In this document: positions 1 through 64,000 of the stretch, piece by piece
Numbering within the stretch: the first letter of the stretch is position 1
Layout: the number at the start of each line of letters is the position of its first letter
NCBI GenBank assembly: GCA_938743325.2
Contig: OW568862.1
Span: 969,501 to 1,033,500, forward strand
DNA length: 64,000 bases
Source: Pycnococcus provasolii
Lineage: Eukaryota > Chlorophyta > Pseudoscourfieldiophyceae > Pseudoscourfieldiales > Pycnococcaceae
Direction of reading: 5' to 3'
Position numbers and translations under genes: made by a program
The notes under the pieces: model-generated
What the model was told of the DNA's origin: nothing
The model's database searches: none
What the model saw: only the letters and a program-made list of their open reading frames with translations

Positions 1-1974
1 TCGTCGCCGGGCGACGAGCTGGATGGTGGCGCCGGTGGCGGCGAAAGCTGCGCACTTCCACGCCCACGCCCACGCCCACGACCGCGCCCACTCCCACTCC
101 CACGTCCACCTCGGCCGCCTCGGCCTGCGCCGCCGAACGATGCCCCAGGGCCCGTGTCTGGGGGCGGTGCGACGCCACCAGCCTTCGCCCGCCTCGATGC
201 AGGCGACGACTTCTCGCTAGACTTCACCGCCCTGCCATGCCTCCGCCAGTGGTACTCCGGGTGCACCTCGCCCACGTCAGATCGAAGGTACACCTTCTTA
301 CCCTTCACCAGAGCCTGCACCTTTGCGCCTGGACGAATCGACACCTTCACACCGAGATCGCTGCCACAAATGTACAAGGGATGCGTCTTGAGTTCCGCGA
401 GAGTCGACGGCACCTTTGCGGCGGCGTACATGTCAATCGCATTCTCGTCAAGAGCAGCAGTCGCGGCTGCTGCCGCAGCGGCAGCAGCAGCCGTTGCCGT
501 AGCCACCCCATTTTCCGCAGCAATGGCAGGCGACGTGCCCGCGACTTCGTCAGCAACGCCCGTCGCCTTCAGTGCATTGGCCCACCAAGCTGCTCTCATA
601 ATTGGTCGTCGCTCGCGCCAGCACGCGTGCCACTCTGCGTTGTACGCGCGTGCCACATCAGCTGCTCGGCGCAAGGCGGCTCTGTCCCAAAGTGGTTCGT
701 GCGCGGTAACGAATGGGATGCACGTGGCTGGCTGCTGCGGTGCAGCCTTCTTCTCCGTCTTAGTTGCGACGGGCAAAGGGTCGGCGAGTGCACCTAGCAC
801 GTGCTGATGGCAGAGTGCCGCATTCGCCGTTTCCGCCGACAACAGCGCCGTGGCATCCAGAGGTACCCACAGGTTTGGCGTGACCTGCGGGCAGCACACC
901 TCAAGCCATGTCGACGCCGGCCCTCGCGTCGCAAGTCGCCGGCCGAGCGAAAAGAGCTCCTGATCGAGCGTACTGAGCTTAGCTGTGGGCTTCGTCCTCT
1001 TCGGATGAGGCGAGTTGGACTGTGGCTCGGGCCACGGGATGGCGGCAGCACGAGCATTTGCCGCGGCATTGGTCGCCTCTAGAGCCATGGCAAGATGTCG
1101 TTCCTCCATGCCGTCCATGCGTACATTTTTATCTTCTCGCGCTGTTTTCATCTCCTTTTCTGGCGGCGGAGCGGATGCCTTCGACGTGCTCGTCCTTTTA
1201 CGCGCACGGGGATCCGATGCCGCGCCCTCTTCATCCTTCTCACGCCCGTTCTCTTCGTCCGCATCACGACCCCACAAGATTGGACTTGCCGCAGCCGCCT
1301 TCTCGTGTGAGCGACGCAGAATGCTTCCAAGCGGCATGCCCATTGCGGTGAGATGTGCATTCTCCACGACGATGGGCACGAAAGTGCCGACGACGTCGTC
1401 GTCGCCTCGCCGACGCTTGCCACGTTGCCATGTCGTAGGTGTCACCTCAGTGTTGCCATCACCACCCTTTCGATGCTGAAATAGCCATCGACCACGACCT
1501 CCCTGACCGACTTTGTCGAAGCGCGGCCGCCTCGGAATCACCGCTGATGGGTTTGTTGGAAGGGGTCGATGCACCTTGACGATGCGAGCGCGCACGCCCA
1601 CCGCTCTGAGCGCGGCAACGACGAGCACGCACGATTCTTCTTCGGAGATGGGAGCAGGAGCAGCAACGCCAGCGTTGTTGTCGTCGACGAGGCGATTGAG
1701 GTGCAGAAGTACGCCGAGTGGCATTCTTGCCTTTTTCAGGTGTCTTGGGAGCGCCTTGGCATTTTTCGAAACCTCCATCAAGGCTGCGTGAGCCTCCATC
1801 GCGACATCCTCGCGTGTCGGCGTGGCTGTGCGCGGACCTTCGGCCATCGCGTTCCATCCATCAGCGGAGGGAGGTGCGGCGACGAACTCCCGCCCGAGCA
1901 GTGCAGCTCGCGCCGTGTTCAGAGCGCGCGACAGAAAGCACACGACAGCAGCGTCCGCGCCCGCTTTTTCTTGT

Positions 1975-2006
<32 letters not shown>

Positions 2007-2495
2007 ACCGGCGGCACCGGCAGCACTGTTCGCTTGCTTCGAGTGTGCGACGAGCGCGGATGCGGCGAGCGCGAGCTGATTCCCTCTTGCGAGTCCGCAC
2101 AGCAGCGACGCTCCATGTGCCTGTGCAGCGGCTCTTCTTTCTCCTGCGTTCGGTGCCCTGTACTTTCTGCTCTTTTTACGCTTCTCCTTTTCTGCATCTT
2201 CATCTTCGTCGGACGACAGCAGTTCGACCACCTCAGCGGGCACATCACTTGTGTTGATGTGTTGTTTACCTTTTTGTTCTAAGGGTGTGTCCTTGGGAGG
2301 CACATTCCCTGGGTCCTCATCAGCAGCCAAGTCCTCAGCAGGAGCGGACGAGTCAGGAGCGAGCCAGGCATTCGAGTCAGCGACACCAAGGAATGCGTCG
2401 TCGCCGTCGTCGTCAAACAAGTCGGCGTCATCTTCGTCAAAGCCGTCGTCGTCGTCGTCAGCGGCGTGGTAGTCACACACGCCGAAGTCCGCCAT
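1..2495 (-). CDS. RAD4: RAD4/XPC-family DNA damage recognition protein, 3' end beyond window
   Basis: Nucleotide-excision repair protein that senses helix distortion in the nucleus, normally with a RAD23 partner. The frame is open from an ATG at 2493-2495 to the window edge with no stop, giving at least 831 residues in one exon. Seen: an acidic N-terminus (Asp/Glu runs near residues 13-35 and a Ser-Ser-Asp-Glu-Asp patch near 95); a transglutaminase-like core ending near residues 292-311 with the family pattern VAALRAVGVRARIVKVHRPL; and beta-hairpin domain 1 near residues 700-750, recognised by THPLY, VYLRSDV and YHWRRHGR. After this hairpin comes a Ser/Pro then Gly-Arg-rich stretch (roughly residues 770-815) before the edge, so BHD2 and BHD3 must lie outside. 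The family call rests on the TGD and BHD1 patterns from memory; the RG insertion between hairpins is unusual. The gene is divergent from the 3425 gene. Confidence 0.85.
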
Positions 2496-3424
2496 CCAGA
2501 AGAAAGGAATGGCGCGAGAAGGGAAGGCACGGCGAAGCAGATTGTAACCCCTAATCGTAACCGTAATCCTAACCGCTGTACTGATTCGGGGTTTGAATTC
2601 GGGGTTGGGAAAGGGAAAGGGACACGAGACGTGTTGTTAAGCTTAAAAAATCCGGACGTGGTAAAGTTAAGATGACGTCCAGGGTGGTGCAGTTGTCACG
2701 TGAGGGAAGGTTCGTCCCCCCCCCATTCACCAATGGCCAATGGCCATTGCTTGCCAGGACCTAATGCAATGTCTACTGTAATGCAAGGGGAACAACGAAC
2801 ATCGGGTACACATCAGGTATGTAGCATCATCGGCCTGGCACCTGGCCGCGGTATGTAAGGCCGAAAAGGTTGTTGCCACCATTGAGTGCACAGATCAAGG
2901 TCGTCAGGGTTTAGACCGGAAAGGTTTACCACTACTGTACAGCACGATAGAGTCGTGTCGGTCGGGGTGGCCAATTCATACCGGGTAGTGGGAGTGGGAG
3001 TGGGAGTGGGAGTGGTGGTGGTGCAAGGCCAGCGAACTCTGGGCGAGCGACTGGCAACTGGTCAGGTGTCAGGGCGAGCGAACGCGACCTCCCTCCATCT
3101 CCCTGGCTTGACAGAGATGCTTGTCTTGCTTGACAGACAGACAGGTGACAGAAGGTGGTGACAGAAGGTGGTGATGACAGATGCCTTTTTAGTGGCAGTT
3201 CTTTATTAACCTTAGGCGCGGCCGACCGACTTTGTTGTTTCTGCTTTTCGTTTCGACGACCCGTTGTTCTTCCGACCCCTCTCTCTCCTTTGTATTGTGC
3301 TACGGGCCGACGCGACCGACAGCTGGCCTTCTTCATCGTCATTCATCGTTCATCGTTCATCGTTCTTGTTTGTCCTTGCATCTCATTTCGTTTTCACTAT
3401 CCTTAGTGTTGGTTTTAATACACC
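2496..3424. other. Divergent intergenic region
   Basis: About 930 bases separate two divergent start codons. It holds degenerate telomere-like CCCTAA words at about 2548-2575, an AACCCCGAATTC-type motif at about 2582-2609 close to the RAD4 start, two TACTGTA boxes (2774 and 2933), a GTGGGA tandem run, and short GGTGACAGAA repeats near 3143-3170. No gene was recognised. Confidence 0.6.
2988..3017. repeat. GTGGGA simple tandem repeat
   Basis: Four to five copies of a GTGGGA hexamer run into GTGGTGGTG. It lies in the divergent promoter region and looks like slippage-derived simple sequence. Confidence 0.85.
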
Positions 3425-5788
3425 ATGAAGCCGTACCGCCGCAGCGTGCGCAAGCACAGAAACCCACAGTTCGACCGATTCCAACACGTACAAATTGCAC
3501 GCTCTATGCCGGAAGACCAACTGCACGACATCACATACGTCGAAGTGGCGTACGTGCTGGACAGCTACGTGCCAGACAACGCGCAGGCGGGAGAGAAACT
3601 TGCAGAGCAAAAGCCGTACTACCTCGCACTCACGTCAACGGCACTGCACGTTCTCGAGTACTCGGGAACGCAACCGCGCAGGTTCCAAATCAGTCTACGC
3701 GACGTGCGGGATGTGAGATGGCACTGGCCAGCAGAGGACGGGAAAGTCATATTTGCAGACGAGGGACTTAACAGCATGGCCGTCGTACTCGAAATCATAC
3801 ACCTGTCGAGTGATAGCAAGACAAATTTAGGGGCGGCGGCAGCAGCGACGAAGAAGGCGGCGCCGTGCATGGGTCTGTTCGCACGCGGCGCACAAGGGGA
3901 CGGAGAAGCCGCTGACGGTGAAGGTGCTCCTCCCGCCCCTACTCCTTTGCCGCCGCTGCCGGGAAGCACTTCCACAACTCTTCGACACAAGACTCTTAGG
4001 CTCATTTCCATCGAGCAATCGTCCAGCCTATTCCGCGTTCTCTACGACGAGTGGATGCACTCACTCGAAGGTGCTATCATCGCTAAATTGCCGTGGGAAA
4101 GGGGCATAGGCGTATCCTCGGGCATACCCAGCGCCGCGCAGCGCTCATGCATGGTACTCGCGGGATTGGCTCGAAAGCCCACACGCGACGAGGTTGTTCG
4201 TCGACTGTGCGCTCACGCGTCGTCACCACACAAAATTCCATTTGCAACGACGCCGAGCGCAGAGGTCGAGCTGTTCGCGCAGCTTAAGGACCTCGTGCTC
4301 ACCACACGGCCACAGATTGGAGACGTGCGTGAGGCTGTCATCTTCGATTTCCTTGCCATCACCTGCTCACAATCGCATCACATGTGCAAGTTGTGCCTGA
4401 CGGAATTCAGCCTTACGAAGCGGATGACGCACTGGCTCTCGAACTTTGCGACGATTTCGAAAGGACAGTCGGTCCTTGCGACGGTGGTTTCGGCAAGTCC
4501 CGCCGGTGTGAGGTGGAGAAGACTCGTCGTGGAAATGAAGCGACAAACCACATGGCGATTCTGCATGGCAGGCTTGCGCTGGCTGACCGCAATGCTCAAT
4601 GCCAGCATTGGGAGCAGAGAACGTCTCTATTGGTACGGATGGGCCAACGAATCTGGTTACCTGAACGTGCTGCTAAAACTGTTGGTGTCGCTCGATCTTC
4701 CTTTGCACGAGGGTGGCACGTTTCATCTGTCTGACGTGATGACGGAACTCAGCTCCGTCATATCGCATGACAATCCCGCGGTATCCATCATGGGCGTGGT
4801 TGATGGTACGCAAACGCACAGCAGCGTGGTTGACATTGTCACCAAGTTGATGGGAGAAAACAAACTTCTACGTGCACGCATCGCTCCTTGGATCGAACGC
4901 TCAAAGAAAGCGGCTAGGTTGGCTAATGAGAATGTCGCACTCGAGGGCACTTTCGCGTTCAATGCGTCGGAACAGTCAAGTGGAATGAAGCCTATCATGC
5001 TTCGTGACTTGCACGCACCGCTCAGTCCAATCCTTGGCATTCGTTTTACGAATGCGCTTGCTGAGATTTTAATGTTTCTCATCGAGATCAGCGTGGAGGA
5101 CGCAACGATTAGTCGCTCAAATGACTGGAAATCGTACGGCAAAATGACTGGACTTCTTGAGAATGTGAACGAACAGCACATGTGGAGATGCTACCAGAGC
5201 CTATTTATTTGCTGTCTAGACGCCATGTTGTACGCCGGCACTGGCAAAGGAAAAAAGACAAAGGCTCTCGGCGAAACGACGCTCGAGCAAGATGTGGCGA
5301 TCGCCCTTCGCGCGTTTCACACGTCTGTTGCGCTCCGATACATGCACATGAGCAACAGAGGCTTACAGATGAGACTCGCGTCGAGCTACGGCGAGGAAAT
5401 TGAGCACATCGTTCGCATGATTGTGAATGAGCCTTTTGACCTAAAGTCTCTTCGAGAACCGTATCACGAGTGGCACGATGCGCAGGCACCCGACCGTCTC
5501 ACACCGGCGCACAGTGCCACCGCGAACATGAGCGTGGCGAACCACGTGCTTTGGGACAAAGCACGTCAGAACTTTATGTACGTGCTGGAGACAACATTCA
5601 GCGCTTCGCAGAGGCGCATTGATGCGATCTCGAACATGATGTTTGCAAGACGTGCGAAGATTCTTGCTCTCGAGAGAAAGCTAGAGATGGAAAGGACTGA
5701 TAAGGAGAAAAAGGACAAGTCTACTAGAGAAGCACGTCTAACAAGGGAAAAGTCAAAGGCACGCACGAAAACTCCGGGTGTCATGTAA
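3425..5788 (+). CDS. C12orf56/DUF4551-like protein
   Basis: Single-exon protein of 787 residues, ATG in CACCATG context. The biochemical role of the family is unknown. Seen: an N-terminal PH-like strand pattern (residues about 60-105: YYLALTSTALHVLEY, then FQISLRDV), which matches the layout of human C12orf56 (a tyrosine-rich display segment followed by a VALRDV-like strand); a low-complexity linker near 135-180; a segment SSLFRVLYDEWMHSL near 198-213; then a long all-helical region to about residue 720; and a Lys/Glu-rich charged tail (residues 735-787) that may form a coiled coil. The match is by pattern memory, not a computed alignment, so it is tentative; a generic helical scaffold is the alternative. 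TGTAA words follow the stop at about 5784 and 5812, as in green-algal poly(A) signals. Converges on the ABCC gene with a gap of about 90 bases. Confidence 0.6.
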   Translation: MKPYRRSVRKHRNPQFDRFQHVQIARSMPEDQLHDITYVEVAYVLDSYVPDNAQAGEKLAEQKPYYLALTSTALHVLEYSGTQPRRFQISLRDVRDVRWHWPAEDGKVIFADEGLNSMAVVLEIIHLSSDSKTNLGAAAAATKKAAPCMGLFARGAQGDGEAADGEGAPPAPTPLPPLPGSTSTTLRHKTLRLISIEQSSSLFRVLYDEWMHSLEGAIIAKLPWERGIGVSSGIPSAAQRSCMVLAGLARKPTRDEVVRRLCAHASSPHKIPFATTPSAEVELFAQLKDLVLTTRPQIGDVREAVIFDFLAITCSQSHHMCKLCLTEFSLTKRMTHWLSNFATISKGQSVLATVVSASPAGVRWRRLVVEMKRQTTWRFCMAGLRWLTAMLNASIGSRERLYWYGWANESGYLNVLLKLLVSLDLPLHEGGTFHLSDVMTELSSVISHDNPAVSIMGVVDGTQTHSSVVDIVTKLMGENKLLRARIAPWIERSKKAARLANENVALEGTFAFNASEQSSGMKPIMLRDLHAPLSPILGIRFTNALAEILMFLIEISVEDATISRSNDWKSYGKMTGLLENVNEQHMWRCYQSLFICCLDAMLYAGTGKGKKTKALGETTLEQDVAIALRAFHTSVALRYMHMSNRGLQMRLASSYGEEIEHIVRMIVNEPFDLKSLREPYHEWHDAQAPDRLTPAHSATANMSVANHVLWDKARQNFMYVLETTFSASQRRIDAISNMMFARRAKILALERKLEMERTDKEKKDKSTREARLTREKSKARTKTPGVM

Positions 5789-5878
5789 TTGCAATAGGAG
5801 CAGCAATCACCTTGTAATTCTTGTACATATGATCGTTACTAAAAAAACTATATATTTGTTCATACACGTTTTGAGCTC

Positions 5879-8800
5879 TTAGCTTTTCAACTTCACTTGC
5901 TCTGAGCTGTGTTCTTCGGCGGTGTTCTTCGCGGTGTTCTTCGACGCCTCGACAAGGGCAGCATACGCACCACCTTGTGCAATTAATGATAGCGGTTCGC
6001 CAACCTCCTGCACTCGACCATCTTTCATCACCGTGATGAGTGAGCTCTTTTCAATCGTCTTGAGGCGATGCGCCACAACCATAACCGTTCTAGAATTTGT
6101 GAGTGCTTCCTCACGTAGAGCTTGCTGTACCGCGTGGTCGGTCGAGCGGTCCACGTTGCTCGTCGGTTCATCGAGGGCGATGATTTTTGCTCTGGAGACG
6201 AGAATTCGCGCGAGGGCGAGGAGTTGACGCTGACCTGAGCTGTACTTAGGTGCCGTGCCGTAGTCATCGATAACTACGGCAACTTTCGACGAGTCTGTTG
6301 TTTGCTGACCACCTTCTTCGCTGCTACTGCCTTCATCATCTTCGCTTTTGACTAAACTTTCTCCCCATGTTCCATCAAGGCCCCCGCTTCGGCGAACCGC
6401 CTCATCAACGCGGGCGGCTCGCAGGGCATCCCAAAGCTGTGCATCAGATTTGTCCAAGCGCGGATCTAAGTTCAGACGAATGGATGTGGCGAATATGACT
6501 GGCTCCTGCGGAATGACTGATAATTGGGAACGCCATCTGCGTAGTCCAACCTCCGATGCCGTCAATCCGTCTATGCGAATCACACCGTCGTAAACGTGGA
6601 TGAGATGAAAAAGGCTCAATAGGAGCGAGGACTTGCCCGAGCCAGTTCTGCCAACTATTCCAACGCTGCATCCGCCGGGAACCGACAGGCTGACATCGCT
6701 CAGGCATGGAGCAAGCTCATTACGGTAGCGTGCCGAGACACTGACGAACTCAACACATCCCTTGGCAGGCCACGTTGTCTCGTCAATCGGCTTCGATCCA
6801 TCCGATTCGTCGTCAACGAACTCTGTTGGAAGATGGTCGGCGTATTCAACCAACCGCTCTATCGCTGTCATGTGGTTCTCCGTTTCCGCACTCTGCCTGG
6901 TAACCCATTGCAGCAATCCCGACAGTGTAAGCGCCTGCGAGAGCGCTAGTGCGATGAAGTCAGTATTTCCCACGTGCTTTCCCCAGCTAGTTGACGTCAG
7001 ATAAACGCTAATGAAAGAGGCAAGAAGCACCACAGCCCCGCAAATTGCATCGAGGCGAAAGCCGAGCCATCGCTGCACTCCAACGAATGCAAGGTGCCAG
7101 GAAGCGTTGCAGTCGAGTGTGTCGAGAAATTCCTGGTGCACGCGATCGTCAACGCCAAAGCATCGAATTGTGGACAGCCCTTTCAGCGCGGCAGCAAAGT
7201 CGGCATACACGGGAGAGCGGCTCACAGCCTCACCACGCTTCACCTCCCTGCTAGATGACAGGAATGTGCTCCGCAGATTCAGGAAGATGCGAACGAGCGC
7301 GAATGTGAATGGCATACTGAGAGGCATCGCGACGGATATCAGTATGAATGCGCACAGACAGAAGCCCATGCACTGAACGCAGTCGAACGAAACGAATGGA
7401 AAGATCTCATCAGCCGTTGCAAGGTCCTTCGTAAATCGATTCAGTACACGCCCCACCGGGTTGACGTGGAACCAGTACAGCGGTGCGCGCAGCACTGAGG
7501 CAAGCATGTCGGAGTGAAGGTTTGTATTCGTTGAGACCAACCTTTGCATATAAAAGTAGGATCGCCACACAGCTATCGCGGTAGAGCTCGCAACAAAGAG
7601 AGCGAGGTACATCACCATACTATCGTGGTGCTTTATTTGATTCTTCGCCGGCAGGCGTGCATACTTGCTGAGATACACCTCCATGCCAGTTTGGACAAAT
7701 TGTCCCACAGCCAAGGCTAGCAGCACGGCGATAAAGGAGGAAATGCCGAAACGTGATATCATGCTGACGTAGATGGCACGCTTGGTGTGTCCAGAGGCTG
7801 CCTCCTCTTTTACGAGTCCCCCGTCGCGCTCCCGCATGGCCGATGTCCCATTCAGCTTATCGCGTTTCTTTTCATCATGGATAAGATCATCGGCGGCAAC
7901 AGTACCGATCTGCTGATGCTCTGAGCTAGATGTGACCATACTAGCCGCAATGCTGTCAACGTCGATGCTTGTGCGACCTGAGCGGGCACCATCATCACCA
8001 ACGATGTCCGCTAGATTGACTCCAAGGCCATTATTCGTCGTATTGCCGGCGTCCATCTTCGCCTCGTCTATCGCTGTGAGCTGACGGAACACCTCGTCAT
8101 ACGTGCCAAGTGCCACGAGCTCGCCGTCGACAAGCACAGCAATGCGGTCACACTGCCTGAGAAATTGGCGCTGGTGCGTGACCAGAACACGTGTGCATTC
8201 CCTCATGGCGCCGCAGATGCAATCCTCGAACACTCGCTTCGCCACGACAGCATCGAGCGCTGACAGCGGATCGTCCAGGAGCTTGAGCTTCGCGGGACAG
8301 TAGACGCACCGTGCGAGTGCGAGGCGAGCCTTTTGTCCCCCTGAAAGGTTGACGCCGCGCTCGCCGAGCATGCAGTTGTCTCCGCCGGGGATGCATGCAA
8401 GGTCACGTTCGAGGGCACTGCTCGAAACTGCAAGGTCGTACTGATCTGCATCAAATTCAGTGCACGCCGACCCAAAGATGACATTCTCGCGCACCGTGCC
8501 GCTCTTAAGCCAGGGCTCCTGATGGCAAACAGCCGCCACCGGCGGTGCCTGCGGCATTGTTTCGAGCGCACTACCTTGGACAGGCGCCAGCTCGCCGAGC
8601 AGCGCAGATAGCAGCGACGTCTTGCCAGAGCCGACACGCCCAACCACCGCCAGAAGCTCGCCTTGACGAATATCGAGCTTAATGTTGCGTAGACAGCATC
8701 GCAGCGGTCCTAAGGTTTTGAAGGAGGTGCTGTTGTTTTTGCTGCCGCCGCTGCTCGTGGTCTGCAGATCACCGGCAGATGTCCACGCGAAGTCGCACCC

Positions 8801-10081
8801 GTTGAGTCGAGCAGCTACATCCGGCACATCTGCGGGCGGCGGGCGTGGCACTTTCCACTCCGGAAGAGCGAGAAAGGCGTTGATGCGCGCGACGCTTGCC
8901 CTCGCCTCGGAGCAAATCTCTCCGGCGCGCAGGAAGAAGTTGGCAAGCCACAATTTTGGAAGCTGGAGGAGCGCGATGGCGTAGAAGACTCGCGCCTGCG
9001 TAAGAACGCCGTCGTTCTTGCCAAAGTACGTGTACAAGGTAAAGAGCGCGAACGAGGCTAGGAGAGGTGCGGCAAAGAAGACGGCAGCATTGCCCGCGCG
9101 AAACGTGGTAACGGCACGCAGGCTCTCCTCTTCCTTGGAGCGCTTGCTCTGAATACGTTCTCGGAAGCACTCTTCGAACTGGTGCATCTTCACGGGAAGC
9201 ACGCCCGAGCAGATCTCGCTGGTCTCCTTGACGCGCAGGTCCGTGAGCCTGGCGGTGCGCTGACGGTACAACCCGATGTTGCGCGAGAGTGCCGTTTGTG
9301 CGGGTGCGAGGAGCAGCAATACGCCCACGCCCACCACGGCTGGCAGCACGCCCATCTCCAGGGCAAGCAGCGCAAGCACCGCGCACGCCTCTATGGGTGC
9401 CCACCACAGGAACTGGTAGTACATACCAAGTTCCTCGGCCCTCTGCATGTCGTTCGCGACGAGTGCGGTGAGTCCACCAAACTGAAATCCATGCGGCGCA
9501 AGTCGCAGCGCCTTTCTGTGTATCAGTCCCACGCCGGAGACGCGCATGCGGTGTCCCAGTCTCATCCCAAACCAGAAAGTTTGGTGGTGGCAAAGGCAGT
9601 ACGCGAATGCCGTGAGAGACAGCAGGCTTGCGAAGACAAACGCTCGCTCGTGAGCTCCTCTTTCCACGGCGTTCAGCAGCTCGCGTAGCAGTACTGCCAT
9701 GGAGACGCGTTGCACGGACTCGAGTGCTGTCCACACTTGCTGGCACAACATGTCTTGGCGGAAGCACGTGAGCATGCCACGCACGAGGCTTCGGTCGTTG
9801 GAGTCGACGGCACGTTCGAGAGCGGCGACAAGCTTTTGTGCGTCATCGGCCGTGGACTTGAGGCTTGCAACGAGCTCGGTTGTGATGTTGTCTGGTGACT
9901 GCCTGCCTGCCGCGAGCAGCGGGTTGACCCAGGCGAATGAGATGTATCCCCACAGGTTTTGACGGTCGAAGTGTCGGCCCACCACCACCACATCCTCCTC
10001 CTCCTCCTCCTCCTCCTCCTCCTGCCGCCGCCGGGCATCTTCTTCTTGTGTTTCCCAGTCGCTGGTGGTTGCCGCCGCCAT
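5879..10081 (-). CDS. ABC transporter, subfamily C (MRP-like), full transporter
   Basis: ATP-driven exporter of organic anions or conjugates, at the plasma or vacuolar membrane. About 1,400 residues from the first ATG (10079-10081); the open frame extends 41 codons upstream only through a GTG. Layout TMD1-NBD1-TMD2-NBD2. NBD1: Walker A GRVGSGKTSLL near 480, signature LSGGQKARLALAR near 578, Walker B ending LLDDPLSALD. NBD2: Walker A GRTGSGKSSLL near 1145, signature YSSGQRQLLALAR near 1280, Walker B IIALDEPTSNVD near 1300. The subfamily-C trait of a divergent NBD1 (DD in Walker B) is present. There is no TMD0, so it is a short MRP4-like architecture; the N-terminus carries a run of Glu residues (CTC repeat at about 9985-10020) before TMD1. 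Substrate cannot be told from sequence. No introns seen. Confidence 0.93.
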   Translation of the reverse strand: MAAATTSDWETQEEDARRRQEEEEEEEEEDVVVVGRHFDRQNLWGYISFAWVNPLLAAGRQSPDNITTELVASLKSTADDAQKLVAALERAVDSNDRSLVRGMLTCFRQDMLCQQVWTALESVQRVSMAVLLRELLNAVERGAHERAFVFASLLSLTAFAYCLCHHQTFWFGMRLGHRMRVSGVGLIHRKALRLAPHGFQFGGLTALVANDMQRAEELGMYYQFLWWAPIEACAVLALLALEMGVLPAVVGVGVLLLLAPAQTALSRNIGLYRQRTARLTDLRVKETSEICSGVLPVKMHQFEECFRERIQSKRSKEEESLRAVTTFRAGNAAVFFAAPLLASFALFTLYTYFGKNDGVLTQARVFYAIALLQLPKLWLANFFLRAGEICSEARASVARINAFLALPEWKVPRPPPADVPDVAARLNGCDFAWTSAGDLQTTSSGGSKNNSTSFKTLGPLRCCLRNIKLDIRQGELLAVVGRVGSGKTSLLSALLGELAPVQGSALETMPQAPPVAAVCHQEPWLKSGTVRENVIFGSACTEFDADQYDLAVSSSALERDLACIPGGDNCMLGERGVNLSGGQKARLALARCVYCPAKLKLLDDPLSALDAVVAKRVFEDCICGAMRECTRVLVTHQRQFLRQCDRIAVLVDGELVALGTYDEVFRQLTAIDEAKMDAGNTTNNGLGVNLADIVGDDGARSGRTSIDVDSIAASMVTSSSEHQQIGTVAADDLIHDEKKRDKLNGTSAMRERDGGLVKEEAASGHTKRAIYVSMISRFGISSFIAVLLALAVGQFVQTGMEVYLSKYARLPAKNQIKHHDSMVMYLALFVASSTAIAVWRSYFYMQRLVSTNTNLHSDMLASVLRAPLYWFHVNPVGRVLNRFTKDLATADEIFPFVSFDCVQCMGFCLCAFILISVAMPLSMPFTFALVRIFLNLRSTFLSSSREVKRGEAVSRSPVYADFAAALKGLSTIRCFGVDDRVHQEFLDTLDCNASWHLAFVGVQRWLGFRLDAICGAVVLLASFISVYLTSTSWGKHVGNTDFIALALSQALTLSGLLQWVTRQSAETENHMTAIERLVEYADHLPTEFVDDESDGSKPIDETTWPAKGCVEFVSVSARYRNELAPCLSDVSLSVPGGCSVGIVGRTGSGKSSLLLSLFHLIHVYDGVIRIDGLTASEVGLRRWRSQLSVIPQEPVIFATSIRLNLDPRLDKSDAQLWDALRAARVDEAVRRSGGLDGTWGESLVKSEDDEGSSSEEGGQQTTDSSKVAVVIDDYGTAPKYSSGQRQLLALARILVSRAKIIALDEPTSNVDRSTDHAVQQALREEALTNSRTVMVVAHRLKTIEKSSLITVMKDGRVQEVGEPLSLIAQGGAYAALVEASKNTAKNTAEEHSSEQVKLKS

Positions 10082-10827
10082 CTTAAGGTAGTGGCCCAAC
10101 AGGGCTGGCTTGCGTTGGGTTCCGTGGTCCCTTTCGTTGCAACTTGCAAGTCGAGTTGATATCACACACGTGTGATTCGTTCTCCACCACGTACTTCCTA
10201 CCACCTAAGTACCCGTCCCCCGGGCTGCCGGGTTGGGAGGTCCGTTTGGGGGTGAGCGGCAAGCCGCGCAACAACGTCAATCAGGTACGTCAATCGCTTG
10301 CATCGCCTTTCGTCAATTCACTCGGACCTGTAAGAACTACTGTACCACCCTGCTAAACGGGATCTTAGACTAGGTTGGTATCTCCAGAATGCCTCTTTAG
10401 AATCTCTGTGTTGATCTTGCGATCTTTTTCACTGGAAAGGACAGACTTGTGCCGTGTGGATCATCCCGAAACGGTCCAACGGAACCGCCGGCTTGCCGGA
10501 AAGGGTGGGACGGTAAGTAAGTTTACCAGGTCAATGGTGGATACGTTCAGTACTGTACCGTATCCATAACCTGCGTGCTGTACAGTACAGTAGGGGCACC
10601 ATTCTATCGTACAGTAAGGTAACAGTACCGTGCTCAAAACGCTAACAAGTAGGGTAGCGGGATGATGTGTGGTGGCGCTGATGAGCTTGCACCTCGAACC
10701 GCCATCGGCATAGTCGTACTACTCATCGGATATGATTCTCGTAAGGGAAAAGCAAACAAAGATTTTTTACTCACCCTCTGTTTTTCTCACTCCTTTCCCC
10801 AAAAGCGTTTGTCAAGGCTTCCGGCGC
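10082..10827. other. Intergenic region rich in TACTGTA/TACAGTA boxes
   Basis: About 750 bases upstream of the ABCC start and downstream of the small thylakoid-protein gene, which is on the same strand. It contains the densest cluster of TACTGTA/TACAGTA words in the window (10338, 10551, 10581, 10586, 10610). No gene, RNA or transposon was recognised. Confidence 0.55.
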
Positions 10828-11911
10828 TTATTCGTTCGACTTGGCGATGAAGACGGTTCCGGCGACGAGGGGCAGGGCGAAGAGCACGAGCGCGACGGAA
10901 AGCGGGTCCTTCACATCCGAGCCGCCGCCAAGGCCACGGTCGACAGGCGTGTCCGTGTTCTTCGGCTTTTTGAAGCCGTTGCACGCCGTCGGGTTGTACG
11001 CGCACACGTTCGCCTGGGCAGGCTGCGTCGCAACCGTCGTCGCGGCGAGGCCAGCGAGCAGGCCGGCAGCCGCAGCACGGCGGCCCTGCATCGGGGTCGC
11101 CTTGCAGACAACCTGTGGGGTGTTTTGTAATTGTTTTTGTTAGTCAGGTGTTTATTGATTTTTGATTTTTTTTTTTTGTGGAGGAGCAAACATCCCAACT
11201 CAACCCATCAACACACATCCTCCCCCACTCCAACCAACCAACCAACCAACATATTGTGATGTTATGCACGTGCTTCCGTCGTTCCAACAAACAACCAAAC
11301 TCACGCAGCTGCGTTCTGGTTGCGTTTGCGAGACTCTCCTCTCCTTAAAGCGAGGTGCCAGCCGAACACTTGATCTGCTGGTTTGTGTGATCGTTCCCGA
11401 GCGAGCGACAAGACGCGGCAGAGACCCACAAAAAAACGGCCGATGCGAGTCACCATGCACTTTGTGAGCATCCAGGAACATGATATGCGTGTGTGAAGTG
11501 ATCAACACAGCATAAATCATCGCAGCACACAAGCAACTTCTTCTTCTGATCACACGCAGGAGCATTCTCACGTTCGCTGGTATCAGAGAGTCAACACAGG
11601 CCAAGCTATGCGGATATCTCCAACAAGCACGCACACGTTTGAAGCAACAGGAATCATCACCAAACAAATGGCTCTGAATCAAACCCCTCTCAAAACTGTA
11701 CGAAGAGGGCGTTGACATCACAATCACCACAAGAACAAGAACGACAGAGAGGTAACCTCCTCCTATACCATACCACACCCAACCTATCTCTCAAGTTGAA
11801 ATCACACACATACACACACACACAAAACACAAAGAGACACAAAGAAGACATAAGAGTACTTACCCGGCAGGAGCGCATGGACATCTTAGGCTTCATGGTG
11901 AGCGGCGCCAT
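10828..11911 (-). CDS. Small predicted thylakoid protein with Tat-type lumenal signal, two exons
   Basis: Two exons: 11911-11864 (16 codons) and 11112-10828, giving 110 residues. The donor reads CGG|GTAAGT and the acceptor CCCCACAG, with a CTGACTAAC branch site about 30 bases upstream, so the intron (about 750 bases) is well supported. Seen: a basic plastid transit-like N-terminus; a twin-Arg GRR followed by a hydrophobic alanine-rich stretch ending AQA|N, the form of a Tat-type thylakoid lumen signal; a short Cys-containing lumenal segment (CAYNPTACNGF); and one C-terminal membrane helix (VALVLFALPLVAGTVFIAK). Inference: a small photosynthetic membrane subunit with N-terminus in the lumen. 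I could not match it confidently to a named PSI, PSII or cytochrome b6f subunit. Confidence 0.75.
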
Positions 11912-12474
11912 TGTTGTTTATACACGGGAATAATACACAGAGAGGAGGGGGGAGGGAGGGAGCTTTGCCCTGCTGATGAGAGACAACGGGAAGGGCAGGG
12001 CTTGTTGTAAATGAGATAAAATAGGATTTGGTGAGAGATTGGGACCCGGTTACGACTCGTTTACCAGAGGATTTTACCTTACAAAACAAACCCCGAATTC
12101 AGTGAGCCTCGGGTCTTCTCTGTGCTCTTCTTCTTTGCTCTGGCCTCCTCGATTTCTTATCTTCCGAGATCTCAGACCCCATGAACATGGACCCCTCCGT
12201 TCACAACGCCCGTTGCAGGCTACGCCCTGCGAATTCTCTCAACGGTTGGCATGGGAGGGAGGGATGGTGCAAGGTTATTTCTTTTTGTTTTTAATTTACA
12301 CTTAGGCTTCCCTCATGGTCGAAAATGTTTGGTCCATCCAGGAAGAGATCCGCCACTTCCCCTGTGGTACGAATCCCCTACCTACCTACTGGAGTCCTGG
12401 GAGGTACAGTACTCGACTACGGATGGGAGGGAGTGCGGGGATCATTAGGGTCAGGGTTAGAAGGGAAAAAAAAA
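11912..12474. other. Intergenic region
   Basis: About 560 bases. It contains an AACCCCGAATTCAG motif at about 12091-12104 (about 180 bases upstream of the preceding start), a TACAGTA box at 12405 and a single degenerate TTAGGGTCAGGG word near 12446. No gene was recognised. A long open + frame over 12325-13215 is mostly antisense to the helicase remnant and is not annotated. Confidence 0.5.
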
Positions 12475-12756
12475 CTATTCCAAGCCACCCACCCCCGTCC
12501 CAAGAACCTCACTATAAACGACATTGCGTGTGCGACCTTTGTTGGTCCCGAAAACGCGGATGTGGCGCGGCGACCCAACACGGCTGAGACCAACGTAGAG
12601 CTGGCCATGGGTGAAAACAGCTGTAGAAAGCAAGAGCGCGACTCGGGTGAGAGTCTGCGCTTGCGACTTGTTGATCGTCATGGCGAAAGCGAGCTTCACT
12701 GGAAATTGGCGACGGCGCCAATCGAACGGAAACACGCCAACATTAGGAGTGAGCAA
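12475..12756 (-). mobile_element. Pif1/Helitron-type helicase C-terminal remnant
   Basis: A 93-codon open frame with the hallmark C-terminal helicase block RRQFPVKLAFAMTINKSQ, then QLYVGLSRV and TRNVVYSEVL. These are the late SF1B motifs of Pif1-like helicases, and the spacing and wording match the ends of Helitron Rep/Hel proteins or stand-alone eukaryotic Pif1 copies. Nothing recognisable of the N-terminal helicase core (Walker A/B) or of a Rep nuclease is present upstream in the same frame, so it is a 5'-truncated scrap. A canonical INKSQGQT reads INKSQAQT here. No Helitron CTRR hairpin end was identified. Which of the two sources it comes from is undecided. Confidence 0.75.
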
Positions 12757-13139
12757 GTCGGCGGCAGAGCGTACGGCGTACCGCGGCGACTCAAGGCGCC
12801 ACCTGGCACACGACGGGTCGGGGATTCCTCGCCCTCGGGCGAGGAATTTCTGGCTTCACCTCCCGACACCGCTCGAACCCCGAAAGCAGTTCCCGCCAAA
12901 CAGCCGGCATGCGGGGTGAAGATCGTCGGGTCGAGTGTTGGCTACCCAAAGCGATCACTCTTGATGAAAATTGAAAAACGCGCTAAGCGAATTCGCTCCT
13001 GCTCCTTCGCAATGCGTCTTCCGCGCTGCCACGGTATGAAGGCGAGACGGATCGCTTCGTACGCCAACTCTCCGAGCTCCACAAGGGCGTGTGCAGACAT
13101 TGCGTTGAGAGGAATGACTCGATGTCACAAAATGTCAAG
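12757..13139. other. Degenerate sequence between helicase scrap and pseudogene
   Basis: About 380 bases with no recognisable protein on either strand. It may be decayed helicase or transposon sequence, or flanking DNA of the following pseudogene; nothing in it decides this. Confidence 0.35.
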
Positions 13140-15290
13140 GGGTCAACATGCTCTGGGCGTCGACTTTCTACTCCAATGGCACGATGTACCCCCAGACCCG
13201 TATGGCATTCATTGATAAGCCACCCACCGCGTACTTCGCATTCAACGAGGGACTTGGAGGCGAGGTGTCGACGTTCACGTGCCCAGTCACTTATGTTGAT
13301 GCGTTCCTCTCGATCGACGAGAGCGGCCGTCTGGCTCTCGATTCGTCGGATGAGCCCACGTTTGGCTTCACGCCAATTGTGCCTCAAACCGCCTCAGGTG
13401 AGACCGTAACTGGATCTCTCAGCCTGAACGGTGCGGCGGGCAGTTCCCCCGAATTCGTTCCAAGCAGCGTTCCAGCGCTTGACAAGGCCACGGTCGAGGA
13501 GCGCGTTCCCGCGTTGATCCACATTCAGGTGAGCTCGGAGGACGGCAATGAGTACGGTGCGTGTCTGCTTGAATCGGTTGGTTCGGGAGGACAGCTGTAT
13601 TTCTAGGATGCGGCAACGCATGGAGTGGGCGAGCCGATCCCCTATCCCGTGCCGTACCCGGTATATCTCAGAGGAAGGAGGTTTACTTCCTCCCTGACGA
13701 GGTCATGGGCGTGGATTCGATTCCCGATGTTGCGAGCTTCCTTTTCTTCGCTTGCGACAACCAGGTGTTCTACGGATCTGATCTTTCCGACCGCATGATG
13801 CGCCCTGTGATGCGCATAGGTGACTTCTACGACACGACGGTGGCGCCGGAAAGCACGGAGTCGTCATTCGCGCACCAATCGTACGTCAAGTCGTTTTCGA
13901 TTTCAGTGCAGTCTTTGAACATCGCGCCCGTTGCCTGCACCGTGCTGGAGCCATGCACCCTCGCTCTGCCTCCTGAGGACACGCTCGCGGGGAGGTGCCG
14001 CTAACCATTCCAGCGTACGATCGCAACACGCGCTATGTCATCATGGCCCGTATCACGCACACGCCGCGTGAGGGATACATGCTGCTTCCGTCAGGCGAGG
14101 TCGTAGAGCCTGGGATGCTCATCGCCGCCGACGTGCGCACGGGTGACAACGTCAACGGGGGTGTGAAGCTGACGTACATGCCCAAGCCTCACAGCACGGG
14201 CTTTTTCGCCGACAGCTTTGAATACTACGTCACTGACGGCCAGTACCGCACTGAGCCGATGGAGTTCAGCTTTGACATTGATGCCACCGGAATTGCGTCA
14301 CGAAGGTCCGGCTTCGGCGGCGCGGTCGCTGGTATTCGCCTATTCGGGCTCCGCGCTGTCTTTCTCAGGCATGGGCCAGATTGCTTACATTGGCGATGCC
14401 ATTTACTACGGCGTGGGAGCGGGCACCAGCTTTGGCATGTACTTCAAGACTTCCAATGCAATGGGCGCGGAGGCTGTGCTCGCTACAGTTGGCCCAATGA
14501 GCTTGAAGTTTGACGACCTCGAGGATGCCCTGACATTTCACTGCGGCTCGTCGACGAAGGTCTCGTCGAAGGAGAACTTCAACGATGGACTGTGGCACTT
14601 CGTCTCGGCGTCGTGCAACAGCTCGTTTGCTGAGTTGATGGTGGACGGTAAGAGCTACGGAACGAAGGCGACACAGCATTTCCCCGAGAGCACGGAGACG
14701 TGCGGTGACTACGAGCAGACGGGAGCAATTTTTAGTAGAGAAAGCCCAAGCCAATTTTCATACCCCAATCTCATGAAGGGAGGATTCTGCGAGCACGCAT
14801 CGTTTGGCCCGCTGATTCGAAGTTTGTGCTCCATGTCTTGCGGAACGTGTGGCAAGTACTACGACGACAAGGATGATGTGGTGGCAGTGTGGGTTACACA
14901 GAACAACCCGAACGCTCCCAAGTCGTGCGCCGGAGCGGTTGGAACGTCGTTTGCGGCAGACTCGATCTTTTTGTAAGCCTGCCCCGAGACTCTCAACCCG
15001 ATCAAGGGGCCGATTGCTCTCGGCAACGTTGCGACAAAGACAGCGTCTGGCAACTACACCGCGGGAAGCTCGTACGGTTTCCAGGGCGAGATTGACGAGT
15101 TCGTCATCCGAACAGGTCATACCGCTGCCGAGTTCAGCGACACGCTCTACAGCATAAAGGCGCCTTTGGATGTCGTGATGAAGGATCTGTTTTTGGCACT
15201 TCCGCATGAACGAGCCTGATGGCATCTCGCTGACGAACGACGCCCCCGCGTTGGATCTCATGCTCGTGCCCAACTGTGCAGTACTTGGCG
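13140..15290 (+). pseudogene. Broken fragment of a large secreted/surface protein with LamG-like and cadherin/Ig-like modules
   Basis: Coherent protein segments occur in successive different + frames: 13148-13606, 13705-14004, 13995-14310, 14320-14976 continuing past a stop to about 15210, and a last piece 15206-15290. The text resembles a concanavalin/LamG jelly-roll (PTAYFAFNEGLGGEVSTF, then later NDGLWHFVSASCNSSFAELM and FQGEIDEFVIR), a VCBS or cadherin-like repeat (IPAYDRNTRYVIMARITHTP), and a small Cys-rich module near 14780-14860. The pieces are collinear and in the same order as expected for one long extracellular protein, with at least four frame changes or stops. No splice sites explain the breaks; the gaps are too short for introns. 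It lacks both a signal peptide and an evident end, so it is a partial copy of a longer host gene. Its 3' part overlaps the antisense IK open frame. Confidence 0.7.
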
Positions 15291-16744
15291 CACTGATCCT
15301 CCACAGCCGTTGCGGCATCCTCTCCTCGCAGCACCGCACACAGCGTGGTGGCGGCGACGGCGTTGACATCGTTGTCCCCAGCAAGCACTCGCGACACGCG
15401 CCTTGCCACGCGCCACGCGTCGTCGTGCGCATCCTCGAGCACGCGCGCCACGAACGACGGCAGCGTTTTCGGGTCATTCGCGCGAAGTGCGAGCGTCACC
15501 GCCTCGAGCGTCGGCCACGCGATGGCGCTGGTGGAAGAGTCGACGACAACATCTTCCTCTCGAGACAGCGCCGACTTGGCGAGCGCGGCGACGTGCTGTG
15601 ACATGAGCGTGTCGACGTCGCCCGGCCACGCGGGAAGTCCGTGGAGGCGCGCAGCCGCCTCTGCCTGCATCATCCACGGCTGTCGCGCGGACTCGAGAAG
15701 CGCATCGACGGTCACGTGCGGCATCGACCGTCGCGGCGATGGCGGGGGCGACGACCCGCCGCCGTCGCCGTCGTCGTCGTCGTCGTCGTCGTTGTTGTTG
15801 TTGTCGTGAGCAGCATTGGGGTGTTCCTGCACCTTAACAGCCGGCGGCAAGGACGTCGTCGTCGTCGCCACCTGCACAGCATCCTCCTTGCGATTCCGCC
15901 TCTTCCCTCCACCTCTCAGGTATCTGATCACCCCCACAATTTGTTCCACAACCGCCGCGTCGTCCGCAAGTCGCACCCGCTCGTTAGCTTCCGTTGACGC
16001 CACTGCACGCTGCACAGCCGTTGGTGCCCCGTCGTGCGTCTCGACGCGTGCCGAGCCGTTCGCAAACACGTGCCTCAGTCGCACGTCGTCCACGTCGGGC
16101 AAGATGTTGTAGACATACGAAGTTGACTCTAAGCGTGCTGCGTTGCGTGCACGCACGACAGCACTTGTCGTTGGCAGTTGCGACGACGACGCCTGCTCTC
16201 GTGCCACGAGCTGCTCGACGGCGCGAGCTAGTGGCGCACTCCTTGAGGATGCCGCCGCGCCTGCGTGTGGGACCGCCGGCGGTGAGCTTTTCTTCGCTGT
16301 CGGCTGAAACGCCGTCTCGATGTTTGTCGGCTCGGCAGCCTTCTGCGGCACTGCCGTTGGTTGCACATCCTGCTCGTCCCGCTCCTTATGCTTGATGGAT
16401 TCACGCACGCGATTCAGCAGCGCGAAGTCGAGTCCTTTCACGAGGTGCGTCGTCTTTTCGTCTCCTCACAAGTACTTCGTCTCGTCGTGTGTCAGCTTCT
16501 CCATATTTTCCGGCTTGACATCGCCTTCATAGTCGGCGTTCACTCCATCTCTCCTTTCCTGCGCGCGGTCTCGATATATATCTTTCAGTTCAAGAAGGCG
16601 TCCCTTTTCGTACGCGAGAGGGTCCTCGTCATCTTCATCGTTGGGCCCTTTTCCGTGACTGCCTTGGTTCCTTCCATGAGCATGTTGACGACGCGACCTA
16701 TGGGAACCAGCAAAAGCACCAGCAGCACCAGCACTATTCATCAT
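15134..16744 (-). pseudogene. IK: IK/RED-family splicing factor copy with in-frame TGA and altered C-terminus
   Basis: RED/IK is a spliceosomal B-complex protein. From ATG 16742-16744 the frame encodes a short N-terminus, then the RED core IYRDRAQERRDGVNADYE and ETKYL, then a TGA at 16466-16468, and in the same frame GDEKTTHLVKGLDFALL. The family has Gly-Gly-Asp after YL, so the TGA sits exactly on a conserved Gly codon (GGA to TGA). Downstream RED features continue: SYVYNILPDVDD and a predicted helix EQIVGVIRYLRGG, then acidic and proline-rich stretches. The expected conserved C-terminal tail is missing: the last 50 or so codons (below about 15290) are antisense to the surface-protein pseudogene. 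Frames on both sides are otherwise open for over 500 codons, so loss is recent, or TGA is tolerated, or it is an assembly error. Confidence 0.7.
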
Positions 16745-16965
16745 GAGGCGTAGATGAGTGGGGGTGATTAATGAAGTGCCAGGGAGGGGGAGGGGGGACG
16801 GTTGGTTCAAAAAGTTTTTTAAAATTTTATAACTAACCGTTTTTTTTATTACACTGTATGAAAAGACCGGACTTTCCCGCCGGTGGCGGCGCCGTTGACC
16901 CACACCACCCCTAACACCCACGTTCCCGCCCGCCATTGTTGTCCGTCCCCGTCAGTCCCGTTGGA

Positions 16966-18244
16966 ATGGATTCTCCGACTCCTTTGCTCTTATTACTGCA
17001 AACGGAGATCCTCTTCTGGACCTGCCCCACACCGGTGTCTGCCTTCCTGAATGGGAAGATCCAAGCAGTGCTAACCCCTAACCTCTCCAAACCGGACTAC
17101 CTTGGTCCGGGTCTCTCCTTTTCGACGCACTCGGCTCGCGTTTCCTACCACTGTGGGACCGAGTCGGAGCTCGAGAACGGAGACGGAGAGGGGTTTAGGT
17201 TTGGGAACCTCTTCACGGGGAACCCTACCTTTACCTTTTGGGCACACCGGTATCTCCTATGGTTTTACCACCTCTTTCATGGGGATGGAAAGCCAAAAGA
17301 GGTGCGGAACCCGACGGAAGGAAAGGTTTTTTTTCGCACGAAAGATTCCTATTTTTTCTTTCGTCGGGGCTCCGAGGTGGTAACTTTGACCATACCGGCA
17401 AACACACTTGTGTGGGTCCCGATAGACCTTCTGAATTCCCCCATTTCTCACGGGGTTTGGAAGTCGGATCACTTCGGTCTTCAAGTTCGGGTCAAAGGAG
17501 GGTCCCCGGATCTTACTGCTTCTTGGTCGACGAATTTTGACTTGTTTGTCCCCCGTCTTCTTGCTCTACCTCCTCCGCCGTTTCCGAAAGTTGAGGACTT
17601 TCGTCGTGCCTGCGCCTCGCCGAGAGGGTTAGGGTTAGGGTTCGAAACCCTTCCTCCTATAGTGCATGGAAATCCTGCTGCTGCTGGTCAAACCCGAATC
17701 GCTCGGGGTTACGCGGAGTCGATTAGGGGTTTGAAGCCCGACTGCCTCTGCTCTTCGCTGCTGGTGGACGACGACGGCGAACCCCTAGGGCCCTGCCTCC
17801 GACTGGGAAAAAAAAACGACCAAGGAGTTAGGGTTTGCACGTTCTGCCTAGGGTTAGCTGCCCCCCCTCCCCCCCCTGCCTCGGGCATGGCAGGCGACGA
17901 AATGGCCGTCGACGACGACGTCGACGACGACGACGACGATGAACCTGCTGGTGGTGGCGCTGCTGCGACTGCAACTGCGGAGGCGACTACTGAGACGACG
18001 ACGAAGGGAGTGTACGCAACCAGGCACGGACGTCTATGGGTAAGGATCTGGATCCCGGACATGAAGGAGCAAATGAGTTTCGGCACTTTCGGATCGGAAG
18101 GAGAAGAACGACAACGTGCCATTGACGAGGCGAACCGTGTTCATGAATGGAGGCTTAACTTGAACACTCAAGGCTTTTACATGCCGCCGCGGCTCATTCT
18201 TAAAGATCACCTCGAGTCCGCCGCCGCCGCGACGCCGCCGAGCC

Positions 18245-18276
<32 letters not shown>

Positions 18277-18720
18277 AGCCCGCCGACAACAAAAACAAAA
18301 CTGCCGATGAAACGTGCGCGCGAGTGCGACTTTTCCAAGAAAGGCGCCGCTGACTCATCCGCCGCTGCTGCCGCCGCCGCTGACTCATCCGCCGCCACCG
18401 CCGTCCGCCGCACCCGTCCGCCGTCCGCCGCCGCCGCGACCACCGAAGTCGACGAAAATCTGCTTCGTCGTGTGGCAGAATTTTCTGCAAGACCCTTGTT
18501 TCGCAGAGCGGGTTCGCCTGCATATGCCACAGCATTCATACTGCACAAGCTGTGCGGCGGCTGGAACCAAGCCATCGCTCTTGCGCACGAGCATTTCGGC
18601 CTCGTCGAAACTAAGAAGAACCTGCAAAGTTTGCGGCAGAAATGGTATTGGCAAGAACTCAACCAGAATCAGCAAGACGAGTTCAATGCTGCTGTGAAAA
18701 ACCTGAAGAATCAGACGTGA
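16966..18720 (+). CDS. AP2/ERF-like domain protein with uncertain start
   Basis: The frame is open for 584 codons from ATG 16966, but the N-terminal 300 residues look non-coding: AT-richer, no domain, and they read through TTAGGG repeats at 17626-17643. A more credible start is ATG 17887 (277 residues), followed by an Asp-rich patch. Residues after that show GVYATRHGRLWVRIWIP followed by SFGTFGSEGEERQRAIDEAN, which follows the AP2/ERF pattern (three strands with W, GTF, then an Ala-rich helix). Then come poly-Pro and poly-Ala tracts, and a C-terminal helical block (residues about 500-584) with GGWNQAIALAHEHFG. Inference: a DNA-binding regulator, or a transposon-derived AP2 protein; AP2 folds also occur in homing nucleases, but no nuclease motif is seen. 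It starts 220 bases from the divergent IK copy. Confidence 0.5.
17626..17643 (+). repeat. TTAGGG telomere-like repeat inside AP2-like ORF
   Basis: About two and a half TTAGGG units. If translated they read as Gly-Leu-Gly-Leu-Gly. More isolated TTAGGG words follow near 17828 and 17852, which argues that this part of the frame is upstream regulatory sequence. Confidence 0.8.
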
Positions 18721-19174
18721 ACAGCTGAAGGCAGCAGCAGCAGCAGCAGCAAGAAACCAGCGCCAGTTGGATCAGGAGAAGGCGCCATAAACATCGAAAA
18801 CAAAAAGAGGTGAGAAACGAGGAGGTGAGGAATGAGATGGGGAGGGGGACAGGACAGGGAAGAAGAAGAAGGGGAGGGAGGCTGAGGGGAGGGGAAGACC
18901 TCAGTAATAAACCAAACAGGAATTCGAAGCCCTCCCCGTGGAGCTGAACGCGAGAAACGGTATCCCCCTCAGGCAGGGCGAGACTTCCCGATAACCTTAT
19001 GATCCGATGGATTTCAGAATCAATCTTTTTCTTTTTGTCGATGGGATATTTCCCCCCGGGTCCTTTTTGTGCTGTGCCTTTCCCTTCCCTTGTTCCCTTG
19101 TTCTCGTGTTTGTTTTCTCGTGTTTTTTCGTCCAGCATCTTTTCTACCTCCACATTCCACAAAAACTTGTAAAC
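18721..19174. other. Intergenic region upstream of LHC gene
   Basis: About 450 bases with a CAG run at about 18731-18751, purine-rich GAGGGG tracts and a pyrimidine-rich leader just before the LHC ATG. No gene was recognised. Confidence 0.5.
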
Positions 19175-20081
19175 ATGATGATGTCCAAGTCTACGATGAT
19201 GTCCAAGCCGCGTGCCGCCGTGCGCACCAACGCCACGAAGCGTGTCGCAGGCAAGGGAAAGGGAGCGTCGGGAGACTACGGTTGGTACCCCGAGCCCGGA
19301 ACCTACATCGGATCGGGTGCGGTATGTACCTCTTCTTGTTATTTTCGTTGGAACGCATCTTGTTTTCGCATTTCACTCACAAGCAAACCCTCACAATTAA
19401 CTTCCAGCCGGCGTGGATTGAGGAGATTAACGGCGGAATCCTCGGTGGATACGACGACAAAAACACGAAGCTCGCGGAGCGTGAGATTATCCACGGACGT
19501 TGGGCGTACGTTCCTTTTTTCCTTTTTGTTTTGTGTTTTGCATTTCAGAAGGATGTGCAATTCGAAAAAGCCTAACCTTCCTCCAACCAAAACAAAAATA
19601 AAACAGCATGCTCGGACTCACGGGCGCGTGGGCCTCGGAGGTTGGCACGGGTGTCCCGTGGTTCGAGGCGGGAGCGCTCTGCACGCCCGCGGACTGCACG
19701 GCCATCGCGGACAAGTTCCCGGGTGCCATCTACCCGCTCGCTCCCCCGGACAGCGGCTTCCCGAACTTCTTCAACGTGCTCGCGATTGAGATTGTGTTCG
19801 TCGGCCTCGCCGAGGCGTACCGCACGGGCCTCATTGACCCCATCTTCTCCGAGCTCTCCGTCGGCGATGCCAACCCCGGTGGCCGCTTCGACCCGCTCAA
19901 CCTCGCCTCGGCGAGCGACCTCGAGGAGCTCAAGGTGAAGGAGGTGAAGCACTGCCGTCTCGCCATGTTCGGCTGGGCTGGCGTTCTCGTGCAGTGGCCG
20001 GTGACGGGCAAGGGACCGATCACCAACTGGGCGGAGCACGTCGCGGATCCCTGGCACTACACCATCGTGGGCAAGCACTAA
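19175..20081 (+). CDS. Chlorophyll a/b-binding light-harvesting protein, three exons
   Basis: Antenna protein of the thylakoid membrane. Exons 19175-19321, 19408-19505 and 19607-20081 join to 239 residues; donors are GTATGT and GTACGT, acceptors end CCAG and ACAG, and intron 2 has a GCCTAAC branch site. Seen: a plastid transit-like N-terminus; helix B with AEREIIHGRWAMLG, split by intron 2 inside the Ala codon; a loop with CTPADC and KFPGA; helix C near LAIEIVFVGLAEAYRTG; and helix A with KVKEVKHCRLAMFGW, followed by VTGKGPITNWAEHVADP. The second half is closest in memory to CP29/CP26-type green antennae. The usual FDPLGL motif is missing before helix B but GGRFDPLNLA occurs before helix A. 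Exact subtype is not assigned. A downstream-neighbour translation gene follows on the same strand. Confidence 0.93.
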
Positions 20082-20582
20082 ATCATCGTGCCTTTGCTTC
20101 CATTGCATTTGCGAGTGTCGTGGGCGAAGTGGGGAGAGAAGACACGAGAAAAACATTGAACTTTTATCATAAATATGTTGTGAAACAAGGTTATGTGTTT
20201 TCTTCTTTTCAAACAACAACAGCAACAACAAACCAACCAACATGGCCTCGCCTGTGTATTTTGGGTGAACACACACAAAACAATGAAAAATATCCGGCTA
20301 CGTCCCCCCCCTCCCCCCCACCACTTTGATGTAGAATTCTGAAACCCCGAAACGACCGAAAGAAAAAGAAAACCCCAAACATGAAAAAAAATTCAAACCC
20401 CTAAAGTGAGTCTATGTTCGTGGGGACCGAGGGGATACCTCTTCAGGAACCAAGGGGCGCCGCCGTCGAGTTGAGTCTTTTCGCCCGTCTCGCCATCGCC
20501 CCCGGCATTCGCAGTTCCGTCGGCGCGCCGCTTGTGTTGCACGTCGCGTTTGTAGCATCACTTCACACAGAACAGCACAACA
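20082..20582. other. Intergenic region with AACCCC boxes
   Basis: About 500 bases between LHC and uS11. It holds GAAACCCCGAAAC near 20341 and AAACCCCAAAC/CAAACCCCTAAA words near 20370-20405, placed 180-240 bases upstream of the uS11 start. No gene was recognised. Confidence 0.55.
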
Positions 20583-21032
20583 ATGAAGGAGGTGGAGTCC
20601 GTGTGCCGCCCCGTCTCGGCGGGTCCCGACGGCATCGCACGCGAAGGCGAGCACGTCTTCGGCGTCGCGCACATTTTCGCGTCGTTCAACGACACGTTCG
20701 TTCACGTCACCGATCTGTCCGGAAAGGAGACCATTGTGCGCGTCACGGGTGGAATGAAGGTGAAGGCGGACCGCGACGAGGCTAGCCCGTACGCAGCCAT
20801 GCTTGCCGCACAGGATGTTGCGCAGAAGTGCAAGGACATCGGATACACCGCGGTGCACGTCAAGTTGCGCGCCACTGGCGGCAACAAGACCAAGTCGCCT
20901 GGACCTGGTGCGCAGAGCGCGCTTCGCGCCCTCGCTCGCTCCGGCTTGAAGATCGGACGTATCGAGGACGTCACGCCTACTCCTTCGGACAGCACGCGTC
21001 GTAAGGGTGGTCGCCGCGGTCGCCGCTTGTAA
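20583..21032 (+). CDS. RPS14: Cytosolic 40S ribosomal protein uS11 (S14)
   Basis: Small-subunit protein of the platform near the mRNA exit, contacting 18S rRNA. 149 residues in one exon, the normal length for the eukaryotic protein. Seen: [20 protein letters not shown] near the N-terminus, [18 protein letters not shown] in the middle, [20 protein letters not shown] near residues 98-118, and the strongly basic tail [11 protein letters not shown]. These are the family signatures. The ATG lies in AACAATG context. TGTAA follows the stop at about 21099. The upstream AACCCC boxes may be promoter elements. Confidence 0.97.
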
Positions 21033-21184
21033 GCCAAGCGGCTATCCAGCCGCGGGGATGCGACGTTCGATGGTGTGCAGCTTTCTTTCTTTTTTTCCTG
21101 TAAAGGGGCACATTGTCGCGCGTCTCGTTCCTTCTCATCCAAAGCAAATACATGTACAGGTTACAAAACGGGGGGGGTGTTTAC

Positions 21185-21928
21185 TTACACAGCTGCTGCC
21201 GTTGACGACGACGACGACGACGACGACTGGTGCACAGCTTCCACAAGCTTTTCCACATACAAGTTCTGTCGAGGTACTGCGCCAGGAATCTCCTCTCTTA
21301 GCATTTTCACCAACTCGTCGACAGGCAACCACTTGAGCGCACTCACCTCACCCTTGTTTCGTTCCCCTCGAGGGAAGTTTGTGTGGTTCAGCGGTAGCAG
21401 GTACACGTACTCGTACGCATTCCAACCCCCTTTTTTGTGCTTTGCGCTCGGAAACACGCAAACTGGACACAACGCTCTTCGTTCGTCGTCGCTTAGCACG
21501 TGTCCAAGTTCTTCCTCGAGCTCCCTGCTGACGGTGAGCTCCGGCGCTTCGCCCACCTCGCAGTGTCCCGCGCAGCTGACGTCCCAGCAGTTTGGAAACG
21601 TATCCTTGTTTGGCGACCTTCTTTGCACAAGCACAAGATTCGACGCGACGTCCACGACCCACAGGTGCGAAGCTCGACACCAGAGACCTTGTTTGAGCAC
21701 GTTGGCACGCGTGTCGACTCTCTGCACTTCCAGTTTTGACGACGACTGGGTCGTGAGCTCCTCCAAGAATGTGCGCTGGTGCTGCTCTTCGAGCTCGTCG
21801 TCGTCTGAAACGAAGGGCGGTGCGAATACTTCCAGTTTTTCTCCAGGGTCGTTGTTCGCGGAACCTTGACCAGGAGAAGACGTCTTCTCCTCCACCACGA
21901 AAGCGCCGCCGCCGCTGCTGCTGCTCAT
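21185..21928 (-). CDS. Nudix hydrolase
   Basis: Hydrolyses a nucleoside diphosphate linked to another moiety, or rearranges an isoprenoid diphosphate; the substrate is not set by the sequence. 247 residues from ATG 21926-21928. Seen: a Ser/Gly/acidic N-terminus, then QGLWCRASHLWVVD near residue 80, and a complete Nudix box at about residues 117-139 (G-x5-E-x7-R-E-L-E-E-E-L-G, starting GHCEVGEAPE). The GLWCRASHLW segment before the box resembles the Idi-like clade and the N-terminal domain of plant NUDT3-type proteins. The tail ends in Ser and Ala runs. The gene converges on uS11 with a gap of about 150 bases; AACCCC boxes lie about 130-160 bases upstream. Confidence 0.9.
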   Translation of the reverse strand: MSSSSGGGAFVVEEKTSSPGQGSANNDPGEKLEVFAPPFVSDDDELEEQHQRTFLEELTTQSSSKLEVQRVDTRANVLKQGLWCRASHLWVVDVASNLVLVQRRSPNKDTFPNCWDVSCAGHCEVGEAPELTVSRELEEELGHVLSDDERRALCPVCVFPSAKHKKGGWNAYEYVYLLPLNHTNFPRGERNKGEVSALKWLPVDELVKMLREEIPGAVPRQNLYVEKLVEAVHQSSSSSSSSTAAAV

Positions 21929-22408
21929 GAATCTGGCTTCGATCTCTCAGCACAACTGTAATTTTTACATGGCGTGCGCCACCACGCACGGTGACTAATC
22001 CCAAAAAATTACTATGAGGGACAAAACACTAAAAAAAATAAAACCCAAACCCCGAAATTCCAAACCCCAAACCCCAAACCCCGAATTACGGTCCCCATGA
22101 ATAGTCCCTGGAGAACGAAAGCCCATTCAAGAGGGGTACCCCAAACCCACAAAGAAACCCCACATCCATCCATCCCCTTGGAAAACCCATGAATGATCCA
22201 CGCGAAACGGCGAAAGAACGAACCAGTATCCTCCGAGGGCTCTTTGAAGGAAGTGCCCTATCCACTCCCCGGGGGTGCGAAAAGAAACACCTCTTCTGAG
22301 CCACGGAACACGGAGGCTCACCTCCCTCGGGGCTAGCCACCAGGCCGCCACACCATTGTATCCCTCTTATCACATTCTACTTTTTTTACTACGCCTCCGC
22401 CTCCGACG
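21929..22408. other. Divergent intergenic region with AACCCCGAATT motifs
   Basis: About 480 bases between divergent starts of the Nudix and bL12c genes. At 22045-22087 a cluster of CAAACCCC and AACCCCGAAATTC/AACCCCGAATTAC words occurs. The rest (22090-22370) is unique sequence with short open frames on the minus strand that look spurious. Confidence 0.55.
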
Positions 22409-23415
22409 ATGATGATGAAGAACGTCTCACGAACGGTACGTCTACCTGTGTCTTTGATGGTCTTCACTCTGTGCTTTGGTGGGTTGGTTGGGCTTGGTGT
22501 GCTTGCTATTCTTGTTCGCGTGGTTCATTCCTTGTGGGTTCATGATTTTGTGTTTGGTTTTGTGGTGGCTCAAAAGAGAAAAGATAGTATCGAAGTGCGC
22601 ACGCACCGTTGCTGTGTGCACCCGCTCCTCTCCAAAGAGTTGCTGCGTTATGGCAAAAAAGCCATATCATCAGAATTCATATAAGGAAAGAAGCAGCTTG
22701 ATGCTGAAGCGAATAGCCACGCACGGCTCACAGCAACAGCACGCGTTTCTTCGTTCGTCAGTCCGTGGCTCGTTACGCAATAACGAATCCACATGGCGGG
22801 GATTTTGTTTTCCCAAAAAAGAACTGGAAACGTCTTGCGCGACGTGTTGTCCCGTCGTTCGTTCCTGTCGTCACATCAGAAAGAAATAACAAAGTACTAA
22901 CCCTTTATCCCCACTCCCTCAAACGGAAAAAAAATAATAACACTTCGCAGATGACCACGCGCACTGTCGCGCCGCGCCCGGCCATGCGCCGCACCAGGGC
23001 AGTGCCGTCGGTGGTGGTGAAGTCCGCCGCCACGGACGAGATCGTGGAGAAGCTTAAGGACCTGACGCTCCTCGAGGCGTCGGAGCTCGTGAAGTCGATT
23101 GAGGAGACGTTCGGTGTTGACGCGTCCGCGCCGGTCGGTGGAGGCATGGTGATGGCTGCCCCCGGTGCCGGAGGTGGCGACGCAGGTGCTGCCGAGGAGA
23201 AGACAGACTTCACACTGCAGATTGTGGAGGTTGACGCTTCGAAGCGCATTGCTGCGATCAAGGTTGTTCGCTCGCTCACCAGCCTTGGCCTGAAGGAGGC
23301 GAAGGATGCCGTCACGAACCTGCCGTTCGACATCCTCAAGGATCAGCCCAAGGAGGCGTGCGAGGAGGCTCAGAAGCAGCTCGAGGAACAGGGCTGCAAG
23401 TGCGCGATGGTGTAA
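22409..23415 (+). CDS. RPL12: Plastid ribosomal protein bL12c, two exons
   Basis: Plastid 50S stalk protein that recruits translation GTPases. Exon 1 22409-22435 (nine codons) and exon 2 22951-23415 give 163 residues; donor ACG|GTACGT, acceptor CTTCGCAG, and a perfect TACTAAC branch site about 50 bases before the acceptor. Translation could instead begin at ATG 22951, which is the first codon of exon 2, but the branch site argues for the spliced form. Seen: an Arg-rich transit peptide; an N-terminal dimerisation helix region (VEKLKDLTLLEASELVKSIE); a Gly/Ala/Met hinge; and the conserved C-terminal domain with KIAAIKVVRSL-like text (KRIAAIKVVRSLTSLGLKEA) and AVTNLPFDILKD. The last five residues, KCAMV, look like a CaaX box but follow a plastid protein. 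Confidence 0.93.
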
Positions 23416-23610
23416 AGAGGCGCTGGGAGGAATGGTGTCATCCTTTTAACTAGGAAAAATCACAAAATTGTGTTCTGAAAAACAGTCAATCAACAAGTGG
23501 TCCTCGAGACCAACTGTTCCAATCCACTCAAGCACAAGCCTGCTGTGACAGTTGACACGCAACTTCACAACACACAACCTGACAACACAATCTAACGTGT
23601 TTCGCATGTA

Positions 23611-23626
23611 CTTACAGTACTGTAAG
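23611..23626. promoter_or_regulatory. Perfect palindrome CTTACAGTACTGTAAG
   Basis: Two inverted TACAGTA boxes fused head to head make an exact 16-base palindrome. This is the form expected for a site bound by a dimeric protein, and it belongs to the recurring TACAGTA/TACTGTA motif found between genes in this window. Function is inferred only. Confidence 0.4.
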
Positions 23627-23740
23627 TGCAGAGTGTGCTGATGTGATACATAACCTTAGACTTTGGAGTTGGCCTTGGGGCAATGACGCCCTGTCCACGC
23701 TATGATTTACCGTTATTTTGCCGCGTATCCCACCTATCCA

Positions 23741-23774
23741 CATAGTGGCATAGTGGCATAGTGGCATAGTGGCA
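23741..23774. repeat. CATAGTGG tandem array
   Basis: Four consecutive copies of an eight-base CATAGTGG-type unit, nearly identical, in intergenic DNA. Confidence 0.9.
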
Positions 23775-24368
23775 CCTATCTACCACCTAAAAGACCATAC
23801 GATCGCGAAAAAAGTTCTGAACTTCGACGGCCGAGGGTAGGATCGAGTATGTAAAGGTTACCAGGATCAATCGATCGCGTGGCGCATCGCAATTCCAATT
23901 CCAATACAAAAAGAAAGCCATTCTTCGCCGTCTCTCTGATCAAGTGGATCAAGAAGAGTGAAAAAGGCGTTTTCCACTTTTCCATCTTCCTGACCACCTC
24001 TCTCCTCTCCTCTCCTTTTTTATTTGAAACTGAAGTGGTTTCATCTCCTCCTCCTCAAGTCCTCCTTGGGTTAGAAATTAAAATACATATGCCCTCGATC
24101 GGGTCTCGACGCTCGGGAACGGGAAGGCCTTTTATTTACTTTTAGAGTTTTAGGCTGCTCGGTTTTCGTTTTTCCCGTTTTTCCCGTCCCCATGTTTCCC
24201 GTCCCATCCGACGACGAGGTTCGGAGGTGGGAGCAGTGCCAGGTGCCAGGGGAGCAGTTGGCCATCATTCGAGACAATCTGAAACTTCTCTCATTTGATT
24301 CGGGCGGGCGTTACTTAAGTCTTAAGAAGTCCTTAAGAAGTGCCTCTTAAGTGTGTCTTACTCGTAAT

Positions 24369-24944
24369 ATGGCCACGACAACTTCGTCTTCGTGGCAGTC
24401 GTACATACCGCTCTCTGAAAAGCGACCTCCGGGAACGCCCACAGGACGCTCGACGTTTGGGCAGATGCCCGCGTGCGCGTCGCCCGTGCAGGAACCTGAC
24501 GAGTGCAAGCAACTCGCGGCGGACCTGCACAACGCCTTCGCGCTCTTCGGCGGCTCGGACCCGCCCGTACAGAGCTCGCGCGCGAGCTCAAGGACGAACA
24601 GCGCGAGTAGCAGCACAGGATGCCTCTCAGAGAGCGACGCTGGAGACCACAACAAACCGCTCGGCGTGTACGCGGGAGGACGCAGGCGACGTCAAAACGG
24701 ACTCAGCCGGTTCGCGAGGAAGGATGGGCAAGGAAAGCCTGTCGCCCTACCCGCAGCACTCGAGGGACTCGTCAAGTCGGAAGCGGACGTGATGAAGCGC
24801 GGTCGCGACGCGGCTCGCCAGGTGATAGCCTTGCACGGTCGCCCTCCGCGTTCCCCGAGTTGGCCTGGTGAGACGAGTCCGAGCCTGCAGAGGCTGAATT
24901 CGCACGTCACGCGCGCGAACGCGAAGCGCAAGCTTCTGCTCTAA
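24369..24944 (+). CDS. Hypothetical low-complexity protein
   Basis: 191 residues from ATG 24369; six more codons upstream are open but AT-rich. I do not recognise a domain. Seen: a Ser/Thr-rich start (MATTTSSSWQSYIPLSEK), many Pro, Ser and Arg residues, a possible helix near residues 50-62 (CKQLAADLHNAFALFGG), a second helix near 135-160 (AALEGLVKSEADVMKRGRDA), and a basic end ANAKRKLLL. Codon use is GC-rich like neighbours, which supports real coding. TGTAA occurs about 40 bases after the stop. The short spacing of the CTTAAG cluster to the ATG suggests a compact promoter. Confidence 0.6.
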   Translation: MATTTSSSWQSYIPLSEKRPPGTPTGRSTFGQMPACASPVQEPDECKQLAADLHNAFALFGGSDPPVQSSRASSRTNSASSSTGCLSESDAGDHNKPLGVYAGGRRRRQNGLSRFARKDGQGKPVALPAALEGLVKSEADVMKRGRDAARQVIALHGRPPRSPSWPGETSPSLQRLNSHVTRANAKRKLLL

Positions 24945-25237
24945 AACCAGCACCTGTCATCATATAAACACCTGTCATTTTTCCTGTAAGTAACTAAACC
25001 ACCAAAAGGGTTGAAAACGAATGTTCAGACGGACGGACATACATAAACTTACAGTACAGTACAGTGCCATCCATCCTTGGGCGTCGCTTCATTCCAATTC
25101 CGGGAAAATGCAAAGCAGGCCCCCTTTTAGAATTGGAATCTGGTCCTACGACGGATCCCCCACCACCTGCCTTTTTTTTCCCTCCCTTTTCAGCAGCGCC
25201 GCCATTCTCTCCCTCTTTCTCCGTGACATCCACATCT

Positions 25238-26967
25238 ATGGGCGGTGGTCGCGACAAGCGCAAGAAGAACCGGCCGAACGCTGCCAAGCCTTCGGGCGCG
25301 GCGAAAACACTCGCGAAGACGCAAAAGGCGTCGGAAAAAGCAGCGCGACGCCTGGAGTCGCGCGAGGATGACATCGACGCCGCGCTGGCAGCCATCGCGC
25401 TCGAGCAGGCGCGCGCCAAGGAACCCACGGTCACCGTCGAAGAGATCTCTGAACCGCCGTCAAGGAGACTCGCTGCGTCGTTCGTGTCGTACGCAGGCTC
25501 AGGGTCGGGTGACACGCCATCCACGGCTTTCGCGAGGCACCCGTGCATTTTGATGCTCGGCGGCGAGTGGTACGACGTGGAGAAGGACAAGGTGCGCGTG
25601 TACGGAGAACTTTACCGCTACCGAACAGACAAGGGAACGTGGGCGCGCGCGAACTTTGCAGGAAAGGACGTGGCACCCATGCCCAGAAGCAGCCACCAGT
25701 GCGTGATACACAAGCACCAAATGTACGTCTTTGGCGGCGAGTTCACCAGCCCGAACCAAGCGAAGTTTCACCACTTTCGCGACCTGTGGAGGCTGGACCT
25801 GCGCGAGCTCAAGTGGGAACAGCTACCAACCGCGAAGCACGGACCAACAGGTCGCAGCGGGCATCGATGCGTGCAGTATAAGGGTTACATGATTATGTTC
25901 GGCGGATTCTTCGACAACGGGAAGGAGGTGCGCTATTATGACGAGTGCTGGGCACTGCACCTCGAGAGCGCGACGTGGACGCTGCTCAGCGGTGGCGCGG
26001 GAAATGCTAAATTGGCTCTTGCGGCAGGAACAGGCCCGGCGGCTCGGAGTGCATGCCAGGTGTTCATTTCGGAAGACACACTGTACGTATATGGAGGATA
26101 CCACAAGGAGAAGGCGTCGGCGGCACCGTCGTCGTCGAAGAGCGGCGGTGGACGCGGCAACCAAGGAGGCGACGACGAAGATGACGACGACTTTCTTGAC
26201 ATTGGGCGAGGCGTGACACATGCAGACATGTGGTCCCTAGACCTCAAGGCTGCTCTGCCATCGACCGAGAAGGGTGCTTCCAAGGAAGAGGTGGCGTCAT
26301 CGTCCGTCGTGCGCTGGGAACGCATCAAGCGGCAGGGCATGGCTCCCGGTCCGCGTGCGGGATGCGCCATGGTGCTGCACCGAACGCGCGCCGTGCACTT
26401 TGGAGGTGTGCTTGACACCGAGGCGAAGGGTGGTGAGGTGCTCATCAGCGAATTCTTCAACGAGCTGTACGCATTTCAGCTCAAGACGAAGCGTTGGTTC
26501 CCGCTCGCATCCGATCGCACTGCAGAGCAGGAGCAGGTGCAACGCGAGCAGAGGCAAGAGCAGATGGATGCGGCGGGACAGCCGATACGCGCTGATGAGC
26601 ATGCCGTGCGTGCAGCAACTACGATCCAGAGCCACTACCGTGGATACGCTGTGAGAAAAGCGATTCACATTTATCGCATCGGAGGTGTGACCAGCGAGCT
26701 GTTGTACAGCCCAGGATGCGGCTTAGCACCGAAGCGTGCCGTGCGTCCGGTGGGACGGTGCAATGCCATGCTCGCACTGCAGGGAAACCTTCTGTTTCTC
26801 TATGGCGGCATGGTCGAGGTGCGCGGCAAGAAAGGCGACGACCGCGAGGTTGCGCTCGATGACTTTTGGGTGCTGGATGTCGCAAAGCTGGACGGCTGGC
26901 GACGGCTGGCGAAGGGAACCTTCACCGCAGACGATTTGAGAGGATGTGAAGGGCACGAATGGGACAA

Positions 26968-27012
<45 letters not shown>

Positions 27013-27079
27013 TAGCGACAGCGATGACAGCGACGACGACGACGAACCACCTATGCCAGTGCCATTGAGAGGCGTGTAA
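25238..27079 (+). CDS. KLHDC4: Kelch-repeat protein, KLHDC4-like, with IQ motif
   Basis: 613 residues from ATG 25238, chosen because MGGGRDKRKKNRPNAAK matches the basic start of KLHDC4 proteins; the open frame extends 58 codons further but with no family match. Beta-propeller scaffold of unknown precise role. Seen: a Lys-rich N-terminal coil; Kelch blades with LMLGGEWYD, YVFGGEFTSPNQ, GRSGHRCVQYKGYMIMFGG, YVYGGY, and HFGGVLD; the KLHDC4-typical FASPN-like blade; then between blades an IQ calmodulin-binding motif near residues 460-475 (TIQSHYRGYAVRKA), which I do not associate with animal KLHDC4; a further blade LFLYGGM; and a long Asp-rich tail. TGTAA overlaps the stop. Inference: calcium/calmodulin-linked variant. 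Confidence 0.85.
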
Positions 27080-27208
27080 ATCCAAATTATTTGTTCTTTA
27101 TTTTATGATATTTGAAAATGCACACATCACTCTTTATTGTTTTGAATTATCCCACACAGAAGATCACATCCATCCATCCGTCCGTCCGTCCGTCCGTTGT
27201 GCGTGTCG

Positions 27209-28483
27209 TCACCGGAATGCACGCGCCGGAACGCGCCCCGAATTGCTGCCCTTCACGATCACCCTGCGACCATCCATCGACTTGGACGTCTCCGCCGCCG
27301 ACTTGGAATCAGCCTCGGCGCGTTTCTCCTGAAGTGTCATGCTTGAGCGCATGGCACTTGTGAACGTTGGACTTCGGTGCGATTTGAGGTGCGCCGTCGG
27401 AGGTGGGCCCACCTCCGTCGTCACGCCATCTTGCTGGTGATCGATGTCGCCGTCAAATTCGCGCCTGTCCACGAGCTGAAAGCCGACGTCGAACCCCCCT
27501 CCGACGCGCTGGGCGACGTATGCATTGTAGTACTGGAACTGCTTCAGCTTCTCGTCGAGCTCGGTGCACTCCTCCGTCGCGCGACGTATACGCTCAGACA
27601 CCATCTGTGCCTTCACGCCGCAGTCGCCATGAAAGTACTCGTGCCGCGCATACTCTGGCGGAGGTGGGGGTGCTCCCGCACCCGCGTGCCGTGGCGAGCG
27701 TGCGAGGAAGGGCGTTCCCGCGACGCGCTCGAGCGGCTCGCCTTGAACTCCCATGACTGCCTCCGGATGACCGTGCGGTGCCACGAGCGCGTCGTCGGGC
27801 GCCTCCGCGTCCCTGTGTATCCATGCCTGCGATCGCTGTGCCGGCTGTGCGTGTGCCGACGACGCGCGCGCCACGCGAGCACTCGCGGGTCGTTGCCGCG
27901 GTGCCATGGCCGCCGGCCTCGTGCGCTGGTATGCATTCACTTCGAGCTCATCTTGAAAGGACGCAAGCACGCTGTAGAAGCTCAGGTAGTCGGATCGCGT
28001 GCTCTGACTGGAATCTGTGATGAGCGGCACGGCGCTGCGTGGCACGCCACCTTCGTCGAGCGCGGCCATTGCCGCCTTTGGGCATCCAGACGCCGCGAGG
28101 TACTGTGCGCAGAAGAGAACAGCCCGCCGCCTTGCGCCTAGTTTCCGGCTCGTGCAGAACATGTCGTGCAGCGCGCTTGGCGGTAGGATCGCCGCCGGCT
28201 CACTCCACGGCTTGCCTGACGCTGGCCTGACGAGTTCGCCGCTCGCGTCTGTCGCCCTTGTTCTCGCGAGTGCGGCCCGTGCCCTTTCCGCCGCGTTGAC
28301 CGTGCCTGGTCGTTTTGCGTGTTCTCGTGCGGTTCTTCGTTCGTGCGCGTCCTGTCGTAGCTGCAGCACTTGTCGTTGGTGCAGGTGCGCCGCGGCCTCC
28401 TCAGAGGTTGCGGAGGCGAGTACGGCGGGCGCCTCGACTGGGTTGCGCACGTACACGGGAACTGCGAACTCAGTCGCGGCCAT
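27209..28483 (-). CDS. Hypothetical protein, Ala/Arg-rich
   Basis: 424 residues from ATG 28481-28483. No family recognised. Seen: an N-terminal helix-rich region with SEEAAAHLHQRQVLQLRQDA (likely coiled coil, residues 25-55); a possible folded segment near residues 95-175 containing FCTSRKLGARRRAVLFCAQY and SDYLSFYSVLASFQDELEVN; a Pro/Ala/Arg linker; a second coiled-coil segment near 300-325 (ERIRRATEECTELDEKLKQF) followed by YYNAYVAQRVGGGFDVGFQL; and a basic Ser-rich tail. GC-rich codon use and clear amphipathic segments support coding. It converges on the Kelch gene (130-base gap). A ciliary or cytoskeletal role is possible from the coils but is only a guess. Confidence 0.65.
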   Translation of the reverse strand: MAATEFAVPVYVRNPVEAPAVLASATSEEAAAHLHQRQVLQLRQDAHERRTAREHAKRPGTVNAAERARAALARTRATDASGELVRPASGKPWSEPAAILPPSALHDMFCTSRKLGARRRAVLFCAQYLAASGCPKAAMAALDEGGVPRSAVPLITDSSQSTRSDYLSFYSVLASFQDELEVNAYQRTRPAAMAPRQRPASARVARASSAHAQPAQRSQAWIHRDAEAPDDALVAPHGHPEAVMGVQGEPLERVAGTPFLARSPRHAGAGAPPPPPEYARHEYFHGDCGVKAQMVSERIRRATEECTELDEKLKQFQYYNAYVAQRVGGGFDVGFQLVDRREFDGDIDHQQDGVTTEVGPPPTAHLKSHRSPTFTSAMRSSMTLQEKRAEADSKSAAETSKSMDGRRVIVKGSNSGRVPARAFR

Positions 28484-29558
28484 GACAAGGGGAGGTGTGT
28501 GAGACTTGTCCTGTCCTGTACTGGAAGAGACTTGCCACAGGTGGCAGGGTCAGACGAGACGTTCGAGGACCACTGGACCAGTCCTGTCGAGTGTTGACCA
28601 ATCTCACGGTCTCGTGCTTGACCGAATAGTGTAAACTGTAAAGTGGAAAGGTTTACATACTGGAGTCCAGGGCAGATGGCAAAGGGAGATCTTCAACCTT
28701 TCAACTGCCTGAATGACCTGAATGACCGCCGTATGTACTGTACCGTAAAGGTAAGAATACTGTCAAGTCTGTAAGTTCGTCCTTACATAGTTCTACCATC
28801 CATGGAGGTGATCCAACCTAAGTAGGTGGTCGTCCATGGGACAGTGGGAGTGGCCGCAGTGTATTCCTACCACTAGGAAGTAGGAAGTAGGAACCTTGTG
28901 CAAGACACCTCTGTACCACTCTGTGCTTTCTCCAGACTTCTCCTCTGTGGAGTCTGTGCAAGACCACCAGGCAGCTGGCTTGGCACTGGGAATTCCAGGC
29001 TCCTTTGATGTTTGATCAACGACTACTTGCACAGGTCCCTTGATGACCCTTGCACACACCTTGCACAAATGCACAGTTACACACAGGTCTAAATTCTAAT
29101 TAAGGTCTTGCAGCGGAATCTGGTTTTGCAACCTGGTCAGCCTAACCTCCATGGCCTTGCATAAACCTTAAGGTTAGGTGTCTTGCATACCGGCCGCGAA
29201 CTCTTTGTGTGTTTCTTGGCAGGAAGAGCTGTGGTCTGCTTTTCCTGGCCGGAAATTGTTTGACACCTACCCGGTACCCTAGGGGATACTAGGTGAAAGT
29301 GTGAAACCATATCTGCTGCAGGGTAATATTGTCTGGCGCCGGAGCTCGGAGATTGTGACGGGGCACACGTAGCATTACCCGTAACATTTTGCACGTTCCC
29401 CTCTCGCCGCCGCACGTACACCTCCAACCTGGGTTGCGCGCACACTTGCGGGTTGCGGCGCGGGCATACTTGTGGGTCTCGCCGCATCGGAGGGGGCGCG
29501 CGGCAAAACTGCGCGCCGAAGAAGGGGGTTCGACCCGTGGAACGCGTGCATAGAGACC
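28484..29558. other. Divergent intergenic region
   Basis: About 1.07 kb between divergent starts of the hypothetical protein and the Cache receptor. A TACTGTA box lies at 28736. The rest contains many short CTTGCACA/TTGCACAAG words around 28890-29070 and a single TTAAGGTTAGG word near 29168. No gene, tRNA or transposon was recognised. Confidence 0.5.
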
Positions 29559-32500
29559 ATGGCGGCGCGCATTGCTGGCTGGGTGCTCCTCCTCGGGCCT
29601 GCCTTGACGGCGGCGCGCACGTGCGGCTGGGATGGCAACGCAACGGACTTCTCCGCGCCGATTCTGCCCGAGAGGCAAACGCCGAGTAGGCCGAGCAGCA
29701 AGCCGTGCACGGTTGCGGCCGCAGCCGTGTGCGCGTGGCACGACGCGGCGTACATCACAGCGGCGGTGGCGAACGGCGTGAGAGGCGATAAGGGAGGTGG
29801 CAGGTTCACCGAGCAGTGGTTTAGCCAGGACGACATGTCGGAGGGAGCGCCGCGGGTGGTAGGAGGCTTTGCAGGGATGCTTTGCGTCGCGGATGGGAGC
29901 AGGTGCGCGACGTCCGCAGGAGTCAGTACCAAGGGAGACGCCACACCGCTGCGAACGTGGGACGAATACCTCGCCGCCGCGATCCCCTCGTCGGATGAGC
30001 TTAAAGTCGTGACGCTCTCCGTCCTCGCAAAGGAGACGGGAATGACGCTGGCCGCCGCAGCCACCGCGACAGTCGCATCGGCAGCGGACGCTGCAAGAGA
30101 CACCGAACACGGCGTGTGGACAGCCATGCCGCTGTGGTCGTGCGGGGCCGCCTTCAACCTCATCATCCAAAGCTCTTCCCATACTAGCTTCAGCGCTTCG
30201 ACGAAACTCAGGGCGTGCCAAGCAACGCGTGCAGGTTCCGGCGTACCTGAGATCGACCCGAGCATCGTGCTCTTCGCATATCTGCACGTTCGCTTCGTCC
30301 CACCGGATGCTGTCCCGCCCACCTTCATGATTCCCGGCACCGACCCGGACGACCCCGCACACGAACATGCGCGCAGTGATGGCCTCCTGAGCGTGTCGTA
30401 CTTTTTCGACTCCGAGGACGGCGAGATCCTGCCCTGCTCGAGCGGGGAGAGCTCCGCGTGCGCGCAAGCCAACACAGACTTGCTTGTGGGCCGCGCCAAG
30501 ATTGCGCTCGCGGGGTGCGAGACGAGTGATGAGTGCGCCTTCAAGGTGCTCCAAGCCATCACGTGGGACGAGCAGTACACTATCGGCAAGTCCGTCAGTC
30601 GGAACTTTTTCTACGCATTCGTCTGTACGGACGTGGGCGAGATTATCGCGCATGGAGCAGATCCACAGAATGTCGGCAAGAACATTGGCCTGGACTTTGG
30701 CGAGTATGGCGCAGGCGCATGGGAGGCGATCCAAAAAGCTGGCGCTCAGAATAGCGGCTTTGGCGGTGTCGCATCGTACATGTGGCCAACGACGTCGTGC
30801 CAGAAGAGCTATGATATAGACGGCGAATGTGATCCAATTGCCAAGGTATCGAATGTGTTTGCGTGGCACGCGCTGCGACACAAGCTCTTTGTGGGCGTGG
30901 AGTACAACCACATACGGCCCGCGATGGCACCTTTCGACCAGGGCGCTTCAAAAGACACAAGGGACAACAAATGTCCTGATGGCTACGCATCGCCGTGCGC
31001 CGCGAGCGTGTGCGACCGCCTCACGGCGCACGTGGTCAGCGCTCTCAGCATTTACGAGCCCGAGCAGGTGTTTGCGGATATCAACGCTATGTCGCCGGAA
31101 TACATGGAGGGGCAGTTCTACGTGTTTGTCCTCGACAGTTCAACAAGCTCTTTCCTCGCACACGGACAGCTTGGAAATATGGTAAGAAGCCTAACGCTCA
31201 TCGATGCCGTGGCCATGATCGGCCTTACGAACGAACAAATCAATGGCACGGACCTGTTCAATCAGATGCGTGCTATTGCAGGAGGGGGGGGCGGGTACGC
31301 CCGGTACAATTGGACGCACCCTTTGCATGGCGTCAAGCCCAAGCTCAGCTTTCTCCGACAAATCCAGGTTTCGGTGAACAACACGCCAAAGGAGGTGGTC
31401 GTTGGCGTTGGTTTCTCTGTCGCTCCGCTTCCGATTGAGCATAATCAAGGTGCGGGCTGCAATCTCGTACGGATATCGGCATGTTCGCGAAGAATCCTGC
31501 TCGGCGCCGTTGGCTATGCACAGGCTTCCTTGATTGATGCGCTGTCAGTCATTCACCATACAGGTGACGTAGCCGTATACAAGGAATGGCTTGAGGTTTT
31601 GGCGAATGGGACCGCGATCACGAAGTTGATTCCTATGATCGACGGAGATGAGTCAAGCGAATTCGACAACATTCGCCTTTCGCTTATCCATTTCACCGGC
31701 GTCTTGATGTCGTCGAGCGAGCTCGCGCACGACGGGAATGGCACGTGGGGCGTGAGGTACCCGCATGGCCTTCTCCAGAACCTTCTTTTCGACGAAAGCC
31801 GCACCATTGTTGGGGAGGATCTGCTTCAGGCGTGGACATCCATGAGCCTATCGGGCGGGGGCTTTGTTCGAGACGAGCTGATACGCAGGTACTCCGACCC
31901 GACGCTTACCGACCGCACGCCGAGATACGCATTAGTGTCATCTGAGATTTGCCACGTCGAGCTGTTCATTGGGGGGAGTAATTGCGCGATGATCGTCGCC
32001 GAGCAGCTCGACCTTGGCTGTGGTGAGGGCTCGATTCTCGTCGACGATTCGTGCGTCGAATGCCCCGCAGGGACGCATCACGCGAGCCCGGGAGATGCGG
32101 TGTGCACGCCTTGCCCGGCAGGCTCGTTCACGGCGTTTCCAGGGCGCACTGAGTGCACCTTGTGTGCTGAGCTACCGGACGCGCAGTTTCGATACCAGAA
32201 CAGCACGAACGCAACGAGTTGCGATCTGTGTCCAAAAAACACAGTTCGGTTTCTAACCGATCCAGCGACGAGCTTAGATGAGTGCCACTGCGTCGTCGGA
32301 TTCTTTCAGCGGGAGCGAGCGCCATTTGGAAGGGAGTGCGAACCTTGTCCGGAAGGCGGGACGTGCTTGGGCGCGGAAGAGCGGACGAACCGCGACCCAT
32401 ATCCCTTGCCGGGTTACTTTGGACTGAAGGATCACCCACACATGTTCGTCGAGTGTGACCTTGGAGAGAAGAACTGCATCGGCGGAGAGAGCTTTCTTTG

Positions 32501-35093
32501 TGGGGAGGGGTACTATGGCAACGTGTGCTCGGAGTGCGAAAATGGATATTTTCGCGTGTACGACACCGGCTACCCGCGCCAGCCCGCAGGAGAGGGCGCG
32601 TGCCGGAAGTGCGCGCCTGGCGCGGAGCAATGGGGCATCACCATCGTGGTTACGTTCCTTGTATTTGCGCTGTGGTTCGGGCTGAACGAAGTGCCGTTCG
32701 AGGCGCTCACCATTATGCTTGAATTCATGCAGATCAGCGACGTTCTCGGCCAATTCGACCTAGACTTTCCCCCTACCGTCAAATCCTTCTGGCAGGTGCT
32801 GTCGCACAGTGTGAACTTCGACGTGGACATCGTGGTGTACTGGCAGTGCCACGTCCCAACTTGGCGTTTCCAAGCTGCGTTGGTTTTGCTTTTTTCCATC
32901 GCCTGGGGAAAAACGCTTCTCGTAGCTCTCGTCTACTACGCCAGGGTATTTGCATTTTATCTCGTCAAGAATCGCCACCTTGAACGATTCCCGCCCTTCC
33001 TTGAAACGGATCAACGGTATGTGGACGACGGCCCCGATCGCCTCTTCGAATCGCTCCTTCAGATGCACTGGGTGATGTACTTGGGGATTACGACTCGCGT
33101 TTACGACGTGTTTGTGCATAACAAGCGGCCAGATGGCATCGCGTACATTGATGGGGCGAAGTGGGTGCTTGTTGACAGTGCAGCGTACAAGAGGTTGCTC
33201 CCGATAGCCGTCTGGGGCACACTCGTCTACGCCATTGGACTGCCTGTTTTTGTGTCCTGGGTGCTCATCCGCGGGAAGCAGAAGAATCTGCTATTGACAC
33301 GGCGTTACCTGACGCGCTACGGTTTTCTTTATCGAAATTATGTCCCCGAGCATTATTACTGGGAGCTCGTGATTCTCGCGCGGCGGATCACAATCTGCCT
33401 GACACTGCAGTTCGCCAGGCACGACAGCATGCTGCAGGCCGCGATCGGCCTCGTCCTGTGCGGCATCTTCATGAGCGCAACTTCGTACGCGCTTCCGTAC
33501 CGCGCCTCCTACATCGACAGGTTCGACTTCTTCCTGAACGTTGTGTCTATGATATACATCGTGGACGGTCTCGTCGAGACGTACAGCGACTCGGCAGTGG
33601 TGAAAAGTGCGTTTGAGGTTCTTGTCATGGGACTCTTCGCCATCTCCATCCTATGGCTCTTGGTGCTCCTGTTCATCGAGTACGACGAGTACAAGGCGCG
33701 ACTTAGCGCGGTTGCGACGTCATCGGCACGCTTCGGGAAGGTGCTCACCGAAGAATGCATCCCAGACGAGGGCGAGGCGGTGGAGGAAGCGCGCCAGCGC
33801 GTACGGCGCGTGATGTTGGCGTCGCGCCTGGCGTTCCGGCTCCTCGATCGGAATTGCAGCGGTCAGGTGAGCGTCGAAGACTTCGAAGAGCAATTCCCGA
33901 AGCTTTACGTCGACCAGGCGGATCGGCACACCATCACGCGCGAGCAGGCGAGAGGCCTCGTCCAGATAATGCACAGTTCCCGCGAGCAGGACGACGTGAA
34001 CACCATCGTGGAGACGGACTTTCTTGTCTACCTCGGTCGCGAGCTCATGTCGCGGAACGTGACACGACTCGGGCAAGGCAAGGGCTTGCCTTCGGAGATG
34101 CGCCGCCTGGGGCTAGACAAGCTTGGCATCACGGAAATGTTCATGACGGACGCGGTCAATGCGCTGGGTAAGTACGTTGAGTCACATCCAAACAGCAAGG
34201 AGGTGTTTGCAGAAACGCTGCACGACTTTGAGACGTCACAATTCTCGATCGAACAGAACGTGAAAATGCTTGGTGACTCCGTCTTTAGCGAGATTTTGGA
34301 GACGCTCGATCCCTACGGGATGATGATGCTGGTTGAGAACTTAACGAAAGACGAGGCGATGGAGGTCATCCGGCTGGAGAAGCTGTTGGACGCCACGCTG
34401 CATGACAGCGGGCGGACGTCTGACTACTCGCACTCTGTCCGTGCGCAGACGCTGCGTTGCTTCATGCGAGCGGCACCGTGCCTGCTGGAGTACCTGTCGA
34501 ACCCAGCGTTGTGCTCGAAGACGAGCCGGGACGAGATTGCGCGCATGCTGGATTTTGCGGTAGATGTGTACAAGGAGTGCGGTTCCCTCAACAACTCGTT
34601 CTCATCGATGGTGAATGTGCTGGACCAGGCGAGCATTTGCGATTGGCTCATGACGGCGGACGAGCGCGACCGCAGCTCGCTGTACTGGCTTATCAACGGC
34701 GTGCGGGCATCCCGGTACGTCGAGGCGTCGTCGCAGGGTTCGAAAAACACTCGGAAACCCTCTCAGAAGGCCTCGTGGGCGATGGCTGCGGGCGATATGG
34801 TCAGGGGCAAAGAAACGCCGATGAAGCGCTTTGTGATGGGTCGATGGCAGAGTGCGAAGGATCGTGTGAAGTCCTTAATGCTTCCGTCGTTGTCGGAGGA
34901 TCGATCGTCGTTGCCAGAACGGCTTTCCAAGAAGTTCGTCAAAGGACTTTCGCGAAATTCGAGCAACGCCAAAACTGGAACTTCGTGGGGACGCGCCGAG
35001 GTCCATCCCAGTCCTATCGTTCCTGCGGCACCCTGCGCCGACAATGCTCTGCCCGCACTGTTCACGGGAGACGGCGCCGACGCCACTGTGTAG
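29559..35093 (+). CDS. Cache-domain receptor with Cys-rich stalk, multi-TM core and EF-hand
   Basis: 1,844 residues from ATG 29559 (the open frame extends upstream only by a TTG). Probable plasma-membrane sensor. Seen: signal peptide AARIAGWVLLLGPALTAA; extracellular Cache-like domain near residues 345-410 with FFYAFVCTDVGEIIAHGADP, VGKNIGLDFGEYG and a WP end; a second Cache-like unit near 515-625 (QFYVFVLDSS, FLAHGQLG, YARYNWTHP); a Cys-rich GCC2/GCC3 or TNFR-like stalk near 825-1015 (CVECPAGTHHASPGD, CTPCPAGSFTAFPG); about seven hydrophobic helices between 1025 and 1380 (for example GITIVVTFLVFALWFGL, LLPIAVWGTLVYAIGLP, YWELVILARRITICL); an EF-hand loop DRNCSGQVSVED near 1428; and a long helical tail. 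The ARR after WELVIL is typical of GCC2/GCC3 7-TM proteins of protists. Substrate and signal output are unknown. Confidence 0.85.
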   Translation: MAARIAGWVLLLGPALTAARTCGWDGNATDFSAPILPERQTPSRPSSKPCTVAAAAVCAWHDAAYITAAVANGVRGDKGGGRFTEQWFSQDDMSEGAPRVVGGFAGMLCVADGSRCATSAGVSTKGDATPLRTWDEYLAAAIPSSDELKVVTLSVLAKETGMTLAAAATATVASAADAARDTEHGVWTAMPLWSCGAAFNLIIQSSSHTSFSASTKLRACQATRAGSGVPEIDPSIVLFAYLHVRFVPPDAVPPTFMIPGTDPDDPAHEHARSDGLLSVSYFFDSEDGEILPCSSGESSACAQANTDLLVGRAKIALAGCETSDECAFKVLQAITWDEQYTIGKSVSRNFFYAFVCTDVGEIIAHGADPQNVGKNIGLDFGEYGAGAWEAIQKAGAQNSGFGGVASYMWPTTSCQKSYDIDGECDPIAKVSNVFAWHALRHKLFVGVEYNHIRPAMAPFDQGASKDTRDNKCPDGYASPCAASVCDRLTAHVVSALSIYEPEQVFADINAMSPEYMEGQFYVFVLDSSTSSFLAHGQLGNMVRSLTLIDAVAMIGLTNEQINGTDLFNQMRAIAGGGGGYARYNWTHPLHGVKPKLSFLRQIQVSVNNTPKEVVVGVGFSVAPLPIEHNQGAGCNLVRISACSRRILLGAVGYAQASLIDALSVIHHTGDVAVYKEWLEVLANGTAITKLIPMIDGDESSEFDNIRLSLIHFTGVLMSSSELAHDGNGTWGVRYPHGLLQNLLFDESRTIVGEDLLQAWTSMSLSGGGFVRDELIRRYSDPTLTDRTPRYALVSSEICHVELFIGGSNCAMIVAEQLDLGCGEGSILVDDSCVECPAGTHHASPGDAVCTPCPAGSFTAFPGRTECTLCAELPDAQFRYQNSTNATSCDLCPKNTVRFLTDPATSLDECHCVVGFFQRERAPFGRECEPCPEGGTCLGAEERTNRDPYPLPGYFGLKDHPHMFVECDLGEKNCIGGESFLCGEGYYGNVCSECENGYFRVYDTGYPRQPAGEGACRKCAPGAEQWGITIVVTFLVFALWFGLNEVPFEALTIMLEFMQISDVLGQFDLDFPPTVKSFWQVLSHSVNFDVDIVVYWQCHVPTWRFQAALVLLFSIAWGKTLLVALVYYARVFAFYLVKNRHLERFPPFLETDQRYVDDGPDRLFESLLQMHWVMYLGITTRVYDVFVHNKRPDGIAYIDGAKWVLVDSAAYKRLLPIAVWGTLVYAIGLPVFVSWVLIRGKQKNLLLTRRYLTRYGFLYRNYVPEHYYWELVILARRITICLTLQFARHDSMLQAAIGLVLCGIFMSATSYALPYRASYIDRFDFFLNVVSMIYIVDGLVETYSDSAVVKSAFEVLVMGLFAISILWLLVLLFIEYDEYKARLSAVATSSARFGKVLTEECIPDEGEAVEEARQRVRRVMLASRLAFRLLDRNCSGQVSVEDFEEQFPKLYVDQADRHTITREQARGLVQIMHSSREQDDVNTIVETDFLVYLGRELMSRNVTRLGQGKGLPSEMRRLGLDKLGITEMFMTDAVNALGKYVESHPNSKEVFAETLHDFETSQFSIEQNVKMLGDSVFSEILETLDPYGMMMLVENLTKDEAMEVIRLEKLLDATLHDSGRTSDYSHSVRAQTLRCFMRAAPCLLEYLSNPALCSKTSRDEIARMLDFAVDVYKECGSLNNSFSSMVNVLDQASICDWLMTADERDRSSLYWLINGVRASRYVEASSQGSKNTRKPSQKASWAMAAGDMVRGKETPMKRFVMGRWQSAKDRVKSLMLPSLSEDRSSLPERLSKKFVKGLSRNSSNAKTGTSWGRAEVHPSPIVPAAPCADNALPALFTGDGADATV

Positions 35094-35632
35094 TACCTGC
35101 CCGCACCTCGTGGGAGCCCACGCGGCCGGGGCTCACTTGCGCTCACCACGTCCACGTGTCCGCCCCTGGATGTAAAACTATAATAACTACCATCCGGGTG
35201 GTACTGTACATAATAAGTACGTAAAACTGAAAAGTAAAACGATGAGTAGGTTCCTACCCTAGGGTAATAAGACTGTTTTTTTATTCTGAATCTTGACCAC
35301 CTTTTCCTAGCAGCCTTGTGAACGGGAACAAACAACTGTTCAAATCAAAGTTCCTTTTATTTACAAAGGGTAAAATTTATCTTGGCTTTTACAGTGCATC
35401 AGGTGCTTAACTTTACATCTTGCTGAAGTTACAGAAAGAAAAAGGGGCAGAAGAGGTAGTCAAGGAGCTCAGGTATTTTTCCCCCTTGCAATGAAGGTAC
35501 GAGTTCCACCCACCAGTTCCACCGACGAGTTCCACCGACCCAACCAAAGCAAAGCAAAGCAAAGCAAAGCAAAGCAGCCCAACCAACGGGCAACGGCTAG
35601 TTCGAGCATAGTCTAAGAATACCAACCAAATA
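35094..35632. other. Intergenic region with TACTGTA box
   Basis: About 540 bases. A TGTAA word follows the receptor stop at about 35170; TACTGTA is at 35202; a GCAAA array lies at 35544-35576. A short minus-strand frame is not supported by any motif. Confidence 0.5.
35544..35576. repeat. CAAAG pentamer array
   Basis: Six consecutive CAAAG units, exact, about 60 bases before the next candidate ATG. Confidence 0.9.
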
Positions 35633-38600
35633 ATGCAGTGGAGAGCCTTTGCTTTCGAGCTCTCCCTTGGACTTCCCGCCTCCCTTCTTCATCATCGTCT
35701 TGTCTTCTTCTTCTTCAGTTCGCCAGTATTCTCCACCCAGTCAGTCATTGTGCGATTCCAACTTCCAAGGGGCCGCTTCATTATCCCACTCTTACACGTG
35801 CCATGGACAACTCCAGTGTCGTGCAGTACAGGTATGCTGACTCTTGGTAGTGGGAGTATGCACGACTCTGACTCTGAGGCCATTGAGGATCAGCCTCAAC
35901 GGCCTCTTGACGCTGAGGAGACGCCTCAACGGCCTGAAGTTGTTGAGCCTGTTGTTGAGCCAGAGCCTGTGGAGGAGCTCAGAGTCGACGATACAGCACA
36001 GACACAGGCGGACGCGGCATTCTACAGAAACGAGCTGGATTTCTGGGCCGCCAAGGAGGCGGAGCTCGCAACGTACGTGTGCCCCGGCCTCGGAACGGCG
36101 GCGCACGAACTGCCGGATATTGGACCGCCACCGAACGTGCAAGCGCAAGCGCACGTGAACCAAGACGCAAGCTCGGGAAGAGCGACGGAAGAGACGTATC
36201 CAATCGGCGTCGCAGCACGGCGATGGGAAGAGTCGAGGCAGAGCAACGACTACGTCGCGGACGACCACCTGCGTCTGGAGGGGGAGCTGCTCGTGCAGGC
36301 TGCCGCAGCCGCCTTTGGAGAGCTGCGCGACATGCAAGGCGGCACACAAGACGAGCCTAACACGACGCGTGACGAGCTCCGCTCGAGTAGCTCAAGGATG
36401 ACGGGCGCGGAGTCGAGAAGACGGCGGCTGGACGCGCACGCAAGCCTTGTCGCACTAGCGAGAGCGAAGGATGGAGCTGCCGCGGAGACGGCGGCTATTG
36501 CGCATCGAAAGGCACTGCTCCATGAGCGCAAAATGCAACGCGTGCGACAGTTTGAGGCGAAACTAGACGTCGGTGTCAAGGCGGCCAATGCTGCACTCGA
36601 TGCGCACGCCTCCGAGGCGAGGCGAGAAATGGCGCACATCGACAAGCACATCAATAAGGTGGCTTCGTATCTACGCGGCACGATCGTGGAACCTAACGAG
36701 GCGGCTTATGAGCAAAACCGCCTCGCGCTCGATGATGCGCTGCGACGTGCCGATGCATTCAACGAGCGGCGCGGTGCATTCCGAGCAGTTAGCCTCGACG
36801 TTGATCGGCATGCGGCAGAAGCGGAGGCGATCGTGACTGTGACCCCATCACCGCCACCCCCGCCCGAGCGACGGGAGGTGGACACACAATGCGAAGCAAC
36901 CGAACTCGTGGATGCAGGATCGCAGACGGCAACAGAAGCGCGTGTATCTATGGCAGAACAGGCGACATGCAGCAGCGCAAAAAGTGAAGATGTTCACGAA
37001 AACAGCGCAGTAATAGACGCACGTAGTGATGCTGTCGTGCCCCTTGACGCTCAAGCAGCAGGAGAGGGGTGGGTGCGAACGAGTGCCTGGCTCAGCAAGC
37101 TGAGTATGCGTGCCACGACGCCTTCGCCGACGCCGTCGGCACCAGCTTCCGAATCCGGTGCGCCACAACATCCTGCTGATTTCCATGGCGGCGCCGCGGA
37201 TACCAACACAACGCACGCGTCAGCCGAGAAAGAAGTTGCGGATACGTTGAACGGTGGAGCGAATGCCATGCCAACGCAAGTCAGCACGCCACAATCTTTC
37301 CAGGTGAACCAGCAGCAATTTGACGTGCTGAAGTCGACGTACCGAGACATGCTGTCGGCGTTGCGTACATCCCACTCTGCGGAATTGACAGCGCTCAAGG
37401 CAAAGCACGAAAGGGAGCTCAGTGTGACAATGGGGGAACTCGCGCGTGTTCGCGATGAGCTGAATCGCCTGAGGGACGAGGCGCGAAATGCCGCGGAATA
37501 CGAAGTGTACAAATATCGCAAAGAGCACGAGGCGGAGCTAATCACACTACGCGAGGCACTTCGTTCGAACTGGGAGACCATTCAAAACGAGTCGGTGCGC
37601 GCCGCCGAAGACACGGCAAGGCGTGTCATGCTCGCTTCAACGGCTCAGCCTGCAAGAACGGCAGCACCTGCGGATCCTCGCACGGATCCCACTGACGGCG
37701 AGAGGGCGACTGCAGCCGCTGAGGCAGCTCGCGCCTGGGAGGAAAGCCTACAGCGACGTGAGCGTGCTGCGGAAGACGAAGATGTGGAGGAAGATGAAAC
37801 CATCAGGATAACGCCGCCTCCACCTCAGCCAGCTATATTCACGCCTCCTTCACGAGTTGCGCCATCATCCGCAGCCGCATCGACAGGTGCGGCGACGGAT
37901 GACACGCTCGTGCGAGCAACATACACCGCATCAAAGGCGTTTGACGCGTGGTCGAATCGCAGCGAAACGGCTGCCGAGACCGCTGAAGACACGCGCGGTG
38001 AAGTGTCTCTGTCGAATGCGCTGTCATCGCCTATCGATGGCGCGCAGAGCTTGCATGCTGTCGAGCAGGCACAGCCTGTGATGTCAGTGTCATCTGCAGG
38101 AGGCCCTGGGGACGAGGGTGAGTATCTTCGATGGAAGCAGTCGATAGCATCCATGGAGCTCGCCTACAATCAGGAAATGGCATCTCTTCGAAAAGATTCT
38201 GCCGCGGCGCTGGACGAGCGAGATGAAACAGTTCGCGCGCTAGCGGCTGACGTCTCGGCTCTTGAGCAGCGCAATCGACAGCTCCTGGAGCGACAAGCTC
38301 ACGGTGGTGCAGCGCGCGCTGAAGTTTCGCACATCGCGGATACTACTACGGCAGATCCTGATGTGTCGGCCAATGGACAAAGGCTGGGAAACGAGGATCT
38401 TCCGGAGCAGATGACGTTCGTATTGACTCCACCTCCAGCCCCAGCCCCAGCTTCGGTAAGGCGCGTGCAATTCGCAGACACGGCCCCACCAGCCGCCCCC
38501 GCGGCACGAGACGTGCCACTGCGCATTGCGCTTGCCACGCGTGAGCCACCGCACCAACGACTCTCGATGATGCATGCTAAACAAGAGGCGCGCGAATCGA

Positions 38601-38683
38601 TCGCTCTGCTAAGATCCCTGGTCGTCCATCCACACCCTTCACATTATTCACCATTGAGTAGCAGCGGTGACGAGCGTTCGTGA
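35633..38683 (+). CDS. Large coiled-coil protein, unrecognised
   Basis: Up to 1,016 residues from ATG 35633. The first 67 residues are hydrophobic, pyrimidine-rich at DNA level and unlike the rest; ATG 35834 or 35858 (MHDSDSEAIEDQ) is a plausible real start, so the N-terminus is uncertain. No family recognised. Seen: acidic/proline repeats near residues 80-110 (DQPQRPLDAEETPQRPEVVEP); charged helices near 260-375 (RRLDAHASLVALARAKDGAA, HERKMQRVRQFEAKLDVG); a strong heptad coiled coil near 560-660 (LTALKAKHERELSVTMGELA, RVRDELNRLRDEARNAAEYE); a shorter coil near 835-885; and a Pro-rich end. Inference: cytoskeletal, flagellar or membrane-trafficking scaffold. Codon use matches neighbours. Confidence 0.7.
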   Translation: MQWRAFAFELSLGLPASLLHHRLVFFFFSSPVFSTQSVIVRFQLPRGRFIIPLLHVPWTTPVSCSTGMLTLGSGSMHDSDSEAIEDQPQRPLDAEETPQRPEVVEPVVEPEPVEELRVDDTAQTQADAAFYRNELDFWAAKEAELATYVCPGLGTAAHELPDIGPPPNVQAQAHVNQDASSGRATEETYPIGVAARRWEESRQSNDYVADDHLRLEGELLVQAAAAAFGELRDMQGGTQDEPNTTRDELRSSSSRMTGAESRRRRLDAHASLVALARAKDGAAAETAAIAHRKALLHERKMQRVRQFEAKLDVGVKAANAALDAHASEARREMAHIDKHINKVASYLRGTIVEPNEAAYEQNRLALDDALRRADAFNERRGAFRAVSLDVDRHAAEAEAIVTVTPSPPPPPERREVDTQCEATELVDAGSQTATEARVSMAEQATCSSAKSEDVHENSAVIDARSDAVVPLDAQAAGEGWVRTSAWLSKLSMRATTPSPTPSAPASESGAPQHPADFHGGAADTNTTHASAEKEVADTLNGGANAMPTQVSTPQSFQVNQQQFDVLKSTYRDMLSALRTSHSAELTALKAKHERELSVTMGELARVRDELNRLRDEARNAAEYEVYKYRKEHEAELITLREALRSNWETIQNESVRAAEDTARRVMLASTAQPARTAAPADPRTDPTDGERATAAAEAARAWEESLQRRERAAEDEDVEEDETIRITPPPPQPAIFTPPSRVAPSSAAASTGAATDDTLVRATYTASKAFDAWSNRSETAAETAEDTRGEVSLSNALSSPIDGAQSLHAVEQAQPVMSVSSAGGPGDEGEYLRWKQSIASMELAYNQEMASLRKDSAAALDERDETVRALAADVSALEQRNRQLLERQAHGGAARAEVSHIADTTTADPDVSANGQRLGNEDLPEQMTFVLTPPPAPAPASVRRVQFADTAPPAAPAARDVPLRIALATREPPHQRLSMMHAKQEARESIALLRSLVVHPHPSHYSPLSSSGDERS

Positions 38684-38820
38684 GTATGTCTCCCCCACCA
38701 CCGGCGCCTGTCAAAAACAAAATAAATTGATAAGGTTAATGTAAATTAAGAAATTCATCGCTACATCCAACACGCATGCTCGCATGCTCGCTTCCTTATC
38801 TCACCCTTGCGCAGCACAAT

Positions 38821-39843
38821 CTAATTGACGGTTGTGTAGCTTCCGCCCGATGCGCCCGATCCACCGCCTGCTCCGGAAGCCATCGCGCGCGCTTTGCTAA
38901 ACGCGTCACTGCACAGAATGGCAAAGTAGCGCACGCCGTCACTCGTAAGGCCGGGCAAGTCGCGCCAGAACTGCAAGTTGGGAATCGCGTCCATACCTGC
39001 GAGTCCCACCTTTTGCGTGAGGTACAGGTAGCCGCCTGCAAAGTACGTGAACCCACCGACGAAAAAGATAATCAGGAAATTGCCTCCAAAGCCGAGGCCA
39101 CCGCCAGAACCTCCCTTCTTGCGAGCTCCGCCGGTGGGACACCCAGCAGGGTGTGGATAGGACGCGTTGTAGACGCACTGCGGTTGCTCCGTGATTGTCG
39201 TTGGCGGGTTGAATGGCGGCTTGAGACCAGCCGCTTCTGGACAAACCACCTGAACACTCATGCTGCGTGCGTCTGGGTAGCACTCGTCGCCACCGCCGAA
39301 CGTGTATTTGATTCCCTTCTTGGGATCTGCGGGATCGATAAGGCTGTATGACGCGGACACCTCCGTGGACCCCTGCGTTTCCCACTCTCCGATCGTCGTG
39401 CAAATCACGGTAGGAAAAAAGCTCGCCGAGTCCACGCTCGACTCGAGTACCGCGCAGTCGTCACCACATCGCGTTTTCTGGCAAGACAGCGGGCACGGCT
39501 GACATCCCGGGTCCGTCGTCCCGAGGTCGAGCTGTCCGCAGAACTGGTAGAAGTACTTCTTCGCCGTCGTACCCTGCGATAGTTGCAGTTCGTAGTACCC
39601 GTCTGGGTTCTTGAGCGGGTTCAGGTCCCAAGAGTACGTCGCGCCATCCACCGTCGTCTCGTACTTGCAGTCACCGACCGCCTTAAGCTGTCCTTCACTG
39701 GCTAGCGGCGCGCGTGCCGCTGAGGCCGAGTTAAGTGCGGTTAAGGTTAGGGCCAGCACGCTCAGAGAGGAGGCCATACCGGCATTCTTTCCTGCAGAGG
39801 CACGCGCGGAGGCGGGGAAGCGGCGCAGTTGTTCGGAGGACAT
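38821..39843 (-). CDS. Cation-dependent mannose-6-phosphate receptor / ATG27-like lectin receptor
   Basis: 340 residues from ATG 39841-39843; a shorter start at MASSLSVLAL would put the signal peptide at the N-terminus. Type I membrane protein sorting glycoproteins between Golgi and endosome/vacuole, or acting in vesicle transport in autophagy (ATG27). Seen: signal peptide near SVLALTLTALNSASA; an MRH-like lumenal domain of about 200 residues with paired Cys, DLNPLKNPDGYYELQL, YFYQFCG, and a late FGGGDECYPDARSMSVQVVC; one membrane helix FLIIFFVGGFTYFAGGYLYL; and a cytosolic tail beginning QKVGLAGMDAIPNLQFWRDL. That tail closely follows the human M6PR text (GxxGMEQFPHLAFWQDLG), which is the strongest evidence. 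A run of Gly separates lumenal domain and helix. Whether it binds Man-6-P is not known. Confidence 0.82.
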   Translation of the reverse strand: MSSEQLRRFPASARASAGKNAGMASSLSVLALTLTALNSASAARAPLASEGQLKAVGDCKYETTVDGATYSWDLNPLKNPDGYYELQLSQGTTAKKYFYQFCGQLDLGTTDPGCQPCPLSCQKTRCGDDCAVLESSVDSASFFPTVICTTIGEWETQGSTEVSASYSLIDPADPKKGIKYTFGGGDECYPDARSMSVQVVCPEAAGLKPPFNPPTTITEQPQCVYNASYPHPAGCPTGGARKKGGSGGGLGFGGNFLIIFFVGGFTYFAGGYLYLTQKVGLAGMDAIPNLQFWRDLPGLTSDGVRYFAILCSDAFSKARAMASGAGGGSGASGGSYTTVN

Positions 39844-40436
39844 TAAGCTATGGCCTTAGCGTTGAGGCGAGAGGGAGAGGGAGTGCACCGCGCAGGCGCG
39901 AGCCCGTTACTTAGACTGAGGGAGCGTTAGGGTTTTAAGAACGGTCCACTTCAGGCGAAATTTGGCAAAAAAGGTGCACTTCAGGCGAAAACTCCCCGGA
40001 AAATCAATCAAGTCCGGCTTTCCGGAGGCAGAGGCTCCGTCCTCAACCACCAGCTCATCAGGCTGTCAGGTGTCAACTTTTATCAGGCCAGATCAGAGGC
40101 TCCGTCCAACAAGCTACCAACTATGATAGTACTTAGTCTACCAACTACAAGCAAAGACAGGTGGCTTGGCAGCCTGGTACAGTCGTGGTATTCTGTCACA
40201 AAGGGAGACTTCTTGTGACTGCCTGAACTTCTTTAACTATCATAGTCTATGCACCAACCTAAGGCTTTTAAATCAGACTTAAGAAATCAGACTTAAGAGC
40301 TATACCTTAGGGGCGGATAGGCTGTTTGAACGAACGATTCAACGGACCGGTGCGGTACCGGCGGTACACATCACCAAAAAATATACACACATATATATAG
40401 CTAAGTTAGTTACACTCCACCTTCTCTCCGGTTGTG
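39844..40436. other. Intergenic region with short direct repeats
   Basis: About 590 bases. Besides the 30-base tandem listed separately, two direct repeats TCAGACTTAAGA lie near 40273 and 40289. No gene was recognised. Confidence 0.5.
39944..39991. repeat. Tandem repeat with CACTTCAGGCGAAA core
   Basis: Two copies, about 30 bases apart, of a GTSCACTTCAGGCGAAA unit, in the divergent upstream zone of the M6PR-like gene (about 100-150 bases from its start). Confidence 0.85.
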
Positions 40437-41929
40437 CTACAGGGGGGATTCCGACGCTGCCGCCGCCTTAGCCGCTGCGGCTAAGGCGGCGGCGCGTCCG
40501 GCTTCAGCAGCCTCCTCCGCGTCCAACTTATCAGCAAGCTTCAAGTTCAGGGGCTTCCACGTGCGCGTGCGCTCGTTGATGTACCAGTTTGCAACCTGCT
40601 GCACCTGGAGCCCCGTTTTGCGGGCGAGCATCTCCTTATCTTTCGGACTCGGAAACGGATTATCCCAGTGCTCTAACAGCCACGCTCTGAGCACACTAAT
40701 CGCTTCCGGGGACTCAGACGCACCTCGAAATTTCGCTTCCTTGGCCATGAGCTTGCGCTTATACGCCGGCGCCACGCGTAGATTGCTGGCGCTCGCATCG
40801 CCGCCTCCTCCTGCTCCCGGCTCTTCCTTTGCCAGCGCCGCAGCTGCCTGAGGTGGCGGGGGTGGCGGAGGTGGCAAGGCAAAGGGGATATCGTCCACCT
40901 GCATCACGTGCATTTGACGCTCCGCCTCCGTGCCTTCGCTGGCTGCATCGATGGTGTAATCGACGGAGTACTTGTCGAGGAGATTCCGCGCCTTGGCAAC
41001 GCCCAGCCCTGGCACCTCCTTCTCGATGTCACGCAGCGTTGCATCGAGAGGTCGCAATGCAGGCGTCGTCGAAACAGCGGCGGACAAGTTTGGATTTTCT
41101 TGCATCTTCTGCTGCATGAACCTGCCCAGCGCGTTAAACAGCGACGTCTTTTGCTGTGCCGGACGCCCTTTGCCGCGAGCCTTTCCACTGCTGCTCGCCT
41201 TGGCTACCTTGCCGCTGCCGCTGCTTGCCATGAGCTTATGCACTGCACCGCGGTACGCAGATTCGCGCGCCTTTCTCGTCGCAGCTGCCTCCGCGTCACC
41301 AGCCTTGGAGGATCCGGGAAGCTGCGGGACTAGCATCGACGCGTTCGTCACGGTGTCCAGTGAACGCGTCGGTCCAGTGTGCATCAGCTGCGCGCCAGTA
41401 CGCTGTTCGTATGGAGGAGCGGTGTCGGGCGCACTGTTGTGCCACAGAAGGGTTCCTGCGTGTGTTTGCGTGTGTTAGTGAGGAAGTGTTTGCGCGTTTG
41501 TATTGACGTGCAAGGGTGCAAGTGGTGTCTCACCTGGCGGAATTTCCTCCATCGGCACATTCTCGCTTGGCAAACTCTTCGCTACGTCGCTCGGTTCGAC
41601 GTACAGAACGTCGCGCAGCAGCTCGTTCAAGACTGCGGGATCGAAGTCGTCAGTGGTAAAAGACAGCCGCTACCATATGTTTTGGTTTTTTTTGTGTGTA
41701 AGTTTGTGTTGTTTGTGTGCGTGTGTGTGTGAGACACGTGTGAGTCAGTTGGTGTCGGCGATTCCGCGAACTTGGTCAGAAAAAGTTTCAAGAACAAGAA
41801 AAGAAAACGTACGCCAAAGTCCGGCGCATCGATCGGCCGTGGCGACATCGCCACCACGTCATCCTCCTGCTCGTCCGGTGAGGCTGGGTACATCATGCGT
41901 CGCTGTTTGTCGACATCTTCTTTGCTCAT
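40437..41929 (-). CDS. TALE homeodomain protein, three exons
   Basis: Nuclear transcription factor of the BELL/KNOX-related class. Exons 41929-41813, 41669-41534 and 41455-40437 join to 423 residues with consistent phases (0, then 1). Donors GTACGT and GTGAGAC; acceptors GGTAG and CACGCAG; branch sites CTGAC and CACTAAC. Seen: an acidic N-terminus; a conserved-looking segment DDFDPAVLNELLRDVLYVEPSDV; a PPYEQR linker; a basic Lys/Gly region; a helical stretch with SLFNALGRFMQQKMQENPN; and the homeodomain near residues 330-388 with AWLLEHWDNPFPSPKDKEML, then QQVANWYINERTRTWKPL. NWYIN replaces the usual NWFIN; the atypical three-residue loop (NPFP) is present. In green algae KNOX/BELL pairs control zygote development; which partner this is remains open. 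Confidence 0.88.
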
Positions 41930-43444
41930 GTTGTGAATGTGTGGAATGACACGCGAGCGTTATCGCGAGAGGTGGAGGGTGCACGAATCCTGCGAGCGCC
42001 CTGCCCAACGTGCCCCGCTGTGGTGGCTGCTTTCGTGGAAGCACCCGTGGCAGAACTCGTGGCGTGGCCTGTTGTGGTGGAGGAGGTGGAGCACGCATAG
42101 TGCCACCGCCTAGTCGCGCCTTACATGGTGCTACTCCAGTGCAGTGGTCCCGGGGGATGCTGCACCACCGTGCTGAGCTCATCACAAAGAGCGAGAAATG
42201 CGAGCCTTAAAATGACAGGGGCAGGCGAACCGGCGACCCATGCACATGGGCACTATAGCGACGTGCAAGGCCAGAATACCCTCTGAAACTGCAAGGCCTC
42301 TCCTTTTTTTTCAAAAAAACAAACATAAAAAACATATCCAGTATAAGATATGTAAGAAGACGTCTTAACACACCTTAACACACCTTAACACACCTTAACA
42401 ACCGAAGACGAAGACGAACAGAGGAGTGAGTGAGCTGTACACGGTTGTATCTGTTGGTGTGCAGTTTGAAAAGGAAACAGTTTGTAAAGTCAAGGGCGCC
42501 GATTCGTGTGCCCCCCCAAAACGCTCACTTGGTTTCAGTTCGGCCCCTCGAGGCCCTCCAACTCCCGAGGCACCTGTTCTTCTTTGGAAGCATTTTTACT
42601 GTCCAGTATTTGGGCAATGAGCCTCTCTCTGCCTGCCTCTGCGTGTCTGTGTGAAGGGGATGGCAGACACGATTTTCATTTTCCTTTCCTTTTCTTTTTC
42701 TTTTTCTTTTCACGCGGTATCCTCAGGATCATGATGGACCTGGATCCTGAGGATGGTCCGCCCGCCCACCCGCGGATGATGATGGCGACAAATCATGGCG
42801 TCAACCCTTGGGTGTCTTTCCAGGTACCTCGAGGGACCAGACTTAAATTTAGTTTATAGGTGGTAGGAAGGTATGTACTTTTTGGGAACGGCCTTATGCG
42901 ATGCCTTCACCTTACACCTAAAAGTAGATGTGATAGAACTAAAAGTTCACCTTTTAGCGCGTCCGCATCGGATTCTTTCCGCAGGTGGAGGTGGCTTGTC
43001 CTGTATTTTACCTTTATTTTATCGTCGAAAACGTCTACGTTCCCCTTCCACTACGATACGCCACCACGAGACTAAGAAAAGGCTGAAAAGCTCTCTATGC
43101 TGGATCCAACGTCTGGAGACGGGTGTGATGAAGCTGTTCCCAATGGATTACCAGACGAAAAAGCTTCCGAAAAAAAGAAATGGGCATTCTGTGAGCCGCA
43201 GAAACGGCATCTTGTTCCTCACAGGACAAGACCAGCCGCTCGCTCCACGTCATTTAGCCGTGTGAGCGAGCCGCCAGAGTGAGAACACCGGTCGGGAAGG
43301 AATCGGGAAACATCCGCCCCATCGCAACCGGCACCGCCCCCTCCTCCTCCCGTAGCTAGGTGGGCCTTCGACTCGCATCCGCATCCATCGGCCGGTGCCT
43401 TCTTCCTTAGCAGTGTTCGCATTCGTACAACTGGAAATAGCACC
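41930..43444. other. Long intergenic region
   Basis: About 1.5 kb between divergent TALE and P-type ATPase starts. It holds a CCTTAACACA array, a pyrimidine tract near 42683-42711 and several short open frames with no recognisable text. No gene was identified. Confidence 0.5.
42364..42401. repeat. CCTTAACACA tandem array
   Basis: Three to four exact copies of a ten-base unit in intergenic DNA. Confidence 0.9.
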
Positions 43445-46400
43445 ATGTTTCCGCTTGTTACCGAAGGTAGCGGAATGGGCCATAAGGCGGGCTCGTCCGC
43501 CGTGATTACCGAGCCCGAGGAGGGATCCGTGCACGGCGGCCTGCGCATTCACGAGAAGTCTATCCAGACGGTCGTCGGAGAGTTCCAGAGCGACGTCGAT
43601 AACGGCCTCTCGGCGGCCGAGGCGGCGAAGAGGCTTGAGGAGAATGGGCGCAACGAGCTCGACAAGCCACCGAGCGTGTCGCTGCTCACGCTCTTCCTCA
43701 TCCAGCTCAACTCCGTGATCATGTACTTGCTCATGGCCGCGGTCGTCGCATCGGCCGCCATCAAGGCGACCGGACCGGATGCCTCCTCGTTCATCAGCTA
43801 CATCGACTCCATCGCGATCTCCATCATCGTGCTCATCAACGCAACCATCGCCGCCGTGACGGAGAAGAACTCCAACGACGCGCTTGAGGCGCTGAGCTCG
43901 CTGCAGAGCCCTGTGACCACCGTCTTGCGCGATGGAGAGGAAATCTCTGTCGAGTCCGCGACGCTCGTCGTGGGTGACATTGTCAAGCTTGGAACTGGCA
44001 ACGTCGTGCCGGCGGACTTGCGCCTCATCACCGCGAACGACCTGCGCGTGAACGAGATGCTCCTCACGGGAGAGCCGGAGGACGTGGCGAAGAACAACAA
44101 GGTGAAAATTGCAACCCCCGGTTCGCCGGAAAAGCTTACTGCTGACAACATGGCGTTTTCCTCGTGCAACGTCAAGGCCGGTGCCGGCGTTGGCATTGTT
44201 GTGGCTACTGGCATGAAGACGCGCGTCGGAAGCATCGCTGCCCTGCTCAACGGCGACTCGAGCGACGATGCTGGCACGCCCGCGCCCGCTGCGGGAGGCG
44301 ACGTCGAGGCTCCGGCCGTGGCGTCGACGAAGCAGAAGAAGACAGGATGCTGCGGACTGCCAGACACCAAGGCTGGACAGTCGCCGCTCCAGGAGAACCT
44401 CGAGAAGCTTGCCGTGCAGCTCGGCTACATGGCAATTGCCGTCTGCATTGCCGTGTTCATCGTCGGCGTTGCTATTGGAACTAAGGATCCTGAGCAGCCG
44501 GACACCCCGTCGTGGCTGTTCATGGTGCTCGTGGCTGTGACGCTGACGGTGGCCGCCATTCCGGAGGGACTGCCGCTTTGCGTCACCATCGCGCTCTCCT
44601 CAGGATGCAAGAGCATGTTGGACGAGAAGGTTCTCATGCGCAAGATTGCCGCGGTGGAGACGCTCGGCTCGGCATCCATCATTTGCACGGACAAAACTGG
44701 AACGCTCACCGAGGGCAAGATGACGCTCGTGAAGATGCACGCGGGAAGCGAGGACTTCAACGTGACTGGCAAGGGATTCGACCCGACGGTTGGCGCCGTG
44801 AATGACATCAGCGGGTCGCCGGCGAACAGCAAGCCCGCGGTCCGTGCGACGCTCGCTTCGGCGCTTCTCTGCTCGAATACAACCCTCCAGCAGGAGCAGG
44901 ATCCAGAAAATCCCGACGTGAAAACGTGGGTTCCTCGCGGAAACTCGTCCGAGGCGCCTCTCGTCGTGGGAGCGCAGAAGATTGGACTCACATTCGAGGA
45001 GCTTGACGGCGCCCTGCCCCGAGTCGTGGAGATTCCGTTCTCCTCGTCACGTAAGATGATGGTGACGGTCACCAAGACGCCTGCCGGTATTGCGTCCAAC
45101 ACACCTCCGCCGCTGGCACACGTGTCGCAGGAGCCTGACTCGCACACCGTGCACGTCAAGGGAGCGCCGAACTACATCCTGGAGAAGTGCTCGCACATGC
45201 TCGACGCGGACGGTAAGCCGCAGCCGCTTTCGCAAGCTGGAAAGGACGAGGTTCTCAAGACGGTGGACAACCTGTCCTCGCAGGCGCTTCGCGTTCTTGC
45301 CATCGCCACCAAGTCTATTGGAACGAAGCTGCCGTTCAACGAGGATGCCGAGACGGATGACAAGTTTTCGTCCATGGTCCACGGCCTGACGTTGTGCGGC
45401 CTGTGCGCGAGCATCGACCCCGAGCGCGACGGCGTCAAGGATGCTGTCCGTGAGTCGCGTGAGGCGGGTGTTCGCGTGGTCATGATCACAGGCGACTACC
45501 TTGGCACGGCCATCGCTATTGCGAAGAACATTAACATTATCCGCGAAAATGAGTCGCCGGAAGAAACTGCCACGGATTGCGGCGCGCTTCGCCCTGGCAA
45601 GGGCGGCAAGTACATTGCCAACGAAGAAATTGATAAGATGACGGCGCACACTTCCGTGTTTGCTCGTGCCAAGCCCGAGGACAAGCTCGAGATTGTCAAG
45701 TCGCTGCAGCGCCAAGGCTGGGTGAGCGCCATGACGGGCGACGGCGTCAACGACGCGCCTGCGCTCCAGAGGGCTGAAATCGGCGTCGCCATGGGCCTCG
45801 AGGGCACGGAGGTGGCGAAGGGTGCGTCCGACATGATTCTCACGGATGACAACTTTTGCTCGATCGTCAAGGCGATCGAGAAGGGACGCGTCATCTACGC
45901 TGGCATCCAGAAGTTCGTGTCGTTCATCATGTCCGTTCACTTCGCGGAGGTGATGCAGATCTTCCTCTGCATCGTCTCGTCTGTTCCTGTGATGCGCCAG
46001 CCGCTTCAGATTCTCTTCCTGATCCTTGTCACTGACCTGCCGCCGTCCATCGCGCTTGGCTTCGAACCCGGTGAGCCGATGACGATGAAGCGCAAGCCGC
46101 GCCCGAAGACGCAGCCGGTGGTTATGCCCTGGATGTGGCGCGGTATTGTCGCCAACGGAATGATCCTCACCGTCTGCATCTTCTGTACGTATATCGTCTG
46201 CCTGTGGGCGTACGCCGGAGCATTCCTTTCAGATGACATCACGGACGAAAAGCGCACGCAGTGCGCCATCTGGGAAAACCATGCCATGAAGCCGACACTC
46301 AAGATTGACTGCGCGACGTGGAACCCATGCTCTACGAACAGCAACTCCACGATGTTCCACGAGAAATGCGCCACGTGGATGTCCCAGGCCCAGTATGTTA

Positions 46401-47062
46401 ACGGCAAGACCTGGAAGGATCTCGTGACCAACACGGTGAAGGACGACTCTGACATCACGGGCGCTATCTGGACACCTCACGGTGACAAGGCTTGCGATCT
46501 TTGCATTGAAACGTCCATCCGCCGAGCGCGCACGGCTGCCTTCATCTCTCTTGTGTGGGCGGAGAACCTTCGTGCCTACACCAGCCGCTCGTTCGAGGAG
46601 GGTGTGTGGGTGAAGACGTTTGCCAACCCGTCGATGAACAAGGCGATCCTAATGGCGCAGGCTGCACTGTACACGGCGCTGTTCCTGCCCGGCCTGAATA
46701 CCGTGCTCGGCCTTTACGTGTACGAGATTCACTGGTGGGGTTGGATTCTGGCCGCGATGGGTGCAATCATGTGCATGATCTTCTGCGAGATTTACAAGAT
46801 GGTCTCCAAAAACTTCATTGGTAAGGAGGGCCTCGCGGACGAAAGCACGAGCCCGGATGATGTCTCCATCAATGTCATCGGAGAGCCTGCTCCGGAAGCC
46901 CCCAAGGGAGATAAGGATAGCGAACTCAAAGCGATGTCCTTCTCATCTCCCAAGTCCTTCTCGGTTAGTAGCAGGAAGTCGATCGACGCATCGATGCAGG
47001 TGCGCAGGTCGACAGACCTCACGGCGAAGTCGTTCCGCGACGGATCCGTGTCTATGCAATAA
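43445..47062 (+). CDS. P2-type cation-transporting ATPase
   Basis: 1,205 residues from ATG in CACCATG context. Pumps a cation (Ca2+ or Na+ by family) across plasma or endomembrane. Seen: cation-ATPase N-domain with NELDKPPSVSLLTLFLIQLN; actuator LLTGEPEDV near 206 (TGE kept; the usual TGES Ser is Pro); helix M4 PEGLPLCVTIALSSG near 370; phosphorylation site ICTDKTGTLTEGKMTL near 416; nucleotide-binding KGAPNYILEKC; hinge MTGDGVNDAPALQRAEIGVA near 765; and a C-terminal membrane domain. The loop between helices near 945-1020 is long and Cys-containing, and the tail (about 1130-1205) is Ser-rich, suggesting regulation. A spacer near 275-300 is Ala/Gly rich with CCGL. Ion specificity cannot be settled here. 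No introns. Confidence 0.92.
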   Translation: MFPLVTEGSGMGHKAGSSAVITEPEEGSVHGGLRIHEKSIQTVVGEFQSDVDNGLSAAEAAKRLEENGRNELDKPPSVSLLTLFLIQLNSVIMYLLMAAVVASAAIKATGPDASSFISYIDSIAISIIVLINATIAAVTEKNSNDALEALSSLQSPVTTVLRDGEEISVESATLVVGDIVKLGTGNVVPADLRLITANDLRVNEMLLTGEPEDVAKNNKVKIATPGSPEKLTADNMAFSSCNVKAGAGVGIVVATGMKTRVGSIAALLNGDSSDDAGTPAPAAGGDVEAPAVASTKQKKTGCCGLPDTKAGQSPLQENLEKLAVQLGYMAIAVCIAVFIVGVAIGTKDPEQPDTPSWLFMVLVAVTLTVAAIPEGLPLCVTIALSSGCKSMLDEKVLMRKIAAVETLGSASIICTDKTGTLTEGKMTLVKMHAGSEDFNVTGKGFDPTVGAVNDISGSPANSKPAVRATLASALLCSNTTLQQEQDPENPDVKTWVPRGNSSEAPLVVGAQKIGLTFEELDGALPRVVEIPFSSSRKMMVTVTKTPAGIASNTPPPLAHVSQEPDSHTVHVKGAPNYILEKCSHMLDADGKPQPLSQAGKDEVLKTVDNLSSQALRVLAIATKSIGTKLPFNEDAETDDKFSSMVHGLTLCGLCASIDPERDGVKDAVRESREAGVRVVMITGDYLGTAIAIAKNINIIRENESPEETATDCGALRPGKGGKYIANEEIDKMTAHTSVFARAKPEDKLEIVKSLQRQGWVSAMTGDGVNDAPALQRAEIGVAMGLEGTEVAKGASDMILTDDNFCSIVKAIEKGRVIYAGIQKFVSFIMSVHFAEVMQIFLCIVSSVPVMRQPLQILFLILVTDLPPSIALGFEPGEPMTMKRKPRPKTQPVVMPWMWRGIVANGMILTVCIFCTYIVCLWAYAGAFLSDDITDEKRTQCAIWENHAMKPTLKIDCATWNPCSTNSNSTMFHEKCATWMSQAQYVNGKTWKDLVTNTVKDDSDITGAIWTPHGDKACDLCIETSIRRARTAAFISLVWAENLRAYTSRSFEEGVWVKTFANPSMNKAILMAQAALYTALFLPGLNTVLGLYVYEIHWWGWILAAMGAIMCMIFCEIYKMVSKNFIGKEGLADESTSPDDVSINVIGEPAPEAPKGDKDSELKAMSFSSPKSFSVSSRKSIDASMQVRRSTDLTAKSFRDGSVSMQ

Positions 47063-47412
47063 TAGGGAAAAAGGGATAGTGATGGTACACGACGTGTCTA
47101 TCAAATCTATTTGTACCTGTGAGTAAGCGGAGTGAATGAGAGTAATTTGTGAAGGCGACATTGAGGGAATTACATTATGGTTGTTACATTATGGAATGTA
47201 ACGGAGTTACGAGGATACATTATTTCAAACTTGCTCGTCGTGCCGCCACAGTAGTACTAGTCTCCGCACGTAGTCGCACACCTCCATTACTGCCATTAAT
47301 AATCGGAGTGACCCGAGCGGGATCCCGAGGGGAACGCACAACAATATGTACCTGGATGGACGAAGAAAAAACTCATTCCATTATTATATTAGAAGAGAAG
47401 TCAAGAAGACTT
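47063..47412. other. Convergent 3' intergenic region
   Basis: About 350 bases between two stops. TTACA words (TGTAA on the minus strand) at 47171 and 47189 could be MINDY poly(A) signals. No gene was recognised. Confidence 0.5.
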
Positions 47413-49287
47413 TTACATAAGCGTGCAATTGCTAGTGCTGCTGCGCCTGCTGCTGGCGCTTGCCTGCTGCCGTTGTTGCGCCTGTTGTTGGCGGGCGCGC
47501 TGCTGCTGCTGCTGCGCCTGTTGCTGCTGTGCAAGCGCCTGTGCTTGCTGCTGGCGGATGCGCTGCTGCTGCGCCCCCTCCCGACGTTTGCGCTCAGCCT
47601 CCTTTTCCTCCTCCTCGAGCTGAAGCGCGAGCGCGAGGTCAGCATCCTCCTGCTGCGTTGTGCCTGGGCTGCCTGGCGCCACTGTGTTCGCACCTGCCGC
47701 CTGTGAGAGCAGCGTGGCTGCTGTCGACGCCTGCGCGGCTGTCGCGGCGGTGTCCCCCATGCCAAATTCCGTAAACTCGTATGTGTAGTACCCACCCGTG
47801 CCCCTCACGGAGTTGAGGCGCTCCCACACGAGACGTGTCTCCTTTTCGTATCCTAAGTCGGTCACGAGGATGTATAGCTCACCGTCGCGCTTGATGATGG
47901 TGCTAAAGTGATTGTTCCTGAAGAAGACAGCAAGCTCCCTTTCTTTCACCGCGTCGCGAAGTTTGCGCAGGCCGGCTTGTGTGAGCTGCGTGGCCGTCTC
48001 GTCCAAGAATCGTCGAATCTCGAAGCCTCTTGCCATCGGATCAGCCGACTGCATTGCATGCACATCCCTGTCAAGAGCTGGCGTGGGCAGCGACATTGGC
48101 GACGCTTCCTCGGAAAGCAGGTCGGACATGGGTGGGGACAAGGGAGATGGCGACGGTTCGTGCTGCACATTTTGCCGTGATTGTATGGGTTCGCCGCTGC
48201 CAATCTGCATGGGCATCGTACCACTTGGTACTCGCGGCATCGTCGGCGTTGCAGCTTCCGCCGCGTCTCCTACGATCTCTTCCGGCTCCGGCTCTGCCTC
48301 TGCGGCTGTCGCTGTCGTGGTGGTATTGGTTGGTGGTGGTGATGGTTGTGGTGGTGATGGTGGCACCGGCAACGTCGCCGTTTCGGTGACAGGTGCAGCA
48401 TCTACCTTCTCTTCGAGCGACAGGGCAGCAAGCTCTGCAAACGGGTCACGAGGCTGTTCCTTTTCCGGTGGTGGTGCTTCTGGTGGTGCTGGTGGCTGTG
48501 GTGCAGTGGCACTTTCGCCCCCAGCCCCTGCTGCCGCAGCCGGTGTCGTCGAGAGCGAGAGCGCGAGTGCCTGTCGCAGCTCGTCTTCGTCGTCTTCCCC
48601 TTCTTCGTTCTGTACAGGTGCAGGTGCTGACACGACTTCTTCGCTCTCTTCGTGTTGCGTGTTGGTTGAAGGTGAAGCCGACGCCGCGTGGTTGGCACGG
48701 AACGTGTTTTGTATGTTCGCGTCGTCGAGCACGGAGGGCGACTTGGGACTGACGCACGACACGGCGAGCGCGACGCACTCGTTGTAAGATGATCCTCCGA
48801 TGGCTGTTGCGGCGTCTGGGTCAGCGTCCGCGTCGACGACCCATCCGTGCAGTAGGGGAACGTCGAAGAGGTCGAAAATGGCCACCTCGTCGGTGAATTC
48901 GAAGTCGGTAGGCGAGCGGAAGCGCACGTTGACGTCCATCCCCGTCGCAAGCTTTGGCAGTTGTGCGACGGCATCCGCGACGTTCTGTTCATAGTTTGCT
49001 CCTGAGGCGATTTCGGTTCCCGCTTCCCCCGCGTTGTCGTCGAGGAGTTTGTTGGCGAGGAGCGCCTGCAGTGCGTCGAGCGCGACGACCCCAGATGGCG
49101 CTCGCACTTCGATGCGTCCTCTGAGAATCAGGGCGTTGGCGAGAGCAACGAGCGGGCACGGTCCGTTTTCGTTCTGGAGGATGATGACGCAGTCTCGAAG
49201 AAAAAAAGAGATACGCTTCGTGTGGAAGAGCAAACCTGCATTACTACTACCTGCACCTGCACCACCGGCAGCAGCAGGGGCGGACAT
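47413..49287 (-). CDS. MINDY-1/2-like deubiquitinase with CaaX end
   Basis: Cysteine peptidase that trims K48-linked polyubiquitin chains. 624 residues from ATG 49285-49287. Seen: LQNENGPCPLVALANALIL with the catalytic Cys at residue 44; IASGANYEQNVADAVAQLP and DVNVRFRSPTDFEFTDEVAI; ELFDVPLLHGW-like text (FDLFDVPLLHGWVVD) near 140; then a long Pro/Glu-rich insertion (residues about 215-410); and the His block NNHFSTIIKRDGELYILVTD near 455. C-terminal region is Gln/Arg-rich and probably coiled. The final residues are NCTLM: C-x-x-M, a farnesylation-type CaaX box. The insertion splits the domain, which is longer than in animals. Membrane attachment is inferred from CaaX only. Confidence 0.88.
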   Translation of the reverse strand: MSAPAAAGGAGAGSSNAGLLFHTKRISFFLRDCVIILQNENGPCPLVALANALILRGRIEVRAPSGVVALDALQALLANKLLDDNAGEAGTEIASGANYEQNVADAVAQLPKLATGMDVNVRFRSPTDFEFTDEVAIFDLFDVPLLHGWVVDADADPDAATAIGGSSYNECVALAVSCVSPKSPSVLDDANIQNTFRANHAASASPSTNTQHEESEEVVSAPAPVQNEEGEDDEDELRQALALSLSTTPAAAAGAGGESATAPQPPAPPEAPPPEKEQPRDPFAELAALSLEEKVDAAPVTETATLPVPPSPPQPSPPPTNTTTTATAAEAEPEPEEIVGDAAEAATPTMPRVPSGTMPMQIGSGEPIQSRQNVQHEPSPSPLSPPMSDLLSEEASPMSLPTPALDRDVHAMQSADPMARGFEIRRFLDETATQLTQAGLRKLRDAVKERELAVFFRNNHFSTIIKRDGELYILVTDLGYEKETRLVWERLNSVRGTGGYYTYEFTEFGMGDTAATAAQASTAATLLSQAAGANTVAPGSPGTTQQEDADLALALQLEEEEKEAERKRREGAQQQRIRQQQAQALAQQQQAQQQQQRARQQQAQQRQQASASSRRSSTSNCTLM

Positions 49288-49655
49288 GATGCCTCAACGG
49301 TTAGTTGTGTTTGTGTTTGTGGGGGGGGGAGGGGGACGGGCACCTGGCACCTGGGTGAAAGGCCCGCCCGGGGTGCTGCTCCCTCCACCGCGTTGTAATT
49401 TTCCCCCAGATTTGGACGGACACTCGAGTTTAGTTGACAATCCAAAGGGCAACAATCAGGCAACAATGAGTGAGTGAGTTCTTTCGGGGTTCGATCTTGG
49501 TTCGATCTTTGGTTAGGGGGTTCACCGGTTCAGAATTATGGGGTTCAGAATTGTTAGGGGTTGGCACACCTGGCACTACCTGGTTGCACTCGGGGTTCAC
49601 TTTTTTTGTTCACATCAGTGAAACAAAACGTTTTTTTGTGTCGTCCTGGTCGGTC
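49288..49655. other. Divergent intergenic region with AGGGGTT motifs
   Basis: About 370 bases between MINDY and the LRR gene. CGGGGTTCGA (49494), TTAGGGGGTT (49512), ATGGGGTTCAGAA, and TTAGGGGTTGG (49554) make it rich in the GGGGTT-type boxes seen elsewhere. Confidence 0.5.
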
Positions 49656-50498
49656 ATGGCCATGGCGTCTCCCAGCTGCTCCAGGGCGTTGTATTCTCTT
49701 TACCTCTCAGGCTCAGTTTTCTTCTCACATGCCGATGTGCATGTGAGGAGGAGGGTGGTGACTCGCACTTCTCTAGGGAGAAGAATGGGAGGTGGAGACT
49801 TTGGATTGTCTCCCTTGTCTCTAAGGAACTCTGTTACGAATTCTCACAGTGGTGCCGCTCAACTACTTGCCTCACTTTGCTCACTTAGAGGGCTCTCGTG
49901 TGTGACCCACACCGTGTCCCCGTCCAGTGACACTATGTGTGACCAGGCGCCGACGACATGTGGGACTTCCGCGACGGACTCATCCCCGGCGACTTCTTCT
50001 GGGACTTACACTTCACTACGTCTTGCCATCGCAAACAAACACAACGCTCGTTCTTTGATCCTTCCGCCAGGGGCGCCCGAACTCGTGTGCTCGAACATGA
50101 TGTGCGCACATGTAGGCGACGCGTGCTCGTGCAGACTCGCCGTCGCCATCGAAAAATTGCCGAACCTTCATACACTTGTCGTCGCAAACAACCAACTCAG
50201 GACTCTGCCTGACACCATACTGAAACACAAGGCACTGCGCACCGTTGACGCGCGCGCCAACCGCCTCGGCGACGGAATTGCCGACGAGAAAGAAACGTGG
50301 AGACGAAGGCGAAGTCGACGGCCTAACGCCAACCAGGACGACGACCCAGAACCCATCCAAGCCTATCTAGCAAGCCTGCGTGCTTCCAGTGTACAACACA
50401 TCGACGTTCGTGACAACGGGTTTGACGAGGAGACGAAGCAAGCATGGCGTGAAGTGGCTGAAGAACTTCGTGGAAGCAAGGAGGTACTCGTCGTGTAA
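49656..50498 (+). CDS. Small leucine-rich-repeat protein
   Basis: 280 residues from ATG 49656; the open frame extends upstream only via GTG. Seen: an Arg/Ser-rich, acid-poor N-terminus (residues 1-60, HADVHVRRRVVTRTSLGRRMG) that could be an organellar presequence; a Ser/Thr-rich linker; and from residue about 125 LRR-like strands: SLRLAIANKHNARSLILPP, LPNLHTLVVANNQLRTLPDT, HKALRTVDARANRL, SSVQHIDVRDNGF. Consensus LxxLxxNxL is met in at least two. Repeats are few (about three to four), so it is an LRR fragment-type protein that may bind a partner. No enzyme domain. Stop overlaps TGTAA. Function unknown. Confidence 0.65.
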   Translation: MAMASPSCSRALYSLYLSGSVFFSHADVHVRRRVVTRTSLGRRMGGGDFGLSPLSLRNSVTNSHSGAAQLLASLCSLRGLSCVTHTVSPSSDTMCDQAPTTCGTSATDSSPATSSGTYTSLRLAIANKHNARSLILPPGAPELVCSNMMCAHVGDACSCRLAVAIEKLPNLHTLVVANNQLRTLPDTILKHKALRTVDARANRLGDGIADEKETWRRRRSRRPNANQDDDPEPIQAYLASLRASSVQHIDVRDNGFDEETKQAWREVAEELRGSKEVLVV

Positions 50499-50599
50499 AG
50501 ATAAAAGAAATTTGTATACTTATCAATTAATTAGACTAGGGTAAGTTAGTTTAGATGAAAAAACCAAAAGTGCTGCATGTTTTTGCCATCGCCGGTCTC

Positions 50600-51952
50600 T
50601 CATCTTCCGGTTGCTGAAAGGCCAAGCAGTTCACGCACACTGTCGTAAACCACGAGCTGAACCAGCACGATCGAGAGGACGTGCGGAAAACGTGCACGAA
50701 GGCCAAGGAACAGGCCGTTGAACTTTAGGATCGACGCCAGCTCGACAAGCGATGCGCCACGCGCACGTGCCGCCTCAGCCTGCGCGACGCGCTGCACAAT
50801 GTCACTGGACGATTTGCTGCCGTTCTTTGCATGCGAGTCGCCCGTTCTAGAGTTGATGATCGTCAGCAGCGTGTCACCTGGCTGGCTCGTGATAGCGCCA
50901 ATGAATGCCGCACCCGCGGCGCTCGCGACACGCACGCCGATGAAAGCCGCGGGCGGCGCATCAGGTGCAAGCGTGTGATACAGCACGCTGGTGAGTTGCT
51001 CGTACGTGAGTAGGCTTGTCACAGTGTACGGCACCTGCCTGGCATAAACAGCCGTGAGACTGGAAAAGGCATCGTCGTCGCCGTTCGAGTCCTCTCCTTT
51101 CGCCGTATCAGCAGACGCGACGGCCCGAATGCGTGCAGCCTCGAACTGGCACAGCGCCGTGGCGCCCACAAACTCCGCGGCGGCGGCGGACAACGCGAAG
51201 AGCGTGACGCGCACGAGAGGCGCGGTGACGGTCGTGGGCACGAGCGCACCTTTGAACGCCTCGTACAGTCCGTATTTGAGCGCACCTTGTATGAAGTACC
51301 CCGTCGCCGTCTCGCGCAGTCCTAGCGTGAGTGCCGACACGCCCTCAGTTTCCACGAGCTCCTGCGCAACGTTCACGAGCGTGCTTCCGGACCACTTTTC
51401 AGGCTCCTGCTGCATGCGCGTTTTGACGACGTCGAACGGAACGCCTCCCACGTGACTCAGGCATGCTCCCACGCCCCCCGCCGCGCCCGCCTTTAGTCTC
51501 AGTCCTGCGAGCGTCGTCCACGACGCTGCTGCGGCTGCTTGTGTAGGTATTGTCGACGCGGCTGTTGCGGATATGGCGGTCGTAACCACCTCGACGTTTT
51601 GGGTGGTTGATGCGGCAACTGCGGCGGCGGCAGCCGTGCTTGTGGTTATCAGGTTGACTGTGTCCGGTACGTTCATGGAGGACGCGTCAACAGCGATGGC
51701 TGCAGTTGTGTTTGCAAACCTTCTTCGAAAATGTTGTCGTCGAAAATGTCGAACGCGGCGCTGGCGTGTACTGTAAGCACCACCACCACCACCACCTGGT
51801 CTCCCTATTGTTGAAATACCACCCCTACCACCAAAGGCCACTACCTTGAAAGAAGCATGGGGCATCCCCATACCCTTCGGGGACGCGACATTAATGCTTC
51901 TGCTGCTGCTGTGCTTCCCACGCGTCATCATACTACTACTACGAGGAGTCAT
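50600..51952 (-). CDS. Mitochondrial phosphate carrier (SLC25A3-like)
   Basis: Inner-membrane carrier that imports phosphate with protons for ATP synthesis. 450 residues from the first ATG (51950-51952). Seen: a long N-terminal extension (about 165 residues, basic, Ser/Thr/Ala-rich, with a Gly run) likely carrying the presequence; three carrier repeats. Repeat 1: LKAGAAGGVGACLSHVGGVP then PFDVVKTRMQQEPEKW, matching the phosphate-carrier wording (VPxDVVKTRxQ-xPEK). Repeat 2: LRETATGYFIQGALKYGLYE, again phosphate-carrier-like, with a weaker PxE motif. Repeat 3: ITSQPGDTLLTIINSR. The mature part is about normal length for three repeats; the extension is longer than usual. Divergent from the SDR gene. 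Confidence 0.88.
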   Translation of the reverse strand: MTPRSSSMMTRGKHSSSRSINVASPKGMGMPHASFKVVAFGGRGGISTIGRPGGGGGGAYSTRQRRVRHFRRQHFRRRFANTTAAIAVDASSMNVPDTVNLITTSTAAAAAVAASTTQNVEVVTTAISATAASTIPTQAAAAASWTTLAGLRLKAGAAGGVGACLSHVGGVPFDVVKTRMQQEPEKWSGSTLVNVAQELVETEGVSALTLGLRETATGYFIQGALKYGLYEAFKGALVPTTVTAPLVRVTLFALSAAAAEFVGATALCQFEAARIRAVASADTAKGEDSNGDDDAFSSLTAVYARQVPYTVTSLLTYEQLTSVLYHTLAPDAPPAAFIGVRVASAAGAAFIGAITSQPGDTLLTIINSRTGDSHAKNGSKSSSDIVQRVAQAEAARARGASLVELASILKFNGLFLGLRARFPHVLSIVLVQLVVYDSVRELLGLSATGR

Positions 51953-52362
51953 ACTACTACGAGTATGTAGTGATGGGACGCGACGACACACAAATGACGC
52001 CGCCCGCCGACGACGACTGGCAACGGGTGGAAAGCTGTGGCGGGACCGGGACCGGGGGGTGAGTAGAAGCCGCCTCAGGTAACCCTAACCCTAACCCTAA
52101 TCCTAACCCTAACAGGTTCACCCAAACCCGAACCCGAACCCGTTCTTTCCCATCCCCAATCATGCTGTAGAATTCCCCGACCATTTCCCCTGACCAAAGT
52201 TAGATTCGTAATATTTATTTATCCACTTACCCTCGTGCCTACCGTTCTTTTTCCTTAAACGACTTCTTGCTCTCTTTCTTCTTCTCCCCCGCGGGAGGGA
52301 GTTGCTGATATTTCATCACAACACACACATTTATTTGTTGGATCATACAGTAGTACCTAGGC
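51953..52362. other. Divergent intergenic region with CCCTAA array
   Basis: About 410 bases between the phosphate carrier and SDR starts. A CCCTAA array is listed separately. A TACAGTA box at 52346 lies 11 bases before the SDR ATG. Confidence 0.55.
52081..52114. repeat. CCCTAA telomere-like array
   Basis: About five CCCTAA units with one CCTAAT variant, followed by AACCCG repeats to about 52143. It is in the phosphate carrier/SDR divergent promoter, 130-280 bases from each start. Confidence 0.9.
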
Positions 52363-53487
52363 ATGTCCCTCCTCGGCTCTTCCTCCTCTTCCTCTTCCAT
52401 GTGCAGGCGGATTAAAAATCAGTCTGCAGGATCACGTCTCCAGTGCAGTATTACGTCTCGTTCTCAGCCTCGTTCTTCATCAGCGAGGAGGCCGATGGTG
52501 AAAACGCGTGCGCAGACGCTCCCGACGATTTCGTCCGTCATCATCACAGGAGCAGGTGGGAAAACGGGAAAGGCGGTGTTCGCGAAGTGCGTGCAAGATG
52601 CAGAACTCGAACGTGTTGTTGGGGTCGTGCGGACCGAAAAATCAAAGAAGATGGTGGCAAGCTTCGCGCCTGACGCCAAAGACGAAGATGTCGTCGTCGC
52701 TTCCATCGTCGACGGCACATCCGTCAAGGATGTCATCAACGAGGGAAAGTTTGACGCGCTCATCTGCTGCACGTCCGCGACGCCGAGAATCATGAAGAGA
52801 TCCATCGTCAAGCTGCTCGTCACCAAGGTTCTCAACTTCATTCCAGGAGTCAACATGAAGCCGGCGATGCCGACGTTCCGCTGGCCGGAGAACGGAACGC
52901 CTGAGGAAGTTGACTGGGAAGGACAGAAGGCGCAGTTCGACGCGGCGGTGGAAAGTGGTGTGAAGCTTGTCGTCGTGTGCAGCTCCATGGGAGGAACGCA
53001 GGACGACAACCGCCTGAACGCGATCGGTGAAGGGAATATCCTGAAGTGGAAGCGAGCGGCGGAGCGATATCTCATCGAGCTCTGCAAGGGTACCAACGGA
53101 AAAACGAATTTTACGATTGTGCACCCCGGCGGTCTGAAGGGAAATTGCAAAGACCTTGAAGCGGAGGGTGGCAAAGTCCAACTAACGGTTGGAGTGGATG
53201 ACACTCTCCTCGAAAATGAATACCGCTCCATCCCTCGTGCCGACGTCGCGGAAGTCCTCTTCCAGTCCCTGAAAACGTCCGAGGCGTTGAACAGAAGCTT
53301 CGACGTTGCAAGCCTTCCCGAGGGCGAGGGGGTACCGTTCGACGGTGATCTGGGAACGCTGCTGTGTGACGGTCTTCCAAAGCAGTCTGTTAAGGGTGGA
53401 ACATGCGATTACACACTCGGTGAAGTGTTCCCACCGAGCACGAGTGGTGTGGAAGAAGAGGAGGAGGCGGAGGCGAAGACAGCTTAG
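52363..53487 (+). CDS. Plastid-type atypical short-chain dehydrogenase (At2g37660/Tic62-like)
   Basis: NAD(P)-binding Rossmann protein. 374 residues from ATG 52363. Seen: Ser/Arg-rich transit-like N-terminus (about 60 residues); cofactor motif ITGAGGKTGKAVF (G-x2-G-x2-G form); a Tyr-poor active centre: the usual Ser-Tyr-Lys set is replaced by CSSMGGTQ, as in atypical SDRs; conserved TFRWPENGTPEEVDWEGQKA, which corresponds to the plant FR-P-ATPEEVDWxGQ text; LKWKRAAERYLIEL; and FTIVHPGGLKGN. Plastid location is inferred from the N-terminus and family. Substrate unknown; some relatives bind ferredoxin-NADP reductase. Ends in a Glu-rich tail. TGTAA is about 30 bases past the stop. Confidence 0.88.
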   Translation: MSLLGSSSSSSSMCRRIKNQSAGSRLQCSITSRSQPRSSSARRPMVKTRAQTLPTISSVIITGAGGKTGKAVFAKCVQDAELERVVGVVRTEKSKKMVASFAPDAKDEDVVVASIVDGTSVKDVINEGKFDALICCTSATPRIMKRSIVKLLVTKVLNFIPGVNMKPAMPTFRWPENGTPEEVDWEGQKAQFDAAVESGVKLVVVCSSMGGTQDDNRLNAIGEGNILKWKRAAERYLIELCKGTNGKTNFTIVHPGGLKGNCKDLEAEGGKVQLTVGVDDTLLENEYRSIPRADVAEVLFQSLKTSEALNRSFDVASLPEGEGVPFDGDLGTLLCDGLPKQSVKGGTCDYTLGEVFPPSTSGVEEEEEAEAKTA

Positions 53488-53585
53488 TGGGATTGTTGTT
53501 GGGTTGGTCACATCACTGTAAAAGTCACAAATGTTTTTTCAATCTGATTTTTTAAAAGCATAAACAAAATCTACGTACTACAAAT

Positions 53586-55223
53586 CTACTGCGCCAGCAG
53601 TATGTCCAACGGATCTTCACACAGCGCCTTCCAAGCGCCATTCAGAAGCGTCAGCTGCGCGCCGTCGCATGCACGGTGGTCAGCAGACCACGAAATGGGT
53701 GCCAGGCTCCTCCGAACCGTCGCCGTGGGATCATCGGCCGAGGGAACGAGTGCGTCGCGCGTCGCACCAATCGCCACGATCGCGATAGACGGCGGCACCA
53801 CAACAGGGCTTGCGTAGTGTCCCGAACCACCGCGGATTGCTCCGAAATTGCTAACAGTGACGGTGGGCGTGACTATGTCCTCCTCGCGAAGCCGCAGATT
53901 TCGCGCGTCATTTGCAAGACGTGCCACCTCCGCCGCTATGTGCCGAAGTGAGTGCTCGGGTGTCAGGCGAAGCGTTGGCACGGCGAGGCCGTGAGGTGTA
54001 GCCACTGCCATACCAATGCGATGCTCATCGAAGCGAATCAGCGCAACGTTATCGGCGTCGTAGTGCACGTTCAGCTCGGGATAACGTGCGAGCGCCAGCG
54101 AGAGCGCCTTTATGACGAAAGGCATCGTCGTGAGCTTGATATCTCCTTCCAACGCCTTCGCATTCGCTCGCGCGCACGCCGCCATCATGGCGGTAACGTC
54201 GACGTCGTCGCACAGCGTGAAGCGCGGCACGCTGGCAGCTGCTTCCATCGCCTTTGCCATCGCACGCTGGTACTTCTGCAGAGGTACGACTGTCCCAGCG
54301 TCTTCACGTCGAGGCTGAGGAGAAGGCGAAGCTGGCGCTGCGTTAATCTTCGACGGCGTGCGACCACCCGACTTTGCGAATACCTCCACGTCAGTTTTGA
54401 GCACGCGTCCGCCTGGTCCCGTTCCCACGACGTTTGAGATGTCCACGTCAAGCTCCTTGGCGACACGACGTACGGCAGGTGACGCTTCCGTTCTTCTCGC
54501 CGGTGTGGGTGTTGGTACTGTTGTTGTTGATGTTGATGATGGAGACGGTGGCGGTGATAATGGTGGCGGTGGCGGTGGGAGTTGCGCGGCCGACTGCTTG
54601 CTTGTTTGCGGTGCGCCAGCTGTCGACGATGACGGCGCGTCGACGGCAATGTCGCACAGCGGTGCTCCAACGGCGACGACGTCACCAGCCTGCGCGTGTT
54701 TTTTGACGAGTGTTCCGTTCGACTTGCTGGTGATTTCGATGGTCGCCTTGTCACTTTGCACCTCAACGAGTTTCCCAAACTCGACGATGCGTTCCCCTTC
54801 CTCAGCGAACCACTGCACGACCTCGCACTCCGCGATTCCTTCCCCCGTCTGCGGGAGCGGGAACGTCTCAATCACGGCGCTGGTGGATGCGGATGATGAC
54901 GAGGCTGCCGCTGCCGCCGCACTGAATCCTCGCTTCGAGCTTTGGTGGTCGTTCTCAAGGTGCCCACGGCGGCTAGTGAGCCCGGGCAGGTTCACGACGC
55001 GAAAGGGTGTCCCATGAGGAGTAAGCGAGTCCGAAACCGCTGACGACGTGTGAAACGACGTGTCCCTAGCCCACAAGGAGACACCATCAACCCCAGCGCC
55101 ACCCACGCCACCCACAGGAGAGAATGGACGTCCAGAAGATGAAGGAAGCAGTGAAGCACACTGCCGCACACGACTCCTCACCAACACTGCCAGTGCATGA
55201 TGAGCCGAGGTGAACGACGACAT
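53586..55223 (-). CDS. DBT: Dihydrolipoamide acyltransferase E2, branched-chain ketoacid dehydrogenase type
   Basis: Mitochondrial core enzyme passing acyl groups from lipoate to CoA in Val/Leu/Ile breakdown. 545 residues from ATG 55221-55223. Seen: long Ser/Ala-rich presequence to about 115; lipoyl domain FPLPQTGEGIAECEVVQWFA with lipoyl Lys in SDKATIEI near 158; a Pro/Thr hinge; peripheral-subunit-binding domain SPAVRRVAKELDVDISNVVG; catalytic domain with VPLQKYQRAMAKAMEAAASV, ISFGAIRGG-like text (VSNFGAIRGGSGHYASPVVV) and active-site SADHRACDGA near 514 (H-x3-D-G). The GEGIAECEVVQWF start is BCKDH-like rather than PDH or OGDH. Single lipoyl domain as in DBT. Confidence 0.92.
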   Translation of the reverse strand: MSSFTSAHHALAVLVRSRVRQCASLLPSSSGRPFSPVGGVGGAGVDGVSLWARDTSFHTSSAVSDSLTPHGTPFRVVNLPGLTSRRGHLENDHQSSKRGFSAAAAAASSSSASTSAVIETFPLPQTGEGIAECEVVQWFAEEGERIVEFGKLVEVQSDKATIEITSKSNGTLVKKHAQAGDVVAVGAPLCDIAVDAPSSSTAGAPQTSKQSAAQLPPPPPPLSPPPSPSSTSTTTVPTPTPARRTEASPAVRRVAKELDVDISNVVGTGPGGRVLKTDVEVFAKSGGRTPSKINAAPASPSPQPRREDAGTVVPLQKYQRAMAKAMEAAASVPRFTLCDDVDVTAMMAACARANAKALEGDIKLTTMPFVIKALSLALARYPELNVHYDADNVALIRFDEHRIGMAVATPHGLAVPTLRLTPEHSLRHIAAEVARLANDARNLRLREEDIVTPTVTVSNFGAIRGGSGHYASPVVVPPSIAIVAIGATRDALVPSADDPTATVRRSLAPISWSADHRACDGAQLTLLNGAWKALCEDPLDILLAQ

Positions 55224-55479
55224 ACTTACTTGTAACACAGATGACAGACACAGAGAGAGCGAGTTACAGACAGGTTTGAGATGTTGAGGCGCAGGCTGTT
55301 GTTTTAGTTCTATGGTGGTATAATAGTCCTATGGAAACAACACGTCAGACGGGGAAAACGGGAAGGAAAATGGCGAAATTCCGGAAGGCTTCGCAGTTTT
55401 CCGGAAGAGGGGAGGGAGGGGGAGGGAGGAGGGGGGGAGGTAGAAATAGGATTCCATAACTAAAGAAAGAAGAGTGACG
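55224..55479. other. Short intergenic region
   Basis: About 260 bases with a GGGAGG-rich purine tract near 55405-55440; no gene seen. Confidence 0.4.
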
Positions 55480-57840
55480 TCACTCAAACCCACCCTGCCA
55501 ACCGCCGAAGAGTGACGGAATACTCCCAAACATTCCGCTGCTTGATGCCGCGCGCTTGCTCATTCTCTCCTCTCCTAGTTGTTCCTGCTCGTCGTCCCCG
55601 TGCTGCTTACGTTCTCGCTTCAAGCGCCAACTCCTGCCCGTGCTTGAAGATGGAGCGTGATCTTTGCCTGATCTTTGATCTTTGAGTTCTCTCATTCGAT
55701 CTTCATAAGCGGAAGCTTTCAGCCTGAGAGCATCACCCTTCTTTTTTGTCTTCAGACACGGCGGCACTTTGCCTTCTTTTGCGGTGAAGGCCTCCCTCAG
55801 GCGCAAGACGATGAGGTCATGGATGCTTCGCGCCAACCGCCGCTGCTCACCATCCTCAAGCTTTGGTAGCGAGTCCAGTTCAGATTGGGTCGCCATCCCA
55901 TCAAACATGTCGAGAGCGATCTTCACGCGACCTTTCTCAGATTCCTTGAACACCGGCATACTCTCGCCGATGCCTTTCGACATTAGCCACAGGTCTTCCG
56001 CCAAGTACTGGTTTGCCTTCGCGAGTTGTGGGACGTTCCCGATGGGCTGAAGAAGAAGCGCATTCCCAACTGGCTTCTTGCTAGCCGCCGCAGCACCGTT
56101 TGAGTTGCCCGCCGCCGCCGCAGCACCGCCCGAGCTGCCCGCCGCCGCCGCAGCACCGTTTGAGTTGCCCGCCGCCGCCGCAGCACCGCCCGAGCTGCCC
56201 GCCGCCGCGGCAGCGCGTGAGCAGTCTAATTTGTCACGAAGATCAAGGACTTCCTTTCTCAGGCTGTGGACATGCCTTCCGAGGTCCGCCAATGTAGTGC
56301 TCAGCGCGCGTATCGCTTCACTTGCGTGGATAGCATGATCTGAGACGGCGGCTGTCGCGACCCGTGGCTGCGCACGTGCAAGGAACGCGGAGCGCACTGT
56401 GCGCCCCCAACTCACCACGACTTCATGCGCGCTCCGCCCTCCGGCTCCGCACTCCATCGACTCGACTGTTTGGATGATCTTCGCTTGAACCGAACGCGCT
56501 TCCCCCGCGTTCCAGCGCTCCTCGAAGTACATTATCAACGCCGCTGCAGACGCACGCACGCCTTCGCGAAATGCGTTGCCGACGCGAAGCGTAGGTGGAC
56601 TCGCCGAGTCAAACGAAAACAAACGGTCCACAAATGCGTCCATCGTTTCGCTGGAGATGCCGTGTATTGTAGTAATTGCTCTGAGCGAGGGCGCGCTCGG
56701 GCCCTTCGTTAAGGTTCCCCACGGTGGAGGTTCCCATCCTGCGAGAACCATCGCCCCAGGTACGCACCTGGCGTGTGTGCAGTCCAGGTACTCGTAGAAA
56801 GCAGACGATCCACTCAACTCGTGTCCAGTGGTGGTGGTGGCGAACTCTGCTGGCACACTGCTTGCAAGCATATTGCAGGCACCCGGCCGGATTCCTCCAG
56901 CCGTCGTGGTTTGTGGCACATCGCAGGCAACCGCTTCGTATTTCTTCGTAGCCACACCTCTAGCAACACAGCGCAGGTACGACGTTAGTACCGCCCGAAC
57001 TGCGCCGGCGCGATGGAGCTCCGGCAACATCCAATTGTCCGTCCTGTCAGAATTGTACATTGGCCTTGTAGTTGCGAGGTAGTCTCCATGCGCTGCGTAT
57101 ATGCAGCAGTGGCGGTCCACACCTGGGACCCAAACGACGAGCTTCTCTCTCCCTGTCTTCATTTGAGCCCACGCTTGCCCTGCATTTTCGAATTCTGCAT
57201 CCCACTTAAGGGTCGTGTCGTATGTGCTCCACTGCACTTCTGAGGCGCGACCAGCGCTAATCCAAAGGTTCATGAGCGTGAAGCGCCGTGCGAGTGCCTC
57301 CTGGCTTCCCTCCATCACGAGTGCGCGTGAGATTCTCTTTATGTGCTCCAAGTACACAGGCGCTGCAGACTGGTCAAGGCAAGCACCTTCTTCGACGGCG
57401 TGGCCGAATAACGCTCTGTGCATCTGTCTCCTCAATCCTTGTAGCCACACCGCTGGTTCCGCGTTGGACCCAATGTCAGTGCAAGTAAAGAAAAGCCTTG
57501 TGGCTGGTGCTCCATTTGCCTTGAATCGGTCAGATCCTGCTTGTATCGCGTAATTGAGGTAGTTGCGTGCTGTGTTCACTTTGAGCCGCTGGCCATCCTT
57601 GATCTTGTACTGCTCGACTAAGAACCCTGCGAATCTCGCGTATAGTTCCCTGGAACACACCACGTCCTCCGGCAAGTGGTCCAGGTCCGTGTGGCCGCGT
57701 GTAATTTGCCGTGCCTCCGGCACAGCTTCAATGAACATGTGAAAGATGTTCTTGATAGTTCTCTTCGAGGCAGTCCATGAGGCGCTCGAGCCTTGCGATC
57801 CGAGCGGGCGGTTCGTGCCCGTGGCCACGGCGGGCGTCAT
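55480..57840 (-). mobile_element. Tyrosine-recombinase-like protein, Crypton-like
   Basis: 786 residues from ATG 57838-57840 (GTG further upstream). Seen: N-terminal helical region with ARNYLNYAIQAGSDRFKANG (core-binding type); RRFTLMNLWISAGRASEVQW, with the first catalytic Arg context, near 195; and GIRPGACNMLASSVPAEFAT followed by TTGHELSGSSAFYEYL near 330, fitting box II (R-x-x-A, TGH, Tyr nucleophile candidate). Then an Ala/Gly/Ser repeat region near 541-587 (five GAAAAAGxSxG units) and a C-terminal helical and Arg/Lys-rich domain. This order (YR core, coiled region, basic tail) resembles Crypton transposases. No terminal repeats or target duplication seen, so a domesticated copy is possible. 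An 8-base CTAGTCGT array lies directly upstream. Confidence 0.65.
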
Positions 57841-57933
57841 GATGGCGGGAGACGGGAGAATGGGGAGGGTGGATGACGCTGTCTTCGTCAAGGGGTGGAT
57901 GACCCAGGCCACCCCGTCGCGGTCCAGCTCGAA

Positions 57934-58051
57934 GTCTAGTCGTCTAGTCAGTCAGTCGTCTAGTCGTCTAGTCGTCTAGTCGTCTAGTCGTCTAGTCGTC
58001 TAGTCGTCTAGTCGTCTAGTCGTCTAGTCGTCTAGTCTAGTCTAGACGTCT
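57934..58051. repeat. CTAGTCGT tandem array
   Basis: About thirteen 8-base units (CTAGTCGT), with CAGT and CTAGTCTAG variants at the ends, about 95 bases upstream of the recombinase ATG. It is the longest perfect tandem in the window. Confidence 0.93.
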
Positions 58052-58213
58052 AACCCTGACCACCCTATGTCACCCTATGTCTCTAGGTTTCCCAACGGTC
58101 ATATTTCCGGATTTCCGGAAGTTCCGGAATATCCCCTTGTGTGGGGAAAGTGCCTCAGAATATCTAACGAACCCAACGTGCAGGCAGTCCTTCCTTTGGG
58201 GAAACGTGTGGGG

Positions 58214-58322
58214 ATTAGGGTTAGGGTTATTAGCGGGTTAGGGTTAGGGTTAGCGGGTTAGGGTTAGGGTTATTTGCGGGTTAGGGTTAGGGTTAGCGGG
58301 TTAGGGTTAGCGGGTTAGGGTT
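58214..58322. repeat. TTAGGG telomere-like array
   Basis: About ten TTAGGG units with interspersed TTAGCGGG and TTATTTGCGGG variants. It lies 140 bases upstream of the CX9C gene start. Confidence 0.92.
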
Positions 58323-58461
58323 CTCGTGGTGTGCGTGCATGGTTCTCCCCCACCTCCCAGGGCCCATCCCCCTCTCCCATCCCAGGCCACAGACTTTCTT
58401 TCGGAAGACAACTAACCTTAATCGACTCTCCGCCGCCATACCATATCAATAGTACTAGAAT

Positions 58462-58782
58462 ATGGGCAACGTGTCGTCGCTCCTCCGAACAGCGCCCGAC
58501 GCCGACGCGCTCAAGAAAATACAATCGCACTGCTCCTCCTTGATCTCCGCACACCGCGTCTGCGTGCTCGCGAACGAGGAAGAGGCGAACAAGTACTGCA
58601 AACGACTCAGAGAAAATGCAGAGGCATGCGCAGCATCGCAAACCAAGCAGTGCGCAAAGATCGCAAAGGCGTTCTACACGTGCGTGCAAACGTCCAACGA
58701 ATGCGAGAAATATGCAAAGGCTGTACGAACGTGCTTGCACAGAAACAGCTTGCCAATCACCACACTGCACAAACACTGCTGA
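58462..58782 (+). CDS. Small protein with four CX9C motifs and myristoylation-type start
   Basis: 106 residues from ATG 58462. Four Cys pairs, each spaced by exactly nine residues: CSSLISAHRVC, CKRLRENAEAC, CAKIAKAFYTC and CEKYAKAVRTC. Twin CX9C hairpins are the signature of intermembrane-space proteins oxidised by Mia40, so this is two tandem CHCH-type units in one small protein. The start MGNVSS fits an N-myristoylation site, as in MIC19/MIC25 family members. No other domain. The first two and last two motifs probably form one helical hairpin each. Not named; homologues with a single twin motif are common, four are less so. Sits between a TTAGGG array and the convergent RING-LON gene. Confidence 0.85.
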   Translation: MGNVSSLLRTAPDADALKKIQSHCSSLISAHRVCVLANEEEANKYCKRLRENAEACAASQTKQCAKIAKAFYTCVQTSNECEKYAKAVRTCLHRNSLPITTLHKHC

Positions 58783-58989
58783 TAGCTAAGATGGCTCACT
58801 CAGTAATGGAACTGTACTTTAGACTCCGTCCAACGGTCGTCCACTCACACTCACACACGGCGCTGGTGATTTTCGAAGCTAATATCAGGGCGCTTTTCGT
58901 CGGCAACCGGCGTGAGAGCCTCGCTTGCGCGTAGTTGTCGTTGTTGTGTCGGAAAACAAATAACATTACGGAGAGTTGAGTGGCTAAAT

Positions 58990-60150
58990 TTACATCAGCG
59001 CGCAACCACTACGTGGGCCGCCGCCGCCAGCAACCATGCTGACTTCCGAGCTCGAGCCTACAAGACGCTCGAGGCCGCCGCGTGCCTCGACGTCCCAAAA
59101 CAAACGCTCGACGAGCTCGTAGCGATGCTTCATGCTCGAGCCGAGCATTTGCTGCTTTGTGTCGCCGTCGACAAATCCCAAAACGCTCAGGCAGCGGCAT
59201 GCCCACCAGCTCAGTTCCGTCGAGCCGAGTGGGATGTCGCCACCAACCTCGTCCCTGAATTCGCGAAAGAAAAGTGAGTCGCCGTGCGTCGTTCGCATCT
59301 GCTGCCACAGCGTCGAGCACTTTTCGCGCACGCGCTGCTCCACGTCGTCGTACTCGTCGCCGTCCTCGACAAGCTCCGCCTCAGCCACCTTGTACCCAGC
59401 CTCGTCTGTTGAGCTTGACAGAATTCGCATCGGCCGCTCACCCATGAGGTGTATCAGGTATCGTCCGTCTGGTATCATCTGCGAATTCACAATATTCGCC
59501 TCACAGAAGTAGGTGTAGACACCGTTGTGCGAAGAGGCTGCGGCGAGGCCAATTTTGTTGTCTCGCTCGAGTGCCCGCCTCACGAGGAGTCGGTACCTTG
59601 GTTCGAAAATATGAAGTTGAAGGCTCTGTCCCGGCAAAACCGTCTCCATAACGAACAGTCCCACCGTGCGTGGCCCGTCGTTAGTGCGCGGGGTGTCAGC
59701 TGTGGACTCTTCTCGTTGCAGTTGCTCGTTTCGTCTCTTTTCGAGTGCCTTAGGGTACATTTTCCGGATATAATCGTTGAGCACAACCGTCGCGGGTGGT
59801 GCGTGCGTGTGCATCGCCCTCCTGCAGAGAGGACAGGCGGATCGTCGTCGGAGCGCGCTTGCGAGGCACGTCGAGCAGAACGAGTGTCCGCACGGTGTCG
59901 TGACTGCGTCGAGGAAGAGCTGAAGGCATAGCGTGCACTCGAAGCACGAGTCCACTTCTTCTTCGTCTGCGTCACTTTCTGTGCGCGCCGCCGTCACCGC
60001 CTCGACGAGCGTTTCTGACGAGCGCGCTCTTTTCACGTCCGGTTCCGGAACTTTTGCGCTTTGTTCGTCATCCTCCATCGCTGCCGGGCGAAGCGATGTG
60101 AAAGTGATGGGGGACGAAGACTGAAGAAGACACGTCACCACGTCACCCAT
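58990..60150 (-). CDS. RING-LON protein with CaaX end (LONRF-like)
   Basis: Probable E3 ubiquitin ligase. 386 residues from ATG 60148-60150 (alternative MEDDEQ at 60076-60078; upstream frame only by GTG). Seen: an acidic N-terminus; a C3HC4 RING at residues 72-109 with C-x2-C, CGHSFCSTC and CPLC; a short helical linker with DYIRKMYPKALEKRRNEQ; a LON-N domain to about 370 with GLFVMETVLPGQSLQLHIFE, RYRLLVRRALE, and WWACRCLSVLGFVD; and final residues SGCALM, a farnesylation-type CaaX box. Animal LONRFs have tetratricopeptide repeats plus RING, which are absent here. The CaaX box predicts membrane attachment (inference). Divergent from the GNAT gene by 129 bases. Confidence 0.88.
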   Translation of the reverse strand: MGDVVTCLLQSSSPITFTSLRPAAMEDDEQSAKVPEPDVKRARSSETLVEAVTAARTESDADEEEVDSCFECTLCLQLFLDAVTTPCGHSFCSTCLASALRRRSACPLCRRAMHTHAPPATVVLNDYIRKMYPKALEKRRNEQLQREESTADTPRTNDGPRTVGLFVMETVLPGQSLQLHIFEPRYRLLVRRALERDNKIGLAAASSHNGVYTYFCEANIVNSQMIPDGRYLIHLMGERPMRILSSSTDEAGYKVAEAELVEDGDEYDDVEQRVREKCSTLWQQMRTTHGDSLFFREFRDEVGGDIPLGSTELSWWACRCLSVLGFVDGDTKQQMLGSSMKHRYELVERLFWDVEARGGLERLVGSSSEVSMVAGGGGPRSGCALM

Positions 60151-60279
60151 CAATTCCGAGTGCGGTTCAGGGACGGATCCCCTGGACGATTTTTCACGAT
60201 GAGTCTCACAAAGTGAAAGCCGTGCAAGTGAAAGTCTCACCGACTGCAAGGGCCACCTCCAGTCACATAGAAGCGAACC

Positions 60280-60996
60280 ATGGCGACGATGGCCCCGCCG
60301 CCCCGTGTCGTCATGGCCGGCGGCGCAGGCGCTACGCCGCACTCGGCGACAGAGAATATTCCGACGACGACGGTCGTCATGGCCGGCGGCGCAGGCGCTA
60401 AGCAGTACGGCGTAGAGAAGGGCATCCGCCTGGAAAATATTTCGCCGGCGACGTACGCGGGTACGGCAAAGCTCTTCAGCGACTTTATTGGTGGCAAAGG
60501 CTTGTGCTTTGGCATATGCTCATACGCGTGGTGTCCGACGGAAGTGCAAGAGTACAGCAAACTGTACGAAATGCACCCGGACCTACGCGATACCACCGTG
60601 GTCGCCGTGCGCGAGGCTGATGGCGTCGTCGTAGGTGTGCTGAAGATGTCTGTCTACGGCCAGCCTCGTTCGAGCGAAGACGAGATGATACACGCAATGA
60701 CGTTTGGTGAAGCTTACATCGAACACGTTGCAGTTTCGTCGGAAGCGCGTGGTAAGGGCGTAGGCACGCGTATGTTGCAGTGGGTCGAGGCGAAGGCACG
60801 TGAGCGTGGCGCGACGCTGTTGACGCTCCTCGTTGTGAGTGGCAATCCCGCGTATCGTCTGTACGAGCGCGCCGGCCTGGTCGCCAAGCCGGATGGTTGC
60901 GTTGAAGGGTGTTATTCGTCTTGTTTGAGCGCGTGTTTGGTCGGCTTGCCGCACGGCCGGTGCGGCGCCAAGAAGATGGAGAAGGCCCTCAGATAG
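60280..60996 (+). CDS. GNAT-family N-acetyltransferase
   Basis: Transfers acetyl from acetyl-CoA to an unknown amine. 238 residues. Seen: a duplicated N-terminal peptide VVMAGGAGA (about residues 10-18 and 32-40) separated by a short Ser/Thr stretch; GNAT strand/loop with YIEHVAVSSEARGKGVGTRM near 150-170 (motif A, R-x-x-G-x-G acetyl-CoA loop); and VVSGNPAYRLYERAGL (motif B). The N-terminal region may be a transit peptide or a natural repeat; transit is inferred only. The tail (YSSCLSACLVGLPHGRCGAK) is Cys-rich. TGTAA follows the stop at 60999. Shares a 129-base divergent promoter with the RING-LON gene. Confidence 0.87.
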   Translation: MATMAPPPRVVMAGGAGATPHSATENIPTTTVVMAGGAGAKQYGVEKGIRLENISPATYAGTAKLFSDFIGGKGLCFGICSYAWCPTEVQEYSKLYEMHPDLRDTTVVAVREADGVVVGVLKMSVYGQPRSSEDEMIHAMTFGEAYIEHVAVSSEARGKGVGTRMLQWVEAKARERGATLLTLLVVSGNPAYRLYERAGLVAKPDGCVEGCYSSCLSACLVGLPHGRCGAKKMEKALR

Positions 60997-61090
60997 ATTG
61001 TAATTATTACGTAGAGTGAGGCGTCTTATTTTTTTTTCATGGGCACGGCCATTAGTTGGTATTGAAACTGCCATGCATGCCAAGGCAAAG

Positions 61091-61168
61091 TTAGGGTTAG
61101 GGTTAGGCGATTAGGGTTAGGGTTAGGCGATTAGGGTTAGGGTTAGGCGATTAGGGTTAGGGTTTAGG
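61091..61168. repeat. Telomere-like array of 20-base units
   Basis: Three exact copies of TTAGGGTTAGGGTTAGGCGA and a partial fourth, 123 bases upstream of the prefoldin ATG. Confidence 0.95.
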
Positions 61169-61290
61169 ATTTTTCATTTTTGTGTGCTGCAATGCAGGTC
61201 GCAAAGGTGAAAGGGGAGGGTTTATTTTGGCGTTTGAGCGCGATCACACGGCTCATTCTGCAACCTGTAAGTAGGTGAAAAAAGATAGAT

Positions 61291-61875
61291 ATGTCGTCCA
61301 CCAGCATGTCCATGGACAACCCTGGAGGTGCGTCGTCCGGTGCGTCGTCGTCGAAAATGGAGGCGGAGTACATCGAGGACGTCGCGGCGTACATCGCACG
61401 GTTCCCAAAAGGCACCGAGGAAGCACTCCAAACCATGCAGTCCACGTATCAGCAGTACAAACTGCTCGAGTCGCGACTCACCCAATCACGCCAACGGCTG
61501 ATGATGAAAGTTCCCGACGTCGAACGGACGCTCGCTTGCGTGAAAAAGCTCGTGCAGCGCAAGGACGAGGGATCGGACACACACGTCGACTTCGAGCTGA
61601 CGGACGGGATCTTCGCCAAGGCAAAAGTCAGCGCGGAGAACGCGCAGAAGGTGTTCCTCTGGCTGGGCGCGAACGTCGCGCTCGAGTATACGGCTGAGGA
61701 GGCGGTTGAGCTGCTGACTAAGAACCTCGAGACGGCGAAGTTGAACCTCGATACGAATCGCAAGGATGCGCTCTTCGTCAAGGACTGTATCACGACGACG
61801 GAGGTGAGCATGGCTCGCGTGTATAACTATGACGTGCAGCAGCGCAAGCAGAAAGCCATGGAGACCAAAGAGTAA
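61291..61875 (+). CDS. PFD3: Prefoldin subunit 3 (VBP1-like)
   Basis: Alpha-type subunit of the hexameric chaperone that delivers nascent actin and tubulin to CCT. 194 residues, the normal length. Seen: a Ser-rich N-terminus; a first coiled-coil arm with AYIARFPKGTEEALQTMQST and YKLLESRLTQSRQRLMMKVP; the beta hairpin core with FELTDGIFAKAKV and VFLWLGANVALEYTAEEAVE; and the return coil LETAKLNLDTNRKDALFVKD. The LWLGANVxLEY block is specific to PFD3. No introns. Confidence 0.95.
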   Translation: MSSTSMSMDNPGGASSGASSSKMEAEYIEDVAAYIARFPKGTEEALQTMQSTYQQYKLLESRLTQSRQRLMMKVPDVERTLACVKKLVQRKDEGSDTHVDFELTDGIFAKAKVSAENAQKVFLWLGANVALEYTAEEAVELLTKNLETAKLNLDTNRKDALFVKDCITTTEVSMARVYNYDVQQRKQKAMETKE

Positions 61876-62498
61876 ATGAAAATATTATTCACACACACAC
61901 ACACACACATACACACACAAACCACGAACATAAATACACGACGAGGTGGTAACGAGGTGTTGAGAACCACCTACCTGGACGACTGCTGGAGCCTGGAGGG
62001 GAAGAAAAAGGCGCGCCATACATAGGACTGACCATGACGAACAAAAACACACCTTGGAACGAACAAAGAAAAACAGGTCCCTACTAAACCCTAACCCTAA
62101 CTCCAAGATTAGGGCTACAGTAACCCTAGTCCTAACCCTAACCCTAACCCTAACCCAGGGCAGTTCGTTCATCGTTGTTGTTTCTGTTTCCTCCCAATGG
62201 GCAAGCAATCTCAGGTAACTTATTAACTTATTACAGATGTGAATTGTGCACAGAATGAGACAAAACGGTTAAAAGGTTTGACCAAGCTTAACAGTTGAGC
62301 TTTTCCCACCTTAGACTACCCTTAAACTTTACCGGGTAACATTTCCTGACCTATTACCCGGTCGAAAGATTGGCAACCTTTCCCTTGCAAGAGGTCCTTG
62401 CAAGCCCCTCTCCTCTCCGTCCTCGGCCCCCCCCGCCCCCGGGACTCCCCCGAAGGGTCGGCCAGTTGACTCCAGTCAGAGCCCCTCCAGAGCCAGCC
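61876..62498. other. Intergenic region with CA repeat and telomere-like array
   Basis: About 620 bases. A (CA)n tract at 61891-61918 follows the prefoldin stop; a CCCTAA-type array is listed separately; a TACAGTA box is at 62117. GTTACCCGG words near 62340-62360. No gene was recognised. Confidence 0.5.
62086..62158. repeat. Mixed-orientation CCCTAA/TTAGGG array
   Basis: Two CCCTAA units, one inverted TTAGGG, then six CCCTAA/CCTAGT units. It lies about 340 bases upstream of the last gene. Confidence 0.9.
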
Positions 62499-64000
62499 AT
62501 GGACCAGCTCGCGCAGGCTGTGAGCGTCGTCGTGCGCAAGTCGTCGCGCGAACGGCCGCGCAGATTCCGGGTCACCGCGCTCGAAATCGCGCCCAGGTCT
62601 GTCCAGACGCTCGACGAGGGGGAAAACGAAAGACACGCGACGCTGCACATCACCGTGCTCGGTGACGCCATGCCCAAGTCGTCGCCGTACCACACAGGCG
62701 TGTTCCCGCTCGAAATTCGACTGTGCCAGCCGAGGTCAGGGCCGCCGGTGGCCACCGCGCTCAGGTTCGTCGCGGACGTGTACCACCCGGCGTTCAACAG
62801 AACGAGAGAGGGCGTCGACCACACGCAGTGCGACCACACGCTGCCGAGCCTGCACCTCATGTCGCCGAGGCTCTGGAAGATACTCGAGGAAGTGTGGAAC
62901 CTCCTCGTCGACGGAGGCGACGCGACGATGAACTCGAGCCTGCAGGACACGACGCGCTCGAGTGCGGGCCTGGCGCTGGCCCGCGAGAGGGCGCAAAGTC
63001 CTTCCGTCTTCAACAGTAAGGCGATGTCGTGGTCAGCCGCCGTCGACGCGGCAAGACCGAGGCTGCGAAGACAAACGTTAGACCCGACGTTCGAGGAACT
63101 CTTCGACGGGCCCGACGCGACAGCGAAGTTCACAGAAAGGCTGCGCCGCGAGGGTCGGCGCATCGACGTGGCGGCCAAGAAGCTGCTTCCTGAAATAAGA
63201 AGCGAGAAGCTGGCGCAAGGACGCAGTGGCGCCGCTACGACGCGCGTTCGCCCTCAGTTCCTCTACACACGATCGCTCGCATTCCAGTACCGGCACAAGC
63301 TCGGTGCGCAGCTGTTCGAGGCGTTCGATGGAACGTTCTTGTCGAGTGCGGACATCATGCCGGCGCCGACATCCTCGTTCCCGAAGGAGGCGGCTACGGC
63401 AGGAAAGCGCGTCGGGTCGACGGTGCCGCACCCGATGGCTGTCGACGCCTTGTACGGACCGCCAAGCCTGAGCGCGCCTCCCGTTCCTATCGGGCAGCCT
63501 ATCGTGAAGGACGCCGGACCAACGCAGGCGGTGGTGCACGTGACGATGCGCAGCAAGCGCTACGCGTCGGGCCCGGGAATGAATGGTGGGTGCGGGGCAG
63601 TCGTTTCGATCGATGGAATCGCGTACACCAAGCGCGTTGACGTGAACTTCATGCCAGGAGGCTACTCGCTCCTGCTCCTGCGCGACACCGACCTTGCCGT
63701 GCTGCACTATGCGCAGTACTCGCGAAGCCATCCCAGTGGACTGCGCGAGTTCTTCGCCGCGCTGATGAGCCGTCCGGGCGATAGCATCGCTATCGCGTTC
63801 GTCGATAATTGGCAGGCGGACGGCGTGCGCGACGCTTCGTGGATCAGCGCCATGGGAACGAATGGTGCGGATCTCCTCCGCAAGTGTGGATGTCGCGTGT
63901 GGCCGAATGCGCTGGACGAGGCGGCTCGCGCTGGACGGCAGGCGTGCCTGCACCTGAAGGACCATCCTAGCAGCGGAATCGGTTGGGATCGAATCGGTGG
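62499..64000 (+). CDS. E2/UEV-like domain fused to ILEI/FAM3-like domain, 3' end beyond window
   Basis: Open from ATG 62499 to the window edge, at least 500 residues. Seen: residues about 40-150 follow the ubiquitin-conjugating fold: GDAMPKSSPYHTGVFPLEIR, then RFVADVYHPAF, then DHTQCDHTLPSLHLMSPRLW and KILEEVWNLLVDG. In true E2 enzymes HPN is followed by the active Cys; here Cys111 (HTQCD) is near the right place but the text is closer to inactive UEV/AKTIP types. Residues about 340-490 resemble an ILEI/FAM3-type domain: GGYSLLLLRDTDLAVLHYAQ, LREFFAALMSRPGDSIAIAF and WISAMGTNGADLLRKCG. A middle region (160-330) is helical, rich in Arg and Ser. The pairing is unusual and both calls rest on pattern memory. 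Role unknown. Confidence 0.55.
   Translation, partial: MDQLAQAVSVVVRKSSRERPRRFRVTALEIAPRSVQTLDEGENERHATLHITVLGDAMPKSSPYHTGVFPLEIRLCQPRSGPPVATALRFVADVYHPAFNRTREGVDHTQCDHTLPSLHLMSPRLWKILEEVWNLLVDGGDATMNSSLQDTTRSSAGLALARERAQSPSVFNSKAMSWSAAVDAARPRLRRQTLDPTFEELFDGPDATAKFTERLRREGRRIDVAAKKLLPEIRSEKLAQGRSGAATTRVRPQFLYTRSLAFQYRHKLGAQLFEAFDGTFLSSADIMPAPTSSFPKEAATAGKRVGSTVPHPMAVDALYGPPSLSAPPVPIGQPIVKDAGPTQAVVHVTMRSKRYASGPGMNGGCGAVVSIDGIAYTKRVDVNFMPGGYSLLLLRDTDLAVLHYAQYSRSHPSGLREFFAALMSRPGDSIAIAFVDNWQADGVRDASWISAMGTNGADLLRKCGCRVWPNALDEAARAGRQACLHLKDHPSSGIGWDRIG

Follow-up and report, generated by a model that had tools for sequence, protein, structure and literature searches.

The question raised by this locus is whether the open frame that runs off the 3' end of the window (the whole stretch of DNA analyzed, 64,000 nucleotides) encodes one protein in which an E2-type ubiquitin-conjugating fold is joined to a domain of the ILEI/FAM3 kind, as had been proposed from the letters of the sequence in an earlier note.

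Coding frame and E2-like core

The visible coding frame lies on the plus strand from the ATG at 62499 to 63998, comprises 500 residues and continues past position 64000. In the ORF list of the window, the same frame is free of stops from 62340 to 63998. Its codon score was 0.26, the nine window genes used as the training set lying at 0.17 to 0.44, and the score was positive in nine 240-base steps from 62450 on, those of the linker included, while the step at 62300, most of which is 5' of the ATG, gave −0.20. The motifs quoted in the earlier note were all located in this single frame: PYHTGVF at residues 63 to 69, YHPAF at residues 95 to 99 (62781 to 62795), MSPRLW beginning at residue 121, GGYS at residues 387 to 390 (63657 to 63668), and PGDSIAIAFVD at residues 426 to 436 (63774 to 63806). 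A splice boundary separating the two parts had been named there as evidence against their union. Neither such a boundary nor a stop was seen between the two halves of the genomic frame, which runs straight through the linker (63114 to 63524, plus strand, about residues 206 to 342). The linker is partly rich in Pro, Ser, Gly, and Ala, which make up 52% of residues 280 to 340, and residues 171 to 340 scored 11.1 against the GG profile and 9.8 against the E2 profile described below.

The E2/UBC-like domain was assigned to about residues 1 to 205 (62499 to 63113, plus strand), with its outer limits set by hand and inspection, and the statistically matched core is residues 59 to 138 (62673 to 62912). 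The best match found by phmmer against PDB sequences was E2 13 (Ubc13; E = 2e-4, residues 51 to 108). With a profile of four E2s the ORF ranked first among the 583 ORFs of the window (E = 5.8e-5; next, 2.5), and it was again first of 583 with five E2s (E = 2.2e-4; next, 2.4). The HMM-HMM comparison (hhalign) with eight E2s gave a score of 39.5 (P = 9.6e-6, probability 83%) that was reached by none of 300 shuffles (maximum, 23.0), and the alignment extended into the WKILEEVWNLL helix; with six E2s the score was 36.4, again reached by 0 of 300 shuffles. Apart from AKTIP, the sequences in these E2 profiles were entered by hand, and UEV was represented by one row of the profile in the HMM-HMM comparison. 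The E2-type core claimed in the earlier note is therefore supported by the PDB search, the ORF ranking, and the HMM-HMM comparison. In the search against Pfam UQ_con (PF00179) that it had suggested, the curated cut-off of 27 bits was not reached: the N-terminal 160 residues scored 17.6 bits (E = 0.003), and the whole protein gave E = 0.027.

The conserved stretches PxSPYxxGxFxLEI and RFxxxxYHP, followed by a helix, occur in the same order in E2 enzymes (Ubc13, PF00179) and in the window protein. The structure model consulted for the UBC fold had a mean pLDDT of 34.5, too low for the fold to be read. The locus contains one coding frame with an E2-like core, and by its profile matches the core in the N-terminal half is judged to be real and non-canonical.

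The C-terminal half and the ILEI/FAM3/GG family

Other proteins that carry an ILEI/GG domain are secreted, reside in the Golgi, or belong to phage tails. The domain common to ILEI, FAM3, and POMGnT1 is called the GG domain and has a history in tail fibres. The region proposed to belong to it is about residues 343 to 500 (63525 to 63998, plus strand), and the proposal is based on remote HMM-HMM similarity; the local match covers residues 364 to 470 (63588 to 63908), beginning with the strand that precedes GGYS and ending at LLRKCGCRVWPN.

Direct searches of Pfam, PHROG, and PDB with the C-terminal half gave no useful match. The search for Pfam ILEI (PF15711), which the earlier note had recommended, gave no match to the C-terminal half, while the same search found the controls FAM3C (1e-29) and POMGnT1 (8.6e-27). 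PDB gave a single row for this half (auxin IAA4 domain, E = 0.088), which was taken as chance.

Since POMGnT1 matched phrog_1154, a long tail fibre proximal connector, at E = 1.1e-6, profiles were built from animal and phage members together. The seed consisted of six sequences, namely, FAM3A, FAM3B, FAM3C, POMGnT1, and two phage domains (L001 and L002); ten phage loci (L013 to L022) were added for a 16-member profile and eight more (L023 to L030) for a 24-member profile. The window protein played no part in the choice of members, which were collected by their likeness to POMGnT1 and the two phage domains; the phage members were chosen from lists that covered 40 of 177 records in one search and 15 of 15 in another. 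L003, which has stops in frame, L004, L005, and L007 to L012 were left out, and L006 was rejected as a family member when it failed the profile threshold. As a positive control, the six-sequence seed recovered 10 of 11 further loci at E = 1.9e-7 or better. In these collections, T4-like, Alteromonas, Lactococcus, Lactobacillus, and Streptococcus phages were found to have the animal FAM3/POMGnT1 domain in their tail proteins (L001, L002, and L013 to L030).

With the 16-member profile, the C-terminal half gave an hhalign score of 25.4 that was reached by none of 1000 shuffles (mean, 12.3; standard deviation, 2.3; maximum, 23.8), and the C-terminal segment, with 25.2 against 21.6 for the next, ranked first among 797 segments drawn from all frames of the window. 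With 24 members the score grew to 27.7 (probability 34%, P = 4.2e-4; 0 of 500 shuffles as high, maximum 21.0), and the segment was again first of 797 (26.4; next, 21.4). Column-permuted profiles reached the score in 0 of 200 cases (maximum, 18.5), and the reversed profile gave 12.0. The cross-controls gave 9.5 for the E2 half against the GG profile and 10.5 for the C-terminal half against the E2 profile. The phage members alone gave 24.0 (maximum of 200 shuffles, 18.4), whereas the four animal sequences alone gave 17.2, within the range of 200 shuffles (maximum, 22.7), and a different alignment.

Other comparisons were negative or marginal. Four profiles (the four animal sequences, these plus two phage domains, 16 members, and 24 members) were never significant in hmmsearch, where the best result, with 24 members, was fifth place among the ORFs at E = 6.9. 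When six single members were used in phmmer, the ORF was reported for three of them, with E no better than 39 and ranks of 25, 68, and 157. In pairwise comparison, the scores with FAM3B, FAM3C, and POMGnT1 were within the shuffle range, and that with FAM3A was reached by 46 (BLOSUM62) and 22 (BLOSUM45) of 1000 shuffles. In a MAFFT alignment with the animal sequences, the C terminus of the window protein was scattered across long gaps. By an ungapped PSSM the segment came second among the 583 ORFs, but its score was negative and 20 of 2000 shuffles were as high, which is no more than suggestive. The structure model consulted for the three-layer beta-beta-alpha fold had a mean pLDDT of 35.6, too low for a fold reading.

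What stands of the earlier ILEI/FAM3 claim is thus a remote HMM-HMM likeness to a profile that contains phage members; Pfam ILEI and the animal-only profile did not bear it out. The alternative is that the N-terminal half is E2-like and the C-terminal half is unrelated or lineage specific, its match to GG/ILEI being a chance likeness of strand-helix-strand pattern. This would agree with the lack of a Pfam, PHROG, or PDB match, with the failure of hmmsearch and of the metazoan-only profile, with an HH probability of just 34%, and with the loss of several invariant residues. It does not agree with the first place among 797 segments obtained with two profiles, with the controls in which 0 of 1000, 0 of 500, and 0 of 200 were as high, or with a score that climbed as members were added. 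Chance likeness is considered unlikely, though a serious contender, and on the profile comparisons the C-terminal half is probably a GG/ILEI-like domain of remote homology.

The conserved positions were examined on the 24-member HH alignment, onto which seven invariant positions from the six-sequence seed alignment were read. Two of them are kept, namely, the RG glycine (Gly388) and the LGS glycine (Gly464), while the RG arginine, the FD aspartate, and the LGS serine are lost. In the HH alignments Asn437 occupies the late Asp column, with Asp436 adjoining, whereas in the hand alignment Asp436 itself does so; the last Arg column meets Arg480 in a forced global alignment only. Compared with ILEI/FAM3, the POMGnT1 stem, cell surface hyaluronidase (PF15711), and phage phrog_1154, the window protein has the conserved stretches in the same order, its Gly388 and Gly464 stand on conserved Gly columns, and it shares LLRxxGxxxWP with the phage members. 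It differs from PF15711 and phrog_1154 in that the Arg of RG and the Asp of FD are gone, the late Asp is off by one, a 9-residue insert is present, no Pfam match is found, an E2-like domain is attached, and no signal-like stretch is seen in the visible part. According to PMC9802357, POMGnT1 binds GlcNAc via Arg129, Asp179, and Arg207, which are common to FAM3 proteins. The mapping of these residues onto the window protein is our own, and by it the first sugar-binding Arg is lost, being replaced by Gly387 (HH alignment) or Pro386 (hand alignment). With the first Arg lost and the other two positions dependent on the alignment, POMGnT1-type sugar binding by the window protein appears doubtful.

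Catalysis, kinship, and a possible role

The Cys that had been claimed at residue 111 is encoded at 62829 to 62831 (plus strand). In HMM-HMM alignments with eight and with six E2s it reaches the column of the catalytic Cys after a gap of 5 residues, the placement of which is partly due to the Cys match itself; a contrary placement, with Asp107 opposite the Asp of AKTIP, was obtained in the AKTIP pairwise and AKTIP-only HMM alignments. That C111 falls on the catalytic column is an argument against a dead E2, and together with the presence of only six Cys among the 500 visible residues it favors an active but atypical ubiquitin-conjugating enzyme in which C111 would be catalytic and the C-terminal domain would select substrates or place. 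Against such an enzyme stand the departures from E2 enzymes (PF00179): HPA (residues 96 to 98) in place of the absent HPN tripeptide, an active-site loop after HP that is longer by 5 residues in the alignment or by 7 if SP is anchored by hand, polar neighbors of C111, and a UQ_con score under the cut-off, to which the dependence of the gap on the Cys match must be added. A further difference from E2 enzymes is the extra C-terminal domain. An active enzyme is held to be rather improbable, and catalysis is predicted to be lost or changed.

A UBC-like core that departs from E2 enzymes at catalytic positions, combined with an added C-terminal part, is also the arrangement of inactive E2 variants (AKTIP/FTS and UEV). 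The window protein might be a divergent AKTIP/FTS, the member of the HOOK-FTS-FHIP dynein-adaptor complex, to which a C-terminal domain has been added. When the two are aligned by hand, HP..T..(E)GVD is similar to the AKTIP stretch HP..T..GELD and the N-A-LFD-P spacing equals that of AKTIP, and according to PMC10294612 apicomplexans have FTS. Sequence comparison with AKTIP nevertheless yielded a likeness no better than that of shuffled sequences, which equaled the hhalign score against AKTIP alone in 83 of 300 cases and the pairwise scores in 237 and 133 of 1000 for the whole N terminus and in 131 and 58 of 1000 for the core. Moreover, with AKTIP the ORF was outside the best eight window ORFs, where an antisense frame scored E = 0.007, and no AKTIP match was present in the PDB phmmer results for the frame. 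Unlike the general E2 likeness, specific kinship with AKTIP is not supported by sequence, and an FTS identity is considered a poor prospect.

A lectin-E2 in one polypeptide, that is, an atypical active ubiquitin-conjugating enzyme that finds its substrates via its own glycan-binding GG-type domain, would be a long shot; if it were true, no separate targeting subunit would be needed for ubiquitin to be placed on cytosol-exposed sugars of damaged organelles or engulfed microbes. A chance union in one frame, whether of two genes or through an artefact of the gene model, is scarcely credible in view of the single stop-free frame and the coding signal through the linker in the genomic sequence, which ends before the 3' end of the gene.

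The reading we favor, at somewhat short of an even chance, is one protein of a eukaryotic microbe in which a flexible linker connects an atypical E2-like N terminus with an ILEI/FAM3/GG-type C terminus, the whole acting as a two-headed adaptor. Like inactive E2 variants, it would bind a protein partner through its UBC fold, and its GG-like domain would take a second ligand, which could be a protein or else a sugar, the latter bound differently since the first binding Arg is gone. By analogy with FTS in FTS-HOOK-FHIP, such an adaptor is the most economical role to predict for a protein with an atypical E2-like domain; FTS is described in PMC11996680 and PMC8730729 as a catalytically dead E2 within that complex. 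A strongly hydrophobic stretch that might serve as a signal peptide or membrane span was not found in the visible 500 residues, so the protein is likely to be cytosolic, provided that translation does begin at 62499.

Novelty and surroundings of the gene

To our knowledge, no protein pairs an E2-like domain with an ILEI/FAM3/GG domain. No report of the pairing was found in the literature, which is a weak negative, and the sequence searches covered viral, prokaryotic, and phage collections. No relatives of the window protein were found in the viral and prokaryotic contig collections searched, either with the protein or with a FAM3/POMGnT1 alignment, and the phage collection gave one record at E = 0.9. 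The pairing is apparently new. If both halves are right, an ILEI/GG domain would be placed in a seemingly cytosolic ubiquitin-type protein, a pairing unprecedented to us, and the protein would form a bridge in the GG family, its score being 27.7 with animal and phage members combined and 17.2 and 24.0 with each apart. Should the E2-like assignment alone hold, the protein would be an ordinary divergent E2-like protein.

The gene content of the window is eukaryotic, with long uninterrupted ORFs, and includes prefoldin, a MINDY deubiquitinase (47413 to 49287, minus strand, E = 3.3e-81), a pyruvate-dehydrogenase-type acyltransferase, a P-type cation pump, an ABC transporter, a RING plus LON-domain protein (58990 to 60342, minus strand), ATG27, and a KN homeobox gene. 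The MINDY and RING plus LON genes are no more than about 15 kb away from the E2-like gene. An 810-residue ORF (55480 to 57912, minus strand) has no Pfam match and contains a 60-base tandem repeat at 56084 to 56214. An ORF of 1873 residues (29472 to 35093, plus strand) gave weak matches to Cache, ephrin-receptor-like, and TRP-channel families, all of them near or under the cut-off, and perhaps encodes a large sensory membrane protein.

Telomere-like TTAGGG/CCCTAA arrays are present at 52080 to 52145, 58215 to 58322, 61090 to 61164, and 62089 to 62156. The sequence CCCTAACCCTAA has 14 exact matches in the window where none is expected, one (17629) inside an ORF and the other 13 in four gaps upstream of the plus-strand ORFs that start at 52363, 58462, 61291, and 62499. 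Two of these four array-bearing gaps also face the start of a minus-strand ORF, and the arrays are perhaps a promoter-linked element.
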